This document shows positions 1-64,000 of a DNA stretch of 64,000 bases, piece by piece. The DNA comes from Methylobacillus rhizosphaerae (GTDB lineage: Bacteria; Pseudomonadota; Gammaproteobacteria; Burkholderiales; Methylophilaceae). The stretch is taken from NCBI RefSeq assembly GCF_900187985.1, contig NZ_FZOA01000007.1, positions 62,001-126,000 of the forward strand, in the 5' to 3' direction. How positions within the stretch are numbered: the stretch's first letter is position 1; each line of letters starts with the position of its first letter. A program made the position numbers and the translations under genes. The notes beneath the pieces were generated by a model, which saw only the letters and a list, made by a program, of their open reading frames with translations, was not told the DNA's origin and did not search any database.

Positions 1-259
1 TACGTGCAGCGGAGGAGCGCCTCAGCGCATCCACCATGACCATGACTTCCATCAGATGATCATTGGTCGGCATACAGGTTGATTGCAGGATGAATACATC
101 CTTGCCGCGGACATTGTCCAGCAGCTCGACCATCACCTCGCCATCGCTGAAACGATCAACTGTGGCTTGTCCCAGTTCTATTCCCAGGTGGTTTACCACT
201 TCTTCGGCAAGCGTACGGTTGGCGTTGCCGGTAAATACCATCATGTCGCCCTTGGCCAC
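1..259 (-). CDS. prs: Ribose-phosphate pyrophosphokinase, N-terminal part (cut by window edge)
   Basis: PRPP synthetase makes phosphoribosyl pyrophosphate from ribose 5-phosphate and ATP for nucleotide, histidine and tryptophan synthesis in the cytosol. Only about 86 N-terminal residues are present; the gene runs off the left edge. The visible part has the family landmarks in order: FTGNAN near the start, [29 protein letters not shown] and VDALRRSSA, which correspond to the N-terminal subdomain of bacterial Prs. I chose the GTG at 259 because AAGGA lies 8 bases upstream; an internal ATG five codons in is the alternative. The gene follows tRNA-Gln, ispE and lolB on the same strand, a common betaproteobacterial order, with a terminator separating it from the tRNA. 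Confidence 0.95.
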
Positions 260-295
260 AGTTGGAATCCTTATGTGTTGAGATAAATCGCGTGC

Positions 296-334
296 AAAAA
301 ACAAAAGCGTGTAATTTTTAAGTTACACGCTTTT
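296..334 (-). terminator. Rho-independent terminator after tRNA-Gln
   Basis: A perfect 12-base stem (AAAAGCGTGTAA paired with TTACACGCTTTT) with an 8-base loop is followed on the minus strand by a run of six T. It lies directly downstream of the tRNA and upstream of prs, so prs probably has its own promoter in the remaining short gap, or is reached by readthrough. Confidence 0.8.
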
Positions 335-338
335 ATTC

Positions 339-415
339 TGGCTGGGGAGGAAGGATTCGAACCTTCGCATGCCGGAATCAAAATCCGGTGCCTTAACCAG
401 CTTGGCGACTCCCCA
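339..415 (-). tRNA. tRNA-Gln (anticodon TTG)
   Basis: The minus strand folds as a complete cloverleaf. The acceptor strands TGGGGAG and CTCCCCA pair, with discriminator G and an encoded CCA tail. The anticodon stem is CCGGA/TCCGG around the 7-base loop TTTTGAT, which gives anticodon TTG (Gln, CAA codons). The T arm carries the normal GGTTCGAATCC. The gene sits between ispE and prs, a place where many betaproteobacteria keep tRNA-Gln. Confidence 0.95.
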
Positions 416-433
416 ATTGACCGTTGCTTTCTG

Positions 434-1327
434 TCAGTCAGCTAAAGTGTACAATGGATGTCGATTCAATCCATGTGCACAGAATCCACTCACTTCACAA
501 TCTGCATATTGCTGCAGTTCGCGTGTTTGCTTGACTCTGGCAAGTACAGCTTCTGCTTGCTCCTGATTCTCGAATTCTGCGAATACCGATGCACCAGATC
601 CACTCATGCGAGCCTTGGAAAACTGCGACAACCAAATCAGGGTTTTCGCCACTTCCGGATACTGCTGTCTCACTACGGTTTCGAGGTCGTTTTGAACCAT
701 GCCCGTCAGAAAGGTCGCCATTGTGGTGGGTTTCGTGTCCCTTGTCAATTCCTTTGATGAAAAAATTTCTGCTGTGGAAATGTGCACTCTGGGGGTGATG
801 ACCAGATAGCAAGTGTGAGGGAGTTGAATTGGTTGAAGTTTTTCACCAATTCCCTCCACCCAGGCGTTCTGGCCGAAAATAAAAAAAGGGACATCTGCGC
901 CCAGTTGCAGCCCCAGCGCGATGAGTTCTTCGCGTTTCAGTCCCAGTTGCCAGAGGTGGTTGAGCGCAAGCAGCACAGTGGCGGCGTCTGAACTTCCGCC
1001 ACCCAGGCCTCCTCCCATCGGGGTGTGTTTGGAAACGTGAATATCGGCACCCATCTTGCTGTTTGTATGTTGCTGCAGCAATGTTGCGGCACGGATACAT
1101 AGATCATCAATTTCCGCGACGCCGGGTATGGGCTCTGTGCGGCAGATGGCGCCATCATGACGAGGGCGAATATGGACGGTGTCGCCAAAATCCAGCAGGC
1201 GGAATACGCTTTGCATTAAATGATAGCCGTCAGGGCGACGGCCAGTGATGTGCAGGAACAGATTGATTTTTGCTGGTGCAGGGAATGGCTGGAAGTCGTG
1301 CATGGTGGCGTTTACTGTATCTGCCAT
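434..1327 (-). CDS. ispE: 4-diphosphocytidyl-2-C-methyl-D-erythritol kinase
   Basis: IspE phosphorylates CDP-methylerythritol with ATP in the non-mevalonate (MEP) route to isoprenoids. The 297-residue protein is a GHMP kinase: the [21 protein letters not shown] segment near residues 17-37 holds the catalytic lysine region, the ATP-binding loop [14 protein letters not shown] lies near 103-116, and the C-terminal motif [10 protein letters not shown] is present near 240. The start overlaps the lolB end by 16 bases, which suggests translational coupling. No good ribosome site is visible for either the first ATG or the internal ATG at 1303, so the start is uncertain. It belongs to a TPR-lolB-ispE-tRNA-prs string and supplies precursor for ubiquinone, to which the ubi genes in this window also relate. 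Confidence 0.95.
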
Positions 1328-1920
1328 TGCTGTACTATCAATTTGAGTGTCAGTTTGCTGGCGTTGCGCAGGGTAATTCTTGTAGGCAGTTGATGATTAT
1401 CGGTGAGAACGTATTGGCCATATTCAATATGCCAGCCATCTTGCTCCAGGCTGGTGATGCGGCCAGCTTCATCCCATTGCACCGTGTCTACTGCATGTTT
1501 GTCAGGGCGGCCGAGTACCCAGTCTGATAATCCGCTCATCGGCAGGCGCCAACCCAGGTTTTGTTCCGTCAGGGTTTCTGCATCTGTTGCTTCATAGCGT
1601 TTGTTGTCGCTTGTCACAAGGTTGACCCCGTGCGGAGTGCGGGTGATGGAGGCAACCTGGCTGCCCAGGGGAGAGAACAGGGCAATCTGGTCCTGTGCTG
1701 CGGAGTGCTGCCATTGCGTGGAGCCTGAGAACCCACGCGTGTCAGTCTGTACGCCGATGCGTCCCTTGAGGTGGAATTGCTGGATGGTTGCCAGGTCCGC
1801 CAGGTGCTGCTGATGAATTTCCGGTGTACTGGGCTGGATGGCGGGAGGAACGCTGGCACAGCCAGCCAGTATCAACATGATCCCGGCCAGTGACCAGTGC
1901 CTGCAGACTGTAGACCACAT
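1312..1920 (-). CDS. lolB: Outer-membrane lipoprotein localisation protein LolB
   Basis: LolB is the outer-membrane receptor that takes lipoproteins from the periplasmic carrier LolA and inserts them into the outer membrane. The 202-residue protein begins with a short lipoprotein signal ending in the lipobox LAGC (cysteine near residue 21). Its mature part contains the family motif [11 protein letters not shown] followed by [10 protein letters not shown], and the segment [23 protein letters not shown]. The start codon overlaps the stop of the upstream TPR gene as ATGA, and the 3' end overlaps ispE, so the three genes are tightly coupled. Length is normal for the family. Confidence 0.93.
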
Positions 1921-3614
1921 CAGCGCTTGAATTTCTTGCTGGTGCTGAGCAGCACTTCATTTTCCGGGAAGGCAGTCAGTGCGGAATCCCAGGTTTTAAC
2001 AGCCTCATCATGCTTGCCTTGTTGCCAGAGTACTTCGCCCAGGTGTGCGGCAATTTCCGGGTCTGGTTGCTGGGAATAGGCCTGGCGCAGAAAATCCACA
2101 GCCTTGTCGAGATTGCCGAGGCGATAGTGTACCCAGCCCAGGCTGTCGATGATGTAATGATCATCGGGGCTGAGTTCGTGCGCTTTTTCAATCAAGGTTT
2201 TGGCTTCTTCAAGGCGGATGTTGCGGTCAGCCAGTGAATAGCCCAGAGCATTGTATGCCTGGGAAAACTCGGGCTGTATCTTGATGAGTTTGCGTAGTTC
2301 GCGCTCCATGGTGTTCAGGTTGTCGATACGTTCAGCCGCCATGGCAAAATCGTAAATAATCTCTGGCGTATTGGGCAGTGTGCTGACTGCCAGTTCAAGG
2401 CGATCGTATGCCTCCTGGTAACGCCTGGCCTGTGTCAGTACATTGGCCTGGGCGTGTATGACAGCTGCGCGCTGGGTTTCCGTCAGGTTCGGGAGGTTTT
2501 CCAGTGATTGGATGGCTGCATCGATGCCTTCGCGACGAGTGATGACGTTTGCCACACCTAATTGCGAGTCGACGTAGCGTATGTCATCCGTCGCGACTTT
2601 GTTGTACCACTGCAAGGCCTCGTCGTCGTTGCGTTTCTTTTCGGCGATTTGCCCCAGGTAAATATAGATCTGGCTTTTATCCTTGAATTCCTTGTTCAAG
2701 GCATCCTTGAAGTATGTCTCGGCTTCATCCAGTTGGTTGGCTTGCAGCGAAAGCAGGCCAATGACCACCAAAATCTCCGGGTTGCCGTTGGAGGCTTCTA
2801 TCAGCTTGATAAATTCGTTTTTTGCTTCATCAAACTTCTTCTCTCCTGCCAGAATGCGTGCCAGTGCCAGCCGGACTTCATTGGCATTGTCATTCTGTTC
2901 CAGGAAGTCGCGATAGAAGCTTTCCGCCTGTGCAGGGGATTGTCCCAGCAGGATCTGTCCTTGCATCAGCGCTGCCATCTCCCAGCCTGGACGCAATTTA
3001 TCTGCCTGGCTGAGCTCACTGGTGGCGAGATCAATATTGCCTGCACCCCATGCAGCGTGGGCAACGGCAAAGTGGGATTCTGGCAGGTCAGGATAGTCTC
3101 GGGCCAGCTCCTGTATCAGTGCCAGTACTTCGGCCTTGTTTTGTTGGCGGGCAAGCAGATTGTTCAGGAACATGAAGCCGCTGGCCCGGCCTTCTTCGTT
3201 GGCCAGGAGGTGCTTGAGATGTGGTTTTGCCTCATTCAGCTTGCCGATATTGATCAGCATCTGGGTCAGGGCCTGATGGGCTTCTGTAGAAGCGGGATCA
3301 AGCTGTGACCACAGGTTGACTGCCTCAATGGCGGTGCGTCCATCGTTATTCATGACGGCGGTTTTGGCTGCACGCTCTGCCAGCCGCGAATCTTGGCTGC
3401 TTTTTGCAAGGTCAAGAAACAGGGCGCTCGACAAGTCAAGCTGGTCACGTTGTCCAGCAATCTCACCAATCAAGTATTTATATACAAACTCACCTGAAAG
3501 TGTTGCTTGGAACGGCGTATTTCCACTCTTGGCTGCAGCACTGACGGTATTGGTGATACCCAGGGATATTGCAGCGCAAGTCACTGCGATGGCGATCTTT
3601 TTGCGGATAGGCAT
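1920..3614 (-). CDS. Exported tetratricopeptide repeat protein
   Basis: This is a roughly 564-residue protein made almost entirely of TPR units, helical hairpins that act as protein-interaction scaffolds. I place the start at the ATG at 3614 because it begins a clear signal peptide (MPIRKKIAIAVTCAAISLG, cleavage probably after VSAAA). The open frame continues upstream to 3749, but that extension has no export signal and looks non-coding. Repeat-like segments such as AYNALGYSLADRN, DSLGWVHYRLGNLDKAVDFL and AAHLGEVLWQQGKHDEAV are typical of the C-terminal half. It heads the lolB-ispE string, and a TPR protein is often found upstream of lolB in betaproteobacteria. It is probably periplasmic or anchored at the outer membrane; its specific partner is unknown. 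Confidence 0.85.
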   Translation of the reverse strand: MPIRKKIAIAVTCAAISLGITNTVSAAAKSGNTPFQATLSGEFVYKYLIGEIAGQRDQLDLSSALFLDLAKSSQDSRLAERAAKTAVMNNDGRTAIEAVNLWSQLDPASTEAHQALTQMLINIGKLNEAKPHLKHLLANEEGRASGFMFLNNLLARQQNKAEVLALIQELARDYPDLPESHFAVAHAAWGAGNIDLATSELSQADKLRPGWEMAALMQGQILLGQSPAQAESFYRDFLEQNDNANEVRLALARILAGEKKFDEAKNEFIKLIEASNGNPEILVVIGLLSLQANQLDEAETYFKDALNKEFKDKSQIYIYLGQIAEKKRNDDEALQWYNKVATDDIRYVDSQLGVANVITRREGIDAAIQSLENLPNLTETQRAAVIHAQANVLTQARRYQEAYDRLELAVSTLPNTPEIIYDFAMAAERIDNLNTMERELRKLIKIQPEFSQAYNALGYSLADRNIRLEEAKTLIEKAHELSPDDHYIIDSLGWVHYRLGNLDKAVDFLRQAYSQQPDPEIAAHLGEVLWQQGKHDEAVKTWDSALTAFPENEVLLSTSKKFKR

Positions 3615-3989
3615 GTTCAGGGATATCTCACTTGCTGATGAATTATTGGCATATTGGGGCTTGCGCGTGATGTTTTCAATGGGTTTAACACGAGATTGAC
3701 GTGATTTTTCACCATAACACTTAGTCCGTGACAGTGTCTGCAAGTTCACCCATAATGCGCTTTGGCATGCATTCCATCTGCGTGTGGCAGGTGTACGAAC
3801 CAGTATGTTTTTTCCTGGGTGCCTGGCCTGCCTGATGCAGAATTAAGTGCAATATTTCAATGAAATTGGCCTCACATCCATATTTTTCCTCATGGCTGGA
3901 AATGCAATAAACTTGACAGGAGAGTGGTGTTTTTTTAACTTAGCACCCCTTAGGAAACCGAATTGTTCATCTCGAAGTAACTTCAATTT
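3615..3989. other. Divergent intergenic region
   Basis: About 375 bases separate the TPR gene from the ABC operon. Apart from the non-signal 5' extension of the TPR reading frame and a candidate plus-strand promoter near its right end, I see no gene, RNA fold or repeat here. Confidence 0.5.
3913..3941 (+). promoter_or_regulatory. Candidate sigma-70 promoter for the Gld-type ABC operon
   Basis: A perfect -35 hexamer TTGACA at 3913 is followed after 17 bases by TAACTT, which matches only three of six -10 positions. It lies about 50 bases upstream of the ATPase start and points toward it. The strong -35 and weak -10 make this a moderate call. Confidence 0.4.
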
Positions 3990-4925
3990 ATGACGACTAT
4001 CACCGTAGAAGCATCAGAGCTAACCCGCAAGTATGGCGGTCGTACAGCAGTCAATGATGTCAGTTTCAGCCTGAATAAAGGCGAGGTGCTGGGATTTCTC
4101 GGCCCGAATGGTGCTGGGAAGTCTACCACCATGAAGATGCTGACCGGTAACCTGGCTCCCAGCCATGGATCCGTGGAGATCTGTGGCATCAATATGATGG
4201 AGAAGCCCAAGGATGCCAAGGCGCTGATCGGCTATTTGCCAGAGCAGCCTCCCTTGTACCGGGAGTTGACGGTGGATGAGTTCCTGACCATTGCTGCACG
4301 CCTGCACCGTGTCAGCCGTCAGCATATCAGGAAGGCCGTTGATATTGCCAAGCAACGTTGCGGTTTGACGGAAATGGGTAAGCGCCTGATTGAGAATCTA
4401 TCCAAAGGGTATCAGCAGCGGGTTGGGATCGCCCAGGCGATTATTCATAATCCCATGGTCGTGATTCTTGATGAGCCGACTGTGGGGCTGGATCCTATCC
4501 AGATCCGTGACATTCGTGCGCTAATCAAGGAGCTGGGAGGTGAACATAGTGTCATTCTCTCCACACATATCCTGCCTGAAGTCGAGATGGTGTGCGACCG
4601 GGTGCAGATTATTCATAAGGGCACCATGGTATTCAACGGTGATATTGATGTCCTGAAGCAACAGCGGCATGGTAGCCGCCTGCTCCTGGGACTCAAGCAG
4701 GCACCAGCTCAGGAGGTGTTGCTGAGCATCCCTGGTGTAGAAGCCATCGAAGTGCTGAAAGACAATCTGTTCCGCATCCGGCACACGCCTGGTGCGGTGC
4801 CTACTGAGGCATTGATACAGGCGGCAGTCAGCCAGAATTGGGGCTTGTTCCAGATCAATCCTGACCAGACTTCGCTCGAAGAGGTTTTTGTCCAGTTAAC
4901 ATTCCAGGATGCTGCTGTTGCCTGA
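3990..4925 (+). CDS. ABC transporter ATP-binding protein (GldA-like)
   Basis: This 311-residue protein is the nucleotide-binding subunit of an ABC-2 type exporter. Walker A is GPNGAGKST near residue 39, the Q-loop region is GYLPEQPPLY, the ABC signature is LSKGYQQR near 134, Walker B is VVILDEPTVGLDP near 153, and the switch histidine is in STHILPE. Its C-terminal extension resembles those of GldA/NatA-type ATPases. It is the first gene of a four-gene set with a permease, a GldG-like protein and a DUF4340 protein. In Flavobacteria the homologues are linked to gliding, but in Proteobacteria this set usually has no assigned substrate, so only an exporter role is claimed. Confidence 0.9.
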   Translation: MTTITVEASELTRKYGGRTAVNDVSFSLNKGEVLGFLGPNGAGKSTTMKMLTGNLAPSHGSVEICGINMMEKPKDAKALIGYLPEQPPLYRELTVDEFLTIAARLHRVSRQHIRKAVDIAKQRCGLTEMGKRLIENLSKGYQQRVGIAQAIIHNPMVVILDEPTVGLDPIQIRDIRALIKELGGEHSVILSTHILPEVEMVCDRVQIIHKGTMVFNGDIDVLKQQRHGSRLLLGLKQAPAQEVLLSIPGVEAIEVLKDNLFRIRHTPGAVPTEALIQAAVSQNWGLFQINPDQTSLEEVFVQLTFQDAAVA

Positions 4926-4957
4926 CCGGGCCAGCATGTATTTGTAAGGTATTCCTC

Positions 4958-5704
4958 ATGATCGTCAATATAGCCAGAAAAGAACTGAAGGGCTTGTTTT
5001 CCTCGCCCATGGGCTGGGTGATTCTTGCCTTGCTGCAGTTTGTGTTTGCCACCTTTTTTGTCATGGGGGTGGATCAATACTTCCTTACCATGTCAGGGAT
5101 GATGCGGCCTGACCAGCGTATGGGGGTGACTGAGTTTGTCGGCGCCAGCGTATTTGGTGTTGCACCGTTCATTATGCTGTTTGCTGTGCCATTGCTTTCC
5201 ATGCGCCTGATCAGCGAAGAACGGCGTCAGCAGACGCTGACTTTTCTCTTCAGTGCTCCTTTGTCACTGACAGAAATCGTACTGGGCAAGTTTTTTGGCT
5301 TGCTCGCGTTTCTGTCAGCCAGTGTGTTCCTGATTGCCCTGATGGTGTTGTCTCTCAACTTATGGGCAGATATCGATTTTGGATATCTATTTGCCAATCT
5401 TCTGGGACTGCTGCTGCTGGTTGCAAGCTATTGCGCACTGGGAACTTATGTTTCCAGTACTACACAGCAACCGGTAGTGGCTGCCATTATCACATTCGTT
5501 GCGCTACTGGCATTGCAGTTGATTGAGTACTTCCTGTCAGGTGACCCGAGCAATACCCTTGCCAATCTGTCCCTGATGCGACATCTCGAACCATTTTCAC
5601 GTGGTTTGCTTGATACCCGTGATATTGCTTACTTCCTGTTATTTATCATTACCTTCCTGACCCTGACTGTTCGTAGGCTGGATGCAGACCGCTTGCGTGG
5701 CTGA
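4958..5704 (+). CDS. ABC-2 type permease (GldF-like)
   Basis: This 248-residue integral membrane protein has about six hydrophobic segments, beginning at WVILALLQFVFATFFVMGV and ending at FLLFIITFLTLTV. The cytoplasmic stretch LISEERRQQTLTFLFSAPLSLTEIVLGKF is characteristic of ABC-2 permeases, where a similar element meets the ATPase. The start ATG has AAGG about 8 bases upstream. It lies 32 bases after the ATPase gene and directly before the GldG-like gene, so the three should form one transporter. Substrate is not evident from sequence. Confidence 0.88.
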   Translation: MIVNIARKELKGLFSSPMGWVILALLQFVFATFFVMGVDQYFLTMSGMMRPDQRMGVTEFVGASVFGVAPFIMLFAVPLLSMRLISEERRQQTLTFLFSAPLSLTEIVLGKFFGLLAFLSASVFLIALMVLSLNLWADIDFGYLFANLLGLLLLVASYCALGTYVSSTTQQPVVAAIITFVALLALQLIEYFLSGDPSNTLANLSLMRHLEPFSRGLLDTRDIAYFLLFIITFLTLTVRRLDADRLRG

Positions 5705-5716
5705 TTGAGAGAGTTT

Positions 5717-7090
5717 ATGAAAACCAATCGCAAACTACGTTTCCAATTGTTCATGCAGAACAGTTTCTTTGTTGTGCTGTTTCTGGCGCTGGTATTCCTG
5801 CTTGGATTCCTTGCATATCAATATCACGCCAGCCGTGATGTGACACAGAGCAGTCGCAACACCTTGACTGAGGGCAGCGCCAATATCCTCAAGCAGATGG
5901 ATGGCCCTATCAATATTACGGCGTACGTGGTCAAGGATAATGACACGCGCAAATACATCAATAAGTTTGTTGAGCGCTACCAGCGCGTCAAGCCGGATAT
6001 CCACCTGAGTTTTGTCAGCCCGACTGAAGAGCCCAAGGCTACTCAGGATGCAGGCGTGAAGGCCGAGCTGGAATTGGTGGTTGAGTATAAACAGCGTACC
6101 GAGCATATTGTGCCGCCACAGGCATTCATTGAGCAGGACATGACTAACCTGCTGGTGCGCCTGTCACGTACCAACCAGAATGCCATCATGTTCCTGGATG
6201 GACATGGCGAGCGTAGCCTGATTGGGGTGAAAAACCATGATTTAGGGGATTTTGGCCGTCATCTGGAAAAGAAGGGGTTCAAGCTTTCTAATCCGGACCT
6301 GCTGACTGAGCCTGAAGTGCCAGGCAATGGCTCTATGCTGGTTGTCGCCAGCCCAGCCGTGGACCTGACCGAGGTTGAGGTCAATAAGATCAAGCTCTAC
6401 CTGGAAAAGGGAGGTAACCTCCTGTGGTTGATTGATGATGAAATCAACCTGCATGGGTTGCAGCCGATTGCTGAATATCTTGGTTTGCAATTAACGCCGG
6501 GAATGGTGGTTGACCTGTCTGCAACCCGTTATGGCGCAGATGCGAAGGTTGCGTTTGCCAACCAGTACGGCGAGCATGCCATTACCAAGAACTTCATGTT
6601 GCGTACCTTGTTCCCTGAGGCGCGCATGGTGCATGCCGAGAGCTCTTATGACAACGGCTGGCGTGTTTCCAATCTGGTCGAGGTGGCACCTAATGGCTGG
6701 TTGGAAACTGGAAAAGTGGATAACAACGTCAGTTTTGACAGCAAGAAGGATTTGCCAGGACCTATCAATGTTGCAGTTGCGCTGGAGCGTAAATATGCTG
6801 AAAAAGGGCAGCGAGTGGTCGTGGTCGGGAATGGTAATTTCCTCGCCAATACATTCCTTTCCAATGGTGGCAATCTTGATCTGGGCTTGAATGTAGTGAA
6901 CTGGCTGGCTGGTGATGACAAGCTGATTACCATACAGCCTAAACCCCTTAAGGATGTCAATATCGTGATTCCATCTGAAGGCTGGTCCAACCTGCTTGCC
7001 CAGTTTGTCTTCATCGGATTCAGCCGTATTTTGCCAGTGATTCTGATTGTGATCGGGTTTGTGATCTGGTGGAGGCGTCGTAAAGCATGA
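5717..7090 (+). CDS. GldG-like ABC-type auxiliary protein
   Basis: This protein of about 457 residues has one N-terminal membrane segment (FFVVLFLALVFLLGFLAYQY), a large extracytoplasmic domain, and a C-terminal membrane segment (ILPVILIVIGFVIWWRRRK). The middle has ABC_transp_aux/GldG features: VTQSSRNTLTEGSANILKQ and NAIMFLDGHGERSL, the latter in the position of a nucleotide-like or sugar-binding fold. I prefer the ATG at 5717 with GAGAGAG just upstream over a TTG that touches the previous stop codon. It overlaps the following DUF4340 gene by four bases. The expected role is the periplasmic partner of the ABC-2 exporter; the cargo is unknown. Confidence 0.85.
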   Translation: MKTNRKLRFQLFMQNSFFVVLFLALVFLLGFLAYQYHASRDVTQSSRNTLTEGSANILKQMDGPINITAYVVKDNDTRKYINKFVERYQRVKPDIHLSFVSPTEEPKATQDAGVKAELELVVEYKQRTEHIVPPQAFIEQDMTNLLVRLSRTNQNAIMFLDGHGERSLIGVKNHDLGDFGRHLEKKGFKLSNPDLLTEPEVPGNGSMLVVASPAVDLTEVEVNKIKLYLEKGGNLLWLIDDEINLHGLQPIAEYLGLQLTPGMVVDLSATRYGADAKVAFANQYGEHAITKNFMLRTLFPEARMVHAESSYDNGWRVSNLVEVAPNGWLETGKVDNNVSFDSKKDLPGPINVAVALERKYAEKGQRVVVVGNGNFLANTFLSNGGNLDLGLNVVNWLAGDDKLITIQPKPLKDVNIVIPSEGWSNLLAQFVFIGFSRILPVILIVIGFVIWWRRRKA

Positions 7091-7968
7091 GGGCAAGATG
7101 GCTGATTAACCTGGTGTTGCTGTTATTAGTGGCTGGTGTCGGGGCATTTCTGTACCTGAACCCGCAGCATGAACAAGAAGCACCACCCAGCTACGAAGTG
7201 TCTACACTCAAGCTGGCTGATTTTGACAGACTCAGTATTGAGTTTCCTGCCAAGGCTGCAGTGGTGTTGGAAAAAATCGATGGTTTCTGGCGCCTGGCCC
7301 AGCCATACTCAGCTAGGGCAGACCAGCAGACAGTACAGCGACTGGTGTCTATTGTGGCAGCCAAGAGCAGCGAGAAATTCCCAGCCAATGATGCAGCACG
7401 ATTCGGTATGGATAATCCACGACTGAAAATCAAGCTCAATAATGAAGAGTTTATTTTCGGCATATATAACCCGGTCACTGGCGAGCAATATGTCGCTTAC
7501 AAGGATGCTGTGTATCTGTTATCCGGCTTGTATTCGGAAACGGCTGCTACGCAGTTGGTGGAAATGCTGGATAAAAGCCCACTGAAACCGCGTGAGGAAA
7601 TTGCAGGCTTTGATTTATCTCACCTTGAGCAGTGGGAAGAAGTGCGTCTGCAGTTGAATCTGGATGAGCATGGCAAGTGGCAGGTATCTGCGCCCGGAGC
7701 CAAGCCGGAGCAGAATGACATCAATGAGTGGTTCGATGGGTATTGGACCAAGGTGCGCGCACTCTCGGTAGAGCCTTATACTCCTGACCGCAAGGAGAGC
7801 TATCCTTTTGTTTCCATCAAGCTCAAGGATGGCAAACAAGTGAGGTTTGACAAGTTACAGGAATCTCCACAACTGATACTTGGTCGTCCTGACGAGGGAA
7901 TGCGCTATTACTTCCCGGCTGATGTCGGGTTTACCATGCTGAATCCTCCTGTGGGACTGAGCCGGTAG
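7087..7968 (+). CDS. DUF4340 domain protein, exporter-associated
   Basis: The 293-residue product has one N-terminal membrane anchor (LVLLLLVAGVGAFLYLN) followed by an extracytoplasmic domain. It carries repeat-like motifs of DUF4340 proteins: WRLAQPYSARADQQTVQRLV, ARFGMDNPRLKIKL and AVYLLSGLYSE. Such genes usually sit directly after gldG-like genes, as here, where start and preceding stop overlap as ATGA. No enzymatic motif is visible. The likely role is an accessory subunit of the upstream ABC system, inferred only from this genetic linkage. Confidence 0.82.
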   Translation: MRARWLINLVLLLLVAGVGAFLYLNPQHEQEAPPSYEVSTLKLADFDRLSIEFPAKAAVVLEKIDGFWRLAQPYSARADQQTVQRLVSIVAAKSSEKFPANDAARFGMDNPRLKIKLNNEEFIFGIYNPVTGEQYVAYKDAVYLLSGLYSETAATQLVEMLDKSPLKPREEIAGFDLSHLEQWEEVRLQLNLDEHGKWQVSAPGAKPEQNDINEWFDGYWTKVRALSVEPYTPDRKESYPFVSIKLKDGKQVRFDKLQESPQLILGRPDEGMRYYFPADVGFTMLNPPVGLSR

Positions 7969-7992
7969 ACATGCCACTGGAGTGCCTGCCAG

Positions 7993-8811
7993 ATGCCTGA
8001 GTTACCCGAGGTTGAGGTCACCAGGCGTGGCCTGGAGCCTTTGGTCGGAGCGGTAGTCTCCCGGGTTGTGATACGGCAACCAGCGATGCGCTGGCCGATT
8101 CCCGGGCACCTGCCGCAAACACTTGATAGCGCCAGGCTGCTGGAATTAAAGCGGCGTGGCAAATATATCATTGCTCGGTTTGAATGTGGCTGCCTGATCC
8201 TGCACTTGGGCATGTCCGGGCGCTTATGCTTGCTGGAGCAGGATACTGCTCCGGAAAAGCATGATCATTTTGACCTACATTTTGCTGATGGGCGCGTCAT
8301 GCGTCTGCGGGATCCCCGGCGGTTTGGCGCAGTTCTGTGGGCAGGGACACAGCCAGAATCGCATGCACTGCTCAGTGTGCTGGGGCCTGAACCTCTGGAC
8401 GAGACATTCAATGGCGATTTCCTGCATCGCGCCATTCGCAGCCGCTCTTCTCCTATCAAGACCGTTATCATGGATAGTCACCTGGTTGTCGGGGTGGGTA
8501 ATATCTACGCGAGCGAATCATTGTTCCGTGCCGGAATTCACCCGCAGACGCCAGCACGTTCGCTGGATCTACAGCAATGTGAACGTCTGGTGCAGGAAAT
8601 CAAGTTGACCCTGCAGGCTGCATTACAGGCTGGCGGCAGTAGCTTGCGCGACTTCTTTGGAGCAGACGGTAATCCTGGTTATTTCCAGCAAACCTATTTT
8701 GTTTATGGGCGCACGGGTGAGGCATGCCGGGTGTGTCAAACGCCGATTGAGGTATTGCGGCTGGGGCAGCGTTCCACTTTTTATTGCAGGGTGTGTCAGA
8801 AAGCTATCTGA
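7993..8811 (+). CDS. mutM: Formamidopyrimidine-DNA glycosylase
   Basis: MutM (Fpg) removes 8-oxoguanine and ring-opened purines from DNA and nicks the abasic site. The 272-residue protein starts with MPELPEVEV, giving the catalytic N-terminal proline after methionine removal and the conserved Glu. LKRRGKYII supplies the family lysine near residue 57, and the helix-two-turn-helix segment VVGVGNIYASESLFRAGI is present. The C-terminal zinc finger is intact (CRVC, 16 residues, CRVC). Length is normal. GGAG lies 10 bases before the ATG. It follows the ABC cluster by 24 bases but is probably functionally unrelated. Confidence 0.97.
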   Translation: MPELPEVEVTRRGLEPLVGAVVSRVVIRQPAMRWPIPGHLPQTLDSARLLELKRRGKYIIARFECGCLILHLGMSGRLCLLEQDTAPEKHDHFDLHFADGRVMRLRDPRRFGAVLWAGTQPESHALLSVLGPEPLDETFNGDFLHRAIRSRSSPIKTVIMDSHLVVGVGNIYASESLFRAGIHPQTPARSLDLQQCERLVQEIKLTLQAALQAGGSSLRDFFGADGNPGYFQQTYFVYGRTGEACRVCQTPIEVLRLGQRSTFYCRVCQKAI

Positions 8812-8872
8812 AGTGCGCTTGGGTTGTGATGTTGATTACCCAGATGGATATTGAATGAAAATCTATCGCAAG

Positions 8873-8915
8873 TGCATGATATTCATGCAAAAATCATGGC
8901 GGGCGTTACTATACT
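8873..8915 (+). promoter_or_regulatory. Palindrome plus -10 element upstream of mxaR
   Basis: The perfect palindrome TGCATGATATTCATGCA occupies 8873-8889 (7-base arms, 3-base centre). A good -10, TATACT, lies at 8910-8915, and the expected -35 position next to it (GCAAAA) is poor and overlaps the palindrome. If transcription starts about 7 bases after the -10, the palindrome centre falls near -41, the usual place for a class II activator. Target regulator is unknown. The rest of the 8812-9099 gap shows no gene. Confidence 0.45.
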
Positions 8916-9099
8916 GTTGAGTATTTCCATGCATTACGTTGCCATGCAGGATAGGGTGAACATATAGAAATCAGCTGCATTCAGTATTTCCTTGTTTCCC
9001 AGTTTGTCGGGAAAATTTTCCTCAAATGGTTGTGAAAAGTACATTCATCCGTTAATGTATACAGGTTGGTATATTTAATGTATGCGATTGAGGATGAAT

Positions 9100-10131
9100 A
9101 TGGCGAGTGCAGCAGCTGATAACCAGTTGGCAGACTGGAGAATACGTGCCCTTAAGCTCGAAGATGAGGTGAGGGGTGTGATTGTAGGCCAGGATGCGGC
9201 CATACGCTTGATAAATATTGCCATTTTTGCGCGAGGCCATGTCATGCTGGAAGGTGGCGTGGGCGTAGGTAAAACGACCCTGTTGCAGTCAGTGGCGCGC
9301 GGGATCGGTGGTGCGTATGAGCGGGTGGAAGGTACGGTGGACCTGATGCCCAATGACCTGGTTTACCACACCTATCTGGGTCCCGAGGGACGTCCGCAGA
9401 TTGATGAAGGTCCCTTGCTGCGAGCCGGTGAGAATCTGTCCGTATTCTTTTTCAATGAAATCAATCGCGCACGTCCACAAGTACATGCGCTGATGCTGCG
9501 TGTCATGGCGGAACGCCACCTGCATGCATTCAAGCGCGAATACCGCCTGCCGCATATGATTGTATTTGCGGACCGGAACCAGGTGGAGAAGAACGAGACG
9601 TTTGAAATTCCTGCCGCAGCACGTGACCGGTTCATGATGGAAATTCCCATTGATGTGCCGGATGACATGGCGCTACGCAAGGCCTTGGTATTTGATACCC
9701 GTTTCCAGCATGCAGAAAAGCTGACGCAACGGGTTGAGTCGGGGTTGCTGCCGTTCAATGAATTGAATGACTTTGCTGATGTGGTACAGCAGCATGTGCA
9801 ATCCTCTGCTGCGCTGGAAGATTATGTCATGCAGTTATGGAATGCCACGCAAAAGCCACAGGCATTCGGTATCACACTGGATGGTGTGGATATGCAGCGC
9901 CTGATCCAGGCTGGTGCCAGCCCCCGTGGCATGGGAATGCTGCTCAAGGCGGCGCGCGTGCATGCGTGGCTGATGGACCGTGATTATCTCTATCCGGAGG
10001 ATATTCATGCCGTATTCCACGAAGTCATTGCACACCGTTTGGTATTCAACAGCATGTATGAAAGCCGTCGTACGGTGCTGGCGCGGGAATTGACCGCCAG
10101 GATTCTGCAGACAGTGGCGGTTCCTGCCTGA
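9100..10131 (+). CDS. mxaR: MoxR-type AAA+ ATPase MxaR
   Basis: MxaR is a cytoplasmic MoxR-family AAA+ ATPase required for making active methanol dehydrogenase, probably as a chaperone acting with MxaS and the VWA proteins. Walker A is GGVGVGKTT, Walker B lies in VFFFNEINRARPQ, sensor 1 in VFADRNQVE, and the lid region ends with SPRGMGMLLKAARVHAW. I start at the ATG at 9100 because GAGGA lies 5 bases upstream; an in-frame ATG at 9082 is less well placed. It begins an unbroken run matching mxaRSACKL in order and approximate size (343, 287, 296, 326, 178 and 326 residues), which is the main reason for the specific name rather than just MoxR. Confidence 0.9.
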   Translation: MASAAADNQLADWRIRALKLEDEVRGVIVGQDAAIRLINIAIFARGHVMLEGGVGVGKTTLLQSVARGIGGAYERVEGTVDLMPNDLVYHTYLGPEGRPQIDEGPLLRAGENLSVFFFNEINRARPQVHALMLRVMAERHLHAFKREYRLPHMIVFADRNQVEKNETFEIPAAARDRFMMEIPIDVPDDMALRKALVFDTRFQHAEKLTQRVESGLLPFNELNDFADVVQQHVQSSAALEDYVMQLWNATQKPQAFGITLDGVDMQRLIQAGASPRGMGMLLKAARVHAWLMDRDYLYPEDIHAVFHEVIAHRLVFNSMYESRRTVLARELTARILQTVAVPA

Positions 10132-10134
10132 GCC

Positions 10135-10998
10135 ATGTTGCCGTCCTATATCAAGCCATTTTCGTACCAGATTCCCTGGAAGTCTTCCAGTGTGCATGCT
10201 GGCGATCATCTGGGTATACAGCGCGGGCTGGGGTTTGAATACAAGGGCAATACTTCCCTGATCGATTATCCTGACCTGCGCCGCATGGACCTGCGCCAGA
10301 GCCTGCGAGATCCATACGAGCAAGTCCAGGTGCGGTTATTCAATCATGATTCGATCACGCCAGTATATGCCGTATGCGATCTTTCCAGCTCCATGCAATA
10401 TCGGGGGGAGCGGCGCAAGATGGAAATCATGCAGGAAGTGGCCGCATCGGTTGCGTATTCTGTATCTGCAGAAAATGATGTATTCAGCCTGATCGGGTAT
10501 GACCAGCATGTGCTGGACGATTATGTCCTGCCGTTGAGCTACCAGGTGCACGAGGCGTTGGAACGGATTGAAACATTTACGGATATTGAGGCACTGGGAC
10601 GTAGTTCGGCGGGTATTCTGGAAGCAGCACCACTCCTGAGCCAGAACAAGGGGCTGGTATTCTGGATTTCGGATTTTCATCTGCCGTTCGATACCATCAT
10701 CCAGGCCATGAATATGTTTTCACGGCACCAGGTAGTCCCCATCGTGTTATGGGAGGAGGAAGAGTATCGCCGCCTGCCACGCTTTGGCCTGGGCACATTA
10801 CTGGACCCGGAAACCGGGCGTGACCGTACCATTTTCTTCCGTGAGTCTATCCGCGCAAAATTCATGACGGCTTTTGAGCAACGCAAACTCGCGCTGGAAG
10901 ATTTATTCCTGGCTTTTGAAAGTCCACCACATTTCATCAGTGGCAGTTTTGAGGCCGAGTCCATGACGCATTATTTTGAAAAATACATGACAGTATGA
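10135..10998 (+). CDS. mxaS: DUF58 protein MxaS
   Basis: MxaS is a DUF58 protein that partners a MoxR ATPase in methanol dehydrogenase maturation. The 287-residue sequence carries the DUF58 core DLRRMDLRQS near residue 50, followed by a VWA-like fold with PVYAVCDLSSSMQYRG (a DxSxS metal-binding motif) and VFWISDFHLPFD. No signal peptide or membrane segment is visible, so it should be cytoplasmic. It starts 3 bases after mxaR and overlaps mxaA by four bases, consistent with a single polycistronic unit. Confidence 0.88.
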   Translation: MLPSYIKPFSYQIPWKSSSVHAGDHLGIQRGLGFEYKGNTSLIDYPDLRRMDLRQSLRDPYEQVQVRLFNHDSITPVYAVCDLSSSMQYRGERRKMEIMQEVAASVAYSVSAENDVFSLIGYDQHVLDDYVLPLSYQVHEALERIETFTDIEALGRSSAGILEAAPLLSQNKGLVFWISDFHLPFDTIIQAMNMFSRHQVVPIVLWEEEEYRRLPRFGLGTLLDPETGRDRTIFFRESIRAKFMTAFEQRKLALEDLFLAFESPPHFISGSFEAESMTHYFEKYMTV

Positions 10999-11885
10999 AA
11001 AAAACGATGATGTTGTTCTGCATATGCCTGTTCCATGGAGCAGCTGCCTATGCAGAGGAGGCGACCCTGGTCAGACTCGATAACCCTCGTGTCAGTACCG
11101 GCGTGGAAATCGGCGATGTGCTGGAAAGGACATTGGTGATAGAAGCAAAATCTCCCTATGTCTTGCCAAAATCATCCCTGCCGCTCAAGGGCGAGCGTGA
11201 GGATGGGATTGAAATCGTGGGAGTTGCGCTGAAAAGTGAGAAGGCCGGAGATGGGCAGCGTTACGAGCTCAAGCTGAGTTACCAGGTCTTTGCTGCAGCC
11301 AGCAAGGCACAAGTCCTGCACCTGCCCGCCATGAACCTGGCCTTGTCTGGAGGAGATGCTGCCGTGGATATTGGCATCCCGGCCTGGCATTTCTGGTATT
11401 CCCCGCTGGTAGCTGGTGATATCCATACTGCACGGCGCCAGGCCCAGCCTCAGCGTAAACCTGCCTTGCTCGAGACAGGAGTGGAACGACTGGGGATTGC
11501 ATTGGCGGCATTGCTGTTAGGGCTGGGTGGCCTGGTGTATATCAATGCAGAGCGGCGCTGGCTGCCATGGATGGGAGGCAACTTCGCCCAGGCATACCGT
11601 CAATTACGCAAATTGCCACTGCAGTCAGGCAATCATGTGCAGGCCTTGGTGTATCTGCACCAGGCTTTCAACCAGGTTTACGGGCAGACGCTGTTCCGCC
11701 GGCAATTGGATGGTTTTTTCGCCGAAAATCCACAATACCAATCTCTGGCAACGGAAATTGAGGATTTCTTCCAGTACTCCGAAACTTTGCTGTTTACCAG
11801 GGAGAGCGTCGACAGCGCGGTGCTGATCAGGCGTGTACAGCAGTTATGCCGTCGCTTGCGGGATTGTGAGCGGAGAGTCACATGA
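10995..11885 (+). CDS. mxaA: Methanol dehydrogenase maturation protein MxaA
   Basis: MxaA is one of the proteins (with MxaK and MxaL) known from Methylobacterium to be needed for calcium insertion into periplasmic methanol dehydrogenase. The 296-residue protein has a signal peptide (MKKTMMLFCICLFHGAAAYA), an extracytoplasmic beta-rich domain to about residue 160, one membrane segment (LGIALAALLLGLGGLVYI) and a cytoplasmic tail with two helical motifs (FAQAYRQLRKLP; ALVYLHQAFNQVYGQTLF). This layout resembles a BatD-like protein reduced in size. Start and stop codons overlap both neighbours as ATGA. Confidence 0.86.
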   Translation: MKKTMMLFCICLFHGAAAYAEEATLVRLDNPRVSTGVEIGDVLERTLVIEAKSPYVLPKSSLPLKGEREDGIEIVGVALKSEKAGDGQRYELKLSYQVFAAASKAQVLHLPAMNLALSGGDAAVDIGIPAWHFWYSPLVAGDIHTARRQAQPQRKPALLETGVERLGIALAALLLGLGGLVYINAERRWLPWMGGNFAQAYRQLRKLPLQSGNHVQALVYLHQAFNQVYGQTLFRRQLDGFFAENPQYQSLATEIEDFFQYSETLLFTRESVDSAVLIRRVQQLCRRLRDCERRVT

Positions 11886-12862
11886 GTTTTCTGCATCCCT
11901 GGGCCTTGCTGCTATTACCTCTGGCACTCCTGCCTTTCTGGCTCAAGAGTTTGCAGGGACAGCGCTATTCGTGGCTGGAAATGGTGCCGGAAGACCCGTT
12001 TTCGGACAATATCGTGCGACTGCTGAAATGGGTGACTGCCACCATTATCACCTGCCTGATTCTGGCATTGGCTGCGCCACAGGGTAGCGACAAAGTTGTA
12101 ACCCGGGTGGGAAAAGGGGCGCAGACCGTGATGGTCATTGATCGTAGCGTGAGTATGGATCATCCCTTTGCTGGTGATGCCAGCAGTGGTCGTGCAGGGG
12201 AAATCAAGTCCGGTGCGGCCAGACGCCTGATCACGCAGTTTATTGATTCCAGGCCGGATGACATGATGGGCGTGGTTGCATTTACCAATTCAGCTTTGTA
12301 CGGGGTAAAAATTACCTCCAACCGTCATGCCATTCATGCTGCCATCAATGCCGCAACCAGCGCAGGTATCAACCAGACCAATATTGGTGCCGGCCTGACT
12401 CAGGCAGCGTCGCTGTTCGATAGCATCCAGAGTTCCGGTTCACGCGCCATTATTTTGTTATCTGATGGTGCAGGCAAACTCAGCCCTCGGGTCAAGGCCA
12501 GGATTCAGGAGGAGTTGAAGAGCAAGGACATCAAGTTGTACTGGATCGTGCTGCGCGAGCCTGATGATGTGAGTATTTTTGGTGATCGCGTGTTTGAGGA
12601 GGATCGTGGACCGGCAGCCATTCAGCTGGATCGTTTCTTCAAGTCACTCAAGATCACCTACAAGGCCTATGAGGCCGATAACCCTACCTCTTTGCAAATG
12701 GCGATTCAGGATATCGATAGCCGGGAAAAGAACACAATCCAGTATGCCGTGACCGTCCCGGGACGGGATTATGCGCAAGACCTGATTGTGGTGGCACTGG
12801 TGCTGAGCCTGGGCATGCTGGTAATCAAAAATTTCAGGGTACATACATGGGAATCCGTATAA
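11882..12862 (+). CDS. mxaC: VWA membrane protein MxaC
   Basis: This 326-residue protein has the BatA-like layout of MxaC: two membrane segments at the N-terminus (ALLLLPLALLPFWL and TATIITCLILALAA), a von Willebrand A domain, and a C-terminal membrane segment (LIVVALVLSLGMLVI). The metal-site motif is VMVIDRSVSMDHPF near residue 79, with the later VWA motif IILLSDGAG. In methylotrophs it is required for active methanol dehydrogenase. The last 16 bases overlap mxaK in another frame. Confidence 0.88.
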   Translation: MSFLHPWALLLLPLALLPFWLKSLQGQRYSWLEMVPEDPFSDNIVRLLKWVTATIITCLILALAAPQGSDKVVTRVGKGAQTVMVIDRSVSMDHPFAGDASSGRAGEIKSGAARRLITQFIDSRPDDMMGVVAFTNSALYGVKITSNRHAIHAAINAATSAGINQTNIGAGLTQAASLFDSIQSSGSRAIILLSDGAGKLSPRVKARIQEELKSKDIKLYWIVLREPDDVSIFGDRVFEEDRGPAAIQLDRFFKSLKITYKAYEADNPTSLQMAIQDIDSREKNTIQYAVTVPGRDYAQDLIVVALVLSLGMLVIKNFRVHTWESV

Positions 12863-13383
12863 AAGGTCTTAATCTGGTGTTCGGCCTGCTGGCTATAGCA
12901 GGGTTGCTAGGCAGTATCTATGAAGCGAATGCGTTGTGGCAGCGGCAGACAGTCAACCAGCAGATCAAGGCTGGTGAGCTGGTGCGTGGTGATGCTTATG
13001 CCTTCGAGAAGAAAATGATGGCAGCATACAAGCTGGGCGAGGCTGGTGATTACAAACATGCAGTACAGAGTTTCAGCCAGTTACTGGAAACTGGCTTGAG
13101 CGATCCGCAACAGGCATTGGTGCAATACAACATTGGCAATAACTTGTTGCAGGCTGGCCTAGTGCGACGCCTGAATGATGATGGCAGCCTCAAGGATGAG
13201 GCCAAGTATGAGCTATCACAAGCCCGGATTGCCTATGAACAGGCTTTGCGTCTTGATCCGGGATTCCGCCAGGCCAAATTTAATCTCAGCCTGATGTTGC
13301 TGGTCCAGCCTAACGGGATAGAAGGACTCAAGAAAGAGCAGGAAGGCATGGAGCTGAGCAACATCCCGGTAGGGCTGCCATGA
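12847..13383 (+). CDS. mxaK: Methanol dehydrogenase maturation protein MxaK
   Basis: MxaK is a small membrane-anchored protein implicated with MxaA and MxaL in calcium incorporation into methanol dehydrogenase. The 178-residue sequence has one N-terminal membrane segment (LVFGLLAIAGLLGSIY) and then helical TPR-like repeats: AYKLGEAGDYKHAVQSFSQLL, LVQYNIGNNLLQAGL and ARIAYEQALRLDPGFRQAKFNLS. This matches a BatB/BatE-type TPR partner. It overlaps mxaC by 16 bases and mxaL by four. The name rests on position within the mxaRSACKL order and on size. Confidence 0.85.
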   Translation: MGIRIKGLNLVFGLLAIAGLLGSIYEANALWQRQTVNQQIKAGELVRGDAYAFEKKMMAAYKLGEAGDYKHAVQSFSQLLETGLSDPQQALVQYNIGNNLLQAGLVRRLNDDGSLKDEAKYELSQARIAYEQALRLDPGFRQAKFNLSLMLLVQPNGIEGLKKEQEGMELSNIPVGLP

Positions 13384-14360
13384 AGCAGGTGGTGAACATG
13401 CGCAGTGCCTGGCGTTGGGTCAAGGACCACTATGAGTCCGGTTTGTACTTGCTGGTCGTGCTGTTGTTATTGCTCGCTATCTTCAAGCCGCAGGTGCCGC
13501 TCAAGCAGCAGGTGCACAATTATTTGTTGCTGGTGGATGTGTCGCAGAGCATGAACGCTGAGGATATGCGTCTTAATGGCAAGCAGGTCAGCCGTATGGC
13601 GTATACACGCCACCTGATGCGCAAACTGGTGGAGAACTCGCCGTGCGGCACCTATTTCAGTCTGGGTGTGTTCGCAGCAGAGGATGTTGCCTTGATATTC
13701 ACGCCGCTGGAAACATGCGCCAACTACGACGTCATCGTTGATACGATAGAACACCTGGAGTGGCGCATGTCATGGCGTGGCAACAGCCGTATCAGCTTCG
13801 GGGTCAAGGGGGCCGCCAAGGTATTTGATTCGTTGAATGCACCAGCACGCCTGCTGTTTTTCACGGATGGAGATGAAGCACCCAAGGTGAATGCGATCAA
13901 CAAGCTCAGGCTGGATGATGTACAGATTGGCGAGAATATTGTATTCGTCGGTATCGGTGGCAATGAAGATGTGGCAATCCCACGCTATAACTCAAGTAAC
14001 AAATGGGTAGGTTATTGGTCTTCTGATGCCAAGGAGAATTCGGCAGGTGCGGTCGGCATTACTTACAACGATACCAGCCGCGATGATCCCGACCCTGTGG
14101 TGGCATCTGCAGATTTTGATCGCTATCTTTCCAAGCTGGAGTCTGACTACCTGAAGGAGCTGGCGGAAGAAATTCATGGACAATATATCCTGGGCGAGGA
14201 CAGGCCTGAGTTTTATAGCTTTGTACAGAAACAGAAGCCTGTTGCCAGTTTCGTGACAGCGTATTCCCTGCGCTGGGTATACCTCTTGCTGGCACTGGCC
14301 CTGATCATTGCCAGTTACTGGCCATATATCCGCCAGTGGCGGCAAGCACGCAGGGGATAA
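13380..14360 (+). CDS. mxaL: VWA membrane protein MxaL
   Basis: MxaL is the second VWA protein of the methanol dehydrogenase maturation set. The 326 residues comprise an N-terminal membrane segment (YLLVVLLLLLAIFKP), a VWA domain with the metal motif LLLVDVSQSMNAED, the later motif RLLFFTDGDEAP, and a C-terminal membrane segment (WVYLLLALALIIASYWPY). It ends the operon; the next gene is convergent after only 9 bases. No mxaD or mxaE follows, and the catalytic genes mxaFJGI do not precede mxaR, so the structural genes must lie elsewhere if the pathway is complete. Confidence 0.87.
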   Translation: MKQVVNMRSAWRWVKDHYESGLYLLVVLLLLLAIFKPQVPLKQQVHNYLLLVDVSQSMNAEDMRLNGKQVSRMAYTRHLMRKLVENSPCGTYFSLGVFAAEDVALIFTPLETCANYDVIVDTIEHLEWRMSWRGNSRISFGVKGAAKVFDSLNAPARLLFFTDGDEAPKVNAINKLRLDDVQIGENIVFVGIGGNEDVAIPRYNSSNKWVGYWSSDAKENSAGAVGITYNDTSRDDPDPVVASADFDRYLSKLESDYLKELAEEIHGQYILGEDRPEFYSFVQKQKPVASFVTAYSLRWVYLLLALALIIASYWPYIRQWRQARRG

Positions 14361-14369
14361 AGTAACTGC

Positions 14370-15818
14370 TTATTCCTGGTGCTTCAGGTAGCCGGGCTGT
14401 TCGTGGCGGTTATGGGTGATCTTCTGCGGCAGGAGCGAGCCTGCCACCATGCCGATGATGCTGACGCCCAGCCCCAGCAATTGCGGTGGTATCAAGCCTT
14501 CTTCGCCCACCAATACTTCCACCAACACCCAGGTGCCGATACCGCCGATGATGGCTGCCAAGGCGCCCTGGTTGGTCGCGCGTTTCCAGAACACGCCGAA
14601 GAACAGCGGCACGAAAGCGCCCGCCAGTGTGATCTTGTAGGCAGATTCCACCATGCGGAAAATGGATAGTTCCGTATTGAGTGCATAGATCAGGACGCAG
14701 CCGGCGAAGCAGACCAGACAGATGCGCATGACTTTCAGGAATCCCCGGTCATCCAGGTGCGGGAAATAGCCGCGCACGATATTTTCCGCAAAGGAGATGG
14801 AGGGGGCGAGCAGGGTGGCGGACGAGCAGCTCATGATGGCGGACAGTACGGCGCCGAAGAAGATCACCTGCGCGGCAATCGGCATGTGTTGCAATACCAG
14901 GGTGGGCAGGACGCGCTGTGAGTCCTGGTCGATCAGCGTATTGAAAAAGCCAGGATCAATGATGGTGGCTGAATAGGCAATGAACATCGGCACGAATGTG
15001 AAGCAGAAGTAGACTGAAGCGCCGAGAACGGAACCCCAGATGGCGACTTTTGCGCTCTTGGCGGAAGTAATGCGCTGGAATACATCCTGCTGGGGTATGG
15101 ACCCCAGCATCATGGTCATCCATGCACCGATGAATGTGATCCACAGCCAGGGATCGGCAGGCGGGAGAAAGTCCAGCTTGCCGGCAAGTCTGGCGTGTTC
15201 AACGACGGGTGCAATGCCGCCAGTCATGCCGGAGACCATATAGGCAATATAGAGCATGCCGCCGATGATGACGCTCATCTGGACAAAGTCCAGGATGGCG
15301 ACGGACAGCATGCCGCCTAGTGTTGTGTAGGTCAGCACGATGACGGTTCCCAGTATCATTCCGGCTTCCTCGCTGACAGCACCATCGGTAATGATGTGGA
15401 AAATCAGGCCCAGTGCCTTGATCTGTGCGGCAACCCATCCCAGGTATGACACTACGATGGCAATGGTGGTGAGCACTTCCACTGCCCGGTTGTAGCGCAT
15501 GCGATAGAAGTCGCCCAGCGTGATGATATTAAGCTTGTATAGCTGGGTGGCAAAAAAGAAACCGGCGATGACAAGACACATGCTGGAGCCAAAGGGATCG
15601 GCGACAATGCCATTCAGCCCATCTTTGACGAAAGTGGCCGACACGCCAAACACGGCCTCTGCACCAAACCAGGTGGCAAACACGGTTGCCATGACCACCG
15701 GCAAGGGTAGGTGGCGTCCAGCGACAGCGTAATCCTTGGTGGTCTTGACACGGGTGGCAGCAAACAGGCCGATGCTGATGGAAACCAACATGTAGAGAAT
15801 GACAAACCAGATCAGCAC
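14370..15818 (-). CDS. Sodium:solute symporter family protein
   Basis: This 482-residue integral membrane protein belongs to the SSS family (LeuT fold), which couples uptake of small organic solutes to sodium. About 13 hydrophobic segments are visible. The N-terminal signature TTKDYAVAGRHLPLP, the segment WFGAEAVFGVSATFVKDG, and GSIPQQDVFQRITSAKSAKVA are typical. It starts at a GTG with AAAGGG 8 bases upstream. The substrate cannot be read from sequence, and the convergent mxaL neighbour gives no functional hint. Confidence 0.88.
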   Translation of the reverse strand: MLIWFVILYMLVSISIGLFAATRVKTTKDYAVAGRHLPLPVVMATVFATWFGAEAVFGVSATFVKDGLNGIVADPFGSSMCLVIAGFFFATQLYKLNIITLGDFYRMRYNRAVEVLTTIAIVVSYLGWVAAQIKALGLIFHIITDGAVSEEAGMILGTVIVLTYTTLGGMLSVAILDFVQMSVIIGGMLYIAYMVSGMTGGIAPVVEHARLAGKLDFLPPADPWLWITFIGAWMTMMLGSIPQQDVFQRITSAKSAKVAIWGSVLGASVYFCFTFVPMFIAYSATIIDPGFFNTLIDQDSQRVLPTLVLQHMPIAAQVIFFGAVLSAIMSCSSATLLAPSISFAENIVRGYFPHLDDRGFLKVMRICLVCFAGCVLIYALNTELSIFRMVESAYKITLAGAFVPLFFGVFWKRATNQGALAAIIGGIGTWVLVEVLVGEEGLIPPQLLGLGVSIIGMVAGSLLPQKITHNRHEQPGYLKHQE

Positions 15819-15954
15819 TAAACCAGCCCTTTGCTATGAGTAAGTACGGGGAAATGCCCTGTCTTGTCCAGGGCAGGCAGATTTTAGCAAAAACTTATGC
15901 TGGGAGTAGGATTTATCGCTAGAAAACAATGGGGTTACAGCGGTATTCCTGGTG

Positions 15955-17499
15955 TCAGTGCTGGCTGAACCACCAGAGCAGGAGAGCGCTGCCTTGCAAT
16001 AGCACCAGCAGGAGCAGGGTTAGTGAGATCAGGCGTAACCAGCGTGTCTGGCGCTGGTGTTCATGAATGACACGTTGCAGCTCGGCACTGGCAGGCGGCA
16101 GTTGCAACCCACGCTCCAGTTGTTGGTGAATCAGGCGTGGCATCTGTGGCAGGATTTTGCTCCAGTAAGGCAATTCCGCCTTGAGGTTATGCAGGGCGCT
16201 GCGCCAGCCTATCTGTTCGGACATCCAGCGTTCCAGGTAAGGATAAGCTGTTGTCCACAGGTCGAGGTTGGAGTCCAGGTCACGCCCGAGGCCTTCCACA
16301 TTGAGCAGGGTTTTCTGCAGCATGGTGAGCTGGGGCTGGATTTCCACGCCAAAGCGGCGCGAAGTCTGGAACAGGCGTAGCAATACCTTGCCAAAGGAGA
16401 TTTCCTTGAGCGGCTTATCGAAAATAGGTTCGCAAACGGCGCGGATTGCCGTTTCAAATTGGTCAATCGGTGTATCCTTGGGTGCCCAGCCGGATTCGAT
16501 ATGGGCGCGGGCTACTTCACGATAGTCACGGCGGAAGAAAGCCAGGAAGTTGCGCGCGAGATATTGCTTGTCCTCATCATTGAGTGTGCCCATGATGCCA
16601 AAGTCCAGCGCGACATAGCGACCATCGTCGGCTACCTGCACATTGCCGGGATGCATGTCGGCATGGAAGAAACCATCGCGGAATACCTGTGTGAAGAAAA
16701 TTTCCACGCCGTCGCGCGCCAGTTTGGGGATGTCGACACCGATCTCCCGCAAATAAGCTACCTGGCTGACCGGTGTGCTGGTCATGCGTTCCATGACCAT
16801 GACCTGCTCATGACACCAGTCCCAGTAGACTTCTGGCACGATCAACAGGCGCTTGTCGGCAAAGTTGCGCCCGAGCAGGCTGCAATTGGCGGCTTCCAGC
16901 ATGAGGTCGAGCTCGCTGTGAATGTGGCGCGCAAACTCAGCTACCACCTCGCGTGGTTTGAGGCGCTTGCCGTCGGAAGACAATGTCTGCAGCAGCCATG
17001 CTGCTCCGTCCAGCAATCTGATGTCTTTCTCGATGATGGTGTTGATGCCTGGGCGCAGGATTTTCACTGCCACCGGGATACCACCGGGCAGCTGGGCAAA
17101 ATGCACCTGGGCGACAGAAGCGCTGGCGACAGGAACTGTATCGAAGCTCTCGAATACCTCCAGTACCGGCTTGCCATAAGCCTGGGTGAGGATGGTGTCC
17201 ACCTCTGCATAATCAAAGGCAGGTACACGATCCTGCAGTTTTGCCAGCTCATCGGCCAGGTCGAGTGGAATCAGGTCACGTCTGGTGGATAACATCTGGC
17301 CGAATTTGACGAAAATCGGCCCCAATGACTCCAGAGCCAACCTGAGCCGCTCTCCGCGAGGGCGCGAGGTGTTGCGCCAGAACAGGAGAAGCTGTACCGG
17401 GCGGCGCAGGAGGCGCAACCTGGTATGACCAAAAATAAACTCGTCCAGGCCAAAACGCAGGGTGACATAGATGATTTTAAACAGGCGCAACCAGTGCAT
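15955..17499 (-). CDS. ubiB: Ubiquinone biosynthesis kinase-like protein UbiB
   Basis: UbiB is an atypical protein-kinase-like ATPase (ABC1/ADCK family) needed for aerobic ubiquinone synthesis at the inner membrane. The 514-residue protein contains the family KxGQ motif in [19 protein letters not shown], the Ala-rich nucleotide loop in [24 protein letters not shown] with the invariant lysine, [12 protein letters not shown] and [11 protein letters not shown]. Two C-terminal membrane helices are visible ([23 protein letters not shown]). It lies 15 bases downstream of ubiJ in an operon DUF971-ubiE-ubiJ-ubiB. The gap behind it to the symporter holds a GC-rich hairpin without a T run. Confidence 0.95.
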
Positions 17500-17514
17500 G
17501 TGGGCTTTCTTTCC

Positions 17515-18102
17515 TTAATGGTTCGCCAGCAAACGGGCTTCCAGCTTGCGGATACGTTTCTGCAGTCGCTCAGTATCTTCGTGCAGCGTATCGACATCAC
17601 GTACAAACTGTTCAATATGACGCTTCTTGGCAATCAGGGGTTGTTCTTCCTGCCAGTATTCGGTCAGCATGCTGGCCATGTTCAGCGTCTGGTGTTTGAC
17701 CTCTGATACGGCATGACGGCCAAATTTCACGATTTCATGGGCGGGAATGTCGCCAATGACTCGGCTCAGGTCTTCTTCATACTCCCAGGAAATACCTTGC
17801 AGCACTTTCCCCAGGGCGCTTGCAAGTTCAGTATCGCCAGTAATAGTGGCGGAGTTGCCGGCAGTGTCATCGCCAGCCAGAATCCGCAAGGCAAGCGAGG
17901 GGGAGGTCGTGATAGTGGCATCTGCATCTGCTGTTTCTCCCGCCACGGCCAGGCCGCCATCTTCCAGGACTGTCAGCATGGCGCTCACTGGTGGCAGAGC
18001 CAGGCGTGCATGTTGGCCGGCAAACGGTTGCAGTACATCGTTTGCCCAGCTGTTCTGGGCCAGTAAGTGATTAAGCAGGCGGTTAAGCAGCAGTTTCAGC
18101 AT
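17515..18102 (-). CDS. ubiJ: Ubiquinone biosynthesis accessory factor UbiJ
   Basis: UbiJ is a lipid-binding (SCP2 domain) accessory factor of the cytosolic ubiquinone assembly complex, where it helps handle the prenylated ring intermediates. The 195-residue product has an SCP2-like N-terminal part (LLNRLLNHLLAQNSWANDVLQPFAGQ; DATITTSPSLALRILAGD; ITGDTELASALGKVLQ) and a C-terminal coiled-coil region (HEDTERLQKRIRKLEARLL). Position between ubiE and ubiB is diagnostic. Confidence 0.92.
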   Translation of the reverse strand: MLKLLLNRLLNHLLAQNSWANDVLQPFAGQHARLALPPVSAMLTVLEDGGLAVAGETADADATITTSPSLALRILAGDDTAGNSATITGDTELASALGKVLQGISWEYEEDLSRVIGDIPAHEIVKFGRHAVSEVKHQTLNMASMLTEYWQEEQPLIAKKRHIEQFVRDVDTLHEDTERLQKRIRKLEARLLANH

Positions 18103-18138
18103 AATGAAGTCAATTCAGTGATGTGGGGTCATGAGAGA

Positions 18139-18879
18139 TCAGGTCTTCCAGCCTTTGTGTAGCGCCACAACGCCGGCGGCCAGATTGTAATAATCCACTT
18201 TGCCCAGACCCGCATCCAGCATCATCTGCTTCAGGGTTTCCTGATCTGGGTGCATGCGGATGGACTCCGCCAGATAGCGGTAGCTGTCCGCATCATTGGC
18301 CAGCAGTTTCCCCATGATGGGCAGCAGCTTGAAGGAGTAGGCATCATAGATGGGAGCCAGTGGTTTCCAGACCTGGGAAAATTCCAGCACCAACAGGCGA
18401 CCGCCTGTTTTGAGCACCCGCTGCATTTCAGCCAGCGCCTTGTCCTTGTGTGTCATGTTGCGTAAGCCGAAGGCAACAATGACGCAATCGAAATACTGGT
18501 CAGGGAAGGGCAGTTTTTCCGCGTCACACTGCAATGCCGGTACAGCCTTGCCCGCATCAATCAGGCGATCACGGCCAACGGCCAGCATGGAGGCATTGAT
18601 ATCGGTCAGGACGACTTGTCCCTCCGGGCCGACCTTGTTGGCGAACAACCGTGACAGGTCGCCGCTACCTCCAGCAACGTCCAGTACCCGGTCTCCAGGC
18701 CTGACACCACTGACTTCCACGGTAAAGCGTTTCCATGCCCGATGCAGTCCTGCGGACATGACGTCATTCATGAGGTCATATTTGCGGGCAACCGAATGAA
18801 ACACTTCGCCTACCTTACGGGCTTTTTCACTCTCTTCCACGGTTTGAAAACCAAAATGTGTCTTAGCTTTTTCGCTCAT
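18139..18879 (-). CDS. ubiE: Ubiquinone/menaquinone C-methyltransferase UbiE
   Basis: UbiE uses S-adenosylmethionine to C-methylate the benzoquinol ring during ubiquinone synthesis. The ATG at 18879 begins [12 protein letters not shown], the normal N-terminus, with AAGG upstream; a TTG six codons earlier is less likely. Motifs include [19 protein letters not shown], the SAM-binding [28 protein letters not shown], and the C-terminal ALHKGWK. The 246-residue length is typical. It is the second gene of the DUF971-ubiE-ubiJ-ubiB string. Confidence 0.96.
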
Positions 18880-18893
18880 ATATTCTGCCTTTT

Positions 18894-19268
18894 TCAATTA
18901 TCCGCATCGCGGCTTGCACCAGCCTGGGCGAGCCGGTCGAGATATTTCTGCCATAAGGCATCATGCTGCTGCAACAATGTATACAGGTAATCCCAAGAGT
19001 AAAGCCCTGTATTGTGTCCATCGCTGAATACCAGCCGCACCGCGTAATGCCCTACTGGTTCAATGGCGGTGATATTGACATTTCGCTTACCGGTCTGCAG
19101 GACTTCATTGCCATGTCCATGCACTTCGGCGGAGGGTGAGTACACGCGCAGAAACTCACAGGGCAACATGCCATTGACGCCATTATCGAATGCAATTTCC
19201 AGCGTGCGTGACACCTGGTGCAGGCGGATATCAACAGGGTGTGGAGAAGGGGATGTCGGACCGCTCAT
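18894..19268 (-). CDS. DUF971 domain protein
   Basis: The roughly 124-residue product is a stand-alone DUF971 domain, the fold found at the N-terminus of gamma-butyrobetaine hydroxylases and in some iron-sulfur related proteins. Recognisable stretches are [63 protein letters not shown] and [16 protein letters not shown]. The ATG at 19268 is chosen over an upstream TTG. It is separated from ubiE by 14 bases. Such genes often precede ubiE in betaproteobacteria; a direct role in quinone synthesis has not been shown here. Confidence 0.85.
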
Positions 19269-19408
19269 GTGCCAAATGCCGGAGTTAACCAAATAAGTGA
19301 TGATAGCAGAATGTGCAAGCTGGCTTCAAAATACCGTGACATCAGCACCAGACTCTGTGCCCAATATGCACTTGGCATGATCAGGGGTGAGTATTTGTGA
19401 CAGCGATG

Positions 19409-19434
19409 TATAATGAACTGATTATTAAAGGAGG
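19409..19434 (+). promoter_or_regulatory. -10 element and strong ribosome site for ccoS
   Basis: A consensus TATAAT at 19409-19414 lacks a good -35 partner (GGTGAG at 17-base spacing). AAAGGAGG at 19427-19434, ending 7 bases before the ATG at 19442, fixes the ccoS start and rules out upstream in-frame starts. The -10 would give a very short leader. Confidence 0.5.
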
Positions 19435-19441
19435 TGCTGCC

Positions 19442-19648
19442 ATGAATCTTTCAGGATTATTATTGCAGCTTGGACTGACATTTGTCTTCATTGGCCTGGC
19501 GGCGATTGGTATTCTATGGGCAATCAGAAGTGGTCAGTATGATGATCTTGAAGGGCCTGCGCAGCGCATTCTGATGGACGATGATGACCCCATGATTCCA
19601 TTTAACCACTTGAAGCCTGGGGCTAATCAGAATAAAATCGGGAAATAA
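19442..19648 (+). CDS. ccoS: cbb3-type cytochrome oxidase maturation protein CcoS
   Basis: CcoS is a small single-span membrane protein needed to insert haem or copper cofactors into cbb3-type oxidases. The 68-residue product has one membrane helix (LLLQLGLTFVFIGLAAIGILWAI) followed by the signature RSGQYDDLEGPAQRILMDDD, which is nearly invariant in the family. Its start is fixed by AAAGGAGG. None of ccoN, ccoO, ccoP, ccoG or ccoI is visible in this window, so here ccoS is separated from the oxidase genes. A second small membrane gene follows after 18 bases. Confidence 0.9.
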   Translation: MNLSGLLLQLGLTFVFIGLAAIGILWAIRSGQYDDLEGPAQRILMDDDDPMIPFNHLKPGANQNKIGK

Positions 19649-19666
19649 CCTGCTGGAGAGTGTGTA

Positions 19667-19798
19667 ATGGGTGTTACCAATCAAAATGATAGTGGCCTGA
19701 AGTCTTACTTCACTTTTGCCAACCTGCCGTTGACGATTACAGTCGGCCTGATCACCATGTCCTGGTTGAGTGTGCTGTCCGTGATCCTGTTTGCCTGA
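19667..19798 (+). CDS. 43-residue single-span membrane microprotein
   Basis: This short frame has GGAG 8 bases upstream of its ATG, starts 18 bases after ccoS, and is followed by a strong terminator, so it looks like the last gene of a two-gene transcript. The product has a polar N-terminus (MGVTNQNDSGLKSYFTFANL) and one membrane helix (LTITVGLITMSWLSVLSVIL). I do not recognise the family. By position and size it could be a small oxidase subunit or assembly factor, as CcoM is in some Pseudomonas, but the sequence gives no direct support for that name. Confidence 0.65.
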   Translation: MGVTNQNDSGLKSYFTFANLPLTITVGLITMSWLSVLSVILFA

Positions 19799-19843
19799 GC
19801 TGCTGGACGGCAAACAATATATTTAAGTAGTTTCGATTTCTGG

Positions 19844-19880
19844 AAACCCCGTATTGAATAATGCGGGGTTTTGCTTTTTT
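19844..19880 (+). terminator. Terminator after ccoS and microprotein
   Basis: The stem AAACCCCG/CGGGGTTT, with a 12-base loop region, is followed by TGCTTTTTT on the plus strand, 46 bases after the microprotein stop. Confidence 0.8.
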
Positions 19881-19910
19881 ATTGCCTGGTGCAGATAAAA
19901 GTATGTCAAT

Positions 19911-19948
19911 AAAAAAACCTCGAATCCTGGTGGGCGTTCGAGGTTTTT
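19911..19948 (-). terminator. Terminator after rpoH
   Basis: On the minus strand a stem AAAAACCTCGAA/TTCGAGGTTTTT closes a 12-base loop and runs into T residues, 26 bases after the rpoH stop. With the plus-strand terminator beside it, it separates the convergent ccoS and rpoH units. Confidence 0.8.
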
Positions 19949-19974
19949 CAGCGTTTGGGCTAAGCCGACATGGA

Positions 19975-20832
19975 TTATGCCGGACTCAGGAAGCCTTTCA
20001 TCTGCTTCATGGCTTTCTGCTCAATCTGGCGGATACGCTCGGCAGATACCCCAAATTCTTCTGCCAGATCATGTAGCGTAGCGCTGCTGCCTTCTTGCAA
20101 CCAGCGGGCTTCTACAATGCGGCGGCTGCGATCATCCAGCTTGGCCAGCGCAGAAGACAAGCCGGTTGTCTGCAGGTGTTCAGCTTCCTGTTCAGCCAGA
20201 ATCTCGGATGGTTCCGCGTACGTTGCCTGCAGGTAGGAAATCGGGCTGAACACATCTTCATTATCGTCATCAGCATTACCTTCAAGCGAGATCTCATGCC
20301 CGAACATCCTGGATTCCATTTCCAGCACTTCTTCGGGTTTGACATTGAGCTCATGGGCAATATGCGCAACTTCGTCGCTCTGCAAGCTGGCTGACTGGCT
20401 CTTTTTCATGCTGCGCAGATTGAAGAACAGTTTGCGCTGTGCCTTGGTTGTAGCCAGCTTCACCAGGCGCCAGTTACGCACGATGTATTCATGAATTTCA
20501 GCCTTGATCCAATGCATGGCAAAGGAAACCAGGCGTACACCGCGCTCAGGATCGAAGCGGCGCACCGCTTTCATCAGGCCTATATTGCCTTCCTGAATAA
20601 GATCGGATTGAGGCAAGCCATATCCGGAGTAATTGCGTGCAATGCTGGCAACCAGGCGCAGATGGGAAACAACCAGCGTCTTGGCGGCCTCAACGTCATT
20701 GTCCTTGTTGAGGCGGGTTGCCAATTTATACTCTTCCTCGGCGCTGAGTATGGGAAAACTCTTGATAGTACGCATGTACTGATCAAGACTGTCAGCAGAT
20801 GCAATTACAGGTAATGTCATGGTATCTGTCAT
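19975..20832 (-). CDS. rpoH: RNA polymerase sigma factor RpoH (sigma-32)
   Basis: RpoH directs transcription of heat-shock chaperones and proteases. The 285-residue protein has the family hallmarks: VIASADSLDQYMRTIKSFPILSAEEE at the N-terminus, region 2 (LVVSHLRLVASIARNYSGYGLPQSDLIQEGNIGLMKAVRRFDP), the RpoH box QRKLFFNLR that sigma-32 shows but housekeeping sigma factors do not, and region 4.2 (LHDLAEEFGVSAERIRQIEQKAMKQMKGFL). The ATG is preceded by GAGAGGG. A CIRCE-like inverted repeat overlaps its promoter, implying control by HrcA in addition to the usual post-transcriptional controls. Confidence 0.97.
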   Translation of the reverse strand: MTDTMTLPVIASADSLDQYMRTIKSFPILSAEEEYKLATRLNKDNDVEAAKTLVVSHLRLVASIARNYSGYGLPQSDLIQEGNIGLMKAVRRFDPERGVRLVSFAMHWIKAEIHEYIVRNWRLVKLATTKAQRKLFFNLRSMKKSQSASLQSDEVAHIAHELNVKPEEVLEMESRMFGHEISLEGNADDDNEDVFSPISYLQATYAEPSEILAEQEAEHLQTTGLSSALAKLDDRSRRIVEARWLQEGSSATLHDLAEEFGVSAERIRQIEQKAMKQMKGFLSPA

Positions 20833-20856
20833 GCGAAGCCCTCTCTCATGAAAATG

Positions 20857-20886
20857 ATTCTAGCACTCCTACTTGGAGAGTGCCAG
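20857..20886 (-). promoter_or_regulatory. CIRCE-like operator overlapping the rpoH promoter
   Basis: On the plus strand the arms TAGCACTC and GAGTGCCA are separated by exactly 9 bases, matching 15 of 18 arm positions of the CIRCE consensus for the heat-shock repressor HrcA. On the minus strand the same DNA contains -35 CTGGCA and -10 TAGAAT with 18-base spacing, 25 bases upstream of the rpoH start, so repressor binding should block the promoter. Confidence 0.75.
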
Positions 20887-20977
20887 CATGAAAAAGTTTC
20901 CATGAATTTACCCGGATTTGATAAATCCGAATTTTATTAGCGCCTTGTAATGAAGGGGTAATGATGACAGAGTGGTT

Positions 20978-22681
20978 TTATTGAGATATCTGGCGCATTC
21001 CTTTTCTGAATGAGGGATCACCTATCCAGGTCGGACGTTGAGTGAACTGTTTGTTGACGAGGCTTTTACTGGCATCGAATCCTAGATAATTGAGCCCTGC
21101 CAGGTCTGACCAGGTATGCTCAAAATAAGCTGAGCTATAGACACGATCCAATGTTGAGCTGAAGTCAATATGGCTATTCTGTTGCCACAGAGGAGATGTC
21201 CAGATGAACATGGGAATGGCAAACATGGGTAGCGTTGGTTTGCCTTCATTGCGTCCTAGAAAGTCGTGAGGGGGCGTGTCATACACTTCTTCTCCATGGT
21301 CGGAGAGAAAGGTCAGCATGCTACGTTGTTGTTGTGCATCCAGTTTCTTTATCAGTGTAGCAAGCACGAAATCGTTATAGCGTACGGCATTATCGTAGGT
21401 GTTTACGATATCTATTTGCTCTTGATCCAGCCAGCTTGGCAGGCCTGACTGGTCCTGAAAGAAATCAAACTCTGGAGGATAACGGTATTCATATTTCATA
21501 TGCGTACCAAGCAAATGTACCACAATGAATTTACGCTGGGCTGGGTCAGCCAGTGCCTGGTCAAAAGGTGCAAACACATTGCTGTCATATTCTCGGGAGT
21601 TCTGATAACGGCTGTTGTTGGTGTAATGCTGCACATCTGCCAGTTGGGAAAAATAGGCCAGCATGGTATTACGCTTGGTTATGGTTTGCTGGTTGGTAAT
21701 CCAGAAAGTCTTGTATCCAGCCTGTTTCATCATGTTCATCAGCGAGGGTTGGGTCATGACAGCATCGGGGTGATCACGATCAGCGAATGTCAGTACTTGT
21801 TCCAACGCTTCAATGGTTGATGCCCGGGGAGAAACAACATGCGTAAAGATATGGAGTTTGTTCTTTAACTTGTCCAGGTTGGGCGTGGTGTTGCGTGGAT
21901 AGCCATATAGTCCCCAATGCATGCGCGTGCTGGATTCACCGATGACGAGTACCAGTGTGCCTGGCTGGTTGGCAAAATCATCATGAAAGTCCTGGAGTGG
22001 TGGCAAGGATCTGTTTTTATCCAGTAGTGCTTCCATGTTGCCCAGTTGCCGTTGGTACTGGAAATAACCCATGATGAGCTGCCAGGGTTCTGCCGGCTCC
22101 ATGCGACGTTGCAGATTGTCGAGCACTCCATCCCATGGGAGGTGGTTGATGCACCTGTCTTTTATAAATGGTACCAGGAAAACAAAGGCAATGATAAGCA
22201 GGCTGGCAGTGAAGCGTGTGCCCATTTTGAGCTGGACTGGCTGGATACGTCGCCACAGGATATAAGCCATCAAGGTATGGGTAATATATATGATTGGCAT
22301 CCACCACTTGAAATACTGCGAAATATATTCAGAGGATTCTGCAACATTGGACTCGAAAATAATATAGAGAACGCTTTGGGAAATTTCCTGGTGATAAACG
22401 CAGAAATAAGCCAGGCTGAGCAGGGAGCTGATCCAGAGCACAATGCCTATCGTGGCGGTGATGATTCTGGTGCGCTCAGGAAAAATGAGGACGGGGATTA
22501 TCCAGATCAGGCTCATGTAGATAGCCTGACGCAGGCCAATGAATACTGTTGCATCAGTGAGCTGCAACAATACGTGTGTTACTCCTGAAAAGTAGAAGAA
22601 AAAAAGATACAGGTTAAACATTGACTTCAATGCAACGCGGTCAATGAACTTATGCGTAAGCATGGAACTTGAGTCTGACAT
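20978..22681 (-). CDS. Phosphoethanolamine transferase (CptA/EptA superfamily)
   Basis: This 567-residue inner-membrane enzyme should transfer phosphoethanolamine from phosphatidylethanolamine to lipopolysaccharide or a similar envelope acceptor. Five membrane helices lie in the first 180 residues. The periplasmic alkaline-phosphatase-type domain starts at LVLVIGESSTRMHWGLYGYPRNTTPNLD, has the nucleophile region SPRASTIEALEQVLTF, and the metal motif FLSDHGEEVYD near residue 455. The nucleophile region differs from the EptA/MCR pattern and is nearer to CptA-type enzymes, so the acceptor may be LPS core rather than lipid A. It follows eptA by 38 bases on the same strand. Confidence 0.87.
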   Translation of the reverse strand: MSDSSSMLTHKFIDRVALKSMFNLYLFFFYFSGVTHVLLQLTDATVFIGLRQAIYMSLIWIIPVLIFPERTRIITATIGIVLWISSLLSLAYFCVYHQEISQSVLYIIFESNVAESSEYISQYFKWWMPIIYITHTLMAYILWRRIQPVQLKMGTRFTASLLIIAFVFLVPFIKDRCINHLPWDGVLDNLQRRMEPAEPWQLIMGYFQYQRQLGNMEALLDKNRSLPPLQDFHDDFANQPGTLVLVIGESSTRMHWGLYGYPRNTTPNLDKLKNKLHIFTHVVSPRASTIEALEQVLTFADRDHPDAVMTQPSLMNMMKQAGYKTFWITNQQTITKRNTMLAYFSQLADVQHYTNNSRYQNSREYDSNVFAPFDQALADPAQRKFIVVHLLGTHMKYEYRYPPEFDFFQDQSGLPSWLDQEQIDIVNTYDNAVRYNDFVLATLIKKLDAQQQRSMLTFLSDHGEEVYDTPPHDFLGRNEGKPTLPMFAIPMFIWTSPLWQQNSHIDFSSTLDRVYSSAYFEHTWSDLAGLNYLGFDASKSLVNKQFTQRPTWIGDPSFRKGMRQISQ

Positions 22682-22719
22682 GACGACCTCAGCAATACCG
22701 TTAATAATGGATGTGGAAA

Positions 22720-24369
22720 TTAATGACTATCGGATGGGTTATTGAAAATGGATTCGGAGGATCTCGGATTGAGTTCCAGCCATTGTTCCTTTAATTCACA
22801 AGTTGTGGTCTTGACTTCAAATGCGATCAGCAATGAGCAGAACAGATCATCATGGCTTAAGGCTGTGGTGCTGTAAGGCTGAATCATGCTGGCTGGATAG
22901 TCGAATTGCCTTCCAGTCCAGAGGATGGCCGGGACGTGGGTTTGTTCGGTGGGAGCAATGGCATATGGAGCAGCATGCAGATAGATGCCATGCTCGCCCA
23001 ATGATTCGCCATGATCGCTGACATATAACATGGCAGTGGCATGGGTTTTATCGTATTTTTTCAGGAAATCAATGGTCTTAGACAGGAAATAATCGGTGTA
23101 GCGAATTGCGTTATCGTAGGCATTATTGATTTCTTCTGTAGTGCAATTTCCCAGTTCACCAGACTTGCACGTGGGCTTGAAGTATTCAAATGCGTCAGGA
23201 TAGCGGCGATAGTATTCAGGGCCATGGTTGCCCATCTGATGCAGAACGATCAGAATATCCTTCCCTTTGCGGGCAGCGATATACTTGTCCAGATCATGCA
23301 GCATCCCGATATCCCTGCATTCGCGATCACAGAGCGGGTTGTTGGTCGGACTCCTGAAATTCTCATATTGCACTCTCGTGGCTACGCCTTTGGAGTCGGA
23401 GTTGTTATCTCGCCAGATTACCTGCACTCCTGTCTCAAACAGTACATCCAGTGCATTCTTGTAATATTTGGCTTCTTCAGATGTAAAGTTTTTGCGGCCC
23501 AGTGCAGAAAACATGCAGGGAACCGATACGCCTGTGGATGTGCCACATGACGTGACATTGGGGAAACTGATAACTCCGCGTTTACTCAGCTCCGGGTTGG
23601 TAGGTCTATCATACCCATTCAGGGAAAAGCGATCTGCGCGTGCGGTCTCGCCAACTACCAGAACAATCAATTCCTTGATGTCATGATCTTCCACGATTTT
23701 GGCGTCCACTGCGGTGTCCTGTAGCGGATGGTTGATGCGTGATGTACGTACTTGTCTTTGAATGAAGTCGATGGTCGAGTAGATCCATCCTGTTGGGTTG
23801 GCGTATAAGCGCGTGATCTTGTGTTCGCGCACGAAGCTGGCGAAATTGGCTGGAGCAGCGGCGACAGACCCGATAATGACAATGATCAGAATCAGGCTGA
23901 TCTTGAGTCTGGCGCTGAATTCACTGGCAACTCCAGGAGAACTCTTGGGCCAGAGCATGATGACGAGAGTTGCTGGAATCAAGCCAAGGACAATGAATTT
24001 CAGCACCATTGACATGTTGAGAAGTCCAGAGATTTCTCCCGGATTGGTTTCAATGATGTTCCTGATCATTTCCACGTCTACTACTACGCCAAAACTATCC
24101 ATATAGTAAGCGGATAAGGATGAAGTAATCAGAATGGTTGCAAGAATGAACTTTCCGATATTTCCTTGTGAGACCCAAAGCATGAAAAGTAAGGTGGAGC
24201 AGGAAAAGAACAGGATAAGCGCGGTGATATGTAATACCTGATTGCTGGAGTTGATCGGGTATGTTTCCAGTAACCTTGTCCATAATGCAATGTTTTCAAA
24301 GCATAGAAGAAACAAGGTTGAGGTCAATATAATGATAATCTGTCGGGTAATATATCTGTTGATATGCAT
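22720..24369 (-). CDS. eptA: Lipid A phosphoethanolamine transferase
   Basis: EptA-type enzymes add phosphoethanolamine to lipid A, which reduces envelope negative charge. The 549-residue product has five N-terminal membrane helices and a periplasmic catalytic domain with VLVVGETARADRFSLNGYDRPTNPEL, the nucleophile motif SCGTSTGVSVPCMFS, IVLHQMGNHGPEYYRRYP, and the metal motif YVSDHGESLGEHGIYLH. The paired cysteines (CGT...CMF; LCDRECRD; CKSGELGNC) match the disulfides of EptA/MCR enzymes. It is divergent from a PmrAB-like two-component system 320 bases away, which is the usual regulator of such genes. Confidence 0.92.
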   Translation of the reverse strand: MHINRYITRQIIIILTSTLFLLCFENIALWTRLLETYPINSSNQVLHITALILFFSCSTLLFMLWVSQGNIGKFILATILITSSLSAYYMDSFGVVVDVEMIRNIIETNPGEISGLLNMSMVLKFIVLGLIPATLVIMLWPKSSPGVASEFSARLKISLILIIVIIGSVAAAPANFASFVREHKITRLYANPTGWIYSTIDFIQRQVRTSRINHPLQDTAVDAKIVEDHDIKELIVLVVGETARADRFSLNGYDRPTNPELSKRGVISFPNVTSCGTSTGVSVPCMFSALGRKNFTSEEAKYYKNALDVLFETGVQVIWRDNNSDSKGVATRVQYENFRSPTNNPLCDRECRDIGMLHDLDKYIAARKGKDILIVLHQMGNHGPEYYRRYPDAFEYFKPTCKSGELGNCTTEEINNAYDNAIRYTDYFLSKTIDFLKKYDKTHATAMLYVSDHGESLGEHGIYLHAAPYAIAPTEQTHVPAILWTGRQFDYPASMIQPYSTTALSHDDLFCSLLIAFEVKTTTCELKEQWLELNPRSSESIFNNPSDSH

Positions 24370-24690
24370 TATTCAGTCTGGAAATTATTAATGGGAACCC
24401 AAGCGTCGATGTTGTTGATTTTTGCTATTTATTGATAATGTGTTGTCATGATTGATGAAAATTTATGAATCATGAAGGTGTTTTATCAATATAGGATGAT
24501 TTTTAGGATAATTATTGCTTGATTTGGCGCATATGAAATATGATTTAAAAGATTGGGTCAATGGGTTGTAAACAATATTTAATCTTTATTTTTTTCATAA
24601 TAACCAGCTAAGTTTCAGGAGATATAATCCCGTTAAACATATTATTAATTCTGTTATTTATGTATCTATTCACGATCAAAGAGAGTGCGG
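24370..24690. promoter_or_regulatory. AT-rich divergent control region between eptA and the response regulator
   Basis: This gene-free stretch is markedly richer in A+T than its neighbours. A consensus TATAAT at 24623-24628 faces the response regulator but has no good -35. AAAGATT at 24548 and AATCTTT at 24581 form a 7-base inverted repeat followed by a T run. I could not find a convincing PmrA or PhoP box. The absence of a -35 would fit activation by the adjacent response regulator. Confidence 0.4.
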
Positions 24691-25362
24691 ATGAAAATTC
24701 TTCTTGTTGAAGATGATCAGATGATAGGGGAGAGTCTGGAGCAGTCTCTTGGGCGGGATGGATATGCCGTTAATTGGTGCAAAAATGCCAAAGCAGCTGA
24801 AGTTTCCCTGAGGAGTGAGAGCTATAGCCTGATTCTGCTGGATTTGGGTTTGCCGGATCGTAGTGGGATAGAGTTGTTGCGGGATATGCGTCGTACATGG
24901 AAACTGAGTGCGCCAGTACTGATCCTGACGGCAAGAGACTCAATACAAGACCGTGTCACTGGATTAAACGCGGGAGCTGACGATTATCTGATCAAGCCAT
25001 TTGCATTAGCTGAGCTTGAAGCGAGGATTCGTGCCTTGTTGCGACGGGCAACCGGTCAGGCTGATACTGAGTTATCCAGTGGTGACTTACGACTAAATAC
25101 AGCAACCAAGGTACTGCACTATCATGGCCAGGAGTTTACTTTGTCTGCTCGGGAGTATGCAGTGATGTATGCATTGCTGGAAACACCGGGGAAAGTGTGG
25201 TCACGGACACAATTGGAGGAGCGGATCTATGGCTGGCAGGAGGAAGTCGAAAGTAATGCAGTAGAGTTTCATATCCATCAATTACGTAAGAAATTGGGGC
25301 CGGAGACCATTGTCAATATCCGCGGCATGGGATATCGAGTAAAAAAAGCAGAGAATTCATGA
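24691..25362 (+). CDS. OmpR-family response regulator (PmrA/QseB-like)
   Basis: This 223-residue response regulator has a receiver domain with acidic residues in LLVEDDQMIG, phospho-acceptor Asp in LILLDLGLPDRSG near residue 51, the Thr in LILTARD and the Lys in YLIKPF. The winged-helix DNA-binding domain contains LSAREYAVMYALLETPGKVWSR and VEFHIHQLRKKLG, ending GMGYRVKK. The ATG at 24691 with AGAGAG upstream gives MKILLVEDD; a GTG two codons earlier is possible. It overlaps the histidine kinase gene by four bases. Facing eptA suggests PmrA-like control of envelope modification genes. Confidence 0.9.
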   Translation: MKILLVEDDQMIGESLEQSLGRDGYAVNWCKNAKAAEVSLRSESYSLILLDLGLPDRSGIELLRDMRRTWKLSAPVLILTARDSIQDRVTGLNAGADDYLIKPFALAELEARIRALLRRATGQADTELSSGDLRLNTATKVLHYHGQEFTLSAREYAVMYALLETPGKVWSRTQLEERIYGWQEEVESNAVEFHIHQLRKKLGPETIVNIRGMGYRVKKAENS

Positions 25363-26717
25363 AATCCATTCATCGCTATCTTTTGTTTTCATTAATTGCT
25401 GCATTATTGTTTGGCACATTACTGATTTCACTTTTTTTGTATAAAAAATCTAAACACGAAATCAATGAGTTATATGACAGCAATATGCAAGCGTTGGCAA
25501 GTGTCATCAATGCTCAGTACCTGTCATTCAACGCAATTCATCAACCGATCTCCGGAGTTGGTAAGCATAGTCAGAGAAAGGAAATTCATCGGGAAGAAGA
25601 ATTTCTGGTGCAGATATGGAAACTGTCTGGAGAGTATGTTTATGCTTCACATCCGTTGATTGATTTTCCAAGGCAGGCACAGTCCGGATTCTTCACAACA
25701 CGTCACAAACAGAAAAAATGGCGAGTGTATACACTGGAAACTGACCAGGGGTTTATCCAGATTTCTCAACCCCAAACAGCACGTAATCTGTACATTGGTG
25801 AATTGGCGGCTGGGTTGATATTCCCTTTGCTATTACAAATTCCCCTGATTGGGGCTTTTATCTGGATTGCTGTTGGGAAAAGTCTGAGGCCTCTGCAGCG
25901 AGTGTCTACTGCCATACAATCTCGGTCAGCAGTTAGCTTGGATCATTTGCCTACTGAATCACTGCCCATTGAAATATGTCCAGTGATTGATGAGCTGAAT
26001 CATTTGCTCACAAGGCTGGGAAAGGCACTTGCCATGCAACAGAGCTTTACGGCAGATGCTGCGCATGAATTGCGTACGCCACTGGCTGCATTGCAATTAC
26101 AGGTGGATACACTTGCTCGCAGCCAGGATGATGTAGAGCGTCATACGGCAGTAACAGCGTTGCAGCGTGGGATCATGCGGGCAGGTAGCTTGGTGAATCA
26201 GTTATTGACGTTGGCTAGATTGGGGCCAGAATTTTCTCGGCAAAGTGATATTGTTGAATTGAACCAGATAGTACGTGCAGAGATTGAGCAGCACCTGGAT
26301 CAGGCAGTTGCAAGGCATATAGATTTGGGATTCAGTGCTGCAGAGCCGATTTTCCTTGAAGCACATGCAGCCAGTTTACACATCATGCTGAGCAATCTGA
26401 TTGATAACGCCATACGTTACTCTCCCGAGAATGGCAAAGTGGATATCCGGACTTATTATACCGACGCTGAAGTGGTGCTGGAGGTGCAGGATAATGCCAG
26501 CCCGATCGGGAGTCAGGATAGAGAGCGTATATTTGAGCGATTTTATCGGGGATCGAGCAGCAATGGAGTATCAGGCAGTGGGCTCGGGTTGGCAATTGTA
26601 GCGGATATTGTGCAGCAGCATCATGCGTGCATTACGGTCAAAACCAGGTGTGACGTACTGGGGAATACATTTATAGTGAGTTTCCCTAAATTATCCTTGG
26701 CAACAACCTTAATCTAG
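25359..26717 (+). CDS. Sensor histidine kinase (PmrB/QseC-like)
   Basis: The 452-residue kinase pairs with the preceding regulator. It has an N-terminal membrane helix (YLLFSLIAALLFGTLLISLFLY), a periplasmic sensor region of about 125 residues with many basic residues, a second helix (GLIFPLLLQIPLIGAFIWIAV), a HAMP-like linker, the phospho-acceptor motif FTADAAHELRTPLAALQLQ, the N box MLSNLIDNAIRYSP, and the G boxes in GSGLGLAIVADIV. The sensor domain is short, as in QseC/PmrB types; I see no obvious iron-binding ExxE motif, so the signal is unknown. Confidence 0.9.
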   Translation: MKSIHRYLLFSLIAALLFGTLLISLFLYKKSKHEINELYDSNMQALASVINAQYLSFNAIHQPISGVGKHSQRKEIHREEEFLVQIWKLSGEYVYASHPLIDFPRQAQSGFFTTRHKQKKWRVYTLETDQGFIQISQPQTARNLYIGELAAGLIFPLLLQIPLIGAFIWIAVGKSLRPLQRVSTAIQSRSAVSLDHLPTESLPIEICPVIDELNHLLTRLGKALAMQQSFTADAAHELRTPLAALQLQVDTLARSQDDVERHTAVTALQRGIMRAGSLVNQLLTLARLGPEFSRQSDIVELNQIVRAEIEQHLDQAVARHIDLGFSAAEPIFLEAHAASLHIMLSNLIDNAIRYSPENGKVDIRTYYTDAEVVLEVQDNASPIGSQDRERIFERFYRGSSSNGVSGSGLGLAIVADIVQQHHACITVKTRCDVLGNTFIVSFPKLSLATTLI

Positions 26718-26729
26718 AGTGTCACGATA

Positions 26730-27647
26730 TCAGGTGTGGATTGACGGAGATGGCGGGACGTTATCGCGCGATGCACGCGCCAGTGTTACAAATGCATTGA
26801 TGTAATCAATATCCATATCCGATTCACGGATACCGAGGAAAATTTGCTTGGCGATGCCATCCTTACCCAGGCGCACAGGCGCTACATCGAACTTGGCCTG
26901 GTACTCCTTGACCAGCCAACGCGGCAATGCCGCCACCCCGCGACCGCTGGCGACCATTTGCAGCATGATGTCGGTGGTCTCGATCGATTTGTGGTGCCTG
27001 GGGCTGATGCCTGCCGGCATCATGAACTGGGTATAGATATCCAGTCTATCGATCTCTACGGGATAGGTGATCAAGGTTTCTTCCGCCAACTGTTCCGGCA
27101 GGACGCAGTCCTTCTCACGCAGCTTATGTTGTGCTCCTACCACCAGCACCTGTTCGTAATCGAATACCGGCTGGAAATGCAGGCCGGGCTTGTAGAGCGG
27201 GTCCGGTGTCACCAGCATGTCAATCTCGTAGCCGAACAATGCACCGATGCCGCCGAACTGGAACTTCTGCTTTACGTCCACATCCACATCCGGCCAGGCA
27301 GCAAGATAGGGCGATACCACCTTGAGCAACCATTGATAGCAGGGATGGCACTCCATGCCGATGCGCAAAGTGCCGCGCTCGCCCTGTGCAAACTGGCGCA
27401 GACGCTCCTCTGCCAATGTCAGTTGCGGCAGCACGCGGTTGGCTACCGCCAGCAGGTATTGCCCAGCCTGGGTCAAGCGCAGTCTGCGTCCCTCGCGTAG
27501 CCAGATATCGGTACCCAACTGCTGCTCCAGCTTCTTCATGCTATGACTGAGCGCGGATTGTGTCAGGCACAACACATTGGCAGCTGCCGTCAGCGAGCCT
27601 TGGTTCTCGACTTCCTTGATAATGGTGAAATGGATTCTATCCAGCAT
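26730..27647 (-). CDS. metR: LysR-type regulator MetR
   Basis: MetR activates methionine genes, classically metE, with homocysteine as co-effector. The 305-residue protein has an N-terminal helix-turn-helix (QGSLTAAANVLCLTQSALSHSMKKLEQQLG), and its ligand domain starts at LRIGMECHPCYQWLLKV, a stretch well conserved in MetR. It is divergent from metE across a 103-base gap that carries a TGAG-N5-TTCA element, the arrangement seen in enteric bacteria. Confidence 0.93.
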   Translation of the reverse strand: MLDRIHFTIIKEVENQGSLTAAANVLCLTQSALSHSMKKLEQQLGTDIWLREGRRLRLTQAGQYLLAVANRVLPQLTLAEERLRQFAQGERGTLRIGMECHPCYQWLLKVVSPYLAAWPDVDVDVKQKFQFGGIGALFGYEIDMLVTPDPLYKPGLHFQPVFDYEQVLVVGAQHKLREKDCVLPEQLAEETLITYPVEIDRLDIYTQFMMPAGISPRHHKSIETTDIMLQMVASGRGVAALPRWLVKEYQAKFDVAPVRLGKDGIAKQIFLGIRESDMDIDYINAFVTLARASRDNVPPSPSIHT

Positions 27648-27652
27648 ATTGA

Positions 27653-27665
27653 TGAGTAAAATTCA
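27653..27665 (+). promoter_or_regulatory. MetR-box-like site between metR and metE
   Basis: TGAGTAAAATTCA matches the MetR consensus TGAA-N5-TTCA in seven of eight fixed positions, with A at the centre. It is 5 bases upstream of the metR start codon and about 85 bases upstream of metE, placed for autoregulation and activation of metE. Confidence 0.5.
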
Positions 27666-27750
27666 TTAATTGTTGAAATAATACCATTTTTAATCATGAT
27701 TTAAGCGGGCTAACATGCTCTCATCATCAATTCTGATAAAGGTATGCAAC

Positions 27751-30042
27751 ATGGCCACGATCCATAACCTTGGATTTCCGCGCATTGGCGCCAAGCGTGA
27801 ACTGAAGTTCGCGCTGGAGTTCTACTGGAAGGGCGAATCTTCGCGTGAAGAACTGAAATCCATCGGCGCCAGCTTGCGCCAGCGTCACTGGGCAGCACAA
27901 TCCAGCTTGGATTTGGTGCCTGTCGGCGATTTTGCATTCTACGACCAGGTACTGGACATGAGTTTTACCTTGGGTAATTTGCCAGAGCGTGTCTGGGATT
28001 TTCACGGTGATCAGCTGGACAATTACTTCCGCGTGGCGCGTGGCCGCTCCGCCAAATCCGCCGAGGAACATGCATCGTGTTGCGGCGGGGTTGCTGCAGG
28101 CGAAATGACCAAGTGGTTCGATACCAACTATCACTACATTGTGCCTGAATTCAACGCCGACACTACATTCAAGCTGGACGCCTCGCGCCTGCTGGAACAG
28201 CTTGCCGAGGCCAAGGCGCAAGGCGTCAAGGCCAAGCCTGTCATCATCGGCCCGGTTACCTACCTGTCCATCGGCAAGGCCAAGGATGACTCCGACAAAC
28301 TGGCCCTGCTGGAACGCCTGTTGCCTGTATATACGGAACTGCTGGAAACCCTGGCGGCGCAAGGTGTCGAATGGGTACAGATCGACGAACCCATCCTGGT
28401 TACCGAGCTGGATGACACCTGGAAGGATGCATTTGAAACCGCTTATACCTATTTCAAGAGCATCAAGGTCAAGCTGCTGCTGGCGACCTATTTCGGCCAA
28501 TTGCTGGAAAACCGCGAGCTGGTGGCAAGCCTGCCTGTCGCTGGCGTGCATGTCGATGCCATCAATGGCCGTGACGACATCGCGTCGCTGCTGGCATTGC
28601 TGCCTGCGGACAAGATAGTATCCCTCGGTGTCATCAATGGTCGCAATATCTGGAAGACCGATCTTAATACAGTGCTGGATTGGGTAGAGCCTTTAGCGCA
28701 GCAATTGGGTGAGCGCCTGTGGATAGCGCCCTCCTGCTCACTGTTGCATGTGCCGGTGGATCTGGACAGCGAACAGCGCTTGGATACGGAAATCAAGTCC
28801 TGGCTGGCGTTCGCCATCCAGAAGCTGGATGAGTTGAAGGTGCTGGCAACAGCCCTGCGCAATGGCCGTGCCGCGGTCAAGGCAGAACTGGATGCTAACC
28901 AGGCAGCGATTAACGCACGCCGCAACTCGCCACGTGTGAACAACCCGGCGGTCAAGGCTGCATTGGGCGAACTGGATGCCAAGCTGGGCAAACGCAAGAG
29001 TCCATATGCGCAGCGTGCTGCCAAGCAATCCGTTTCTCTAAATCTACCGAAATATCCAACCACGACCATAGGCTCCTTCCCGCAAACCGCGGATATCCGC
29101 CAGGCGCGCAGCTATTTCAAGGCTGGCACCTTGGATGAAGCTGCCTACAAGGCTGCGATGCAGAGGGAAATCGAGCGTAGCGTGCGCGAGCAGGAAGCCC
29201 TTGGACTGGATGTGTTGGTGCACGGCGAAGCCGAGCGTAACGATATGGTGGAATATTTCGGCGAGCAATTGGAAGGCTATGCGTTCAGCCAGTTCGGCTG
29301 GGTACAGTCCTACGGTTCCCGCTGCGTCAAGCCACCTATCCTGTTCGGCGACATCAGTCGACCGCAGCCGATGACTGTGGAATGGATCAAATATGCGCAA
29401 TCGCTGACCAGCAAGCCGATGAAAGGCATGCTCACTGGCCCGGTGACTATCCTTAACTGGTCCTTTGTACGCGACGACCAGCCGCGTTCGGTCAGCTGCT
29501 ACCAGTTGGCTCTGGCGATCCGTCAGGAAGTGCTGGACCTGGAAAAAGCTGGCGTGCACGTGATCCAGATCGACGAAGCTGCATTACGCGAAGGCTTGCC
29601 ATTGCGCAAATCTCAGTGGAAGGAGTATCTCGACTGGGCAGTGGAGTCGTTCCGCATCACCGCCAACGGTGTGGAGGATGACACCCAGATTCACACCCAT
29701 ATGTGCTATTCGGAGTTCAATGACATCATCGCCTCGATTGCGGACATGGATGCTGACGTCATCACTATCGAGACTTCGCGCTCGGATATGGAATTACTGG
29801 ATGCGTTCGATAACTTTAATTACCCGAATGAGATCGGGCCTGGTGTCTACGACATCCATTCGCCCAATATTCCATCTGAAGAGCATATTGTGCAGTTGAT
29901 GAGAAAAGCGGCTGAGCGTATTCCGGCAGAACGTCTGTGGGTGAATCCTGATTGCGGCCTCAAAACGCGCCAATGGGCGGAAGTTATTCCTGCATTGACC
30001 AATATGGTGGCTGCGGCAAAGGTGTTGCGTTCCGGTCAATAA
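27751..30042 (+). CDS. metE: Cobalamin-independent methionine synthase
   Basis: MetE makes methionine by transferring a methyl group from methyltetrahydrofolate triglutamate to homocysteine with zinc but without B12. The start ATG has AAAGG upstream and gives the canonical [13 protein letters not shown]. The 763-residue protein has an N-terminal half barrel and a C-terminal catalytic barrel beginning near [17 protein letters not shown]. Zinc ligands are visible in [14 protein letters not shown] (His and Cys) and in [10 protein letters not shown] (Cys); the homocysteine-binding region [17 protein letters not shown] is intact. The gene is monocistronic with its own terminator and is divergent from metR. 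Confidence 0.97.
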
Positions 30043-30067
30043 ACCTTACCTTCAAACATGGAAGTCA

Positions 30068-30100
30068 GGAAAACCGCTGTTATGGCGGTTTTCCTTTTTT
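30068..30100 (+). terminator. Terminator after metE
   Basis: A perfect 10-base stem GGAAAACCGC/GCGGTTTTCC with a 7-base loop is followed by six T, 25 bases after the metE stop. Confidence 0.9.
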
Positions 30101-30196
30101 ATGCCACGGGTAGAGAAATTGTCATGTAGATAACATCTCAAGCATGCACAGCATAGATCACCCATATTGGGGGGAGGGGGATAGGTTTGGGTGAGC

Positions 30197-30212
30197 GTCT
30201 CACTATTGAGAC
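30197..30212. promoter_or_regulatory. Palindrome 1 of a matched pair
   Basis: GTCTCACTATTGAGAC fits the pattern GTCTCANTATNGAGAC, shared exactly with a second site 78 bases downstream. A two-fold symmetric site duplicated in a gene-free region is what a dimeric repressor or activator operator looks like. The left flank adds an overlapping inverted repeat GTGAG-CGT-CTCAC. The cognate regulator is unknown. Confidence 0.5.
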
Positions 30213-30274
30213 TGTTAAAAACTAATTAAAAACAATTGGTTAGATATTTTTGTATGTATTGATTATTTTTGTGT

Positions 30275-30290
30275 GTCTCAGTATGGAGAC
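30275..30290. promoter_or_regulatory. Palindrome 2 of a matched pair
   Basis: GTCTCAGTATGGAGAC differs from palindrome 1 only at the two variable positions. Its right end is 60 bases upstream of the -35 of the candidate small RNA. A direct repeat CAATTGGTTA follows each palindrome (30233-30242 and 30340-30349), though at different distances. Confidence 0.5.
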
Positions 30291-30349
30291 ATATATTGGG
30301 TGGATGTAGAGCATGGAGATGATGATTTTATAATAAAATCAATTGGTTA

Positions 30350-30378
30350 ATGACTGTGGCATGGTGAATGCTTAAGAT
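30350..30378 (+). promoter_or_regulatory. Candidate promoter for a small RNA
   Basis: ATGACT at 30350 and TAAGAT at 30373 are separated by 17 bases; each matches four of six consensus positions. It is the best-placed promoter upstream of the C-loop hairpins and terminator at 30415-30564. Confidence 0.4.
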
Positions 30379-30384
30379 TGGTTT

Positions 30385-30564
30385 CATGAAGTAATAGCCG
30401 TTGTGTCAGTGACTCTTCAGATATTGGTCATATCCCCCCCCATGGACCATGGTGCTGGAGAAAGAGCGATCACATTGAAACGGTTATGAGCCTAAGTCAT
30501 ATCCCCCCATGGTGAGGGCTCTTCATTCAAGCGCCGGGCATGTATATGTTCGGCGCTTTACTTT
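30385..30564 (+). ncRNA. Candidate small RNA with two C-rich hairpin loops
   Basis: No coding frame is evident here, but the plus strand folds into a clear series. Hairpin 1: CTTCAG (30415) with CTGGAG (30455), then GGTCAT with AT-GACC, displaying the loop ATCCCCCCCC. Hairpin 2: GAGCC (30488) with GGCTC (30517), then CAT with ATG, displaying ATCCCCCC. A terminator ends the region. Exposed C-rich loops are a known device by which bacterial small RNAs pair with G-rich ribosome sites. GGGGGATA at 30176-30183, upstream of the proposed start, is complementary to both loops. The 5' end is inferred from a weak promoter. Confidence 0.5.
30529..30564 (+). terminator. Terminator-like hairpin ending the candidate small RNA
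   Basis: AAGCGCCG pairs with CGGCGCTT around a 14-base loop and is followed by TACTTT. The weak T tract lies only on the plus-strand side, although no plus-strand protein gene precedes it, which is part of the case for a non-coding transcript. Confidence 0.55.
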
Positions 30565-30587
30565 GTGGGATGTATGGATGCAATCGT

Positions 30588-30806
30588 CTAGGCTGGCGAT
30601 TTCCTTAATGGATTCAGTATGGAAGCCAGGCCGTTGTGATCCAATTCCTGCATGATGGCAAGCAGGCGGCCAATCTCGCCCGGTGGAAAGCCGTTACGTG
30701 CAAACCAGTGGAGATAATGGCCTGGCAGGTCAGCGATCAGACGGCCTTTGTATTTGCCGAATGGCATGACGCGTGTTACCAGCAGTTCTAGATCGCTTGA
30801 TTGCAT
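30588..30806 (-). CDS. DUF3820 family small protein
   Basis: The 72-residue product matches the DUF3820 pattern: VMPFGKYKGRLIADLPGHYLHWFARNGFPPGEIGRLL. Proteins with this motif are widespread in Proteobacteria, sometimes described as putative quorum-sensing-regulated factors, and the FGKYKG...YLxWF motif also occurs as an accessory domain of some nucleases. No catalytic residues are evident. Its start overlaps the end of the next upstream gene by 19 bases, so the two are probably co-transcribed. Confidence 0.8.
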   Translation of the reverse strand: MQSSDLELLVTRVMPFGKYKGRLIADLPGHYLHWFARNGFPPGEIGRLLAIMQELDHNGLASILNPLRKSPA

Positions 30807-31129
30807 CCTGGCTCCACGGACAGGCTTGATAAAAGGTTGATGGCAGCAGGAATGCTGATCGCGCCGATTTTGCTGGTGCAGCAGATTCCTTCCTGTGCTG
30901 CGTGCGCCCTGATCAGTATCAGAATCTCCTCCAGCGTCATGTGGTTCAGCAAGTTCAAGCGCCGGTCGGGAGTGATAGCGTATGCGATGCCGTGGCTATC
31001 AATCAGCCTTGCAGCGCCTGGACTTGCTCCCCATGTCTGCCAGGCAGAGTCATCAGCGATATATTCCAGTTCGGCATCTCCGAGATGATGAATGAGTGCC
31101 GGCCATGAGAGAGGTGTCGGGGCGGACAT
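30788..31129 (-). CDS. Small protein of unknown function (DUF4144-like)
   Basis: The 113-residue protein begins MSAPTPLSWPALIHHLGDAELEYIADDSAWQ, a WPA-(x)n-GDxELxYI pattern reminiscent of DUF4144 proteins, and continues with ITPDRRLNLLNHMTLEEILILIRAHAAQEG. No signal peptide or membrane segment is seen. I cannot assign a role. It overlaps the DUF3820 gene, and the divergent neighbour across 149 bases is a cupin gene. Confidence 0.7.
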   Translation of the reverse strand: MSAPTPLSWPALIHHLGDAELEYIADDSAWQTWGASPGAARLIDSHGIAYAITPDRRLNLLNHMTLEEILILIRAHAAQEGICCTSKIGAISIPAAINLLSSLSVEPGCNQAI

Positions 31130-31278
31130 ATTGGGTTTTCCTGATTGCTATTCACTAGATTGTTGACTGGATGGCTGGCCTTCCATAACGCCTGTCGCTA
31201 CTATAACGCCTTTGTCGGCAAATGATGTCTGCCGGATTGATCAATTGTAATGCCTTGGTACAAGGCTGAAAGTCTGGA

Positions 31279-31608
31279 ATGAGCAAGATTGTTGTTGAAA
31301 GTAATCCCCCTGCCGCGCGTCTTGAGGCACTTGGTGTCGGTAAGTGGCCAACATGGTCCAAGGAAGTGTCTGTTTTTCCATGGGTATTTCCTGAGCAGGA
31401 AATTGCTTATGTGCTGGAAGGTGAAGTGGTGATCAAGCCGGATGATGGCAGCGCACCAGTGGTGTTCCGCAAGGGGGACCTGGTCACTTTCCCTGCGGGT
31501 TTGCGCTGCACCTGGGAAGTGAAACAGCCATTGCGTAAACATTATCACCTGGATGGTACATTGATCGGCCGTATTTATCGCCGTGCTAAATTATTTTTCA
31601 CACGTTAA
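31279..31608 (+). CDS. Cupin domain protein
   Basis: This is a 109-residue single-domain cupin of the EutQ-like (DUF861) type. The cupin core is EIAYVLEGEVVIKPDDGSAPVVFRKGDLVTFPAGLRCTWEV, with the N-terminal KWPTWSKEVSVFPW typical of the subfamily. The usual metal-binding histidines of motif 1 are not obvious, so it may bind a ligand without catalysis, or act as an epimerase-like protein. Cytosolic by sequence. The function is unknown. Confidence 0.85.
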   Translation: MSKIVVESNPPAARLEALGVGKWPTWSKEVSVFPWVFPEQEIAYVLEGEVVIKPDDGSAPVVFRKGDLVTFPAGLRCTWEVKQPLRKHYHLDGTLIGRIYRRAKLFFTR

Positions 31609-31630
31609 TTATTGTTCCAATATCCCGCCA

Positions 31631-32794
31631 TTATCCAGGTGATGGCATATGCCTGGCGTAGTGGCGCGGATTGAAGTTTGCTGCCACAGGTAAGAGCAGT
31701 GCGAACACAACTGCCAGTAATCCCCATGTGGTGCTGAATGTCTGCAGGTGATCGCGCAATAATCCTGCAATCATCGGCATGATACCGGCAATGAGGTAAC
31801 CTACTCCCTGTACACGTGCAGTCAGTATCCCGGATGCGTGCGAGTCATGCAGATGATCCATGCATACAATCAGGCTCAAGGGGAACAATGCTCCCACGCC
31901 GCATCCTGCCAGAATGACCCCCAGCCAGGCGTGGGCAGGGCTGGCGGCAAGGCAGAATAATCCACTCATGGCAAATAATATGGCAAGTATGAGCCACGGC
32001 CTACGGTCAGGCGATCCAGCTGCCAGTTGCGTCAACAGTAAACCTGCGACAACTTCAGTGGCGCTGAGCAGTGAGAGTGCCAGTCCTGCCTGCGTGGGAG
32101 AGTGGCCTAAATCCATGAAATATGGCGGCAGCCATGCCAGCATGCAGGTGAAGCCGGAAGTGCTCAACCCGAAAAAAATCGCAAGCTGCCAGAAGCGTTT
32201 GTTGTATGGAAGCCTGGATGGGCTGGTGGTGGATGACTGCTGCTGTGGCAGGCGGGGAACAGATAGCACGAATAATACCAGGGCCGGGATGGCAAGCAAT
32301 CCCCAGCCTCCCAAAGCCCAGCTGAGGCTGACATGCTGCATGATGAAGGGAGCCAGTGCTGCGGCAATGGCAGCGCCTGCCATGACGGCGGGAATGTAAA
32401 TACCCATGTAGGAGGCAGCGCGTGATGGCCACCAGTATTTGATAATGGCAGGTATGAAGGCTTGTACCATTGCAATGCCCAGGCCTGCAAGCAGGGACGA
32501 CATGATCATCGTGGCAGGGGATTGGCTGAAGATGCGCCAGCACGTTGCTGCGCCTATCAGTATCAGGGAGAGCATAATCAGGCGCCGTGCGCTGCAATAT
32601 TGCAGCAGCATGTGGCCGAGCAGGGCACCCAGGCCCATCATGAGGATGGGAATGCCATTCAGCAGGGAAATCCAGCCGTAGCCAAGTTGCCATTGGGCGA
32701 GCAGTACATCGGTAAGCGGGCCTATGGTGGCCATGACTGGACGCAGGTTGAGTCCCAGCAATATCAGCATGAATAGAATGCACAAGGCTTTCAT
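31631..32794 (-). CDS. MFS transporter (CynX/NimT-like)
   Basis: The 387-residue protein has 12 predicted membrane segments and an MFS layout. The N-terminus (LCILFMLILLGLNLRPVMATIGPL) and the segment YGWISLLNGIPILMMGLGALLG resemble the CynX/NimT group, whose members include a cyanate transporter and nitroimidazole-resistance proteins. It overlaps the upstream marR gene by four bases, so it is probably repressed by that regulator and induced by a compound it exports or imports. Substrate unknown. Confidence 0.87.
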   Translation of the reverse strand: MKALCILFMLILLGLNLRPVMATIGPLTDVLLAQWQLGYGWISLLNGIPILMMGLGALLGHMLLQYCSARRLIMLSLILIGAATCWRIFSQSPATMIMSSLLAGLGIAMVQAFIPAIIKYWWPSRAASYMGIYIPAVMAGAAIAAALAPFIMQHVSLSWALGGWGLLAIPALVLFVLSVPRLPQQQSSTTSPSRLPYNKRFWQLAIFFGLSTSGFTCMLAWLPPYFMDLGHSPTQAGLALSLLSATEVVAGLLLTQLAAGSPDRRPWLILAILFAMSGLFCLAASPAHAWLGVILAGCGVGALFPLSLIVCMDHLHDSHASGILTARVQGVGYLIAGIMPMIAGLLRDHLQTFSTTWGLLAVVFALLLPVAANFNPRHYARHMPSPG

Positions 32795-33297
32795 GATGGC
32801 TTGCTTTCAAGGCTGAGCAATAATTGACGCATGCCTTGGTTCAACGCCTGGCGTTGCTCGGCAGGAATGATGGCCAGGCTGCTTTTCAACTGTTCCAGGT
32901 AGATTTCAAAGATCGGGTCAAACAATAGCCGGCCTTCAGTGGTGATATGCACCTCCAGGCTTCTCTTGTCTTCCGGGTGGGGAGTGCGTTGTACCAATCC
33001 TTTCTGGCTCAGTGTATCCAGCCGGTTGGTCATGGCCCCCGAAGTAATCAATAAGCGTTGATAAAGCTCAGTGGGGGATAGGGAGCCGCCATTCCGGTAC
33101 AAGGTTGCCAATACATCAAACTCTCCTTGGTTGAGCCCGGCATTGCTGATGATTTCCATGCTTTGCTTCAGCAGCAGCGTTGCTGTGCGCCATAGGCGTG
33201 TAGCCAGCTCCATCCCGGAGAAATCATGACCGGGCTTCGTGGTTTCCCAGTCCTTTACTAGTTGATCTATATGATCTGCAGTCGGTTCTGGCAGCAT
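32791..33297 (-). CDS. MarR-family transcriptional regulator
   Basis: The 168-residue protein is a winged-helix MarR regulator: LNQGEFDVLATLYRNGG, LSPTELYQRLLITSGAMTNRLDTLSQKGLVQRTPHPEDKRSLEVHITTEGRLL is the DNA-binding region. It is co-transcribed with the MFS gene (ATGA overlap). A strong palindrome lies 4 to 43 bases upstream of its start, so autorepression is expected. The ligand is unknown. Confidence 0.9.
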   Translation of the reverse strand: MLPEPTADHIDQLVKDWETTKPGHDFSGMELATRLWRTATLLLKQSMEIISNAGLNQGEFDVLATLYRNGGSLSPTELYQRLLITSGAMTNRLDTLSQKGLVQRTPHPEDKRSLEVHITTEGRLLFDPIFEIYLEQLKSSLAIIPAEQRQALNQGMRQLLLSLESKPS

Positions 33298-33300
33298 GGA

Positions 33301-33340
33301 TATCTTAATATAAAGTTAATATATCTTGATATTAAGATAA
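33301..33340 (-). promoter_or_regulatory. MarR operator region
   Basis: TATCTTGATATTAAGATA at 33322-33339 is a near-perfect palindrome of the form MarR-family dimers bind. A second copy of the half site, TATCTTAATAT at 33301-33311, makes an 11-base perfect inverted repeat with ATATTAAGATA. The pair lies between the marR start and its upstream neighbour, so two dimers could cover the promoter. Confidence 0.65.
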
Positions 33341-33390
33341 TTCCGGAATGAGGTCTACATTAGATTAAGATTACTGTCTGTGCCTACACT

Positions 33391-34737
33391 TTATCCGGCA
33401 ATGCTTACAGGGAACAGGCAGCGTACGCGTAAGCCACCATCGCTGCAATTGCTTATTATGATGCTGCCTTGATGATGTTCAATGGCGCGCTTGGCAATGG
33501 CTAGGCCCAGGCCATAACCGGTATTCCCTGGTGTATCAGTGCCAGCGACACGATAGAATGGCTGGAAGACATTGGCGATTTCGTTATCAGGCAGTCCAGG
33601 GCCATGGTCGCGCACTTCTACTGACAGTAATTTGTCGCCTTTCTGGATGGATACCTCAATGGTTTCGCCATCACGGTTATATTTCAGCGCATTGCGGATG
33701 ATATTCTCGAAAGCGCGTCTCAGCAGCTCTTCATGGCCTTGCAGGATGATTTCCTGGGTTGCATTGAGCTGGATGCGGCTTCCCACGGCTTCAGCCTCAA
33801 AATTGGCATCCTGCACAATGTTAGCCAGCAAGTCATTCAGGTTAAGTTTTTCACTACCGCCACTACCGATGCCAGACTCAAGGCGGGATAATGTCAGCAT
33901 CTGTCCCAGTAGTTCGTCCAGGCGCTCGGTTTCGCGTTCAATACGGCTCAATGCCGAAGCAAGTTTGTCTGGTTGCTGCTGGGCAAGTCCCACTGCAAGC
34001 CTCATTCTGGCTACCGGAGAGCGCAACTCATGAGATACGTCATGCAACAGAAGGCGTTGTGCATCCAGCAGCGTTTGCAAGCGTGTCGCCATATAATCGA
34101 AATCCTTGCCCAGATCGGTTAATTCATCATTCCGGTTGGCAAGTTCCGGGCTGACACGCACTTTCAGGTCTCCCTCTGCTAATTGATGGCTGGCTTTGCG
34201 CAATAATTTGATTGGGCGGCTCAGGTAAGCGGCAAAGCCTGCACTGAAGAGCAGGCAGGCCAGCAAGGCAATAAGCGCTTGTAACTCCATGTTAAGTCGC
34301 GGATTGTATTTGGGAGGACCTGCTGCGTCGGCGCTGTCAGCGGGAACGAACAGTACATATTCATCTCCATCTACAGCTTGTGCTCTACGTACACTGGGAG
34401 TGGCAGGATCTTGTTCCAGTGCAGAAATGGCCTGGCGCAGTGTATCGGGTAACACTGTACGACCCTGAATATCTTCACCAGCCTGGTTGATGACGAGTAC
34501 GGTCGGTGCTTTACGACCAGGCCAGTTGCGGAATAATGCCTGGACACCTTCTTTTCCGCCGTATTGCAGAGTATTGGCGGTGATCCCGACAACGAAATCG
34601 GCGCGACGATCCTGCAGGAAACCTTCTTCGTTGGCTGGTTCGCGCTCGTTCAGATAAATGGCTGCCCCCACACCGGCTCCTGTGATGAGTAGGGTGAGGG
34701 AGAAGCCCAGGAAAATCTTCCAGAATAATTTACCCAT
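33391..34737 (-). CDS. cpxA: Envelope stress sensor histidine kinase (CpxA-like)
   Basis: This 448-residue sensor kinase has two membrane helices (IFLGFSLTLLITGAGVGAAIYL and LQALIALLACLLFSAGFAAYL) around a periplasmic domain of about 130 residues, a HAMP domain (RPIKLLRKASHQLAEGDLKVRV), the phospho-acceptor LLHDVSHELRSPVARMRLAVGL and the ATPase motifs FENIIRNALKYNRDGE and GYGLGLAIAKRAIEHH. These, the CpxR-like regulator upstream and a CpxP/Spy-type gene across the divergent promoter identify it as CpxA-like. The periplasmic sensor matches enteric CpxA only loosely, so the inducing signal may differ. Confidence 0.87.
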   Translation of the reverse strand: MGKLFWKIFLGFSLTLLITGAGVGAAIYLNEREPANEEGFLQDRRADFVVGITANTLQYGGKEGVQALFRNWPGRKAPTVLVINQAGEDIQGRTVLPDTLRQAISALEQDPATPSVRRAQAVDGDEYVLFVPADSADAAGPPKYNPRLNMELQALIALLACLLFSAGFAAYLSRPIKLLRKASHQLAEGDLKVRVSPELANRNDELTDLGKDFDYMATRLQTLLDAQRLLLHDVSHELRSPVARMRLAVGLAQQQPDKLASALSRIERETERLDELLGQMLTLSRLESGIGSGGSEKLNLNDLLANIVQDANFEAEAVGSRIQLNATQEIILQGHEELLRRAFENIIRNALKYNRDGETIEVSIQKGDKLLSVEVRDHGPGLPDNEIANVFQPFYRVAGTDTPGNTGYGLGLAIAKRAIEHHQGSIIISNCSDGGLRVRCLFPVSIAG

Positions 34738-34761
34738 GAATACTCTCCAATACTCTCCGGC

Positions 34762-35460
34762 TTAACCAGCGATGAACTGGTAGCCAACGCCTCGCACAGT
34801 CTGGATCGGGGAGCGACCATCTTCAAGCAGCCCCAGCTTTTGTCTGAGATTGCTGACGTGCACATCCACGCTACGGTCATAACGGCTTTCAGGCCGCCCC
34901 AGTGCCTGGGTGAACAAATCGGCTTTGCTGACGACGCGTCCGGCATTTCGTGCCAGTACTTCGAGCAACGCGTATTCACTGGTGGTGATATCCAGTGGTT
35001 CACCTTTCCATTCAATAATGCGTTCAGAAGGATAAATGGCAATTTTGCCAACCCGGGTGATATTGCTACTGGCTTGATTGTGTTGAGATTCATCGCGCAC
35101 AGCAACACGGCGCTGGATGGCACGCAGTCGGGCGACCAGTTCACGCGGGTTGAATGGTTTGGACAGGTAGTCATCAGCCCCGAGCTCAAGACCGACAATC
35201 CGGTCAATCTCATCTCCTTTTGCTGTCAGCATGATGACAGGAATCTGGCTGCTGGCACGGATCAGGCGCAAGGTGTCAAAACCATTGAAGCGAGGCATCA
35301 TGACATCCAGTACCACCAGGTCAAACTCTCCGGAAAGTGCTTGTTGTGCGCCATCTTCGCCATCGTGCGTAATGGTCAGCGTAAAGTCCTCGGCGCCCAG
35401 ATATTCTTCCATCATCTGGCACAGTTCGACATCATCATCAATGAGCAATACACGTAGCAC
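34762..35460 (-). CDS. cpxR: Response regulator (CpxR-like)
   Basis: The 232-residue OmpR-family regulator starts at a GTG at 35460 with AAAGG 9 bases upstream; translation from further upstream would add 21 residues that do not fit a receiver domain. Receiver motifs: LLIDDDVELCQMM, the phospho-acceptor in DLVVLDVMMPRFNG, VIMLTAKGD and YLSKPFNPREL. The output domain contains LEVLARNAGRVVSKADLFTQALGRP and YDRSVDVHVSNLRQKLG, a stretch almost diagnostic of CpxR. It is followed after 24 bases by the kinase gene. A CpxR-box-like site lies 72 bases upstream, suggesting autoregulation. Confidence 0.92.
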   Translation of the reverse strand: MLRVLLIDDDVELCQMMEEYLGAEDFTLTITHDGEDGAQQALSGEFDLVVLDVMMPRFNGFDTLRLIRASSQIPVIMLTAKGDEIDRIVGLELGADDYLSKPFNPRELVARLRAIQRRVAVRDESQHNQASSNITRVGKIAIYPSERIIEWKGEPLDITTSEYALLEVLARNAGRVVSKADLFTQALGRPESRYDRSVDVHVSNLRQKLGLLEDGRSPIQTVRGVGYQFIAG

Positions 35461-35531
35461 GGATATAAACCTTTCTGTCACAATGACTTTTATGAGTATT
35501 TTGCCGTACAGTTCAGTACGCAAATGAGCAT

Positions 35532-35546
35532 ATTACAAATATTTAC
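35532..35546. promoter_or_regulatory. CpxR box between cpxRA and cpxP
   Basis: On the minus strand GTAAA-TATTT-GTAAT matches the CpxR consensus GTAAA-N5-GTAAA in nine of ten positions. It sits in the 210-base divergent gap, about 70 bases from cpxR and 125 from cpxP. Confidence 0.65.
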
Positions 35547-35670
35547 TCACAATTACACCGTCTAAACCTAACCAGACGAACATTTAGCAGATAGATGGCT
35601 CATAGTAGTCAGGCAGCACACACAAGTGCTTTGTCGATTCTGATGATGACTTAGAAAAGGAGTATCACTC

Positions 35671-36183
35671 ATGGCTACATCCCGAAAATTATGGATTTCC
35701 ACCGCCCTGCTGGCTTCATCGCTGTTTGCCGTTAATGCTGCTGTCAGCCATGCTGGCTCTGGTGATCACAAGGATGGAAAGTGTGACAAGGACAAGAAGC
35801 ATGCTTCATTTAACGGACACAAGCGGTTTGCTGATGGTAGCTTCCTGCACCATAAATTGCGTCCTTTGAACCTGAGCGAAGAGCAACAGGCCCAGGTGAA
35901 GCAGATTATGGAAAAGCAGAAACCTCTATTTGCTGAAAAACGCCAGGCTGCCCACGATGGTTTCAAGGCGCTGGCAGTAGCTTCAAGCAAGGATGCCTAT
36001 GATGAAAAGAGCGTGCAGCAGCTGGCTGAAGGGCAGGCCAAGGCCCAGGCAGACCTGCTGGTGTTGCGTACCAACACCATGCACCAGGTTTACCAGATCC
36101 TGACTCCCGAGCAAAAGCAGAAATGGGCTGAGTTCCAATCCAGGGTCAAGCCAGCCAAAAGCCGTGAACGTGAGAAGGTCTGA
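35671..36183 (+). CDS. cpxP: Periplasmic CpxP/Spy-family chaperone
   Basis: Spy/CpxP proteins are small helical periplasmic chaperones; CpxP also damps CpxA signalling. The 170-residue product has a signal peptide (ending near SHAGS), a His/Lys-rich stretch, and two LTxxQ-type motifs: LNLSEEQQAQVKQIMEKQ and ILTPEQKQKWAEFQ. The start has AAAAGGAG about 10 bases upstream. Divergence from cpxRA with a CpxR box between is the classical arrangement. The HGxxH-like and KDGKCDKDKKH residues could bind metal, as in some CpxP/ZraP relatives, but that is inference. Confidence 0.87.
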   Translation: MATSRKLWISTALLASSLFAVNAAVSHAGSGDHKDGKCDKDKKHASFNGHKRFADGSFLHHKLRPLNLSEEQQAQVKQIMEKQKPLFAEKRQAAHDGFKALAVASSKDAYDEKSVQQLAEGQAKAQADLLVLRTNTMHQVYQILTPEQKQKWAEFQSRVKPAKSREREKV

Positions 36184-36208
36184 GTGAAGCAGGCCCGGGA
36201 ATAGGTGC

Positions 36209-36424
36209 CTAGTACATATATTCCTGAATGGCACTCCGGACAATGGGATGTAAGCCATTGTCCGGGGTGTCTTGCATGTATTGAATGATCTGTTGGCGCA
36301 TCTGGGGTGGCCAGAACTTCATGAGATGGCTGGCAATATCTTTCCGGGCCTGCTCCTGGTCAGGATAGGAGCGGAAGAAATCACCGATCTGGTTTGCCAT
36401 GGTGACCAAGTGTTCTATATTCAT
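36209..36424 (-). CDS. fdsD: Formate dehydrogenase delta subunit
   Basis: FdsD is a small subunit or accessory protein of soluble NAD-dependent molybdenum formate dehydrogenases. The 71-residue product starts at the ATG at 36424 (MNIEHLVTMANQIGDFF) and includes ASHLMKFWPPQMRQQI and HPIVRSAIQEY, which are conserved in the family. Its start overlaps the fdhD stop by four bases. It is the last gene of the fdsGBA-fdhD-fdsD operon. Confidence 0.92.
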   Translation of the reverse strand: MNIEHLVTMANQIGDFFRSYPDQEQARKDIASHLMKFWPPQMRQQIIQYMQDTPDNGLHPIVRSAIQEYMY

Positions 36425-37257
36425 GCCAGCTCCTTGTGTAGCAATCTTTCCGCACAGCTGTAAACTACATGTTGCTCCTTGCGAGCGAACCCCACCAATG
36501 TCAGCCCGCAACCTTCCGCCATGCGGATCGCCAGCCCGGTAGGGGCTGAGATGGCCACGAGCATCGGAATGTGAGCACTGGCAGTTTTCTGTACCATTTC
36601 ATAACTGGCCCGGCTGGATGTCAGCACAAAGCCGGGGGCATGTGACGATTGCCTGGCGCGTGCGCCTATCAGTTTATCCAGGGCATTATGCCGACCGACA
36701 TCTTCGCGCACCATGAGCACTTCTCCTTCCGGGTTGACCCAGGCGCAGGCGTGGGTGGCGCCTGTCCGGCCTTGCAGTGCCTGCAGTGCCTGCATATTGC
36801 GCTGGGCCAGGTAAATGACTTCTGCGTCAAAGTGGATATCCTGTGCCTGGATACGGTTGGGAAAACGTATGGCCTGGTCCAGGCTTTCTGACCCGCATAA
36901 GCCGCAACCTGTACGTCCGGCCATGCTGCGGCGGCGCTCTTTCAAATGTGCAAAGTTCTCGGAAGCAATTTCCATCTGCAATTCAATGCCATTGACGCGT
37001 TGCACGATTTCAATGCCATATAAATCGCTGGCACTGGAGAGTATGCCCTCGCACAGTGAGAACCCCAGTGCAAAGTCGGCCAGGTCTGCAGGAGTTGCCA
37101 GCATCACGGCATGGGAAATACCGTTGTAGATCATGGCAACCGGGACTTCTTCCGCGACCCTGTCCTCGACCTCACGTAGTTGTCCGTTGGCATATTTGAG
37201 TGCTGTGATCGTGCTGTCAGTGGAGTCGCTGTCAATCAGGAATTCAGTGTGTTTCAT
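36421..37257 (-). CDS. fdhD: Formate dehydrogenase accessory sulfurtransferase FdhD
   Basis: FdhD (FdsC in this operon type) transfers sulfur to the molybdenum cofactor before it enters the formate dehydrogenase, and is required for activity. The 278-residue protein has the Cys-rich loop GRTGCGLCGSESL near residue 132 that carries the reactive cysteines, plus FVLTSSRASYEMVQK and HIPMLVAISAPTGLAIRMAEGCGLTLVGFAR. It lies between fdsA (2-base gap) and fdsD (4-base overlap). Confidence 0.95.
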   Translation of the reverse strand: MKHTEFLIDSDSTDSTITALKYANGQLREVEDRVAEEVPVAMIYNGISHAVMLATPADLADFALGFSLCEGILSSASDLYGIEIVQRVNGIELQMEIASENFAHLKERRRSMAGRTGCGLCGSESLDQAIRFPNRIQAQDIHFDAEVIYLAQRNMQALQALQGRTGATHACAWVNPEGEVLMVREDVGRHNALDKLIGARARQSSHAPGFVLTSSRASYEMVQKTASAHIPMLVAISAPTGLAIRMAEGCGLTLVGFARKEQHVVYSCAERLLHKELA

Positions 37258-37259
37258 TG

Positions 37260-40109
37260 TTATTCCATGCGGGCTTCATCCCGCTGTTGAACCAGGGCAA
37301 TCTGCTCATCACTGAATTCCTGGTAATGCTGTTGCCATTCAGAAAGCTGCGAAACACGCGTGACTTCCACTGCAGTGACCTTGAATTCAGGACAATTGGT
37401 TGCCCAGTCCGAGTTATCGGTGGTAATGACGTTGGCTCCTGACTCTGGATGGTGAAAGGTCGTATAGATCACGCCAGGTTGTACCCGGGTCGATATCTTG
37501 GCCCGTTGTACGGTATTCCCCGCACGACTGGTGATGCCTACCCAATCTCCATCCTGTATTCCCCGGTCTTCTGCATCATGCGGGTGGATTTCCACTCGAT
37601 CTTCGGGGTGCCATGCCACATTGTCTGTGCGCCTGGTCTGTGCGCCAACATTATATTGCGAGAGTATACGCCCGGTAGTGAGCAACAGCGGGTACTTGCC
37701 GTTGACTTTTTCTGATGTTGGCACATATTCAGTGATCATGAATTTGCCCTTGCCACGCACAAATTCATCCACATGCATGATTGGTGTGCCGGCTGGGTGT
37801 TCTTCATTGCAGGGCCATTGTATGCTGCCCGTCTCCTCGAGGCGCTTGAAACTGACGCCCTGGAAGGTGGGAGTAAGCTGGGCAATTTCATCGAGGATTT
37901 CCGCAGCATGTTTATATGGCATGGGATATCCCAACGCTTCGGATAGCAGAGCCGTTACTTCCCAGTCTTCATAGCCATTCCGGGGTGTCATGACGCGCCT
38001 GACTGGCGAAATGCGGCGTTCGGCATTGGTAAACGTGCCGTTTTTTTCCAGGAAGGAGCTGCCGGGCAGGAAGACATGCGCATACATCGCGGTTTCATTG
38101 AGGAACAGGTCCTGCACGATCACGCATTCCATGGAGGAGAGCGCGTGGGTCACATGCTGGGTGTTGGGGTCGGATTGCGCAATGTCTTCACCCTCGCAGT
38201 AGAGCGCCTTGAAACTGCCATCAATGGCAAAATCCAGCATATTGGGAATACGCAAGCCAGGCTCGTTATCCAGTTTCTTGCCCCATGCCTGTTCAAACAC
38301 GGAGCGAGTGGCATCGTCCGAAACATGGCGGTAGCCAGGGAATTCATGCGGGAAAGAGCCCATGTCACAGGAGCCTTGCACATTATTCTGGCCGCGCAAT
38401 GGATTGACGCCCACGCCTTCACGCCCGATATTACCTGTTGCCATGGCCAGGTTGGCAATGCCCATCACCATGGTGGAACCTTGGCTATGTTCCGTGACGC
38501 CCAAGCCGTAATAGATGGCGGCGTTGCCACCTGTGGCAAACAGGCGTGCCGCAGCCCGGATTTCCTCTGCCGGGACACCAGTGGCTTCCTGCATGGATTC
38601 TGGGGAGTTTTCCGGACGGGAGACAAATTCGCTCCAGTACTCAAAGGAGTCCCACTCACAACGGCGGCGTACAAACTCTTCATCCACCAGGCCTTCTGTG
38701 ACCACAACATGAGCCATGGCGGTAATCAGCGCCACATTGGTGCCAGGCCGTAGCTTGAGATGGAAGTCAGCCTCGAAGTGCGGACCGGACACCAGATCGA
38801 TGGCACGCGGGTCGGCAATGATGAGTTTTGCGCCCTGGCGCAGACGGCGTTTCATCTGTGAAGCGAATACCGGATGGCCATCAGTCGGGTTGGCGCCAAT
38901 GACCATGATGACATCCGAGTGCATGACCGAGTCAAAGGTCTGGGTGCCTGCGGATTCTCCCATGGTTTGTTTCAGCCCATATCCCGTAGGGGAATGGCAG
39001 ACGCGGGCGCAGGTATCGACATTGTTGTTGCCAAAAGCGGCCCGAACCAGTTTCTGTACCAGATAGGTTTCTTCATTGGTGCAGCGGGATGAGGTAATGG
39101 CACCAATGGAATTACGGCCATACTGGGTTTGTATGCGCTTGAGCTCGCCAGCAGCATAGCTGATCGCCTCTTCCCAGCTTACTTCCTGCCAAGGGTCGTG
39201 GATACTCTTGCGTATCATCGGCGTGGTAATGCGGTCGCGGTGGGTGGCATAGCCCCAGGCGAAGCGGCCCTTGACGCAGGAGTGGCCATGGTTGGCACCA
39301 CCGTTCTTGTCCGGCACCATGCGTACGACCTGTTCTCCTTTCATCTCGGCACGGAATGAACAGCCGACTCCGCAATAGGCACAGGTGGTGATCACGCTAT
39401 GTTCGGGTTGTCCGTTGTCGATAACGGATTTTTCCATCAGCGTGGCAGTCGGACATGCCGTGACACAGGCACCGCAGGAAACGCACTCGGATTCGAGGAA
39501 ATTACCAGCATTGCCTGCTGCTACCTTGGAGTCAAAACCGCGCCCGGAAATGGTGAGTGCGAACGTGCCCTGCGTTTCCTCACAGGCGCGCACGCAACGC
39601 GAGCAGACGATGCACTTGGAAGCGTCAAACTGGAAGTAGGGGTTGGAAACATCTTTTTCTGTATCCAGGTGATTACTGCCATCGTAGCCGTAACGCACTT
39701 CTCGCAGGCCAACGGCACCTGCCATGTCCTGTAATTCGCAATCACCATTGGCAGAACAGGTGAGACAATCCAGGGGGTGGTCCGAGATATAGAGTTCCAT
39801 GACGCCACGACGGATATCTGCCAGCTTGGGACTTTGCGTATGTACCTTGAGGTCTTGGTCTACCGGAGTGGTGCAGGAAGCCGGATAGCCACGCCTGCCC
39901 TCGATTTCCACCAGGCAAAGCCGGCAGGAACCAAAAGGCTCTAGGCTGTCTGTGGCGCAGAGCTTTGGAATGCTGATGCCTGCTTCCATTGCCGCGCGCA
40001 TGATCGACGTGCCCTTGGCGGTTGTGACCTGTATGCCATCAATTTCCAGCGTGACTTGCTGCTCAGTTGTCCGGCTCGCCGGGGTGCCGTAATCTGCTTG
40101 CTTGTCCAT
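37260..40109 (-). CDS. fdsA: NAD-dependent formate dehydrogenase alpha subunit (molybdenum)
   Basis: FdsA oxidises formate to CO2 at a bis-molybdopterin centre and passes electrons through iron-sulfur clusters to FdsB. The 949-residue protein has, in order: a 2Fe-2S domain (Cys near 51, 62, 65, 79), a HisCys3 cluster (DHPLDCLTCSANGDC), two 4Fe-4S ferredoxin motifs (CIVCSRCVRAC; CVSCGACVTAC), the MopB cluster (CAYCGVGC) and a catalytic region ARVCHSPTGYG with Cys near 371 as the molybdenum ligand, so it is a cysteine rather than selenocysteine enzyme. I chose the ATG at 40109, spaced 6 bases from AGGAG, over a GTG one codon earlier. In a methylotroph it delivers NADH from the last step of methanol oxidation. 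Confidence 0.97.
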   Translation of the reverse strand: MDKQADYGTPASRTTEQQVTLEIDGIQVTTAKGTSIMRAAMEAGISIPKLCATDSLEPFGSCRLCLVEIEGRRGYPASCTTPVDQDLKVHTQSPKLADIRRGVMELYISDHPLDCLTCSANGDCELQDMAGAVGLREVRYGYDGSNHLDTEKDVSNPYFQFDASKCIVCSRCVRACEETQGTFALTISGRGFDSKVAAGNAGNFLESECVSCGACVTACPTATLMEKSVIDNGQPEHSVITTCAYCGVGCSFRAEMKGEQVVRMVPDKNGGANHGHSCVKGRFAWGYATHRDRITTPMIRKSIHDPWQEVSWEEAISYAAGELKRIQTQYGRNSIGAITSSRCTNEETYLVQKLVRAAFGNNNVDTCARVCHSPTGYGLKQTMGESAGTQTFDSVMHSDVIMVIGANPTDGHPVFASQMKRRLRQGAKLIIADPRAIDLVSGPHFEADFHLKLRPGTNVALITAMAHVVVTEGLVDEEFVRRRCEWDSFEYWSEFVSRPENSPESMQEATGVPAEEIRAAARLFATGGNAAIYYGLGVTEHSQGSTMVMGIANLAMATGNIGREGVGVNPLRGQNNVQGSCDMGSFPHEFPGYRHVSDDATRSVFEQAWGKKLDNEPGLRIPNMLDFAIDGSFKALYCEGEDIAQSDPNTQHVTHALSSMECVIVQDLFLNETAMYAHVFLPGSSFLEKNGTFTNAERRISPVRRVMTPRNGYEDWEVTALLSEALGYPMPYKHAAEILDEIAQLTPTFQGVSFKRLEETGSIQWPCNEEHPAGTPIMHVDEFVRGKGKFMITEYVPTSEKVNGKYPLLLTTGRILSQYNVGAQTRRTDNVAWHPEDRVEIHPHDAEDRGIQDGDWVGITSRAGNTVQRAKISTRVQPGVIYTTFHHPESGANVITTDNSDWATNCPEFKVTAVEVTRVSQLSEWQQHYQEFSDEQIALVQQRDEARME

Positions 40110-40194
40110 CACTTTCTCCTCTTGCTTCCTCTAAACAAGGTCCGCTGTTTTTATTGGGTGTGGTGCGGATACCTTGCAGTTTGCATTGCCTATT

Positions 40195-41745
40195 TCATGC
40201 CACCTGTTCCTTTTTATGGATACCGAAATCCTCAGGAAAATGATTGAGCGCGCTCAGGACCGGGTAAGGGGTCATGCCGCCAAGTGCGCAAAGTGAACCG
40301 TTCAGCATGGTATCGCTGAGATCACGCACCAGCGCGATGTGCTTGGCGTGATCCGTTCCGGTCATGATCTTGTCCATGACTTCGACACCGCGCGTGGAAC
40401 CGATGCGGCAGGGTGTGCATTTGCCACAAGACTCAATGGCGCAGAACTCGAATGCGTAGCGGGCCATGTGCGCCATATCCACAGTATCGTCAAAGACGAC
40501 AATGCCACCATGGCCCAATACAGCCCAGAGTTTGCTGAATTCCTCGTAATCCAGCGGGGTATCAAACTGGGATTCAGGCAGGTAGGCACCCAATGGGCCG
40601 CCTACCTGCACGGCCTTGATTGGCCTGCCGGATGCTGAACCGCCACCATAGTCGTATAACAGTTCCCGCAACGTCACACCGAATGCTTTTTCCACCAGTC
40701 CGCCATGCTTGATATTGCCAGCAAGCTGGATCGGCAGCGTGCCGCGGGAGCGGCCCATGCCGTAATCGCGGTAATACACACTGCCCTTGTCCATGATGAT
40801 AGGCACTGTGGCAAGGGAGATGACGTTGTTGATGATGGTTGGTTTGCCGAACAAGCCGGAAATGGCTGGTAGCGGTGGCTTAAAACGCACCAGTCCGCGC
40901 TTGCCTTCCAGGCTTTCCAGCAGGGCGGTTTCCTCGCCGCAGACATAAGCGCCTGCGGCGCGGCGCACTTCCAGATAGAAATCATGCCGACTGCCGAGAA
41001 TTTCCCGCCCGAGATAACCGGCCTCATAGGCGCTCTTGATCGCCAGGTTGAGAGTGACGATTGAGTGGGGGTATTCCGAGCGTACATAGATATAACCTTG
41101 CGTGGCGCCAACGGCAATGCCTGCGATTGTCATGCCCTCGATCAGGACAAATGGGTCGCCTTCCATGATCATGCGATCAGAGAAGGTGCCCGAGTCGCCT
41201 TCGTCTGCGTTGCAGACAATATATTTTTGCTCGGCTGGTGCTTCCAGCACCGTCTTCCACTTGATGCCGGTCGGGAACGCGGCACCACCACGCCCACGCA
41301 GGCCGGAGTCCGTGACCTGCTGCACAATGTCTTGTGGTGCCATGCCAATCGCGTTGCGCAGTCCTTTGTAACCGTCATGGGCAATGTAATCCTGCAGCGA
41401 AACCGGGTCGGTAATGCCGACACGGGCAAAGGTCAGGCGTTCCTGCTGCTTCATCCAGGGCAATTCGTCTGTCAGCCCCAGGTTCAGTGCGTGCTGTCCA
41501 CCACCGAGAAATCCTGCGTCAAACAGGGATGCCACCTGGTCAGGCGTGACAGGGCCGTAGGCGATGCGCCCTGTATCTGTCGCAACCTCGACCAATGGCT
41601 CGAGCCAGAACATGCCACGCGAACCGTTGCGTACGATTTCAAGCGGGATGTGGCGGGATTCAGCTTCCCTGGCGATGGCTGTCGCCACCAGGTTGGCACC
41701 CAGTGAAAGGGCGCTGGAGTCACGGGGAATATAAATGGTATTCAT
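40195..41745 (-). CDS. fdsB: Formate dehydrogenase beta subunit (NADH:acceptor module)
   Basis: FdsB carries FMN and a 4Fe-4S cluster and reduces NAD+ with electrons from FdsA; it is homologous to NuoF of complex I. The 516-residue protein contains the FMN/NADH region [59 protein letters not shown], and the C-terminal cluster motif [18 protein letters not shown]. Start overlaps the fdsG stop by four bases. An 85-base gap separates it from fdsA, longer than other gaps in the operon, without an obvious terminator. Confidence 0.96.
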
Positions 41746-42212
41746 GGATTTTCCCTTCGTGCGTTGGCGAGCAGGGATTCGACTTGTTGCGGGCTGACGC
41801 GACCATAGACTTCGTCGTCGAGCATGATGGTGGGAGAGCAGGCGCAGTTGCCTAGGCAGTAAACAGGTTCCAGCGTGATGCTGCCGTCGCTGGTGGTCTC
41901 ATGGTAATCGATCCCCAGCGAGGATTTTACGTGGGTTTCCAGTGCGCCACAGCCCATGGCCTGGCATGATTCGGCGCGGCATACCTGCAGGACATGCCTG
42001 CCTGGCGGGTGAGAGCGGAAATGATGATAAAACGTCACCACACCATGGATTTCTGCGACAGATAGGTTAAGCGCCTTGGCAATCACGCCATAGCACTCTT
42101 CCGGGATATAGCCTAAATCGTCCTGAATCGCATGCAACAAGGGCATTAACGCACCAGCCATGTGTTGATGTGATTCGATGTGCGATTCAATGCGTGCCAT
42201 CTGGTCATGCAT
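41742..42212 (-). CDS. fdsG: Formate dehydrogenase gamma subunit
   Basis: FdsG is the NuoE-like subunit holding a 2Fe-2S cluster in the NADH module. The 156-residue protein has the thioredoxin-like fold typical of the family with cluster ligands in CRAESC and CLGNCACSP, and the N-terminal helical region [48 protein letters not shown] precedes the ATG. It is the first gene of the fds operon, downstream of a 430-base gene-free region with a possible structured leader. Confidence 0.96.
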
Positions 42213-42238
42213 TACTTTCTCCTCGAATCCACAAGAAT

Positions 42239-42321
42239 CTGTTCAAGAGCTGCAATGCGGAGCGGGCGCGTTTTCAAGCCATATCTTGCCGGATCAACGT
42301 ATCCCAAAAGACCTTGAACAG
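42239..42321 (-). promoter_or_regulatory. Possible structured leader RNA of the fds operon
   Basis: On the minus strand CTGTTCAAG (ending 42313) is perfectly complementary to CTTGAACAG (ending 42239), enclosing 65 bases and ending 26 bases before the fdsG start. Inside, GGAT/ATCC, CAAG/CTTG and GCG/CGC can pair as short arms, giving a junction-like fold. A long closing stem this near a ribosome site is how many riboswitch-type leaders look. No known class is recognised; pairing is by eye only. Confidence 0.4.
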
Positions 42322-42643
42322 GTTCTAACTACAGACTTCGTTATTGTGATGCTTGCTTTGCTTATAGTACGAACTATATACCGAATTGTACACAGGCAGG
42401 GAATAAAAACCACCATGAAAAAATGGCTATTTGTGGCTGTAAATAACGGTCTCTGAATCAAATGCCAAGGCGGCGTTATCCCTGTTCTTGAATGTGAGAC
42501 AGTAGAACGCTGTAATGGTTTGAAATTGCTAGAGGGAAAGTGTACTACAGGTCAGTCTGCTGGATGGGGAAGTCAGGCTGATGGTTCTTACGGCTGCTCC
42601 CAGTACTGTATGCCGGGAGCAACCGGTAATGCAGCAGCTTTTA
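42322..42643. promoter_or_regulatory. Upstream region of fds
   Basis: A palindrome TATAGTACGAACTATA at 42363-42378 overlaps a minus-strand -10-like TATAAG with no good -35, so an activated fds promoter is plausible here. The stretch 42380-42643, toward the end of the flavoprotein dehydrogenase gene, shows no gene, strong hairpin or repeat that I could support. Confidence 0.4.
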
Positions 42644-44053
42644 TTACAGGTCGAAAATCTTGCCCGGGTTCATGATGCCGTTTGGGTCGAATATCTTCTT
42701 CAACTCGCGCATATAGCCGATCTCGACCACGTCGCGGGTGTAGGCCAGGTAGTCTTTCTTGGTCATCCCTACGCCGTGTTCGGCGGAAATCGAGCCGTTG
42801 TATTTCTGCACGGTTTCAAATACAAACTGGTTGACCACCTTGCATTTCTCAAAGAATTCGTCCTTGGTCAGGTTGGCTGGCTTGAGGATGTTGAGATGCA
42901 GGTTGCCATCGCCGATATGTCCGAACCAGCAGACTTCGAAGTCGGGATAGTTGGCAGCTACGATGGCATCGACGTCGGCAATAAAGGCTGGCACGTGGGT
43001 GATCAGCACTGAGATGTCGTTCTTGTATGGCGTGAATGGCGCAATGGTCTCGGAGATGCCTTCACGCAAATGCCATAGTGCCTGGGCTTGGGCCTGTGAC
43101 TGGCTCATGACACCATCGAGGATCCAGCCTTGTTCCATGCAATGCTCGAATATCTGCATGGCGTCGTCGACCACGGCTTCAAAGCGGCCCTCGAATTCCA
43201 GTAATACATAAAGTGGCGACTCGGTTTCAAAAGGACGCTGTGCGTGCCCATGAGCCAGCACTTTCTCCAGCGCTACCTGGTTGAAGAATTCGAAGGCGGT
43301 GAGGTCTATGCGTTGCTGGAAGGCATGCAGGATAGGCATCACGGCGGAGAAGTCGGGCACGCTCAACACCAGTACCTTGAGGTCTTGCGGCGCGCGCGTG
43401 AGCTTGATCTCGGCTTCGGTGACGATGCCCAACGTGCCCTCGGAGCCGATGAATAATTGGTGCAACGCGTAGCCAGTGGCGTTCTTGATCATACCCTTGT
43501 TGAGATGCAGGATATCGCCCTTGCCGGTGACGACAGTGAGGCCCAGCACCCATTCGCGTGTCATGCCGTAGTGAATGACTTTGATGCCGCCAGCATTGGT
43601 ACCGATATTGCCGCCCATCTGGCTGGAACCTGCTGCGGCAAAATCCACAGGGTAGTAGAGCCCTTGTTGTTCTGCATATTGCTGCAACTGCTCAGTGACG
43701 ACGCCGGACTGGATACGCACCAGGCGGTCGGCTGGCAGGAAGTCCAGTACTTTATTCATGCGATCCAGGCTGATGACGATTTCACCATTGGCAGCGACTG
43801 CACCTGCAGAAAGCCCGGTGCGCCCGCCGCTGGGGGTGACTGGAATCTGGTGTTCATTCGCCAGTTTGACAATTGCCTGCACTTCTTCAGTCGTGCCAGG
43901 GAAGACGATGACGGAAGGCTGCGGTTCAAAGTGCTTGGTCCAGTCCAGGCCCCAGGTCTGGAGGCTATCGTCATCTGTCTTGACGCGTTGTTCACCGACA
44001 ATGGACTGCAATTGTTCCAATAATGCGGAGGGGAGGCTGGTGCGAGCATTCAT
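42644..44053 (-). CDS. FAD-linked D-2-hydroxyacid dehydrogenase, probably D-2-hydroxyglutarate dehydrogenase
   Basis: The 469-residue protein is a GlcD/D-LDH/D2HGDH-type flavoenzyme. Its FAD-binding domain has VIVFPGTTEEVQAIVKLANEH, TPSGGRTGLSAGAVAANGEIVISLDRMNKVL and AAGSSQMGGNIGTNAGGIKV; the C-terminal domain has CWFGHIGDGNLHLNIL and NGSISAEHGVGMTKKDYL. The ATG at 44053 is preferred over an in-frame start 20 codons upstream that lacks family sequence. Electron transfer flavoprotein is the natural acceptor for D2HGDH in several bacteria. Divergence from serA, whose product can reduce 2-oxoglutarate to D-2-hydroxyglutarate, favours that substrate over D-lactate or glycolate, but sequence alone does not settle it. 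Confidence 0.85.
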   Translation of the reverse strand: MNARTSLPSALLEQLQSIVGEQRVKTDDDSLQTWGLDWTKHFEPQPSVIVFPGTTEEVQAIVKLANEHQIPVTPSGGRTGLSAGAVAANGEIVISLDRMNKVLDFLPADRLVRIQSGVVTEQLQQYAEQQGLYYPVDFAAAGSSQMGGNIGTNAGGIKVIHYGMTREWVLGLTVVTGKGDILHLNKGMIKNATGYALHQLFIGSEGTLGIVTEAEIKLTRAPQDLKVLVLSVPDFSAVMPILHAFQQRIDLTAFEFFNQVALEKVLAHGHAQRPFETESPLYVLLEFEGRFEAVVDDAMQIFEHCMEQGWILDGVMSQSQAQAQALWHLREGISETIAPFTPYKNDISVLITHVPAFIADVDAIVAANYPDFEVCWFGHIGDGNLHLNILKPANLTKDEFFEKCKVVNQFVFETVQKYNGSISAEHGVGMTKKDYLAYTRDVVEIGYMRELKKIFDPNGIMNPGKIFDL

Positions 44054-44210
44054 CAAACATTTACCTGTGCAAAGTGGCATTGAATATTCAATGCGTAAAG
44101 AATCAATGGTCAAATGACCGACTGCCCTGATTTTAGCAGTTTTTGAATTGATATTGATTCCTAATCTCAGTTTTATGGAGTAGCATACTAGATTGCGCTA
44201 TCGGTGCGGT

Positions 44211-44257
44211 ACCCCTGATTTAATCGGGGTTTAATAAGCGATCCGGTGTGCTACGAT
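44211..44257 (+). promoter_or_regulatory. Hairpin and extended -10 promoter upstream of serA
   Basis: ACCCC/GGGGT with GATT/AATC forms a hairpin at 44211-44231 followed by TTTAAT. Downstream, TGCTACGAT at 44249-44257 is an extended -10 element about 30 bases from the serA ATG. The hairpin is therefore upstream of the predicted transcript and may be a boundary or protein-binding element; its role is unclear. Confidence 0.4.
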
Positions 44258-44287
44258 CATTGATTTTCGGTCTTTTTCGGAGCTGTA

Positions 44288-45520
44288 ATGACCCAACAAC
44301 TTTCCCTGCCAAAAGATAAGATTCGTTTTTTGCTGCTTGAGGGTGTGCACCAGAATGCAGTTGACGTACTGAATGCGGCTGGCTATCACAATATTGACTA
44401 TCGCAAGACCGCCCTGGATGAGGATGTGCTGGTAGAAGCAATCAAGGATGTGCACTTTATCGGTATCCGCTCACGCACACAGATCACCAGCTGTGTGCTG
44501 GATGCAGCCAATAAACTGACTGCCATTGGTTGTTTTTGCATCGGCACCAACCAGGTGGACCTGGAAGGCGCTCTGGAACGCGGGATCCCTGTTTTCAATG
44601 CACCTTACTCCAATACACGCTCCGTGGCAGAGCTGGTCCTGGCGCAGACTATTCTCTTGTTGCGCGGTATTCCCGAGAAGAATGCATTGGTGCACAAGGG
44701 CGGTTGGACGAAATCGGCGGAAGGATCTTACGAGGCACGTGGCAAGACCTTGGGCATCGTGGGTTATGGCTCTATCGGTTCGCAATTGTCCGTGCTGGCA
44801 GAAAGCCTGGGCATGAAAGTGATCTACTTCGACGTGATCGCCAAGCTGCCATTGGGCAATGCGCGCCAGGTCGGCTCCATGGAGGAATTGCTGTCGCAGG
44901 CGGATGTCGTATCCCTGCATGTGCCGGAACTGCCTTCCACCAAGAACATGATGCGTGCTGAGCAGTTTGCGCAGATGAAGCAGGGCAGCATTTTCATCAA
45001 TGCTGCCCGTGGCACTTGTGTGGATATTGATGCACTGGCAAAGGTGATCGAGTCCAGGCACCTCGCAGGGGCTGCGGTAGACGTGTTCCCGGCTGAGCCT
45101 AAGAGCAATGACGAGGAATTCCAATCACCGTTGCGTGCCTTTGAAAATGTCATCCTCACTCCACATATCGGCGGTTCGACGCAGGAAGCGCAAGCCAATA
45201 TCGGTATTGAAGTCGGCGAGAAATTCGTGCGTTATTCCGATGCCGGTTCCACCATCACCGCAGTGAACTTCCCGGAAGTGGCCATTCCACAACAACCGGG
45301 CACCCACCGCCTGTTGCATATCCACCGCAACGTGCCGGGCGTACTATCTGCCGTGAACAGCCTGTTTGCGCGCAACAACATCAACATCGCGGCGCAAAGC
45401 ATGATGACCAGGGGCGATATTGGCTACATGATCATGGATGTCGAAGCTTCAGCCTCCGATGCAGCGATTGAGGCATTGCAGACAGTTGAGGGAACATTGC
45501 GTACCCGTGTGCTGTACTAG
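44288..45520 (+). CDS. serA: D-3-phosphoglycerate dehydrogenase
   Basis: SerA catalyses the first step of serine synthesis, oxidising 3-phosphoglycerate with NAD+. The 410-residue protein has the enteric-type architecture: substrate-binding halves around an NAD-binding domain (GKTLGIVGYGSIGSQLSVLAESLGM), the catalytic motif region VYLHVPELPSTKNMM, HIGGSTQEAQANIGIEV with the catalytic histidine, and a C-terminal ACT domain (GVLSAVNSLFARNNINIAAQSMMTRGDIGYMIMDVE) for serine feedback. A strong terminator follows. SerA enzymes of this class can also reduce 2-oxoglutarate to D-2-hydroxyglutarate, relevant to its divergent neighbour. Confidence 0.96.
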   Translation: MTQQLSLPKDKIRFLLLEGVHQNAVDVLNAAGYHNIDYRKTALDEDVLVEAIKDVHFIGIRSRTQITSCVLDAANKLTAIGCFCIGTNQVDLEGALERGIPVFNAPYSNTRSVAELVLAQTILLLRGIPEKNALVHKGGWTKSAEGSYEARGKTLGIVGYGSIGSQLSVLAESLGMKVIYFDVIAKLPLGNARQVGSMEELLSQADVVSLHVPELPSTKNMMRAEQFAQMKQGSIFINAARGTCVDIDALAKVIESRHLAGAAVDVFPAEPKSNDEEFQSPLRAFENVILTPHIGGSTQEAQANIGIEVGEKFVRYSDAGSTITAVNFPEVAIPQQPGTHRLLHIHRNVPGVLSAVNSLFARNNINIAAQSMMTRGDIGYMIMDVEASASDAAIEALQTVEGTLRTRVLY

Positions 45521-45580
45521 GCACAGGGTTTCAAGCGCTACTTCGCTGTAAAACAGTTTGCAGCACTGCTTTATTGGATG

Positions 45581-45620
45581 CCCCTTCATTCTGGTTGCCA
45601 GAATGAAGGGGTTTTTAATT
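45581..45620 (+). terminator. Terminator after serA
   Basis: A perfect 14-base stem CCCCTTCATTCTGG/CCAGAATGAAGGGG with a 3-base loop is followed by five T. Confidence 0.92.
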
Positions 45621-45648
45621 AAACCGTGTCAAATACTACACCTGTAGT

Positions 45649-46128
45649 TTATTTCTTTCTCGGATCATCCTTGGGGTTGGAGTAACTAATGTCCCAAGGC
45701 CCTGTGGCAATCAGTTCCACGATGGTTTCCTCTTTTTCGGTCCATACGTAATGCGCATGGCTGGCGGGCAACACAAAGCTTTCTCCTACCTTTAGGGTTT
45801 CACCCTTATTCTTGTCCAGGACTTCGCCCATACCATTGCCAAGTTTGCCCTTGAGCACGGTAATGACTTCGGTATAGGGGTGGGTATGTGCTGGTATAGG
45901 GTAATTTGGAGGGAATTTCAGCCAGGCGATAAATACCCCTGGCTTGGATGGGTCGCCAAGAATCAGGGCGCTCTTGGCACCTTTGGGCAGAAGGGGTTCG
46001 TCTTTCCAGTTGATATTAGCCACTTTGTAAGACTGCATCTTGTCTGCCGTCATACGCTCTATCTGATCCTCAGCTTGTGCGCTCAGGGTTGTCAATGCAA
46101 GACACAGGGTGATGAATATGGATTTCAT
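45649..46128 (-). CDS. Periplasmic cupin protein
   Basis: The 159-residue product has a signal peptide (MKSIFITLCLALTTLSAQA) and a cupin fold with motif 1 in PIPAHTHPYTEVITVLKGKLGNGMG (the HxH...E metal-binding pattern is visible as HTH and E) and motif 2 in LPASHAHYVWT. A metal-dependent or ligand-binding periplasmic role is likely; the exact reaction is unknown. ATG at 46128 is preferred with AGGAG 7 bases upstream over a GTG two codons earlier. A partial copy of the TetR operator seen at 48156 lies about 40 bases upstream, so it probably belongs to the same regulon as the neighbouring TetR group. Confidence 0.85.
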   Translation of the reverse strand: MKSIFITLCLALTTLSAQAEDQIERMTADKMQSYKVANINWKDEPLLPKGAKSALILGDPSKPGVFIAWLKFPPNYPIPAHTHPYTEVITVLKGKLGNGMGEVLDKNKGETLKVGESFVLPASHAHYVWTEKEETIVELIATGPWDISYSNPKDDPRKK

Positions 46129-46167
46129 TGCCACTCTCCTCTATTTGATGAATGCACGCTTTACGTG

Positions 46168-46185
46168 TACTAAACAGTTTTTACA
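46168..46185 (-). promoter_or_regulatory. Partial TetR operator upstream of the periplasmic cupin
   Basis: TACTAAACAGTTTTTAC shares the TACTAAAC-N-GTTT core with the perfect palindrome at 48156-48176 upstream of the TetR-linked genes. The left arm is intact, the right arm degenerate. Its place upstream of the cupin start suggests a lower-affinity second target of the same repressor. Confidence 0.5.
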
Positions 46186-46236
46186 ATAACGAATGAAGCT
46201 AGAAATAATACATTTGGTCTTGAGCTCCTCCCTTTG

Positions 46237-46791
46237 TTATTGAGCGGACTTGATCAATGTCTGCACCAGATCTTGCGCGTGCTGAATAGATGGACTGCCT
46301 GGTTGCTGGCGGCCTGTGATCGAGGCACCTTCTATCACCAAGGCCAGCTGCAGGGCTAGTACTTCTGCTTGCTTGATGCCGGCACGTGTCGCCAGGCTGG
46401 CAATCTGCTCGCGTAACTGTCTGGAGAATTCTTTTGCAGTCTGATTGACCGGGTTATCGCACTGTGGAAATTCAACCTCGGCATTCAATGAAGCAAAACC
46501 CTTGAAATTCTTATCGGCAATGACATCCAGTAGTTGCTGCACTAAAGACTCTAGCTCAGCCAGCGCATTTTCCTGTTGCGATGATGCGGAAAGTTTCTTC
46601 CAGAGCTTGGTATCCTGCTCACGGAGATGCTCAATGATCAGCAACTCCTTGGATTTGAAGTATTTGTAGAGCGTGACCTTGGCGACCTGTGCCTGGGCGG
46701 CAATGTTGTCTACGCTGGTGGAGTTGAAGCCTTGACGCGAGAAAAGATCGGCCGCGGCTTCAAGAATGTAATCGCGCATTCTGGATGACAT
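46237..46791 (-). CDS. TetR-family transcriptional regulator
   Basis: The 184-residue protein has an N-terminal TetR helix-turn-helix: YILEAAADLFSRQGFNSTSVDNIAAQAQVAKVTLYKYFKSKELLI. The C-terminal ligand domain is unremarkable. The ATG at 46791 is chosen because AAGGA lies 5 bases upstream. It is the last gene of a three-gene unit (exported protein, membrane protein, regulator) whose promoter carries a perfect palindrome, so it probably represses its own operon and the nearby cupin gene. The inducer is unknown. Confidence 0.88.
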   Translation of the reverse strand: MSSRMRDYILEAAADLFSRQGFNSTSVDNIAAQAQVAKVTLYKYFKSKELLIIEHLREQDTKLWKKLSASSQQENALAELESLVQQLLDVIADKNFKGFASLNAEVEFPQCDNPVNQTAKEFSRQLREQIASLATRAGIKQAEVLALQLALVIEGASITGRQQPGSPSIQHAQDLVQTLIKSAQ

Positions 46792-46799
46792 ATAAATCC

Positions 46800-47579
46800 T
46801 TATATCCTTGAGATAAATCGTTGCTTGATCTGGGCTTTGGGATAGCACTCCCAGGCACGTTGTTGTTCATACCAGGACAAGAAATTGGCCAGTTTCTGGT
46901 TATCGATATTAGGGTTGTTGGATAACCTAGAATGCACTACCTCTAGGTAGACCGGTATCTGTTCCTTGGGCATGCTAAAGAAATTGGGGGTAGGGCAGAT
47001 GCCAGTTTCCATGCTTTTGCGCAAGGCAAACGCCTTGAGCAGCAAGTCCGGCGCTATGCTTGTGGTGGCGAGTTCGTAGCCGGCATCCTGCTGAGCATGG
47101 TGGGTGGCTTGTGGCTGATTATTAGGCCAGAAATACACTGCCAATATCACGGTGGACAGGCCTGCTGCTGCATAACCGCTAGTGCGTATGGCTTGATTTA
47201 GTCTTGTTACTCTGGAAGGCTTTGCTTGCGTAATGACTGCGCTGGCTGCACTTTGTGCAGCGCGTAGCGCACCCATTCCGGGATTGCGTAACTCCTCTGC
47301 GATAGCACCTTGTAGCAGGATCATCATCTGGTGTACGACAACGGGAGGATGCTGCAGTTTGGCCACGGTGGCTAATGTGAGCAGATGGGCAGTGAGTACT
47401 GGACAGGCATCCAATAGATTCAGGTTGTTGGCGTGTGCCTGGCAGACCGCTGTGCGTACACCTGGCGCCTGCAGCCAGGTTTCCAGCAAGCTGTACAAGG
47501 CGAGCATCTTGGCGCTAGGTTGAGGGCCAGCCTGCTCTATCATGCGAATCAGCCAGGCACTATTGAGGCATTCCATCAT
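46800..47579 (-). CDS. Membrane protein of unknown function
   Basis: The 259-residue protein is not recognised. It has no signal peptide; residues 1-115 look like a helical cytoplasmic domain (WLIRMIEQAGPQPSAKMLALYSLLETWLQ), there is one membrane segment (TSGYAAAGLSTVILAVYFWP) near 131-150, and the C-terminal 100 residues (MPKEQIPVYLEVVHSRLSNNP, FLSWYEQQRAWECYP) would be periplasmic. Topology is like an anti-sigma factor or a transmembrane adaptor, but no motif confirms that. It lies between the exported DUF2380-like gene (16 bases) and tetR (8 bases). Confidence 0.7.
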   Translation of the reverse strand: MMECLNSAWLIRMIEQAGPQPSAKMLALYSLLETWLQAPGVRTAVCQAHANNLNLLDACPVLTAHLLTLATVAKLQHPPVVVHQMMILLQGAIAEELRNPGMGALRAAQSAASAVITQAKPSRVTRLNQAIRTSGYAAAGLSTVILAVYFWPNNQPQATHHAQQDAGYELATTSIAPDLLLKAFALRKSMETGICPTPNFFSMPKEQIPVYLEVVHSRLSNNPNIDNQKLANFLSWYEQQRAWECYPKAQIKQRFISRI

Positions 47580-47595
47580 GTGGCGTTATCCAATA

Positions 47596-48120
47596 CTAAT
47601 TTTTAGCATGAAGCGCATCTAAGCGCTGCTTCACTACCTGGGCTAGCTTCTCAGCGGTGCGTATGGTGGTGCGCTCATCTGTCCATGAACTTTCGAGTTG
47701 TGCGGAGTTGGACATCACCACAGTCTGAGTATTGATATCGACGATGATCAGCCGGGGATAGACAAACAAATAGGTAGGTTTGAGTGCTACGCCTATGACT
47801 AGGTAGTCAGCTCCCATTTCTTTATTGAGCTCGATGGCGGTGCCCACATTATCGTAAAGATAAGTGGGGGAGTGTTTCTCAATTTCTGCTTGTACTTTCG
47901 TGTCTACAGGTATCACATTGACTCCCTGATTCTTCAAGCTTTCCTTAAATGTGGTCGAGAGCAAGGCGATGCGCTGGAGTTCTTCAGGGGCATTGGGCAG
48001 GTCGGTCATGTCATTCAGTTCAAAAGCCAGGACGATGATGCTGGGGTTAGCGTTGGCTGCTGATGAAATGAGAACCCCTAAGAGCAGGAGTGCTTTCAGT
48101 GATTGCAACAGTTGGTGCAT
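47596..48120 (-). CDS. Exported DUF2380-like protein
   Basis: The 174-residue product has a signal peptide (MHQLLQSLKALLLLGVLISSAANA) and a mature part that matches DUF2380-like periplasmic proteins: IIVLAFELNDMTDLP, LLSTTFKESLKNQGVNVIPV, LNKEMGADYLVIGVALKPTYLFVYPRLIIVDINTQTVVM, and DERTTIRTAEKLAQVVKQRL. The ATG at 48120 has GGAG about 6 bases upstream. The fold recalls periplasmic beta-propeller accessory domains, but no function is known. It is the first gene of the TetR operon. Confidence 0.78.
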   Translation of the reverse strand: MHQLLQSLKALLLLGVLISSAANANPSIIVLAFELNDMTDLPNAPEELQRIALLSTTFKESLKNQGVNVIPVDTKVQAEIEKHSPTYLYDNVGTAIELNKEMGADYLVIGVALKPTYLFVYPRLIIVDINTQTVVMSNSAQLESSWTDERTTIRTAEKLAQVVKQRLDALHAKN

Positions 48121-48155
48121 TGGTTCTCCGTGATCAAACAAAATGATGCAAACAC

Positions 48156-48196
48156 AATACTAAACTGTTTAGTATTAATATGTACTTTATAGTACA
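48156..48196 (-). promoter_or_regulatory. TetR operator (two palindromes) and promoter of the TetR operon
   Basis: Positions 48156-48176 form a perfect inverted repeat of arms AATACTAAAC and GTTTAGTATT around one base. A second palindrome TGTACTTTATAGTACA lies at 48181-48196. On the minus strand a promoter-like pair TTGCAA and TACTAT (16-base spacing) ends inside the second palindrome. A repressor bound here would block the operon at 48120. Confidence 0.65.
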
Positions 48197-48632
48197 CTTT
48201 TTAAAAATGTTTGCAAAGTAGTATTCAATATGGATAGTGGGTAGGAAAAATTTAAAAGGTGAGATGGGGATGGTGTGTTGTCGGATACCGTGTGGCGCAT
48301 GGATTGCCTTGAGTCTGGAAGCACTAGCTTTTACTTTATTGCTAGGTAGGTGACACGTGAATGGAGCAAGCGGTAAATCAATCAAAGCTGTCCAGGCATC
48401 TGGGCTGAAAAGGCCGTCAATGAAGCCGAGTATCCTGGTGCTGCGATAAGGCTATCACTATGGTTGGGAGTGCAGTCTATGCTGGCAGAATAATGCAGCA
48501 GGTACCTGGCCCGGCCCATACGGACATGAGCTGAAATCGTGTCGGTACGATTTGGTGTCAGGTCCTGCAAAGCCAGGGCAACCAGCGACATTCACGGATG
48601 TCGTGTAGTCTGCTTACCCTGGCGGGGATAAG
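48197..48632. other. Intergenic stretch without a supported gene
   Basis: Two overlapping short minus-strand frames (48134-48385 and 48382-48591) occur here but have no ribosome site, no recognisable sequence and unusual composition; I do not accept them as genes. The section 48380-48620 is more GC-rich than the rest and may be a decayed coding remnant, but no family is readable. Confidence 0.4.
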
Positions 48633-50282
48633 CTACATTCCTATGTAGGTTGGGCCACCACCACCTTCTGGTGTGCGCCAGTTGATATTCTGCAGTGGAT
48701 CCTTGATATCGCAGGTTTTGCAGTGAATACAATTGGAGGCATTGATCTGCAACCGCTGATTGCCCTCGGTCGTGACGATTTCATACACTCCAGCAGGGCA
48801 ATAGCGTTGTTCCGGTGCATCGTACTGTGGCAGGTTGATGTCGATCGGGATGCTCTGGTCGCGCAACACCAAGTGGCAAGGCTGGTCTTCTTCATGCATG
48901 ACATTGGTGAGATAGACTGAGGAGAGTCTGTCAAAGCTCACGACACCATCCGGCTTGGGATAGGCAATGCTTGGGGTGCTTGCTGCCGGCTTGAGGCATT
49001 CGTGATCGGCTTTGCCATGGGATAGTGTCCATGGAGTAGTGATGCCGAATGAGGCCAGCCACATTTCCATGCCGCCATAAATGCTGCCGAGGATATTACC
49101 TAGGCGGGATAGGGCCGGCTTGACATTGCGCACTGCCTGTAAGTCTTTCCATATCCATGAATTGCGGATTTTTTCCGGGTAGCTTTCCAATGTGGCGCCG
49201 AATATTTCTTGCGCCAGAGCTTCCACCACGGCCTCTGCCGCGAGCATGCCCGACTTCATGGCATTGTGTGAACCTTTGATACGCGGCACATTCATGAACC
49301 CGGCAGTGCACCCGATCAGCAAACCGCCAGGGAAGGCCAGGCGTGGGATGGATTGCAGGCCGCCTTCGGTCAAGGCGCGGGCGCCATAGCTCAAACGCTT
49401 GCCGCCTTCCAATAATGGACGGATGGCAGGGTGTGTCTTGAAGCGCTGGAATTCCTCGAACGGGCTCAAGTGAGGGTTGCTGTAGTTGAGGTGCACCACA
49501 AAGCCGATGGCGACGGCGTTTTCCTTGAGGTGGTAAATGAATGAGCCGCCCCCGGTACTATTGTTCAACGGCCAGCCTTGTGAGTGCTGCACCAGCCCAG
49601 GTTTGGATTTTTCCGCTTCGATCTGCCAAACCTCCTTGAAGCCAATGCCGAACTTCTGTGGCTCGGATTGCGCGCGGAGCTGGAAGTGTTCGGTCAGGTC
49701 CTTGGTAAGTGAGCCGCGCGCGCCTTCGGCGAACAAGGTGTAGTGCGCGCGAAGTTCCATGCCCAGAGCAAAACCAGGTTTCTCGTTGCCTTCCTTATCG
49801 CGCCCCATATCCCCAGTAATGACACCTTGCACTACGCCTGCTTCGTCGTAGATCACCTCGGCAGCGCTGAAGCCTGGATAAATTTCCACGCCCAGGGCTT
49901 CTGCCTGTTCACCCAGCCAGCGGCAGACATCGCCCAGGCTGACAATATAGTTGCCGTGATTGTTCATGAGTGGTGGCATGAGTTTGGTCGGCAGTGTGAA
50001 GCTCTTTTCCTTACTCAATACCAGAAAGTGATCATCTGTGACCGGCGTATTGAGGGGAGCACCTTTTTCTTTCCAGTCTGGAATCAGCTCATTGAGTGCG
50101 ATCGGGTCGATGACGGCGCCGGAAAAAATGTGCGCGCCGACTTCTGCGCCTTTCTCCAGGACGCATACGCTGATTTCGCGCTCTTGCTCCTGGGCCAGCT
50201 GTTTGACACGGATCGCTGCAGACAGGCCAGCTGGCCCTGCACCTACGATCAGTACGTCATAATTCATTACATCGCGTTGCAT
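48633..50282 (-). CDS. Electron transfer flavoprotein-ubiquinone oxidoreductase
   Basis: ETF-QO is a membrane-associated FAD and 4Fe-4S enzyme that passes electrons from reduced ETF to ubiquinone. The roughly 549-residue protein has an N-terminal FAD fold (YDVLIVGAGPAGLSAAIRVKQL), a middle region with GGLLIGCTAGFMNVPRIKGSHNAMKSGMLAAE, and a C-terminal ferredoxin motif (INASNCIHCKTCDIKDPLQNINWRTPEGGGGP). The start at 50282 (MQRDVMNYD) has GAAAG upstream and matches the usual N-terminus better than the in-frame ATGs at 50321 or 50267. It is 10 bases after the LysR gene and faces etfB-etfA across it. Confidence 0.94.
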   Translation of the reverse strand: MQRDVMNYDVLIVGAGPAGLSAAIRVKQLAQEQEREISVCVLEKGAEVGAHIFSGAVIDPIALNELIPDWKEKGAPLNTPVTDDHFLVLSKEKSFTLPTKLMPPLMNNHGNYIVSLGDVCRWLGEQAEALGVEIYPGFSAAEVIYDEAGVVQGVITGDMGRDKEGNEKPGFALGMELRAHYTLFAEGARGSLTKDLTEHFQLRAQSEPQKFGIGFKEVWQIEAEKSKPGLVQHSQGWPLNNSTGGGSFIYHLKENAVAIGFVVHLNYSNPHLSPFEEFQRFKTHPAIRPLLEGGKRLSYGARALTEGGLQSIPRLAFPGGLLIGCTAGFMNVPRIKGSHNAMKSGMLAAEAVVEALAQEIFGATLESYPEKIRNSWIWKDLQAVRNVKPALSRLGNILGSIYGGMEMWLASFGITTPWTLSHGKADHECLKPAASTPSIAYPKPDGVVSFDRLSSVYLTNVMHEEDQPCHLVLRDQSIPIDINLPQYDAPEQRYCPAGVYEIVTTEGNQRLQINASNCIHCKTCDIKDPLQNINWRTPEGGGGPTYIGM

Positions 50283-50292
50283 GCTAAAACTT

Positions 50293-51219
50293 TCATGGAA
50301 TATACGGTATGTTGATTTCATCGCTGCGCTGCACATTATGCGTCAACGAGCGACAGTGATTCAGGAATTCACGCACGGCAGTCGTCTGGTACTTTTTCTT
50401 GTGCCAGACAAACATGAACTGGCGTTTCAGGTCCAGTTCCGGAGTTTCGATTGCCACCAGGTTGCCGCGGGCAATATCATCCTTGAGCGCCAGTCGCGAG
50501 ATGCAGCCAAGCCCGAGTCCGGACTCCACTGCGCGCTTGATGGCTTCAGTATGCTCCAGCACCAGCCTGACATTGAGCTGGGTATGATGATGCCTCAACG
50601 CATGATCAAAAGTTTCCCGGGTGCCGGAACCATCTTCCCTCAATATCCAGTTTTCCTGCAGCAGATCATGCAATGTTGCGTTTTTCTTCTGCGCAAGAGG
50701 ATGCTGGGGAGTGCAGAAAACAGTGAGTTCATCCTCTATCCAGGGTTCAACTTCCAGCTCGGGATGATGGCAGTCACCTTCAATCAGGCCGATATCCAGG
50801 TCATACTGGGCGACCTGGTGCATGACTGAATTTGTATTCTGTACATGCAACTGCACCTGGCAATCCTTGTGCTGCCTCATGAAAGAGCCTATGAACAGGG
50901 CAGCGAGGTAGTTGCCTATCGTCAATGTAGCGCCTACTTTTAGCAAGCCAAAGGCGGATTTTCCCTGTAAAATACTCTCTATTTCAGCGGCTCGATCAAG
51001 CAGGGCGGCAGCCATGGGCAGCAGACTGCGTCCGAGTTCGTTGAGTTTCAGCACTTTACCCATGCGGTCAAACAGTTTGCAGTCAAACTGTCGTTCCAGT
51101 TCGGCAAGTGCAGTGCTCGCAGCAGACTGCGACAGGGACAATGCCTCAGCCGCGCGGGACACATTCTCCAGGCGTGCAATGGCAACAAATACTTCCAGTT
51201 GTCGTAATGTATGCTTCAC
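50293..51219 (-). CDS. LysR-type regulator of the ETF locus
   Basis: The 308-residue protein is a LysR regulator with an N-terminal helix-turn-helix (LENVSRAAEALSLSQSAASTALAELERQFD) and a periplasmic-binding-protein-like effector domain (LRVGATLTIGNYLAALFIGSFM; ESGLGLGCISRLAL). It resembles the CysB/YeiE-type group, without a firm ligand. The start is a GTG with no recognisable ribosome site; a 15-base palindrome abuts it instead. It is co-directional with ETF-QO and divergent from etfBA, so it likely controls both. Confidence 0.86.
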   Translation of the reverse strand: MKHTLRQLEVFVAIARLENVSRAAEALSLSQSAASTALAELERQFDCKLFDRMGKVLKLNELGRSLLPMAAALLDRAAEIESILQGKSAFGLLKVGATLTIGNYLAALFIGSFMRQHKDCQVQLHVQNTNSVMHQVAQYDLDIGLIEGDCHHPELEVEPWIEDELTVFCTPQHPLAQKKNATLHDLLQENWILREDGSGTRETFDHALRHHHTQLNVRLVLEHTEAIKRAVESGLGLGCISRLALKDDIARGNLVAIETPELDLKRQFMFVWHKKKYQTTAVREFLNHCRSLTHNVQRSDEINIPYIP

Positions 51220-51220
51220 C

Positions 51221-51235
51221 TGAGAATGATTCTCA
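51221..51235. promoter_or_regulatory. Palindrome at the LysR start codon
   Basis: TGAGAATGATTCTCA is a perfect 7-1-7 palindrome lying one base upstream of the LysR GTG. It fits both the T-N11-A-like symmetry of LysR sites and the degenerate 7-1-7 pattern of Fur boxes. It is placed where bound protein or RNA structure would interfere with LysR expression. Confidence 0.5.
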
Positions 51236-51273
51236 TATCGATGTGGTAGATATGTGATATAGTAATAATTGAT

Positions 51274-51302
51274 TTAACAGATATTTTACCGCCGATTAAA
51301 AT
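51274..51302 (+). promoter_or_regulatory. Strong sigma-70 promoter for etfB
   Basis: TTAACA and TAAAAT are separated by 17 bases; each matches five of six consensus positions. The -10 ends 31 bases before the etfB ATG. Confidence 0.7.
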
Positions 51303-51333
51303 ATGCGGCAAATTATGGAGTGGGATCGCGAAT

Positions 51334-52080
51334 ATGAAAGTTTTAGTTGCTGTCAAACATGTGGTTGATTACAACATCAAGCCACGTGTGAAGCCTGATG
51401 GTTCTGATGTTGATATCGCAGGCGTCAAGCTCAGTATCAACCCGTTTGACGAAATTGCTGTGGAAGAAGCTGTGCGTCTCAAGGAGCGCGGTGTTGCGAC
51501 CGAAGTGATTGCCGTAACCATAGGCAAGGCCAATAGTCAGGACAGTCTGCGCCATGCATTGGCGATGGGCGCGGATAAGGCCATCCTGATCGAGACCGAG
51601 GCAGAAATGCAGCCTCTGGGTGTTGCCAAGCTGTTGAAGTCTGTGGTCGAGCGTGAGCAACCTGGCCTGATTATCCTGGGCAAGCAGGCTATTGATGATG
51701 ATCTGGGACAAACCGGTCAGATGCTTGCTGCACTGGTCAATGTTGGCCAGGGGACATTTGCCTCTATCATTGACATCAAGGGTGATGAAATTGAAGTAAC
51801 GCGCGAAATTGATGGCGGTACTGATGTAGTCGCCCTCAAGCTGCCGGCTGTGGTGACCACTGACCTGCGACTGAATGAGCCGCGTTTTATCAAGCTGCCC
51901 AACCTGATGATGGCAAAGAAGAAACCTGTCGAAACCATCAAGGCTGATGATCTGGGTGTTGATTTCAATCCTCGCCTCAAACAGCTGAAAGTGGCTGATC
52001 CTGAGCCTCGCAAACCTGGTATTAAGGTGGCGAATGTGGCTGAACTTGTTGAAAAACTACGTCTTGCGGAAGTCCTGTAA
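51334..52080 (+). CDS. etfB: Electron transfer flavoprotein beta subunit
   Basis: EtfB pairs with EtfA to form the soluble FAD/AMP electron carrier that collects electrons from flavoprotein dehydrogenases. The 248-residue protein starts with MKVLVAVKHVVDYN and has the signature DEIAVEEAVRLKE, AMGADKAILIETEAE, GKQAIDDDLGQTGQMLAA and VTTDLRLNEPRFIKLPNLMMAKKKP. It overlaps etfA by one base (TAATG). Promoter and divergent LysR regulator are upstream. Confidence 0.97.
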   Translation: MKVLVAVKHVVDYNIKPRVKPDGSDVDIAGVKLSINPFDEIAVEEAVRLKERGVATEVIAVTIGKANSQDSLRHALAMGADKAILIETEAEMQPLGVAKLLKSVVEREQPGLIILGKQAIDDDLGQTGQMLAALVNVGQGTFASIIDIKGDEIEVTREIDGGTDVVALKLPAVVTTDLRLNEPRFIKLPNLMMAKKKPVETIKADDLGVDFNPRLKQLKVADPEPRKPGIKVANVAELVEKLRLAEVL

Positions 52081-53006
52081 TGAGTATCCTGATTCTCGCC
52101 GAACATGACGGCAAACATATCAAGCAATCCACACGCCAGGCTGTCACTGCAGCTGGTGCATGGCAACTTCCTGTTCACCTGCTGGTGACAGGATCCAATA
52201 GTACCGATCTTGCCAGTGAGGCAGCCGGTATTGCCGGTGTCGCCAAGGTGCTGCATGCGGATGCTGCACAATTCGAACACCCCCTGGCTGAGGATGTGGC
52301 AGCTTTGCTGGTGCAACTGGGTACTGATTACAAAGTGATCCTGTCTGCACATACAGCCTTCAGCAAGAGCGTATTGCCCCGAGTGGCGGCCCTGCTGGAT
52401 GTTGCCATGGTGTCTGATGCCATCAGCATCACGGCACCAGCCACCTATGTACGTCCAATCTATGCAGGTAACGTCCTGACTACTGTTGAAAGCAGCGATG
52501 CGATCCAGGTCGTGACCGTGCGTGCTACTTCATTTGCCGCTGCTGCTGGCGGTGCCAGCGCGGAAGTGGCAGCAGTCAATGTGCCAGCCAGTGCCGGATT
52601 GAGCCGCTGGATCAGGGAAGACAAAACGGTTTCTGACCGTCCTGAATTATCTTCCGCACGGGTAGTTGTGTCTGGCGGACGTAGCCTGGCAGAGCGTTTT
52701 GACGAGCTGCTTGAGCCATTGGCACATCATTTCGGCGCAGCACTGGGTGCAACCCGCGCTGCTGTGGATGCCGGCTTTGCACCCAACGATATCCAGGTTG
52801 GCCAGACCGGCACGATTGTGGCGCCAGAGCTTTATTTCGCCATCGGTATTTCCGGCGCGATGCAGCATTTGGCAGGCATGAAGGACAGCAAGATCATTGT
52901 TGCAATCAATCATGATCCGGACGCCCCGATATTCCAATATGCCGATTACGGCTTGGTGGCCAACCTGTTTGATGCAGTGCCTGAGCTGACCAAGGCCCTG
53001 AGCTAA
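52080..53006 (+). CDS. etfA: Electron transfer flavoprotein alpha subunit
   Basis: EtfA holds the FAD of the ETF heterodimer. The 308-residue protein has LAEHDGKHIKQSTRQAVTAA at the N-terminus and a C-terminal FAD domain with VVSGGRSLAERFDELLEPLAHHFGAALGATRAAVDAGF, VGQTGTIVAPELYFAIGISGAMQHLAGMKDSKIIVAINHDPDAPIFQYADYGLV. Length is normal. It overlaps etfB and precedes fpr by 40 bases. Confidence 0.97.
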   Translation: MSILILAEHDGKHIKQSTRQAVTAAGAWQLPVHLLVTGSNSTDLASEAAGIAGVAKVLHADAAQFEHPLAEDVAALLVQLGTDYKVILSAHTAFSKSVLPRVAALLDVAMVSDAISITAPATYVRPIYAGNVLTTVESSDAIQVVTVRATSFAAAAGGASAEVAAVNVPASAGLSRWIREDKTVSDRPELSSARVVVSGGRSLAERFDELLEPLAHHFGAALGATRAAVDAGFAPNDIQVGQTGTIVAPELYFAIGISGAMQHLAGMKDSKIIVAINHDPDAPIFQYADYGLVANLFDAVPELTKALS

Positions 53007-53046
53007 TAGTAGATACCTAAAAATTTTTAAAGAGAATTGAATCTAA

Positions 53047-53823
53047 ATGAGTGCATTTAATACCGAAAAAGTGCTGAGTGTCAGGCATTGGAACGATAGC
53101 CTGTTCAGCTTCACTACTACCCGCAATGAGGCGCTGCGTTTTGAGAATGGCCAGTTCGTGATGATAGGCCTGCAGGTTGAGGGCAAGCCGTTGATGCGTG
53201 CGTATAGTATCGCCAGTGCCAACTATGCCGAAAACCTTGAGTTTTTCAGCATCAAGGTGCCAAATGGCCCGTTGACCTCACGCCTGCAGCATTTGAAGGT
53301 AGGTGATGATTTGTTGGTAAGCCGCAAGCCAACCGGCACATTGTTGCTGTCCGACTTGAAGCCAGGCAAGCATCTCTACCTGCTATCTACCGGTACTGGC
53401 CTTGCACCTTTCATTTGCCTGATCCAGGACCCTGAAATCTACGAGCGCTTCGAGAAAGTCATCCTGGTTCACGGTGTGCGGCATGTGAACGACCTGGCGT
53501 ATGAAGAATTCATCACCAAGGAACTGCCGGAAAATGAATTCTTCGGCGAGCAGATCAAGAACCAGTTGATCTACTACCCCACCGTGACACGTGAAGAATT
53601 CCGCAACCAGGGCCGCCTGACCGACCTCATGGAAAACGGCAAGCTGTTCCAGGACATCGGCCTGCCGCCGCTCAATCCCGAAACTGACCGCGCCATGCTT
53701 TGCGGTAGCCCACAAATGCTGATCGACACCTGCAAGGTACTTGATGACGCAGGACTCAAGATTTCCGAGCGTATTGGCGATGTGGCAGATTACGTGATCG
53801 AACGGGCGTTTGCCGAGAAGTAA
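53047..53823 (+). CDS. fpr: Ferredoxin-NADP+ reductase
   Basis: This 258-residue FAD enzyme exchanges electrons between NADP(H) and ferredoxin or flavodoxin. It has the FAD motif RAYSIASANY, the flexible loop GPLTSRLQHLKVGD, the NADP region LYLLSTGTGLAPFICLIQD, LCGSPQMLIDTCKVLDD and a C-terminus ending in ERAFAEK, the arrangement of subclass I bacterial Fpr. It follows etfA by 40 bases and is ended by a terminator, so etfB-etfA-fpr may be one transcript. How it links to ETF is not evident. Confidence 0.93.
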   Translation: MSAFNTEKVLSVRHWNDSLFSFTTTRNEALRFENGQFVMIGLQVEGKPLMRAYSIASANYAENLEFFSIKVPNGPLTSRLQHLKVGDDLLVSRKPTGTLLLSDLKPGKHLYLLSTGTGLAPFICLIQDPEIYERFEKVILVHGVRHVNDLAYEEFITKELPENEFFGEQIKNQLIYYPTVTREEFRNQGRLTDLMENGKLFQDIGLPPLNPETDRAMLCGSPQMLIDTCKVLDDAGLKISERIGDVADYVIERAFAEK

Positions 53824-53851
53824 ATTTTTAGTATTAGTTAGTGTTTGACGT

Positions 53852-53886
53852 AAAAAAGCTGACATAGCGATATGTCAGCTTTTTTA
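53852..53886 (+). terminator. Terminator after fpr
   Basis: A stem AAAAAAGCTGACATA/TATGTCAGCTTTTTT with a 4-base loop and T run on the plus strand; the A run on the other side would also let it work in reverse. Confidence 0.9.
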
Positions 53887-53922
53887 TTGAGTATCAGAGA
53901 AAGCAATATCTGGAGCGAATAG

Positions 53923-54418
53923 ATGAGTAAACGAGTAGCCAGCACTTCTTGATCAAGCTGAGTTTCTTGAGAAGGTGCGTCATAGTCGTGCTATACACAC
54001 TCCTTGGGTCTGTCCTCCTGACACCGAAGAGTTGTTTGCGCTTTACCTTGAAAGAATGCAGGCACAAAACAATGTGGCTTACTTGATTTGTGAAGCTTCT
54101 ACCCATGCCATCATTGGTGTTGTCAATGTTACTAATATCATTATGGGGGCGTTCTGTAGTGCATATCTTGGTTACTATGTATTTACCGGATATGAGCGAC
54201 GGGGGCTGATGCGTGAAGGCCTGCTGGTCGCGATGGAGCAAGCAAGTCAGGCCTTGGCGCTCCATCGGCTTGAGGCCAATATTCAACCTGATAATTTAGC
54301 GTCAGTTGCGTTGGTGCAGTCTTGTGGTTTTTCCAAGGAAGGTTATTCGCCTAGATATCTCAAGGTTGATGGAGAGTGGCGCGACCATGAGCGCTGGGCA
54401 ATCATTCTTGAGGCATGA
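53923..54418 (+). pseudogene. GNAT acetyltransferase (RimJ-like), apparently frameshifted near its 5' end
   Basis: The larger frame gives a GNAT domain: EFLEKVRHSRAIHTPWVCPP, LICEASTHAIIGVVNVTN, YVFTGYERRGLMREGLLVAMEQA, LHRLEANIQPDNLASVALVQSCGFSKEG. That frame has no good start; its first candidate, a GTG at 53975, leaves out the conserved EFLEKV lead-in that is clearly encoded upstream. An ATG at 53923 with GGAG 7 bases upstream starts MSKRVAST and then stops in the adjacent frame. Removing one base near 53946 joins the two into a normal-looking RimJ-family protein. This is either a real inactivating frameshift or a sequence error; a truncated active protein from GTG is less likely. Confidence 0.55.
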
Positions 54419-54482
54419 CTGTACAATTATTTAGCTGCACTCAAGCACACGCAAGTCCTTATAGCTGAGCCGAAGCTAGATT

Positions 54483-55538
54483 TTATGGTACCGGATACCG
54501 AGGCGGCCCAGGCGGCGGCCTGCGGCGTTGGGAGTCGAGGTAACGCACGTCGTTGCCATCACCGAAGAATTCCTTGATCAGGAAGTCTTCCAGGCCGGCA
54601 TTGTCTTCCATGCGGGCAGACAATGTGACGACACGGCCCATTTGCCTTGATTCCCAGTTGAAGTCGCCCGAGTAGTGGCGGCGTATCAGTTCTATCATTT
54701 TGCGCACGGTGGCGCGCTGGATATCTTCGCCTGCCTTGGCTTCGATCTGGAATACCTCGCGTTTGGCGGTGCTGAAGTCGTTGATCCAGCCGCGGAATTC
54801 GAAGGTGGACGTGTAGTTGCTCATGCTGAGGATGCGGAAGACGCCGCTGGCACCGGAAGAAAGGTTCTTCTTGATGGTTTCGTCGCGTTTTTCTTCGTCC
54901 GACTGTGAGCGGCTGCCGGATTCGCGCTGGGCGCGCTGGTTTTCCATCATGGCAGCATAGTTGTTGTCAGTCGCGCTGCGATATTCGCGCACGGCATTCA
55001 TGTAGGAAGACATGTCTGCGTATTGCGATGGATCAGGCTCTTGCGGACGTGGTGGAGCTTGCACTGGCTTGGGTGCTGGCGCAGGGCGCTCCACCGGTTG
55101 CGGCACAGGCTTGTCCTTGCCGGTGATGACCTTGGGCGCTGGCTTGCTGGGCTGGCGTGGCCGTTTGGGCGTTTTGCGCGGTGTGGGCTCGGGAGCAGGT
55201 GTTGGTGGGGCTGCAGTGGGTGGAGGTGCCATTTCCGGCTGCGGTTTTTTCTCAGGTTGTGCCAGGCTGACTACCAGCTCTTTCTGACCACCGTCCTGAT
55301 CTGCTGCTTCTCCTTGATCCAGGGTGGGCATGATGAAACCAAAGAACAGGACCAGGTGCAGGATAAGCGAGAAAATGACAGCATACAGCGTGCGGCGGCT
55401 GATGCGGAATTCAATGTAATGTTCACGCTGCAGCGGTGTCTGCCAGGGCAGGCCGGATGTGGGCGGTTGCGGTCGTATCATGCCCAGGCGGCTTGCAATG
55501 GAGGCAATAAAATGACGTAACAGGCGCGAAACAGCCAC
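54483..55538 (-). CDS. TonB-like proline-rich membrane protein at the end of the ftsYEX operon
   Basis: The 351-residue product has one membrane helix (RTLYAVIFSLILHLVLFFGFIM) near residues 50-70, a long Pro/Lys-rich spacer at about 95-172, and a C-terminal domain (FEFRGWINDFSTAKREVFQIE; MIELIRRHYSGDFNWESRQMGRVVTLSARMED). The first two thirds look like TonB or TolA, but the C-terminal domain is not the standard TonB fold. It starts at a GTG with no clear ribosome site; ATG at 55481 is an alternative. It follows ftsX by 32 bases, so it is probably co-transcribed with ftsYEX. Function unknown; a periplasm-spanning link in envelope or division is possible. Confidence 0.75.
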   Translation of the reverse strand: MAVSRLLRHFIASIASRLGMIRPQPPTSGLPWQTPLQREHYIEFRISRRTLYAVIFSLILHLVLFFGFIMPTLDQGEAADQDGGQKELVVSLAQPEKKPQPEMAPPPTAAPPTPAPEPTPRKTPKRPRQPSKPAPKVITGKDKPVPQPVERPAPAPKPVQAPPRPQEPDPSQYADMSSYMNAVREYRSATDNNYAAMMENQRAQRESGSRSQSDEEKRDETIKKNLSSGASGVFRILSMSNYTSTFEFRGWINDFSTAKREVFQIEAKAGEDIQRATVRKMIELIRRHYSGDFNWESRQMGRVVTLSARMEDNAGLEDFLIKEFFGDGNDVRYLDSQRRRPPPGPPRYPVP

Positions 55539-55570
55539 AGTTGATTAGTCCAGCACTCTTTATTTTGGGT

Positions 55571-56473
55571 TTAATGAAGTTTCAGTTGCGCCAGCGAGCG
55601 GTTGACTGCAATGTAGGAACCCAGCCAGCTCAGGACAACGGCGCAGATGACGACTCCCAGGCTGGCTTCCCAGCTCGGTAAGGTTAAGATGAAGCTGCTG
55701 CCATAAAGTTCTGCCAGGTCTGTTACTGAGTGGTTAAAGATGGTCAGGATGGTATTGGCAATGACCAGGGCTGCCAAACTGCCGCCAAAACCATACAGAG
55801 CGCCTGCGTAAAGGAAAGGTCGGCGGATAAAGCCATCTGTGGCGCCTATCAGTTTGCTGACTTCGATTTCTTCACGCTGGGTGGCAATCTGCAGGCGTAT
55901 GGTATTGCCAATGACGGCAATCAGTGCAAAACCCAGCAGCCCGGAAATGATCAGGACGGCTTTCTTCCCCAGTTGCAGGATGGCATACAGGCGTTTGGCC
56001 CAGTCTGCATCTGCAAGTACGTGTTCCACACCTGGCCAGCTCGAGATTTCGTGCTGGATTTTCATGATGGTTTCAGGAGCGAGGTCCTTGGGCTCAATGA
56101 AAAAGGCGTCGGGCAGCGGGTTGCTATCCAGTTTGCTGGCGATGCCCTGGCTCAGGTCCTGCATCTCCTGCCAGGCAGATTCCTTGCTGACAAATTGCTG
56201 GTGGGCAATGTCCGGGTGCTGGTCCAGTTTCTTGCGGAAGGCGTTGATTGTGGCAGGTGTGGCATCCAGTTTCATGAATACGCTGATCTGCGGTTCATTT
56301 TTGACTTGCCCAGCCAGTTGGTTGAGGTTGTCGATCACGATGTAGAGGATTGTGGGCAGGCTCAGGGCGGTGCCAATGACACCCCAGATCATCAGGGTGG
56401 ACAGCTTGTTGCGGAAGATGCGCGCGAGAAGAAGACGCCACACCAGGATGTGCTGGTTGATCCAATGTTTCAT
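55571..56473 (-). CDS. ftsX: Cell division ABC transporter permease-like protein FtsX
   Basis: FtsX works with FtsE to activate peptidoglycan hydrolases at the septum. The 300-residue protein has four membrane helices (MIWGVIGTALSLPTILYIVI; AVLIISGLLGFALIAVIGNTI; LAALVIANTILTIF; SLGVVICAVVLSWLGSYIAV) and the periplasmic domain between the first two, with QISVFMKLDATPATINAF and SWPGVEHVLADADWAKRLY. Four bases overlap with ftsE. Confidence 0.94.
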   Translation of the reverse strand: MKHWINQHILVWRLLLARIFRNKLSTLMIWGVIGTALSLPTILYIVIDNLNQLAGQVKNEPQISVFMKLDATPATINAFRKKLDQHPDIAHQQFVSKESAWQEMQDLSQGIASKLDSNPLPDAFFIEPKDLAPETIMKIQHEISSWPGVEHVLADADWAKRLYAILQLGKKAVLIISGLLGFALIAVIGNTIRLQIATQREEIEVSKLIGATDGFIRRPFLYAGALYGFGGSLAALVIANTILTIFNHSVTDLAELYGSSFILTLPSWEASLGVVICAVVLSWLGSYIAVNRSLAQLKLH

Positions 56474-57126
56474 GATATGGTGAGCTTTCCATGGTCAAGA
56501 TGCAGCAATTTGGCTGGAATGTTCTGTATCCCGTGCGCATCATGGGTTGCGATGATGACGGTGACGCCTACCTGCTGGAATGCATGGAATAAGCGCATGA
56601 TGTCTTTTGCATAGGCTTCATCCAGATTGCCTGTGGGCTCATCTGCAATGAGGATGGCCGGCCGGCTGACCACTGCCCGGGCAATTGCCAGGCGTTGTTG
56701 CTCGCCGCCGGACAGGGTGATGGGCATGGATTTTTCTTTGTTGAGCAGGCCGACTTTGTCCAGGGCCGCGCGTATGCGCCTGCCGGCTTCATGTCCGGTG
56801 ATGCCATTGATATAGAGCGGCAGAGCGACATTCTCGAAGCAATTGCGGTCGTACAGCAGTTTGTGGTCCTGGAAGATCAGGCCGAATTTCCGCCTGAGGT
56901 AAGGCAGCATGCGGGAGCGCAGTTTGCTGATATTCTGGTTGCCGATCAACACTGTGCCGCTGCTGGGGCGTTCAATGCCGGCCATGAGTTTGAGCAATGT
57001 ACTTTTACCGGCGCCGGAATGCCCGGTGACGAATACCAGTTCGCCGCCAGCAATTTCAAGGGAAACATCGCGCAGAATTTCATCGCTACCAGGGTAACGT
57101 TTATTGACCTGATCAAAACGTATCAT
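56470..57126 (-). CDS. ftsE: Cell division ATP-binding protein FtsE
   Basis: FtsE is the ATPase of the FtsEX complex. The 218 residues include Walker [10 protein letters not shown], signature [16 protein letters not shown], Walker [13 protein letters not shown], and the H-loop [27 protein letters not shown] is typical of FtsE. It follows ftsY after 15 bases. Confidence 0.96.
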
Positions 57127-57141
57127 GCGCGCAATGCCCCT

Positions 57142-58149
57142 TTACTCAAATAATGCATCAACAAATTCACTTGCCCTGAATGGACGCAGATCGTCTATGG
57201 ATTCGCCCACGCCGATGAAGCGGATGGGAATCGGGCGGGATTGTGCAATGGCGGCGATTACACCTCCCTTGGCTGTGCCATCCAGTTTGCTCAAAACCAG
57301 GCCGGTGACGCCCAGCGCATCATCAAAAGCCTTGACCTGGGTGACTGCGTTCTGGCCTGTGTTGGCATCCAGTACCAGCAGTATTTCATGGGGTGCCTCA
57401 GGCATGGCCTTGCCAATCACGCGCTGTACCTTGCGGATTTCCTCCATCAGGTTGAGCTGTGTCGGCAGCCGCCCGGCAGTGTCGGCCAGCACAATATCAA
57501 TCCCTTTTGCCCGGGCCGAGTTGACGGCATCAAAAATGACGGCGGCGGGATCACCGCTTTCCTGGGCGACCACATGGACATTGTTGCGCGCACCCCAGAC
57601 TTGTAATTGCTCACGGGCCGCAGCGCGGAAAGTGTCGCCTGCTGCAATCAGTACGGATTTTCCCTGGGCCTGGAACAGGTTCGCCAGTTTGCCGATGGTG
57701 GTGGTCTTGCCTGCGCCATTGACGCCGGCCAGCATGATCACGTAGGGATTGGCCCTGGAAATGTCCAGGGGTTGCTCCAACGGGGCGAGCAACTCCAGCA
57801 GGGATTGCTTGAGTGCTTCCTTGAGTTGTGTGGTGTCGCTGAGGTTCTGGCGCTTGACGCGAGTGCGTATCTGTTCCAGCAAGGCTTGTGTTGCCGCAAT
57901 CCCCACATCTGAAGTCAGGAGGATGGTTTCCAGCTCTTCATAGACATCCTCGTCAATTTTGCCGCCACCGAACAGGGCGGCGAGTTGGGCACCAAGCTGG
58001 CTGCGTGTTTTGGCCAGGCCACGCTTGAGTCGCTCAGTCCAGCTCAGCGTGGGTTTTTCCTGCGTGACCACGGGAGCCGCTGGTACTGGTTCTGCCACTT
58101 CCGGCGCTGGAGGTGGATCGGCAGGTTTTTTCTTGAAAAAATCGAACAT
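57142..58149 (-). CDS. ftsY: Signal recognition particle receptor FtsY
   Basis: FtsY is the membrane-associated receptor GTPase of the signal recognition particle. The 335-residue protein has a short acidic/Pro-rich N-terminal region (about 35 residues), an N domain and the G domain with VNGAGKTTTIGKLA, AAGDTFRAAAREQL, LADTAGRLPTQLNLMEE and LSKLDGTAKGG. The A domain is short compared with E. coli FtsY, as in many betaproteobacteria. It begins the ftsY-ftsE-ftsX operon. Confidence 0.96.
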   Translation of the reverse strand: MFDFFKKKPADPPPAPEVAEPVPAAPVVTQEKPTLSWTERLKRGLAKTRSQLGAQLAALFGGGKIDEDVYEELETILLTSDVGIAATQALLEQIRTRVKRQNLSDTTQLKEALKQSLLELLAPLEQPLDISRANPYVIMLAGVNGAGKTTTIGKLANLFQAQGKSVLIAAGDTFRAAAREQLQVWGARNNVHVVAQESGDPAAVIFDAVNSARAKGIDIVLADTAGRLPTQLNLMEEIRKVQRVIGKAMPEAPHEILLVLDANTGQNAVTQVKAFDDALGVTGLVLSKLDGTAKGGVIAAIAQSRPIPIRFIGVGESIDDLRPFRASEFVDALFE

Positions 58150-58351
58150 GAGTATCGTGCTTACGGTGAATTGCTTATTCTAAAGCAAAACAAGGCGCTT
58201 ATAACCTACTGCGCTGTGACATTTTGAGCAACAGTGAAGATACGAACTTATCAGGCGACGGACGGGTCTGAGCGGAATTGTGGATGAATAAGGCCGTAAG
58301 CAACGGCCACGATAAGGGGTTTTGCCAGATACGTGCATCAACAAGTGTCGC

Positions 58352-58357
58352 TATAAT
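58352..58357 (+). promoter_or_regulatory. -10 element for the M16 protease operon
   Basis: A consensus TATAAT lies 32 bases before the GTG start of the first M16 gene; no good -35 is visible. The rest of the 238-base divergent gap to ftsY shows no gene. Confidence 0.5.
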
Positions 58358-58388
58358 GCGGCAGTACGCCTAATAGGAGAATTGCAAG

Positions 58389-59798
58389 GTGTTGGAAGAA
58401 TTGAAACGTTGGCCAAGGGCTGACAGGAAACGACTAAGTACCACGCTGTTGGTGGCTTGTTGCGCTGCACTGGCAGCCATGCCAGGGGCGCAGGCTGCCA
58501 CGATACATGAGTTCAAATTGGATAATGGCATGCGCGTCATTGTGCAGGAGGATCATCGTGCGCCTGTGGTGGTTTCGCAAGTCTGGTATCGCGCTGGCAG
58601 CATGGATGAAGTCAATGGCAAGACCGGGGTGGCGCATGTGCTGGAGCATATGATGTTCAAGGGCACGAAGACTGTTCCTCCGGGCCAGTTCTCCCGGTTG
58701 ATTGCTGCTGCGGGCGGGCGCGAAAATGCGTTTACCGGCACGGATTACACTGCGTATTACCAGCAACTGGAGAAATCCCAGTTGCCGCTGGCGATCAAGC
58801 TGGAAGCTGACCGGATGGCCAACCTGCAACTGACCAAAGAGGAATTTTCCAAGGAAATCAAGGTGGTGATGGAGGAGCGGCGCTGGCGTACGGATGACAA
58901 GCCACAGGGTATGCTCAACGAGCAGTTCAATGCGGTGGCTTTCCAGGCACATCCTTACAAAAGGCCGATTGTCGGCTGGATGAATGACCTGGAAAACATG
59001 ACGGTGGAGGATGCGCGGGAGTGGTACCAGACCTGGTATACCCCCAGTAATGCCGTTCTGGTTGTGGCGGGAGATGTCGAGCCGGAAGATGTGCTGAAAC
59101 TGGCCAAGCAGCATTTTGGCGTGATCAAGCCACATGCCTTGCCTGCACGAAAACCGCAGCTTGAGCCTACACAGATCGGGGAACGTCGCACTGTGGTCAA
59201 GGTGCCGGCAGAGCTACCTTATGTGCGCATGGGGTTCCATGTGCCGGTATTGCGCGATGCAGAAAAGGACTGGGAGCCTTATGCGCTGGAAATACTTGCC
59301 GGCGTACTGGATGGCAATGCCTCTGCACGCCTCAACCAGCATTTGGTGCGACAGCAACAGCTAGCCGTGGATGTGGGGGCTGGGTATGACCTGATACAGC
59401 GCGGGCAGGTAGGACTGTTTGAGCTGGAAGGTACGCCGAGTGAGGGCAAGACCGTGGCTGAGCTGGAAGCTGCTTTATGGAACGAGTTGGAGCAGATCAA
59501 GCAGCAGGGTGTGACGGATGAGGAATTGCAGCGAGTCAAGGCGCAGGTCATCGCCGCTGATGTTTACCAGCGGGATTCTGTGTTCTATCAGGCCATGCGG
59601 ATAGGGCGCCTGGAAACAACGGGCTTTTCGTGGCGTACGCTGGAAAGCTATCCAGCCCGGTTGCAAGCAGTAACCTCAGAGCAGGTGCAGGAGGTTGCGC
59701 GCAAGTATCTGGTCAGGGATAGCCTGACTGTGGCAGTTCTTGACCCGCAACCTATAGACCCCAATGCAAAACCAAAAGGTAAGCCCCATGAGCATTAA
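58389..59798 (+). CDS. Zinc protease, M16 family, catalytic subunit
   Basis: This 469-residue M16 peptidase has the inverted zinc motif HVLEHMMFKGT (HxxEH) near residue 86 and the downstream glutamate region EIKVVMEERRWRTDD. A signal peptide-like segment (TTLLVACCAALAAMPGAQA) indicates the periplasm. The GTG start is supported by AGGAGA 8 bases upstream. It is followed, with an 11-base overlap, by an M16 protein lacking the zinc motif; such active/inactive pairs resemble the mitochondrial processing peptidase subunits and the bacterial pairs often called PqqL/YmxG-like. Substrate unknown. Confidence 0.9.
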   Translation: MLEELKRWPRADRKRLSTTLLVACCAALAAMPGAQAATIHEFKLDNGMRVIVQEDHRAPVVVSQVWYRAGSMDEVNGKTGVAHVLEHMMFKGTKTVPPGQFSRLIAAAGGRENAFTGTDYTAYYQQLEKSQLPLAIKLEADRMANLQLTKEEFSKEIKVVMEERRWRTDDKPQGMLNEQFNAVAFQAHPYKRPIVGWMNDLENMTVEDAREWYQTWYTPSNAVLVVAGDVEPEDVLKLAKQHFGVIKPHALPARKPQLEPTQIGERRTVVKVPAELPYVRMGFHVPVLRDAEKDWEPYALEILAGVLDGNASARLNQHLVRQQQLAVDVGAGYDLIQRGQVGLFELEGTPSEGKTVAELEAALWNELEQIKQQGVTDEELQRVKAQVIAADVYQRDSVFYQAMRIGRLETTGFSWRTLESYPARLQAVTSEQVQEVARKYLVRDSLTVAVLDPQPIDPNAKPKGKPHEH

Positions 59799-61116
59799 AC
59801 ATTCCGTGATCCGGCGCGCAGCACAGGCAGTGGCCGTTGTAGCTGGCGTGGTGATTGCCGTACAGGCACAGGCAGCGCTGAATATTCAGCACTGGCAGAC
59901 CAGCAAGGGATCTGCCGTATATTTTGTTGAAAATCACGATCTGCCTATTATCGATATCAGTACCAATTTTGCGGCTGGCAGCGCACGCGATGGCGAGAAA
60001 TCCGGCCTGGCGGGAGTTGCCCGTTACCTCATGACATTGGGGGCGGGTAGCCTGACCGATCAGCAGATTTCCAATGGATTGGCTGATGTAGGTGCTGTTC
60101 TTGGCGGTGAGCTTGATGCTGACCGTGCGGCGATCAAGCTGCGGACGCTGAGCAGCGCACGTGAACAGCAGGCTGCACTGGATATTTATACCAATATCCT
60201 GCATAAGCCGGATTTTCCCGATGCCGTGCTGGCGCGTGAGAAGGCGCGTATCATCGCAGGCCTCAAAGAGGCTGCAACCCAGCCGGAAAGCATTGCCAAC
60301 AAGGCATTCATGAAGGCTTTGTATGGCAATCACCCGTATGCTGTCGAGGAAGATGGACAGCCTGAATCAGTGGGGGCGCTGCAGCGCTCGAACCTGCAGC
60401 AATTCTATCAACAGTACTATGGTGCCAGGAATGCCGTGATTGCCTTGATGGGAGATATGACGCCGGAACAGGCAAAAGCCATTGCCGAACGCATATCTTC
60501 CGGTTTGCCGGATGGCCCGGCTGCTGGTAGCTTGCCTGCTGTCAGTTATCCGCAGGCTGCAGTGGAGCGGCGTATTCCGCATCCGGCCAGCCAGTCGCAT
60601 ATCCTGCTGGGTTATCCGGGCTCCAAGCGTGGTGATGCAGATTACTTTGCATTGTATGTCGGCAATTACATTCTGGGTGGGGGAGGTTTCGTCTCACGCC
60701 TGACAGAGGAGGTGCGCGAGAAACGCGGCCTGGTATACAGTGTTTACAGTTATTTCCTGCCCTTGCAGGAGCTGGGGCCATTCCAGGTTGGTCTGCAGAC
60801 CAAGCGTGACCAGGCGGAAGATGCATTGAAGCTGGTGCGCGAAACCTTACGTAATTTCATCAGCAAGGGCGTGACTGAGGCAGAGCTCAAGGCTGCCAAG
60901 CAGAACATTATTGGCGGCTTTCCCTTGCGTATAGACAGTAACAGCAAAATTCTCGATTATCTTGCCGTGATTGGCTTCTATAAACTGCCGCTCAACTATC
61001 TGGATGAGTTCAACAGCAAAGTGGAAGCTGTGACGACAGCCCAGATCCAGGATGCATTCAGCCGGCGCATAGACCCGGATAAAATGGTGACGGTGGTGGT
61101 CGGTGGCAGCAAGTAA
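59788..61116 (+). CDS. M16 family protein, non-catalytic partner
   Basis: The 442-residue protein has a signal peptide (RAAQAVAVVAGVVIAVQAQA) and the M16 fold, but the zinc motif position reads AGVARYLMTLGAG, with no HxxEH, so it should be a non-catalytic partner. RGLVYSVYSYFLPLQELGPFQVGLQT and QNIIGGFPLRIDSNSKILDYLAVIGFYKLP are M16 C-terminal features. The ATG at 59788 has AAGGT upstream. It overlaps the active subunit at its 5' end and rsmD by 14 bases at its 3' end. Confidence 0.88.
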   Translation: MSIKHSVIRRAAQAVAVVAGVVIAVQAQAALNIQHWQTSKGSAVYFVENHDLPIIDISTNFAAGSARDGEKSGLAGVARYLMTLGAGSLTDQQISNGLADVGAVLGGELDADRAAIKLRTLSSAREQQAALDIYTNILHKPDFPDAVLAREKARIIAGLKEAATQPESIANKAFMKALYGNHPYAVEEDGQPESVGALQRSNLQQFYQQYYGARNAVIALMGDMTPEQAKAIAERISSGLPDGPAAGSLPAVSYPQAAVERRIPHPASQSHILLGYPGSKRGDADYFALYVGNYILGGGGFVSRLTEEVREKRGLVYSVYSYFLPLQELGPFQVGLQTKRDQAEDALKLVRETLRNFISKGVTEAELKAAKQNIIGGFPLRIDSNSKILDYLAVIGFYKLPLNYLDEFNSKVEAVTTAQIQDAFSRRIDPDKMVTVVVGGSK

Positions 61117-61666
61117 TCGTGTGCGTATCAGCGGCGGTGAATGGCGCAGCCGCCTGTTGAGTTTTCCTGATGTACCTGGTTTGCGCCCGACACCGGATCG
61201 GGTGCGCCAGACCGTGTTCAACTGGCTGGGGCAGGATATGCATGGTCGCCGCTGCCTGGATCTGTTTGCCGGTACGGGTGCAATGGGGTTTGAGGCATTG
61301 TCGCGTGGTGCGAGTGCAGTGGTGCTGGTGGAAAAGTCTGCAGTAGCGGCCCGTTCCCTGCAGCAGAACCAGGCCTTGCTCAAGGCTGGCCAGGCAACAG
61401 TGCTGCAACAGGATGCCATGCAGTTTCTGGCGCAGAGCCATGAGCGCTTTGATGTGATATTTCTTGATCCTCCCTATCAGCAAGGTTGGTTGCCCAGACT
61501 GTTGCCACTGCTTTCCAGCCACCTTGCCGAAGACGGAGTGGTCTATGTCGAGGCTGAGTTTGTGCTCGGCAATGATGCTTCATGGCAAGTGATCAAGCAC
61601 GGCAAGGCAGGCAATGTTTGTTATCACCTGTTAAAATTGGCAGATATATTACCAATTGATCAGTAA
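61103..61666 (+). CDS. rsmD: 16S rRNA (guanine966-N2)-methyltransferase
   Basis: RsmD methylates G966 of 16S rRNA. The 187-residue protein has VRISGGEWRSRLLSFPDVPGLRPTPDRVRQTVFNWL, the SAM motif CLDLFAGTGAMGFEALSRGA, and the catalytic NPPY-like motif DVIFLDPPYQQ. It starts at a GTG within the preceding gene. Linkage with coaD is common in bacteria. Confidence 0.95.
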   Translation: MAASNRVRISGGEWRSRLLSFPDVPGLRPTPDRVRQTVFNWLGQDMHGRRCLDLFAGTGAMGFEALSRGASAVVLVEKSAVAARSLQQNQALLKAGQATVLQQDAMQFLAQSHERFDVIFLDPPYQQGWLPRLLPLLSSHLAEDGVVYVEAEFVLGNDASWQVIKHGKAGNVCYHLLKLADILPIDQ

Positions 61667-62462
<796 letters not shown>

Positions 62463-62545
62463 TTTTTGCAGTCATCGAGTATGGCGGCCAAGAGAAATTC
62501 TGGCGGTTATAATGAATTTTTCATTATGGTGTTAAGGAGTCGTTT

Positions 62546-62944
62546 GTGCGCATATTGCATACCATGTTGAGAGTTGGCGATCTGGAAAAGTCACTGGCAT
62601 TTTATACCAATGTGCTGGGCATGAAATTACTGCGGCGTCACGAGTACCCGGAAGGCAAGTTCACATTGGCATTTGTAGGCTATGGCAGCGAAAGTGAGCA
62701 GGCTGTGATCGAGCTTACGCATAACTGGGACACGGCCAGTTATGACAAAGGCAATGCCTATGGACATATCGCCATTGAGGTGGAGGATGCCTATGCTGCC
62801 TGTGAGGCAGTCAAGCAGGCAGGGGGCAAGGTGGTACGCGAAGCTGGCCCCATGATGCATGGCACGACTGTCATTGCCTTTATTGAGGACCCGGATGGCT
62901 ATAAGGTTGAGTTCATACAGCAAGGCACCTGGACGCCCGCCTGA
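62546..62944 (+). CDS. gloA: Lactoylglutathione lyase (glyoxalase I)
   Basis: GloA isomerises the methylglyoxal-glutathione adduct to S-lactoylglutathione. The 132-residue protein has the motifs [64 protein letters not shown] and [17 protein letters not shown], including the metal ligands His, Glu, His and Glu typical of nickel-dependent enzymes. GTG start with AAGGAG 6 bases upstream. Confidence 0.95.
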
Positions 62945-62966
62945 CCGTGAAGTTCTTTTCCTAGGT

Positions 62967-64000
62967 TTAGGTATCGGAACTTGTTTCCAGTGCCTGTTTC
63001 AGGCGCTTGATACCCTCCTCGATCTCGTTCAGGTCAAGATTGCCAAAGCCCAGCCGGAAAGCGGCTGGGGCTGGCTGAGCCATGGCAAAATTGGCAGCCG
63101 GCAGTAGCCCTATCTTATTAATTTTTGACTTTTCCAGCAGAGATTGCATCTGATTCTGCTTTTTAAGCAGAACCCAGAATGCCAATCCTCCTACCGGCAT
63201 TCTGAAATCCATATACGCCGTTAGGTGTTCATTGATCAGATTTTCCAGGCTGTGGCGGCGTTCAGAATAAATCTTGAATGTTTTACGGATATGGTGACGC
63301 AGTTCGCCACTATTGATCAGCCCTGATACTGTCTGCTCGGTCACGGAATTTCCCTGTCGGTCGATCAGCAATATTTCCTGGCTGCATCGCTCTATCAGGC
63401 TACTGGATGTCACGAGATAGCCAATCCGTAATGCCGGGGCCAGCACTTTGGAGAGTGAGCCCACGTAGATGACGCGTTTCTGCTTGTCGTTGCTGGCCAG
63501 TGGCAGTATGGGATGGTTGGTGAAGTGGAATTCATGGTCGTAGTCATCTTCTATGATATGGAAATCATAGGTTTCTGCCAGCATCAGCAGTTTCAGCCGC
63601 CGCTCGGCGGTCATGGTGACGGTAGTAGGGAACTGGTGGTGAGGCGTGACGTAGACTGCGCGGATAGGGGTGGTCTGGCATAGTTGTTCCAGTTCATCCA
63701 CCTTGAGTCCATATTCATCCAGGCCGACAGTCAATATATTGGCGCCACAGGATTGAAAGGCATCACGCGCCGGAGGGTAAGTCAAGTGCTCGACGACGAC
63801 ATGATCACCGGCCTGTACCAGCACCCTGGCGGCAAGAAAAATCCCCATCTGACTGCCTCGGACAATGCATATATTGTCCGGGGTGACGTACAGGCCGCGT
63901 TCCATATTGAGCATATCCGTAATCGAGCTTCTCAGTGAGTACATGCCCTTGGGATCTCCATATGTCAGGCAATGATTCTTGTCGGCATGCAACAGGCTGT
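62967..64000 (-). CDS. MocR/PdxR-type regulator, aminotransferase-like domain (cut by window edge)
   Basis: About 344 C-terminal residues of a fold-type I aminotransferase domain are present, running off the right edge. LTYGDPKGMYSLRSSITDML, ICIVRGSQMGIFLAARVLV, PHHQFPTTVTMTAERRLKLL, the PLP-lysine region VIYVGSLSKVLAPALRIGYLV and a C-terminal LRLGFGNL-like motif are typical of MocR proteins, which fuse a GntR DNA-binding domain to this part. The DNA-binding half is outside the window, so a plain aminotransferase is not excluded. Its gene is convergent with gloA. Confidence 0.85.
   Translation of the reverse strand, partial: SLLHADKNHCLTYGDPKGMYSLRSSITDMLNMERGLYVTPDNICIVRGSQMGIFLAARVLVQAGDHVVVEHLTYPPARDAFQSCGANILTVGLDEYGLKVDELEQLCQTTPIRAVYVTPHHQFPTTVTMTAERRLKLLMLAETYDFHIIEDDYDHEFHFTNHPILPLASNDKQKRVIYVGSLSKVLAPALRIGYLVTSSSLIERCSQEILLIDRQGNSVTEQTVSGLINSGELRHHIRKTFKIYSERRHSLENLINEHLTAYMDFRMPVGGLAFWVLLKKQNQMQSLLEKSKINKIGLLPAANFAMAQPAPAAFRLGFGNLDLNEIEEGIKRLKQALETSSDT

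Follow-up and report, generated by a model that had tools for sequence, protein, structure and literature searches.

The window is the whole stretch of DNA that was analysed, 64,000 nucleotides of Methylobacillus rhizosphaerae. A predicted small-RNA gene lies in it on the plus strand. Upstream is metE, which ends at 30042 and is followed by a terminator-like hairpin at 30067-30095; downstream are two minus-strand genes, at 30588-30806 (Pfam QSregVF_b) and 30788-31129 (DUF4144). No frame of 50 aa or more was found in the ORF list for 30114-30587, small frames of 22-48 aa overlap the small-RNA region, and the next plus-strand gene of any size in the list starts at 31279, past the terminator and the two minus-strand genes. 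The 5′ end of the RNA was set 12 nt past the -12 element, by analogy with GlmY at two outside loci (L145, from Tatumella morbirosei, and L171). The features of the locus are as follows.

30197..30212, no strand: far activator palindrome GTCTC-N6-GAGAC, predicted site of GlrR/QseF type
30230..30242, plus strand: IHF-like site with 1 mismatch
30274..30291, no strand: near activator palindrome TGTCTCAGTATGGAGACA, an exact fit to TGTC-N10-GACA
30337..30349, plus strand: IHF-like site AATCAATTGGTTA, exact
30357..30371, plus strand: sigma-54 -24/-12 element TGGCAT-N6-TGC
30383..30563, plus strand: predicted small RNA of about 181 nt, both ends estimated from the sequence
30425..30449, plus strand: hairpin A with a C8 loop (C-run 30434-30441), within an enlarged first stem, in the window species only
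30488..30521, plus strand: hairpin B with a C6 loop (C-run 30503-30508), the C-loop hairpin conserved in the genus
30529..30558, plus strand: intrinsic terminator hairpin with a T-rich tail

The two C-loop hairpins of the preliminary description, 69 bases apart, were recovered. Their motifs are CATATCCCCCCCCATG (30429-30444) and CATATCCCCCCATG (30498-30511), and the shuffle expectation for the pattern CATATCCCCC..CATG was 0.01 per window. Folding of the RNA from 30370 to 30565 placed both C-runs in loops and gave -63.8 kcal/mol (z -2.61), an energy that 1 of 200 shuffles reached. The terminator that the description had assigned to the RNA is the hairpin at 30529-30558, a call that is weak by the scan alone, which gave 2 terminator-like hairpins in 2.2 kb versus a shuffle mean of 1.8. 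Rfam 15 at the gathering score returned only a tRNA from the whole window and no family matching the small RNA; with E up to 1, the interval 30100-30600 matched SCARNA7 alone, at 12 bits versus a cut-off of 65.

A plain DNA search of 60 relatives gave no match to the feature, which therefore seemed species-specific at first. The QSregVF_b gene, present in all six Methylobacillus genomes (G000 to G005, G000 being the window genome), was used as synteny anchor. Three of the five other genomes of the genus carried, at the same place, one hairpin of the form GAGUC..GCCA-U(U)CCCCCCC-UGG..GACUC and a terminator. The copy in G005, about 3.1 kb from the anchor, was located via its promoter, and the copy in G002, about 15 kb from the anchor, was matched by a covariance model built without G002 (E 2.3e-11). 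The gene is present in 6/6 genomes of the genus; all six species retain its structure and promoter, with three different placements of the gene with respect to its neighbour. Both Methylobacillus flagellatus and M. arboreus are harmless methylotrophs available in culture; a literature search with most subscription papers outside its scope found no report on a small RNA of M. flagellatus or on this RNA.

The preliminary description had proposed a regulatory RNA of the Methylophilaceae. The regulatory RNA gene stands, and its range contracts to Methylobacillus: the gene was not recognised among 181 other Methylophilaceae genomes. A model-free pattern (a sigma-54 box, then TCCCCCC at 40-70 nt) occurred once per genome in all six Methylobacillus genomes and in 5/181 of the others (reversed control 0/187); the five matches in other genera had no GTC-N10-GAC within 250 bp upstream. 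Spread through the family was considered on the strength of 78 further genomes of the 187 that matched the covariance model at E<=0.1 (best 5.8e-7), and was rejected. Among 24 loci examined from those genomes, GTCTC-N6-GAGAC was found in none and a C6 run inside the match in none, and the ten whose sequences were read looked like ordinary terminators or coding DNA. Across 399 order-level genomes the model matched three from Methylobacillus at 2.7e-15 or better and eight others at 7.2e-6 to 8.3e-5; the eight were without a C6 run near the match and without the palindrome. Separately, in two species of another Methylophilaceae genus (L388 and L389, from position 1501) a sigma-54-like box and a small gene, by eye resembling a Flp-type pilin, are separated by a leader of about 200 nt that folds strongly, is almost the same in both species and contains a C7 run.

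Loops and stems, whose conservation in related genomes had been put forward as a check, are retained in all six species, with two-sided changes in the stems. A six-sequence alignment had 95.1% of its cells paired and two-sided change in 6 of 24 pairs, a count that leans towards the structure because the model guided the alignment and had itself been built from five of the six sequences. Two-sided changes were as high in 1 of 500 shuffles, the covariation score in 0 of 500, and sliding the partners by 1-3 columns reduced pairing to 25-41%. In G002 and the window species the C-loop hairpin has GAGCC/GGCUC as its outer stem, in place of GAGUC/GACUC. The CAT/ATG closing stems described earlier hold for the window species and are particular to it, the relatives closing with GCCA/UGGC, GCCA/UGGU or GUCA/UGAC. 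A single C-loop hairpin (7-8 C) is present in five species. The window species carries another, inside a long first stem that replaces the short first hairpin of the relatives, so that the predicted length is about 181 nt versus 99-105 in the relatives (ends estimated in each case). The C-run has 7 residues in each of four relatives and 8 in G002, and the two runs of the window species have 8 and 6; the mean predicted unpaired probability of the runs was 0.94-1.00 in 6/6. These data argue well for a conserved small-RNA gene of Methylobacillus, read from sequence as a regulatory RNA gene. The G-rich stretch GGGGGGAGGGGGATA at 30169-30183 is complementary to the C-loops and was without counterpart in four relatives aligned; GGGGGATA (30176-30183), which the preliminary description had singled out for this complementarity, is present, lies upstream of the promoter and could not be upheld as a functional element.

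The -35/-10 promoter that had been proposed was given up: a scan for sigma-70-like pairs found none near the hairpins (single match at 31037), and the region reads instead as a promoter of the sigma-54/enhancer type. The pattern TGGCA(C/T)-N6-TGC is present in 6/6 copies. The near GTCTC-N6-GAGAC lies at -80 to -83 in all six, with one mismatch in G003. The far one lies 76-79 bp upstream of it, at -158 to -162 from the -24 element, and is exact in five copies, with 2 mismatches in G002. An IHF-like site at -19/-20 with at most one mismatch occurs in five copies (three exact; G005 without), and an upstream one (1 mismatch, -125 to -130) in four, that of G005 (-130) being unaligned with the others. 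The palindromes, sigma-54 box and IHF-like site are in register among the copies. Base shuffles of each 200-bp upstream region contained even one palindrome of the GTCTC-N6-GAGAC type in at most 7 of 2000 cases. Counted singly, perfect sigma-54 matches number three in the window, exact TGTC-N10-GACA two and exact IHF-like sites seven; both exact GTCTC-N6-GAGAC of the window are at the small-RNA locus. Since two of the perfect sigma-54 matches lie elsewhere in the window, the case for sigma-54 rests on conservation. The site of QseF/GlrR is published as TGTC-N10-GACA (PMC8745638), and three TGT-N12-ACA sites with assistance by IHF are described for glmY (PMC6075780). The far palindrome of G004 (L011:1121-1160) sits inside a terminator-like hairpin, CCCCCGTCTC..GAGACGGGGG, followed by a T-run, and one sequence may there serve both roles.

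Across 60 family genomes, TGTCTC-N6-GAGAC followed by TGGCA occurred at 17 places in 11 genomes among the matches listed (reversed control 0). Two of these places are in the window genome: the small-RNA promoter and a site just downstream of a sigma-54 activator gene. The best NCBIfam model for this activator was GlrR (NF011695) at 624.8 bits, below the cut-off of 763, and the next was NtrC at 424. Seven strong sigma-54 activator domains were found in the window genome; at six other activator loci, where the longest frame per locus was taken (that of L034 possibly not being the activator), the GlrR model matched 0/6 at E up to 1e-110. The operon runs kinase, a 201-aa protein with a lipoprotein-like start, regulator, which is the order expected of qseE-qseG-qseF. 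The kinase matched PDB chain 9m08_C over residues 4-478 (E 3.5e-66). Entry 9M08 comes from a QseG-QseE structure paper that reports qseEGF clusters in Betaproteobacteria (PMC12691602); this paper alone was retrieved by a search for GlmY in Betaproteobacteria that left most subscription papers outside its scope. For the 201-aa protein, sequence comparison gave no match to QseG and a scan of a viral collection no relative. GlrR-like genes (64-84% identity) end 68-99 bp before the palindrome at eight loci among the matches listed, and in L145 and L171 an Rfam GlmY gene begins 12 nt beyond the palindrome and sigma-54 box. An open scan for the palindrome yielded at least 119 stretches, many of them without a GlrR-like gene nearby, and shows association of the palindrome with GlrR, not specificity.

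Other sites were noted. On contig C11 of the window genome, a 137-aa frame with a hydrophobic start (L369:4698-5111) comes after glrR and after a palindrome of GlrR type that is accompanied by a sigma-54-like box; the frame had no Pfam match and no firm NCBIfam match, and may from its position be a second GlrR output. L089 and L169 each have a GlrR-like gene (60-61% identity) whose start is preceded, at a distance of about 3 kb, by a palindrome of GlrR type and a sigma-54 box. Rfam found no GlmY at these sites, and a further small RNA or gene may lie there.

Targets were surveyed in G000 to G005 with the pattern GGGGGGA-N2..14-ATG, which gave 19, 30, 19, 37, 39 and 29 matches, respectively, versus 14, 10, 13, 18, 13 and 12 for the reversed pattern as control. 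The matches inspected (all in G000, G003 and G004, all but one in G001, 25/29 in G005 and 7/19 in G002) included 56 frames of at least 45 aa, among which the only ones to recur were flhC (in G003 and G005) and a 110-aa frame with 62% identity between G004 and G003; none was common to all six genomes. The window genome had no convincing G-run gene start among its 19. As background, of 51 window frames 200 aa or longer, 0 had a G5 run within 20 nt before the first ATG, which is not always the true start. Among the matches inspected, G001 alone had a G-run start at a flagellar rod-like protein. The earlier idea that the C-loops pair with ribosome sites has one candidate target. In all four genomes of the genus that have flhC (Pfam FlhC), which encodes the flagellar master regulator, GGGGGG lies 4-9 nt before its ATG, and duplexes with the loop, computed for loop and leader alone, came to -14.8 to -17.3 kcal/mol; by sequence, flhC is a candidate target in these four species. 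No flhC match was found in the window genome or G002, so flhC cannot be the target there and other targets must exist if the RNA works in these species. The QseF-GlmY pathway of Proteus mirabilis likewise acts on flhDC, at which no QseF site was detected (PMC8745638). glmS was tried as a target and rejected, having no G5 run from -260 to +60 in 6/6 genomes. The copies of G000 and G002, the two genomes without an flhC match, are also the most diverged, with the lowest model scores.

The gene, its structure, the predicted exposed loops and the promoter anatomy can be read directly from the alignments, and from them we consider it rather likely that the RNA is a GlrR/sigma-54-dependent, trans-acting small RNA that represses mRNAs through its C-loops at G-rich ribosome sites. 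The binding of GlrR and IHF, transcription, the direction of regulation and the targets we infer. When the envelope-sensing system QseE-QseG-QseF (GlrK-GlrR) is active, the phosphorylated regulator would bind the two GTCTC-N6-GAGAC sites, IHF would bend the DNA, and sigma-54 RNA polymerase would transcribe the gene as far as its own terminator, giving about 100 nt of RNA, or about 181 nt in the window species. The exposed UCCCCCC loops, of which the window species would have two, would then pair with G-runs at ribosome binding sites and repress the mRNAs.

A different mode of action would be that of a GlmY-like decoy which titrates an RNA-binding protein (RapZ or another), the C-loops binding protein rather than mRNA. 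GlmY itself binds RapZ and spares GlmZ. The promoter logic is the same as that of GlmY, and the lack of a convincing G-run gene start among the pattern matches of the window genome would suit such a role; the Rfam model nevertheless gives no GlmY match and the gene is not sited before qseEGF, while glmS starts without a G-run are compatible with a decoy but no proof of one. We regard this as unlikely. Smaller still is the chance that the RNA is real and sigma-54-dependent but answers to another enhancer-binding protein with a similar palindrome, an idea prompted by the seven activator domains of the window genome, by open-scan palindromes that also lie beside activators 33-45% identical to the GlrR-like protein, and by the many open-scan matches with no activator gene nearby. 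Against it, the only other such site of the window genome directly follows the GlrR-like gene, the same site is found in the GlmY promoters of the two outside loci, and none of the six other activator loci examined matched the GlrR model at E up to 1e-110.

It is very improbable that the locus encodes no trans-acting RNA and is instead a leader, the gene of a small protein, or a terminator-bearing remnant that is not expressed. The overlapping frames of 22-48 aa would allow a small protein, but the differing C-run lengths (6, 7 and 8) would throw a common reading frame out of step, the plus-strand gene that comes next in the list starts at 31279, behind the terminator and two minus-strand genes, and all six species retain structure and promoter, with the gene at three places with respect to its neighbour. 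For the trans-acting, C-loop RNA, a broader statement can be offered tentatively, as somewhat short of an even prospect: GlrK-GlrR in Methylobacillus would use an unrelated, lineage-specific small RNA in the place of GlmY with the promoter logic kept, the C-loops would repress G-rich ribosome sites, including that of flhC where present, and the pairing loop would have been doubled in one species. With its C-runs and the same kind of switch as the cell-envelope RNA GlmY of E. coli relatives, the small RNA may serve a widespread envelope sensor as a separate RNA output. GlmY is the known small-RNA output of GlrR/QseF; if the proposal is true, a non-homologous RNA in the same slot in a betaproteobacterium makes the role of the sensor outside Enterobacteria testable and would clearly exemplify a control circuit that uses different RNAs from one lineage to another.

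Among known RNAs, RepG of Helicobacter pylori, which we take to be the RNA also named HPnc5490, pairs via its terminator loop with a target whose G-repeat varies in length. It targets a G run in an mRNA leader (PMC8295292), as would the RNA proposed here, and has a loop with a UCCCCCU core, given for HPnc5490 in PMC3771888, though its organism is unrelated to Methylobacillus. sX13 of Xanthomonas also has several stems with apical C-rich loops, with C-runs of 4-5 versus 6-8 here. It acts on mRNAs with G-rich motifs near the start, and its repression needed both the C-rich motifs and the G-motifs of the targets, although compensatory mutations failed to restore regulation (PMC3771888). GlmY (RF00128) of Enterobacteria has a sigma-54 promoter, several upstream TGTC-N10-GACA sites and IHF (PMC6075780, PMC8745638), and a predicted sigma-54 promoter with sites of the QseF/GlrR type is likewise found at the Methylobacillus gene. 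Unlike GlmY, which scores 96 bits with RF00128 in L145 and L171, the RNA gave no RF00128 match at the gathering score in the window or at the loci of five relatives, it has C-rich apical loops, and it lies on contig C15, not immediately upstream of the qseEGF-like operon, which is on C11. By sequence, the small RNA would represent a new family within a general kind already known, wired in a way familiar from GlmY.
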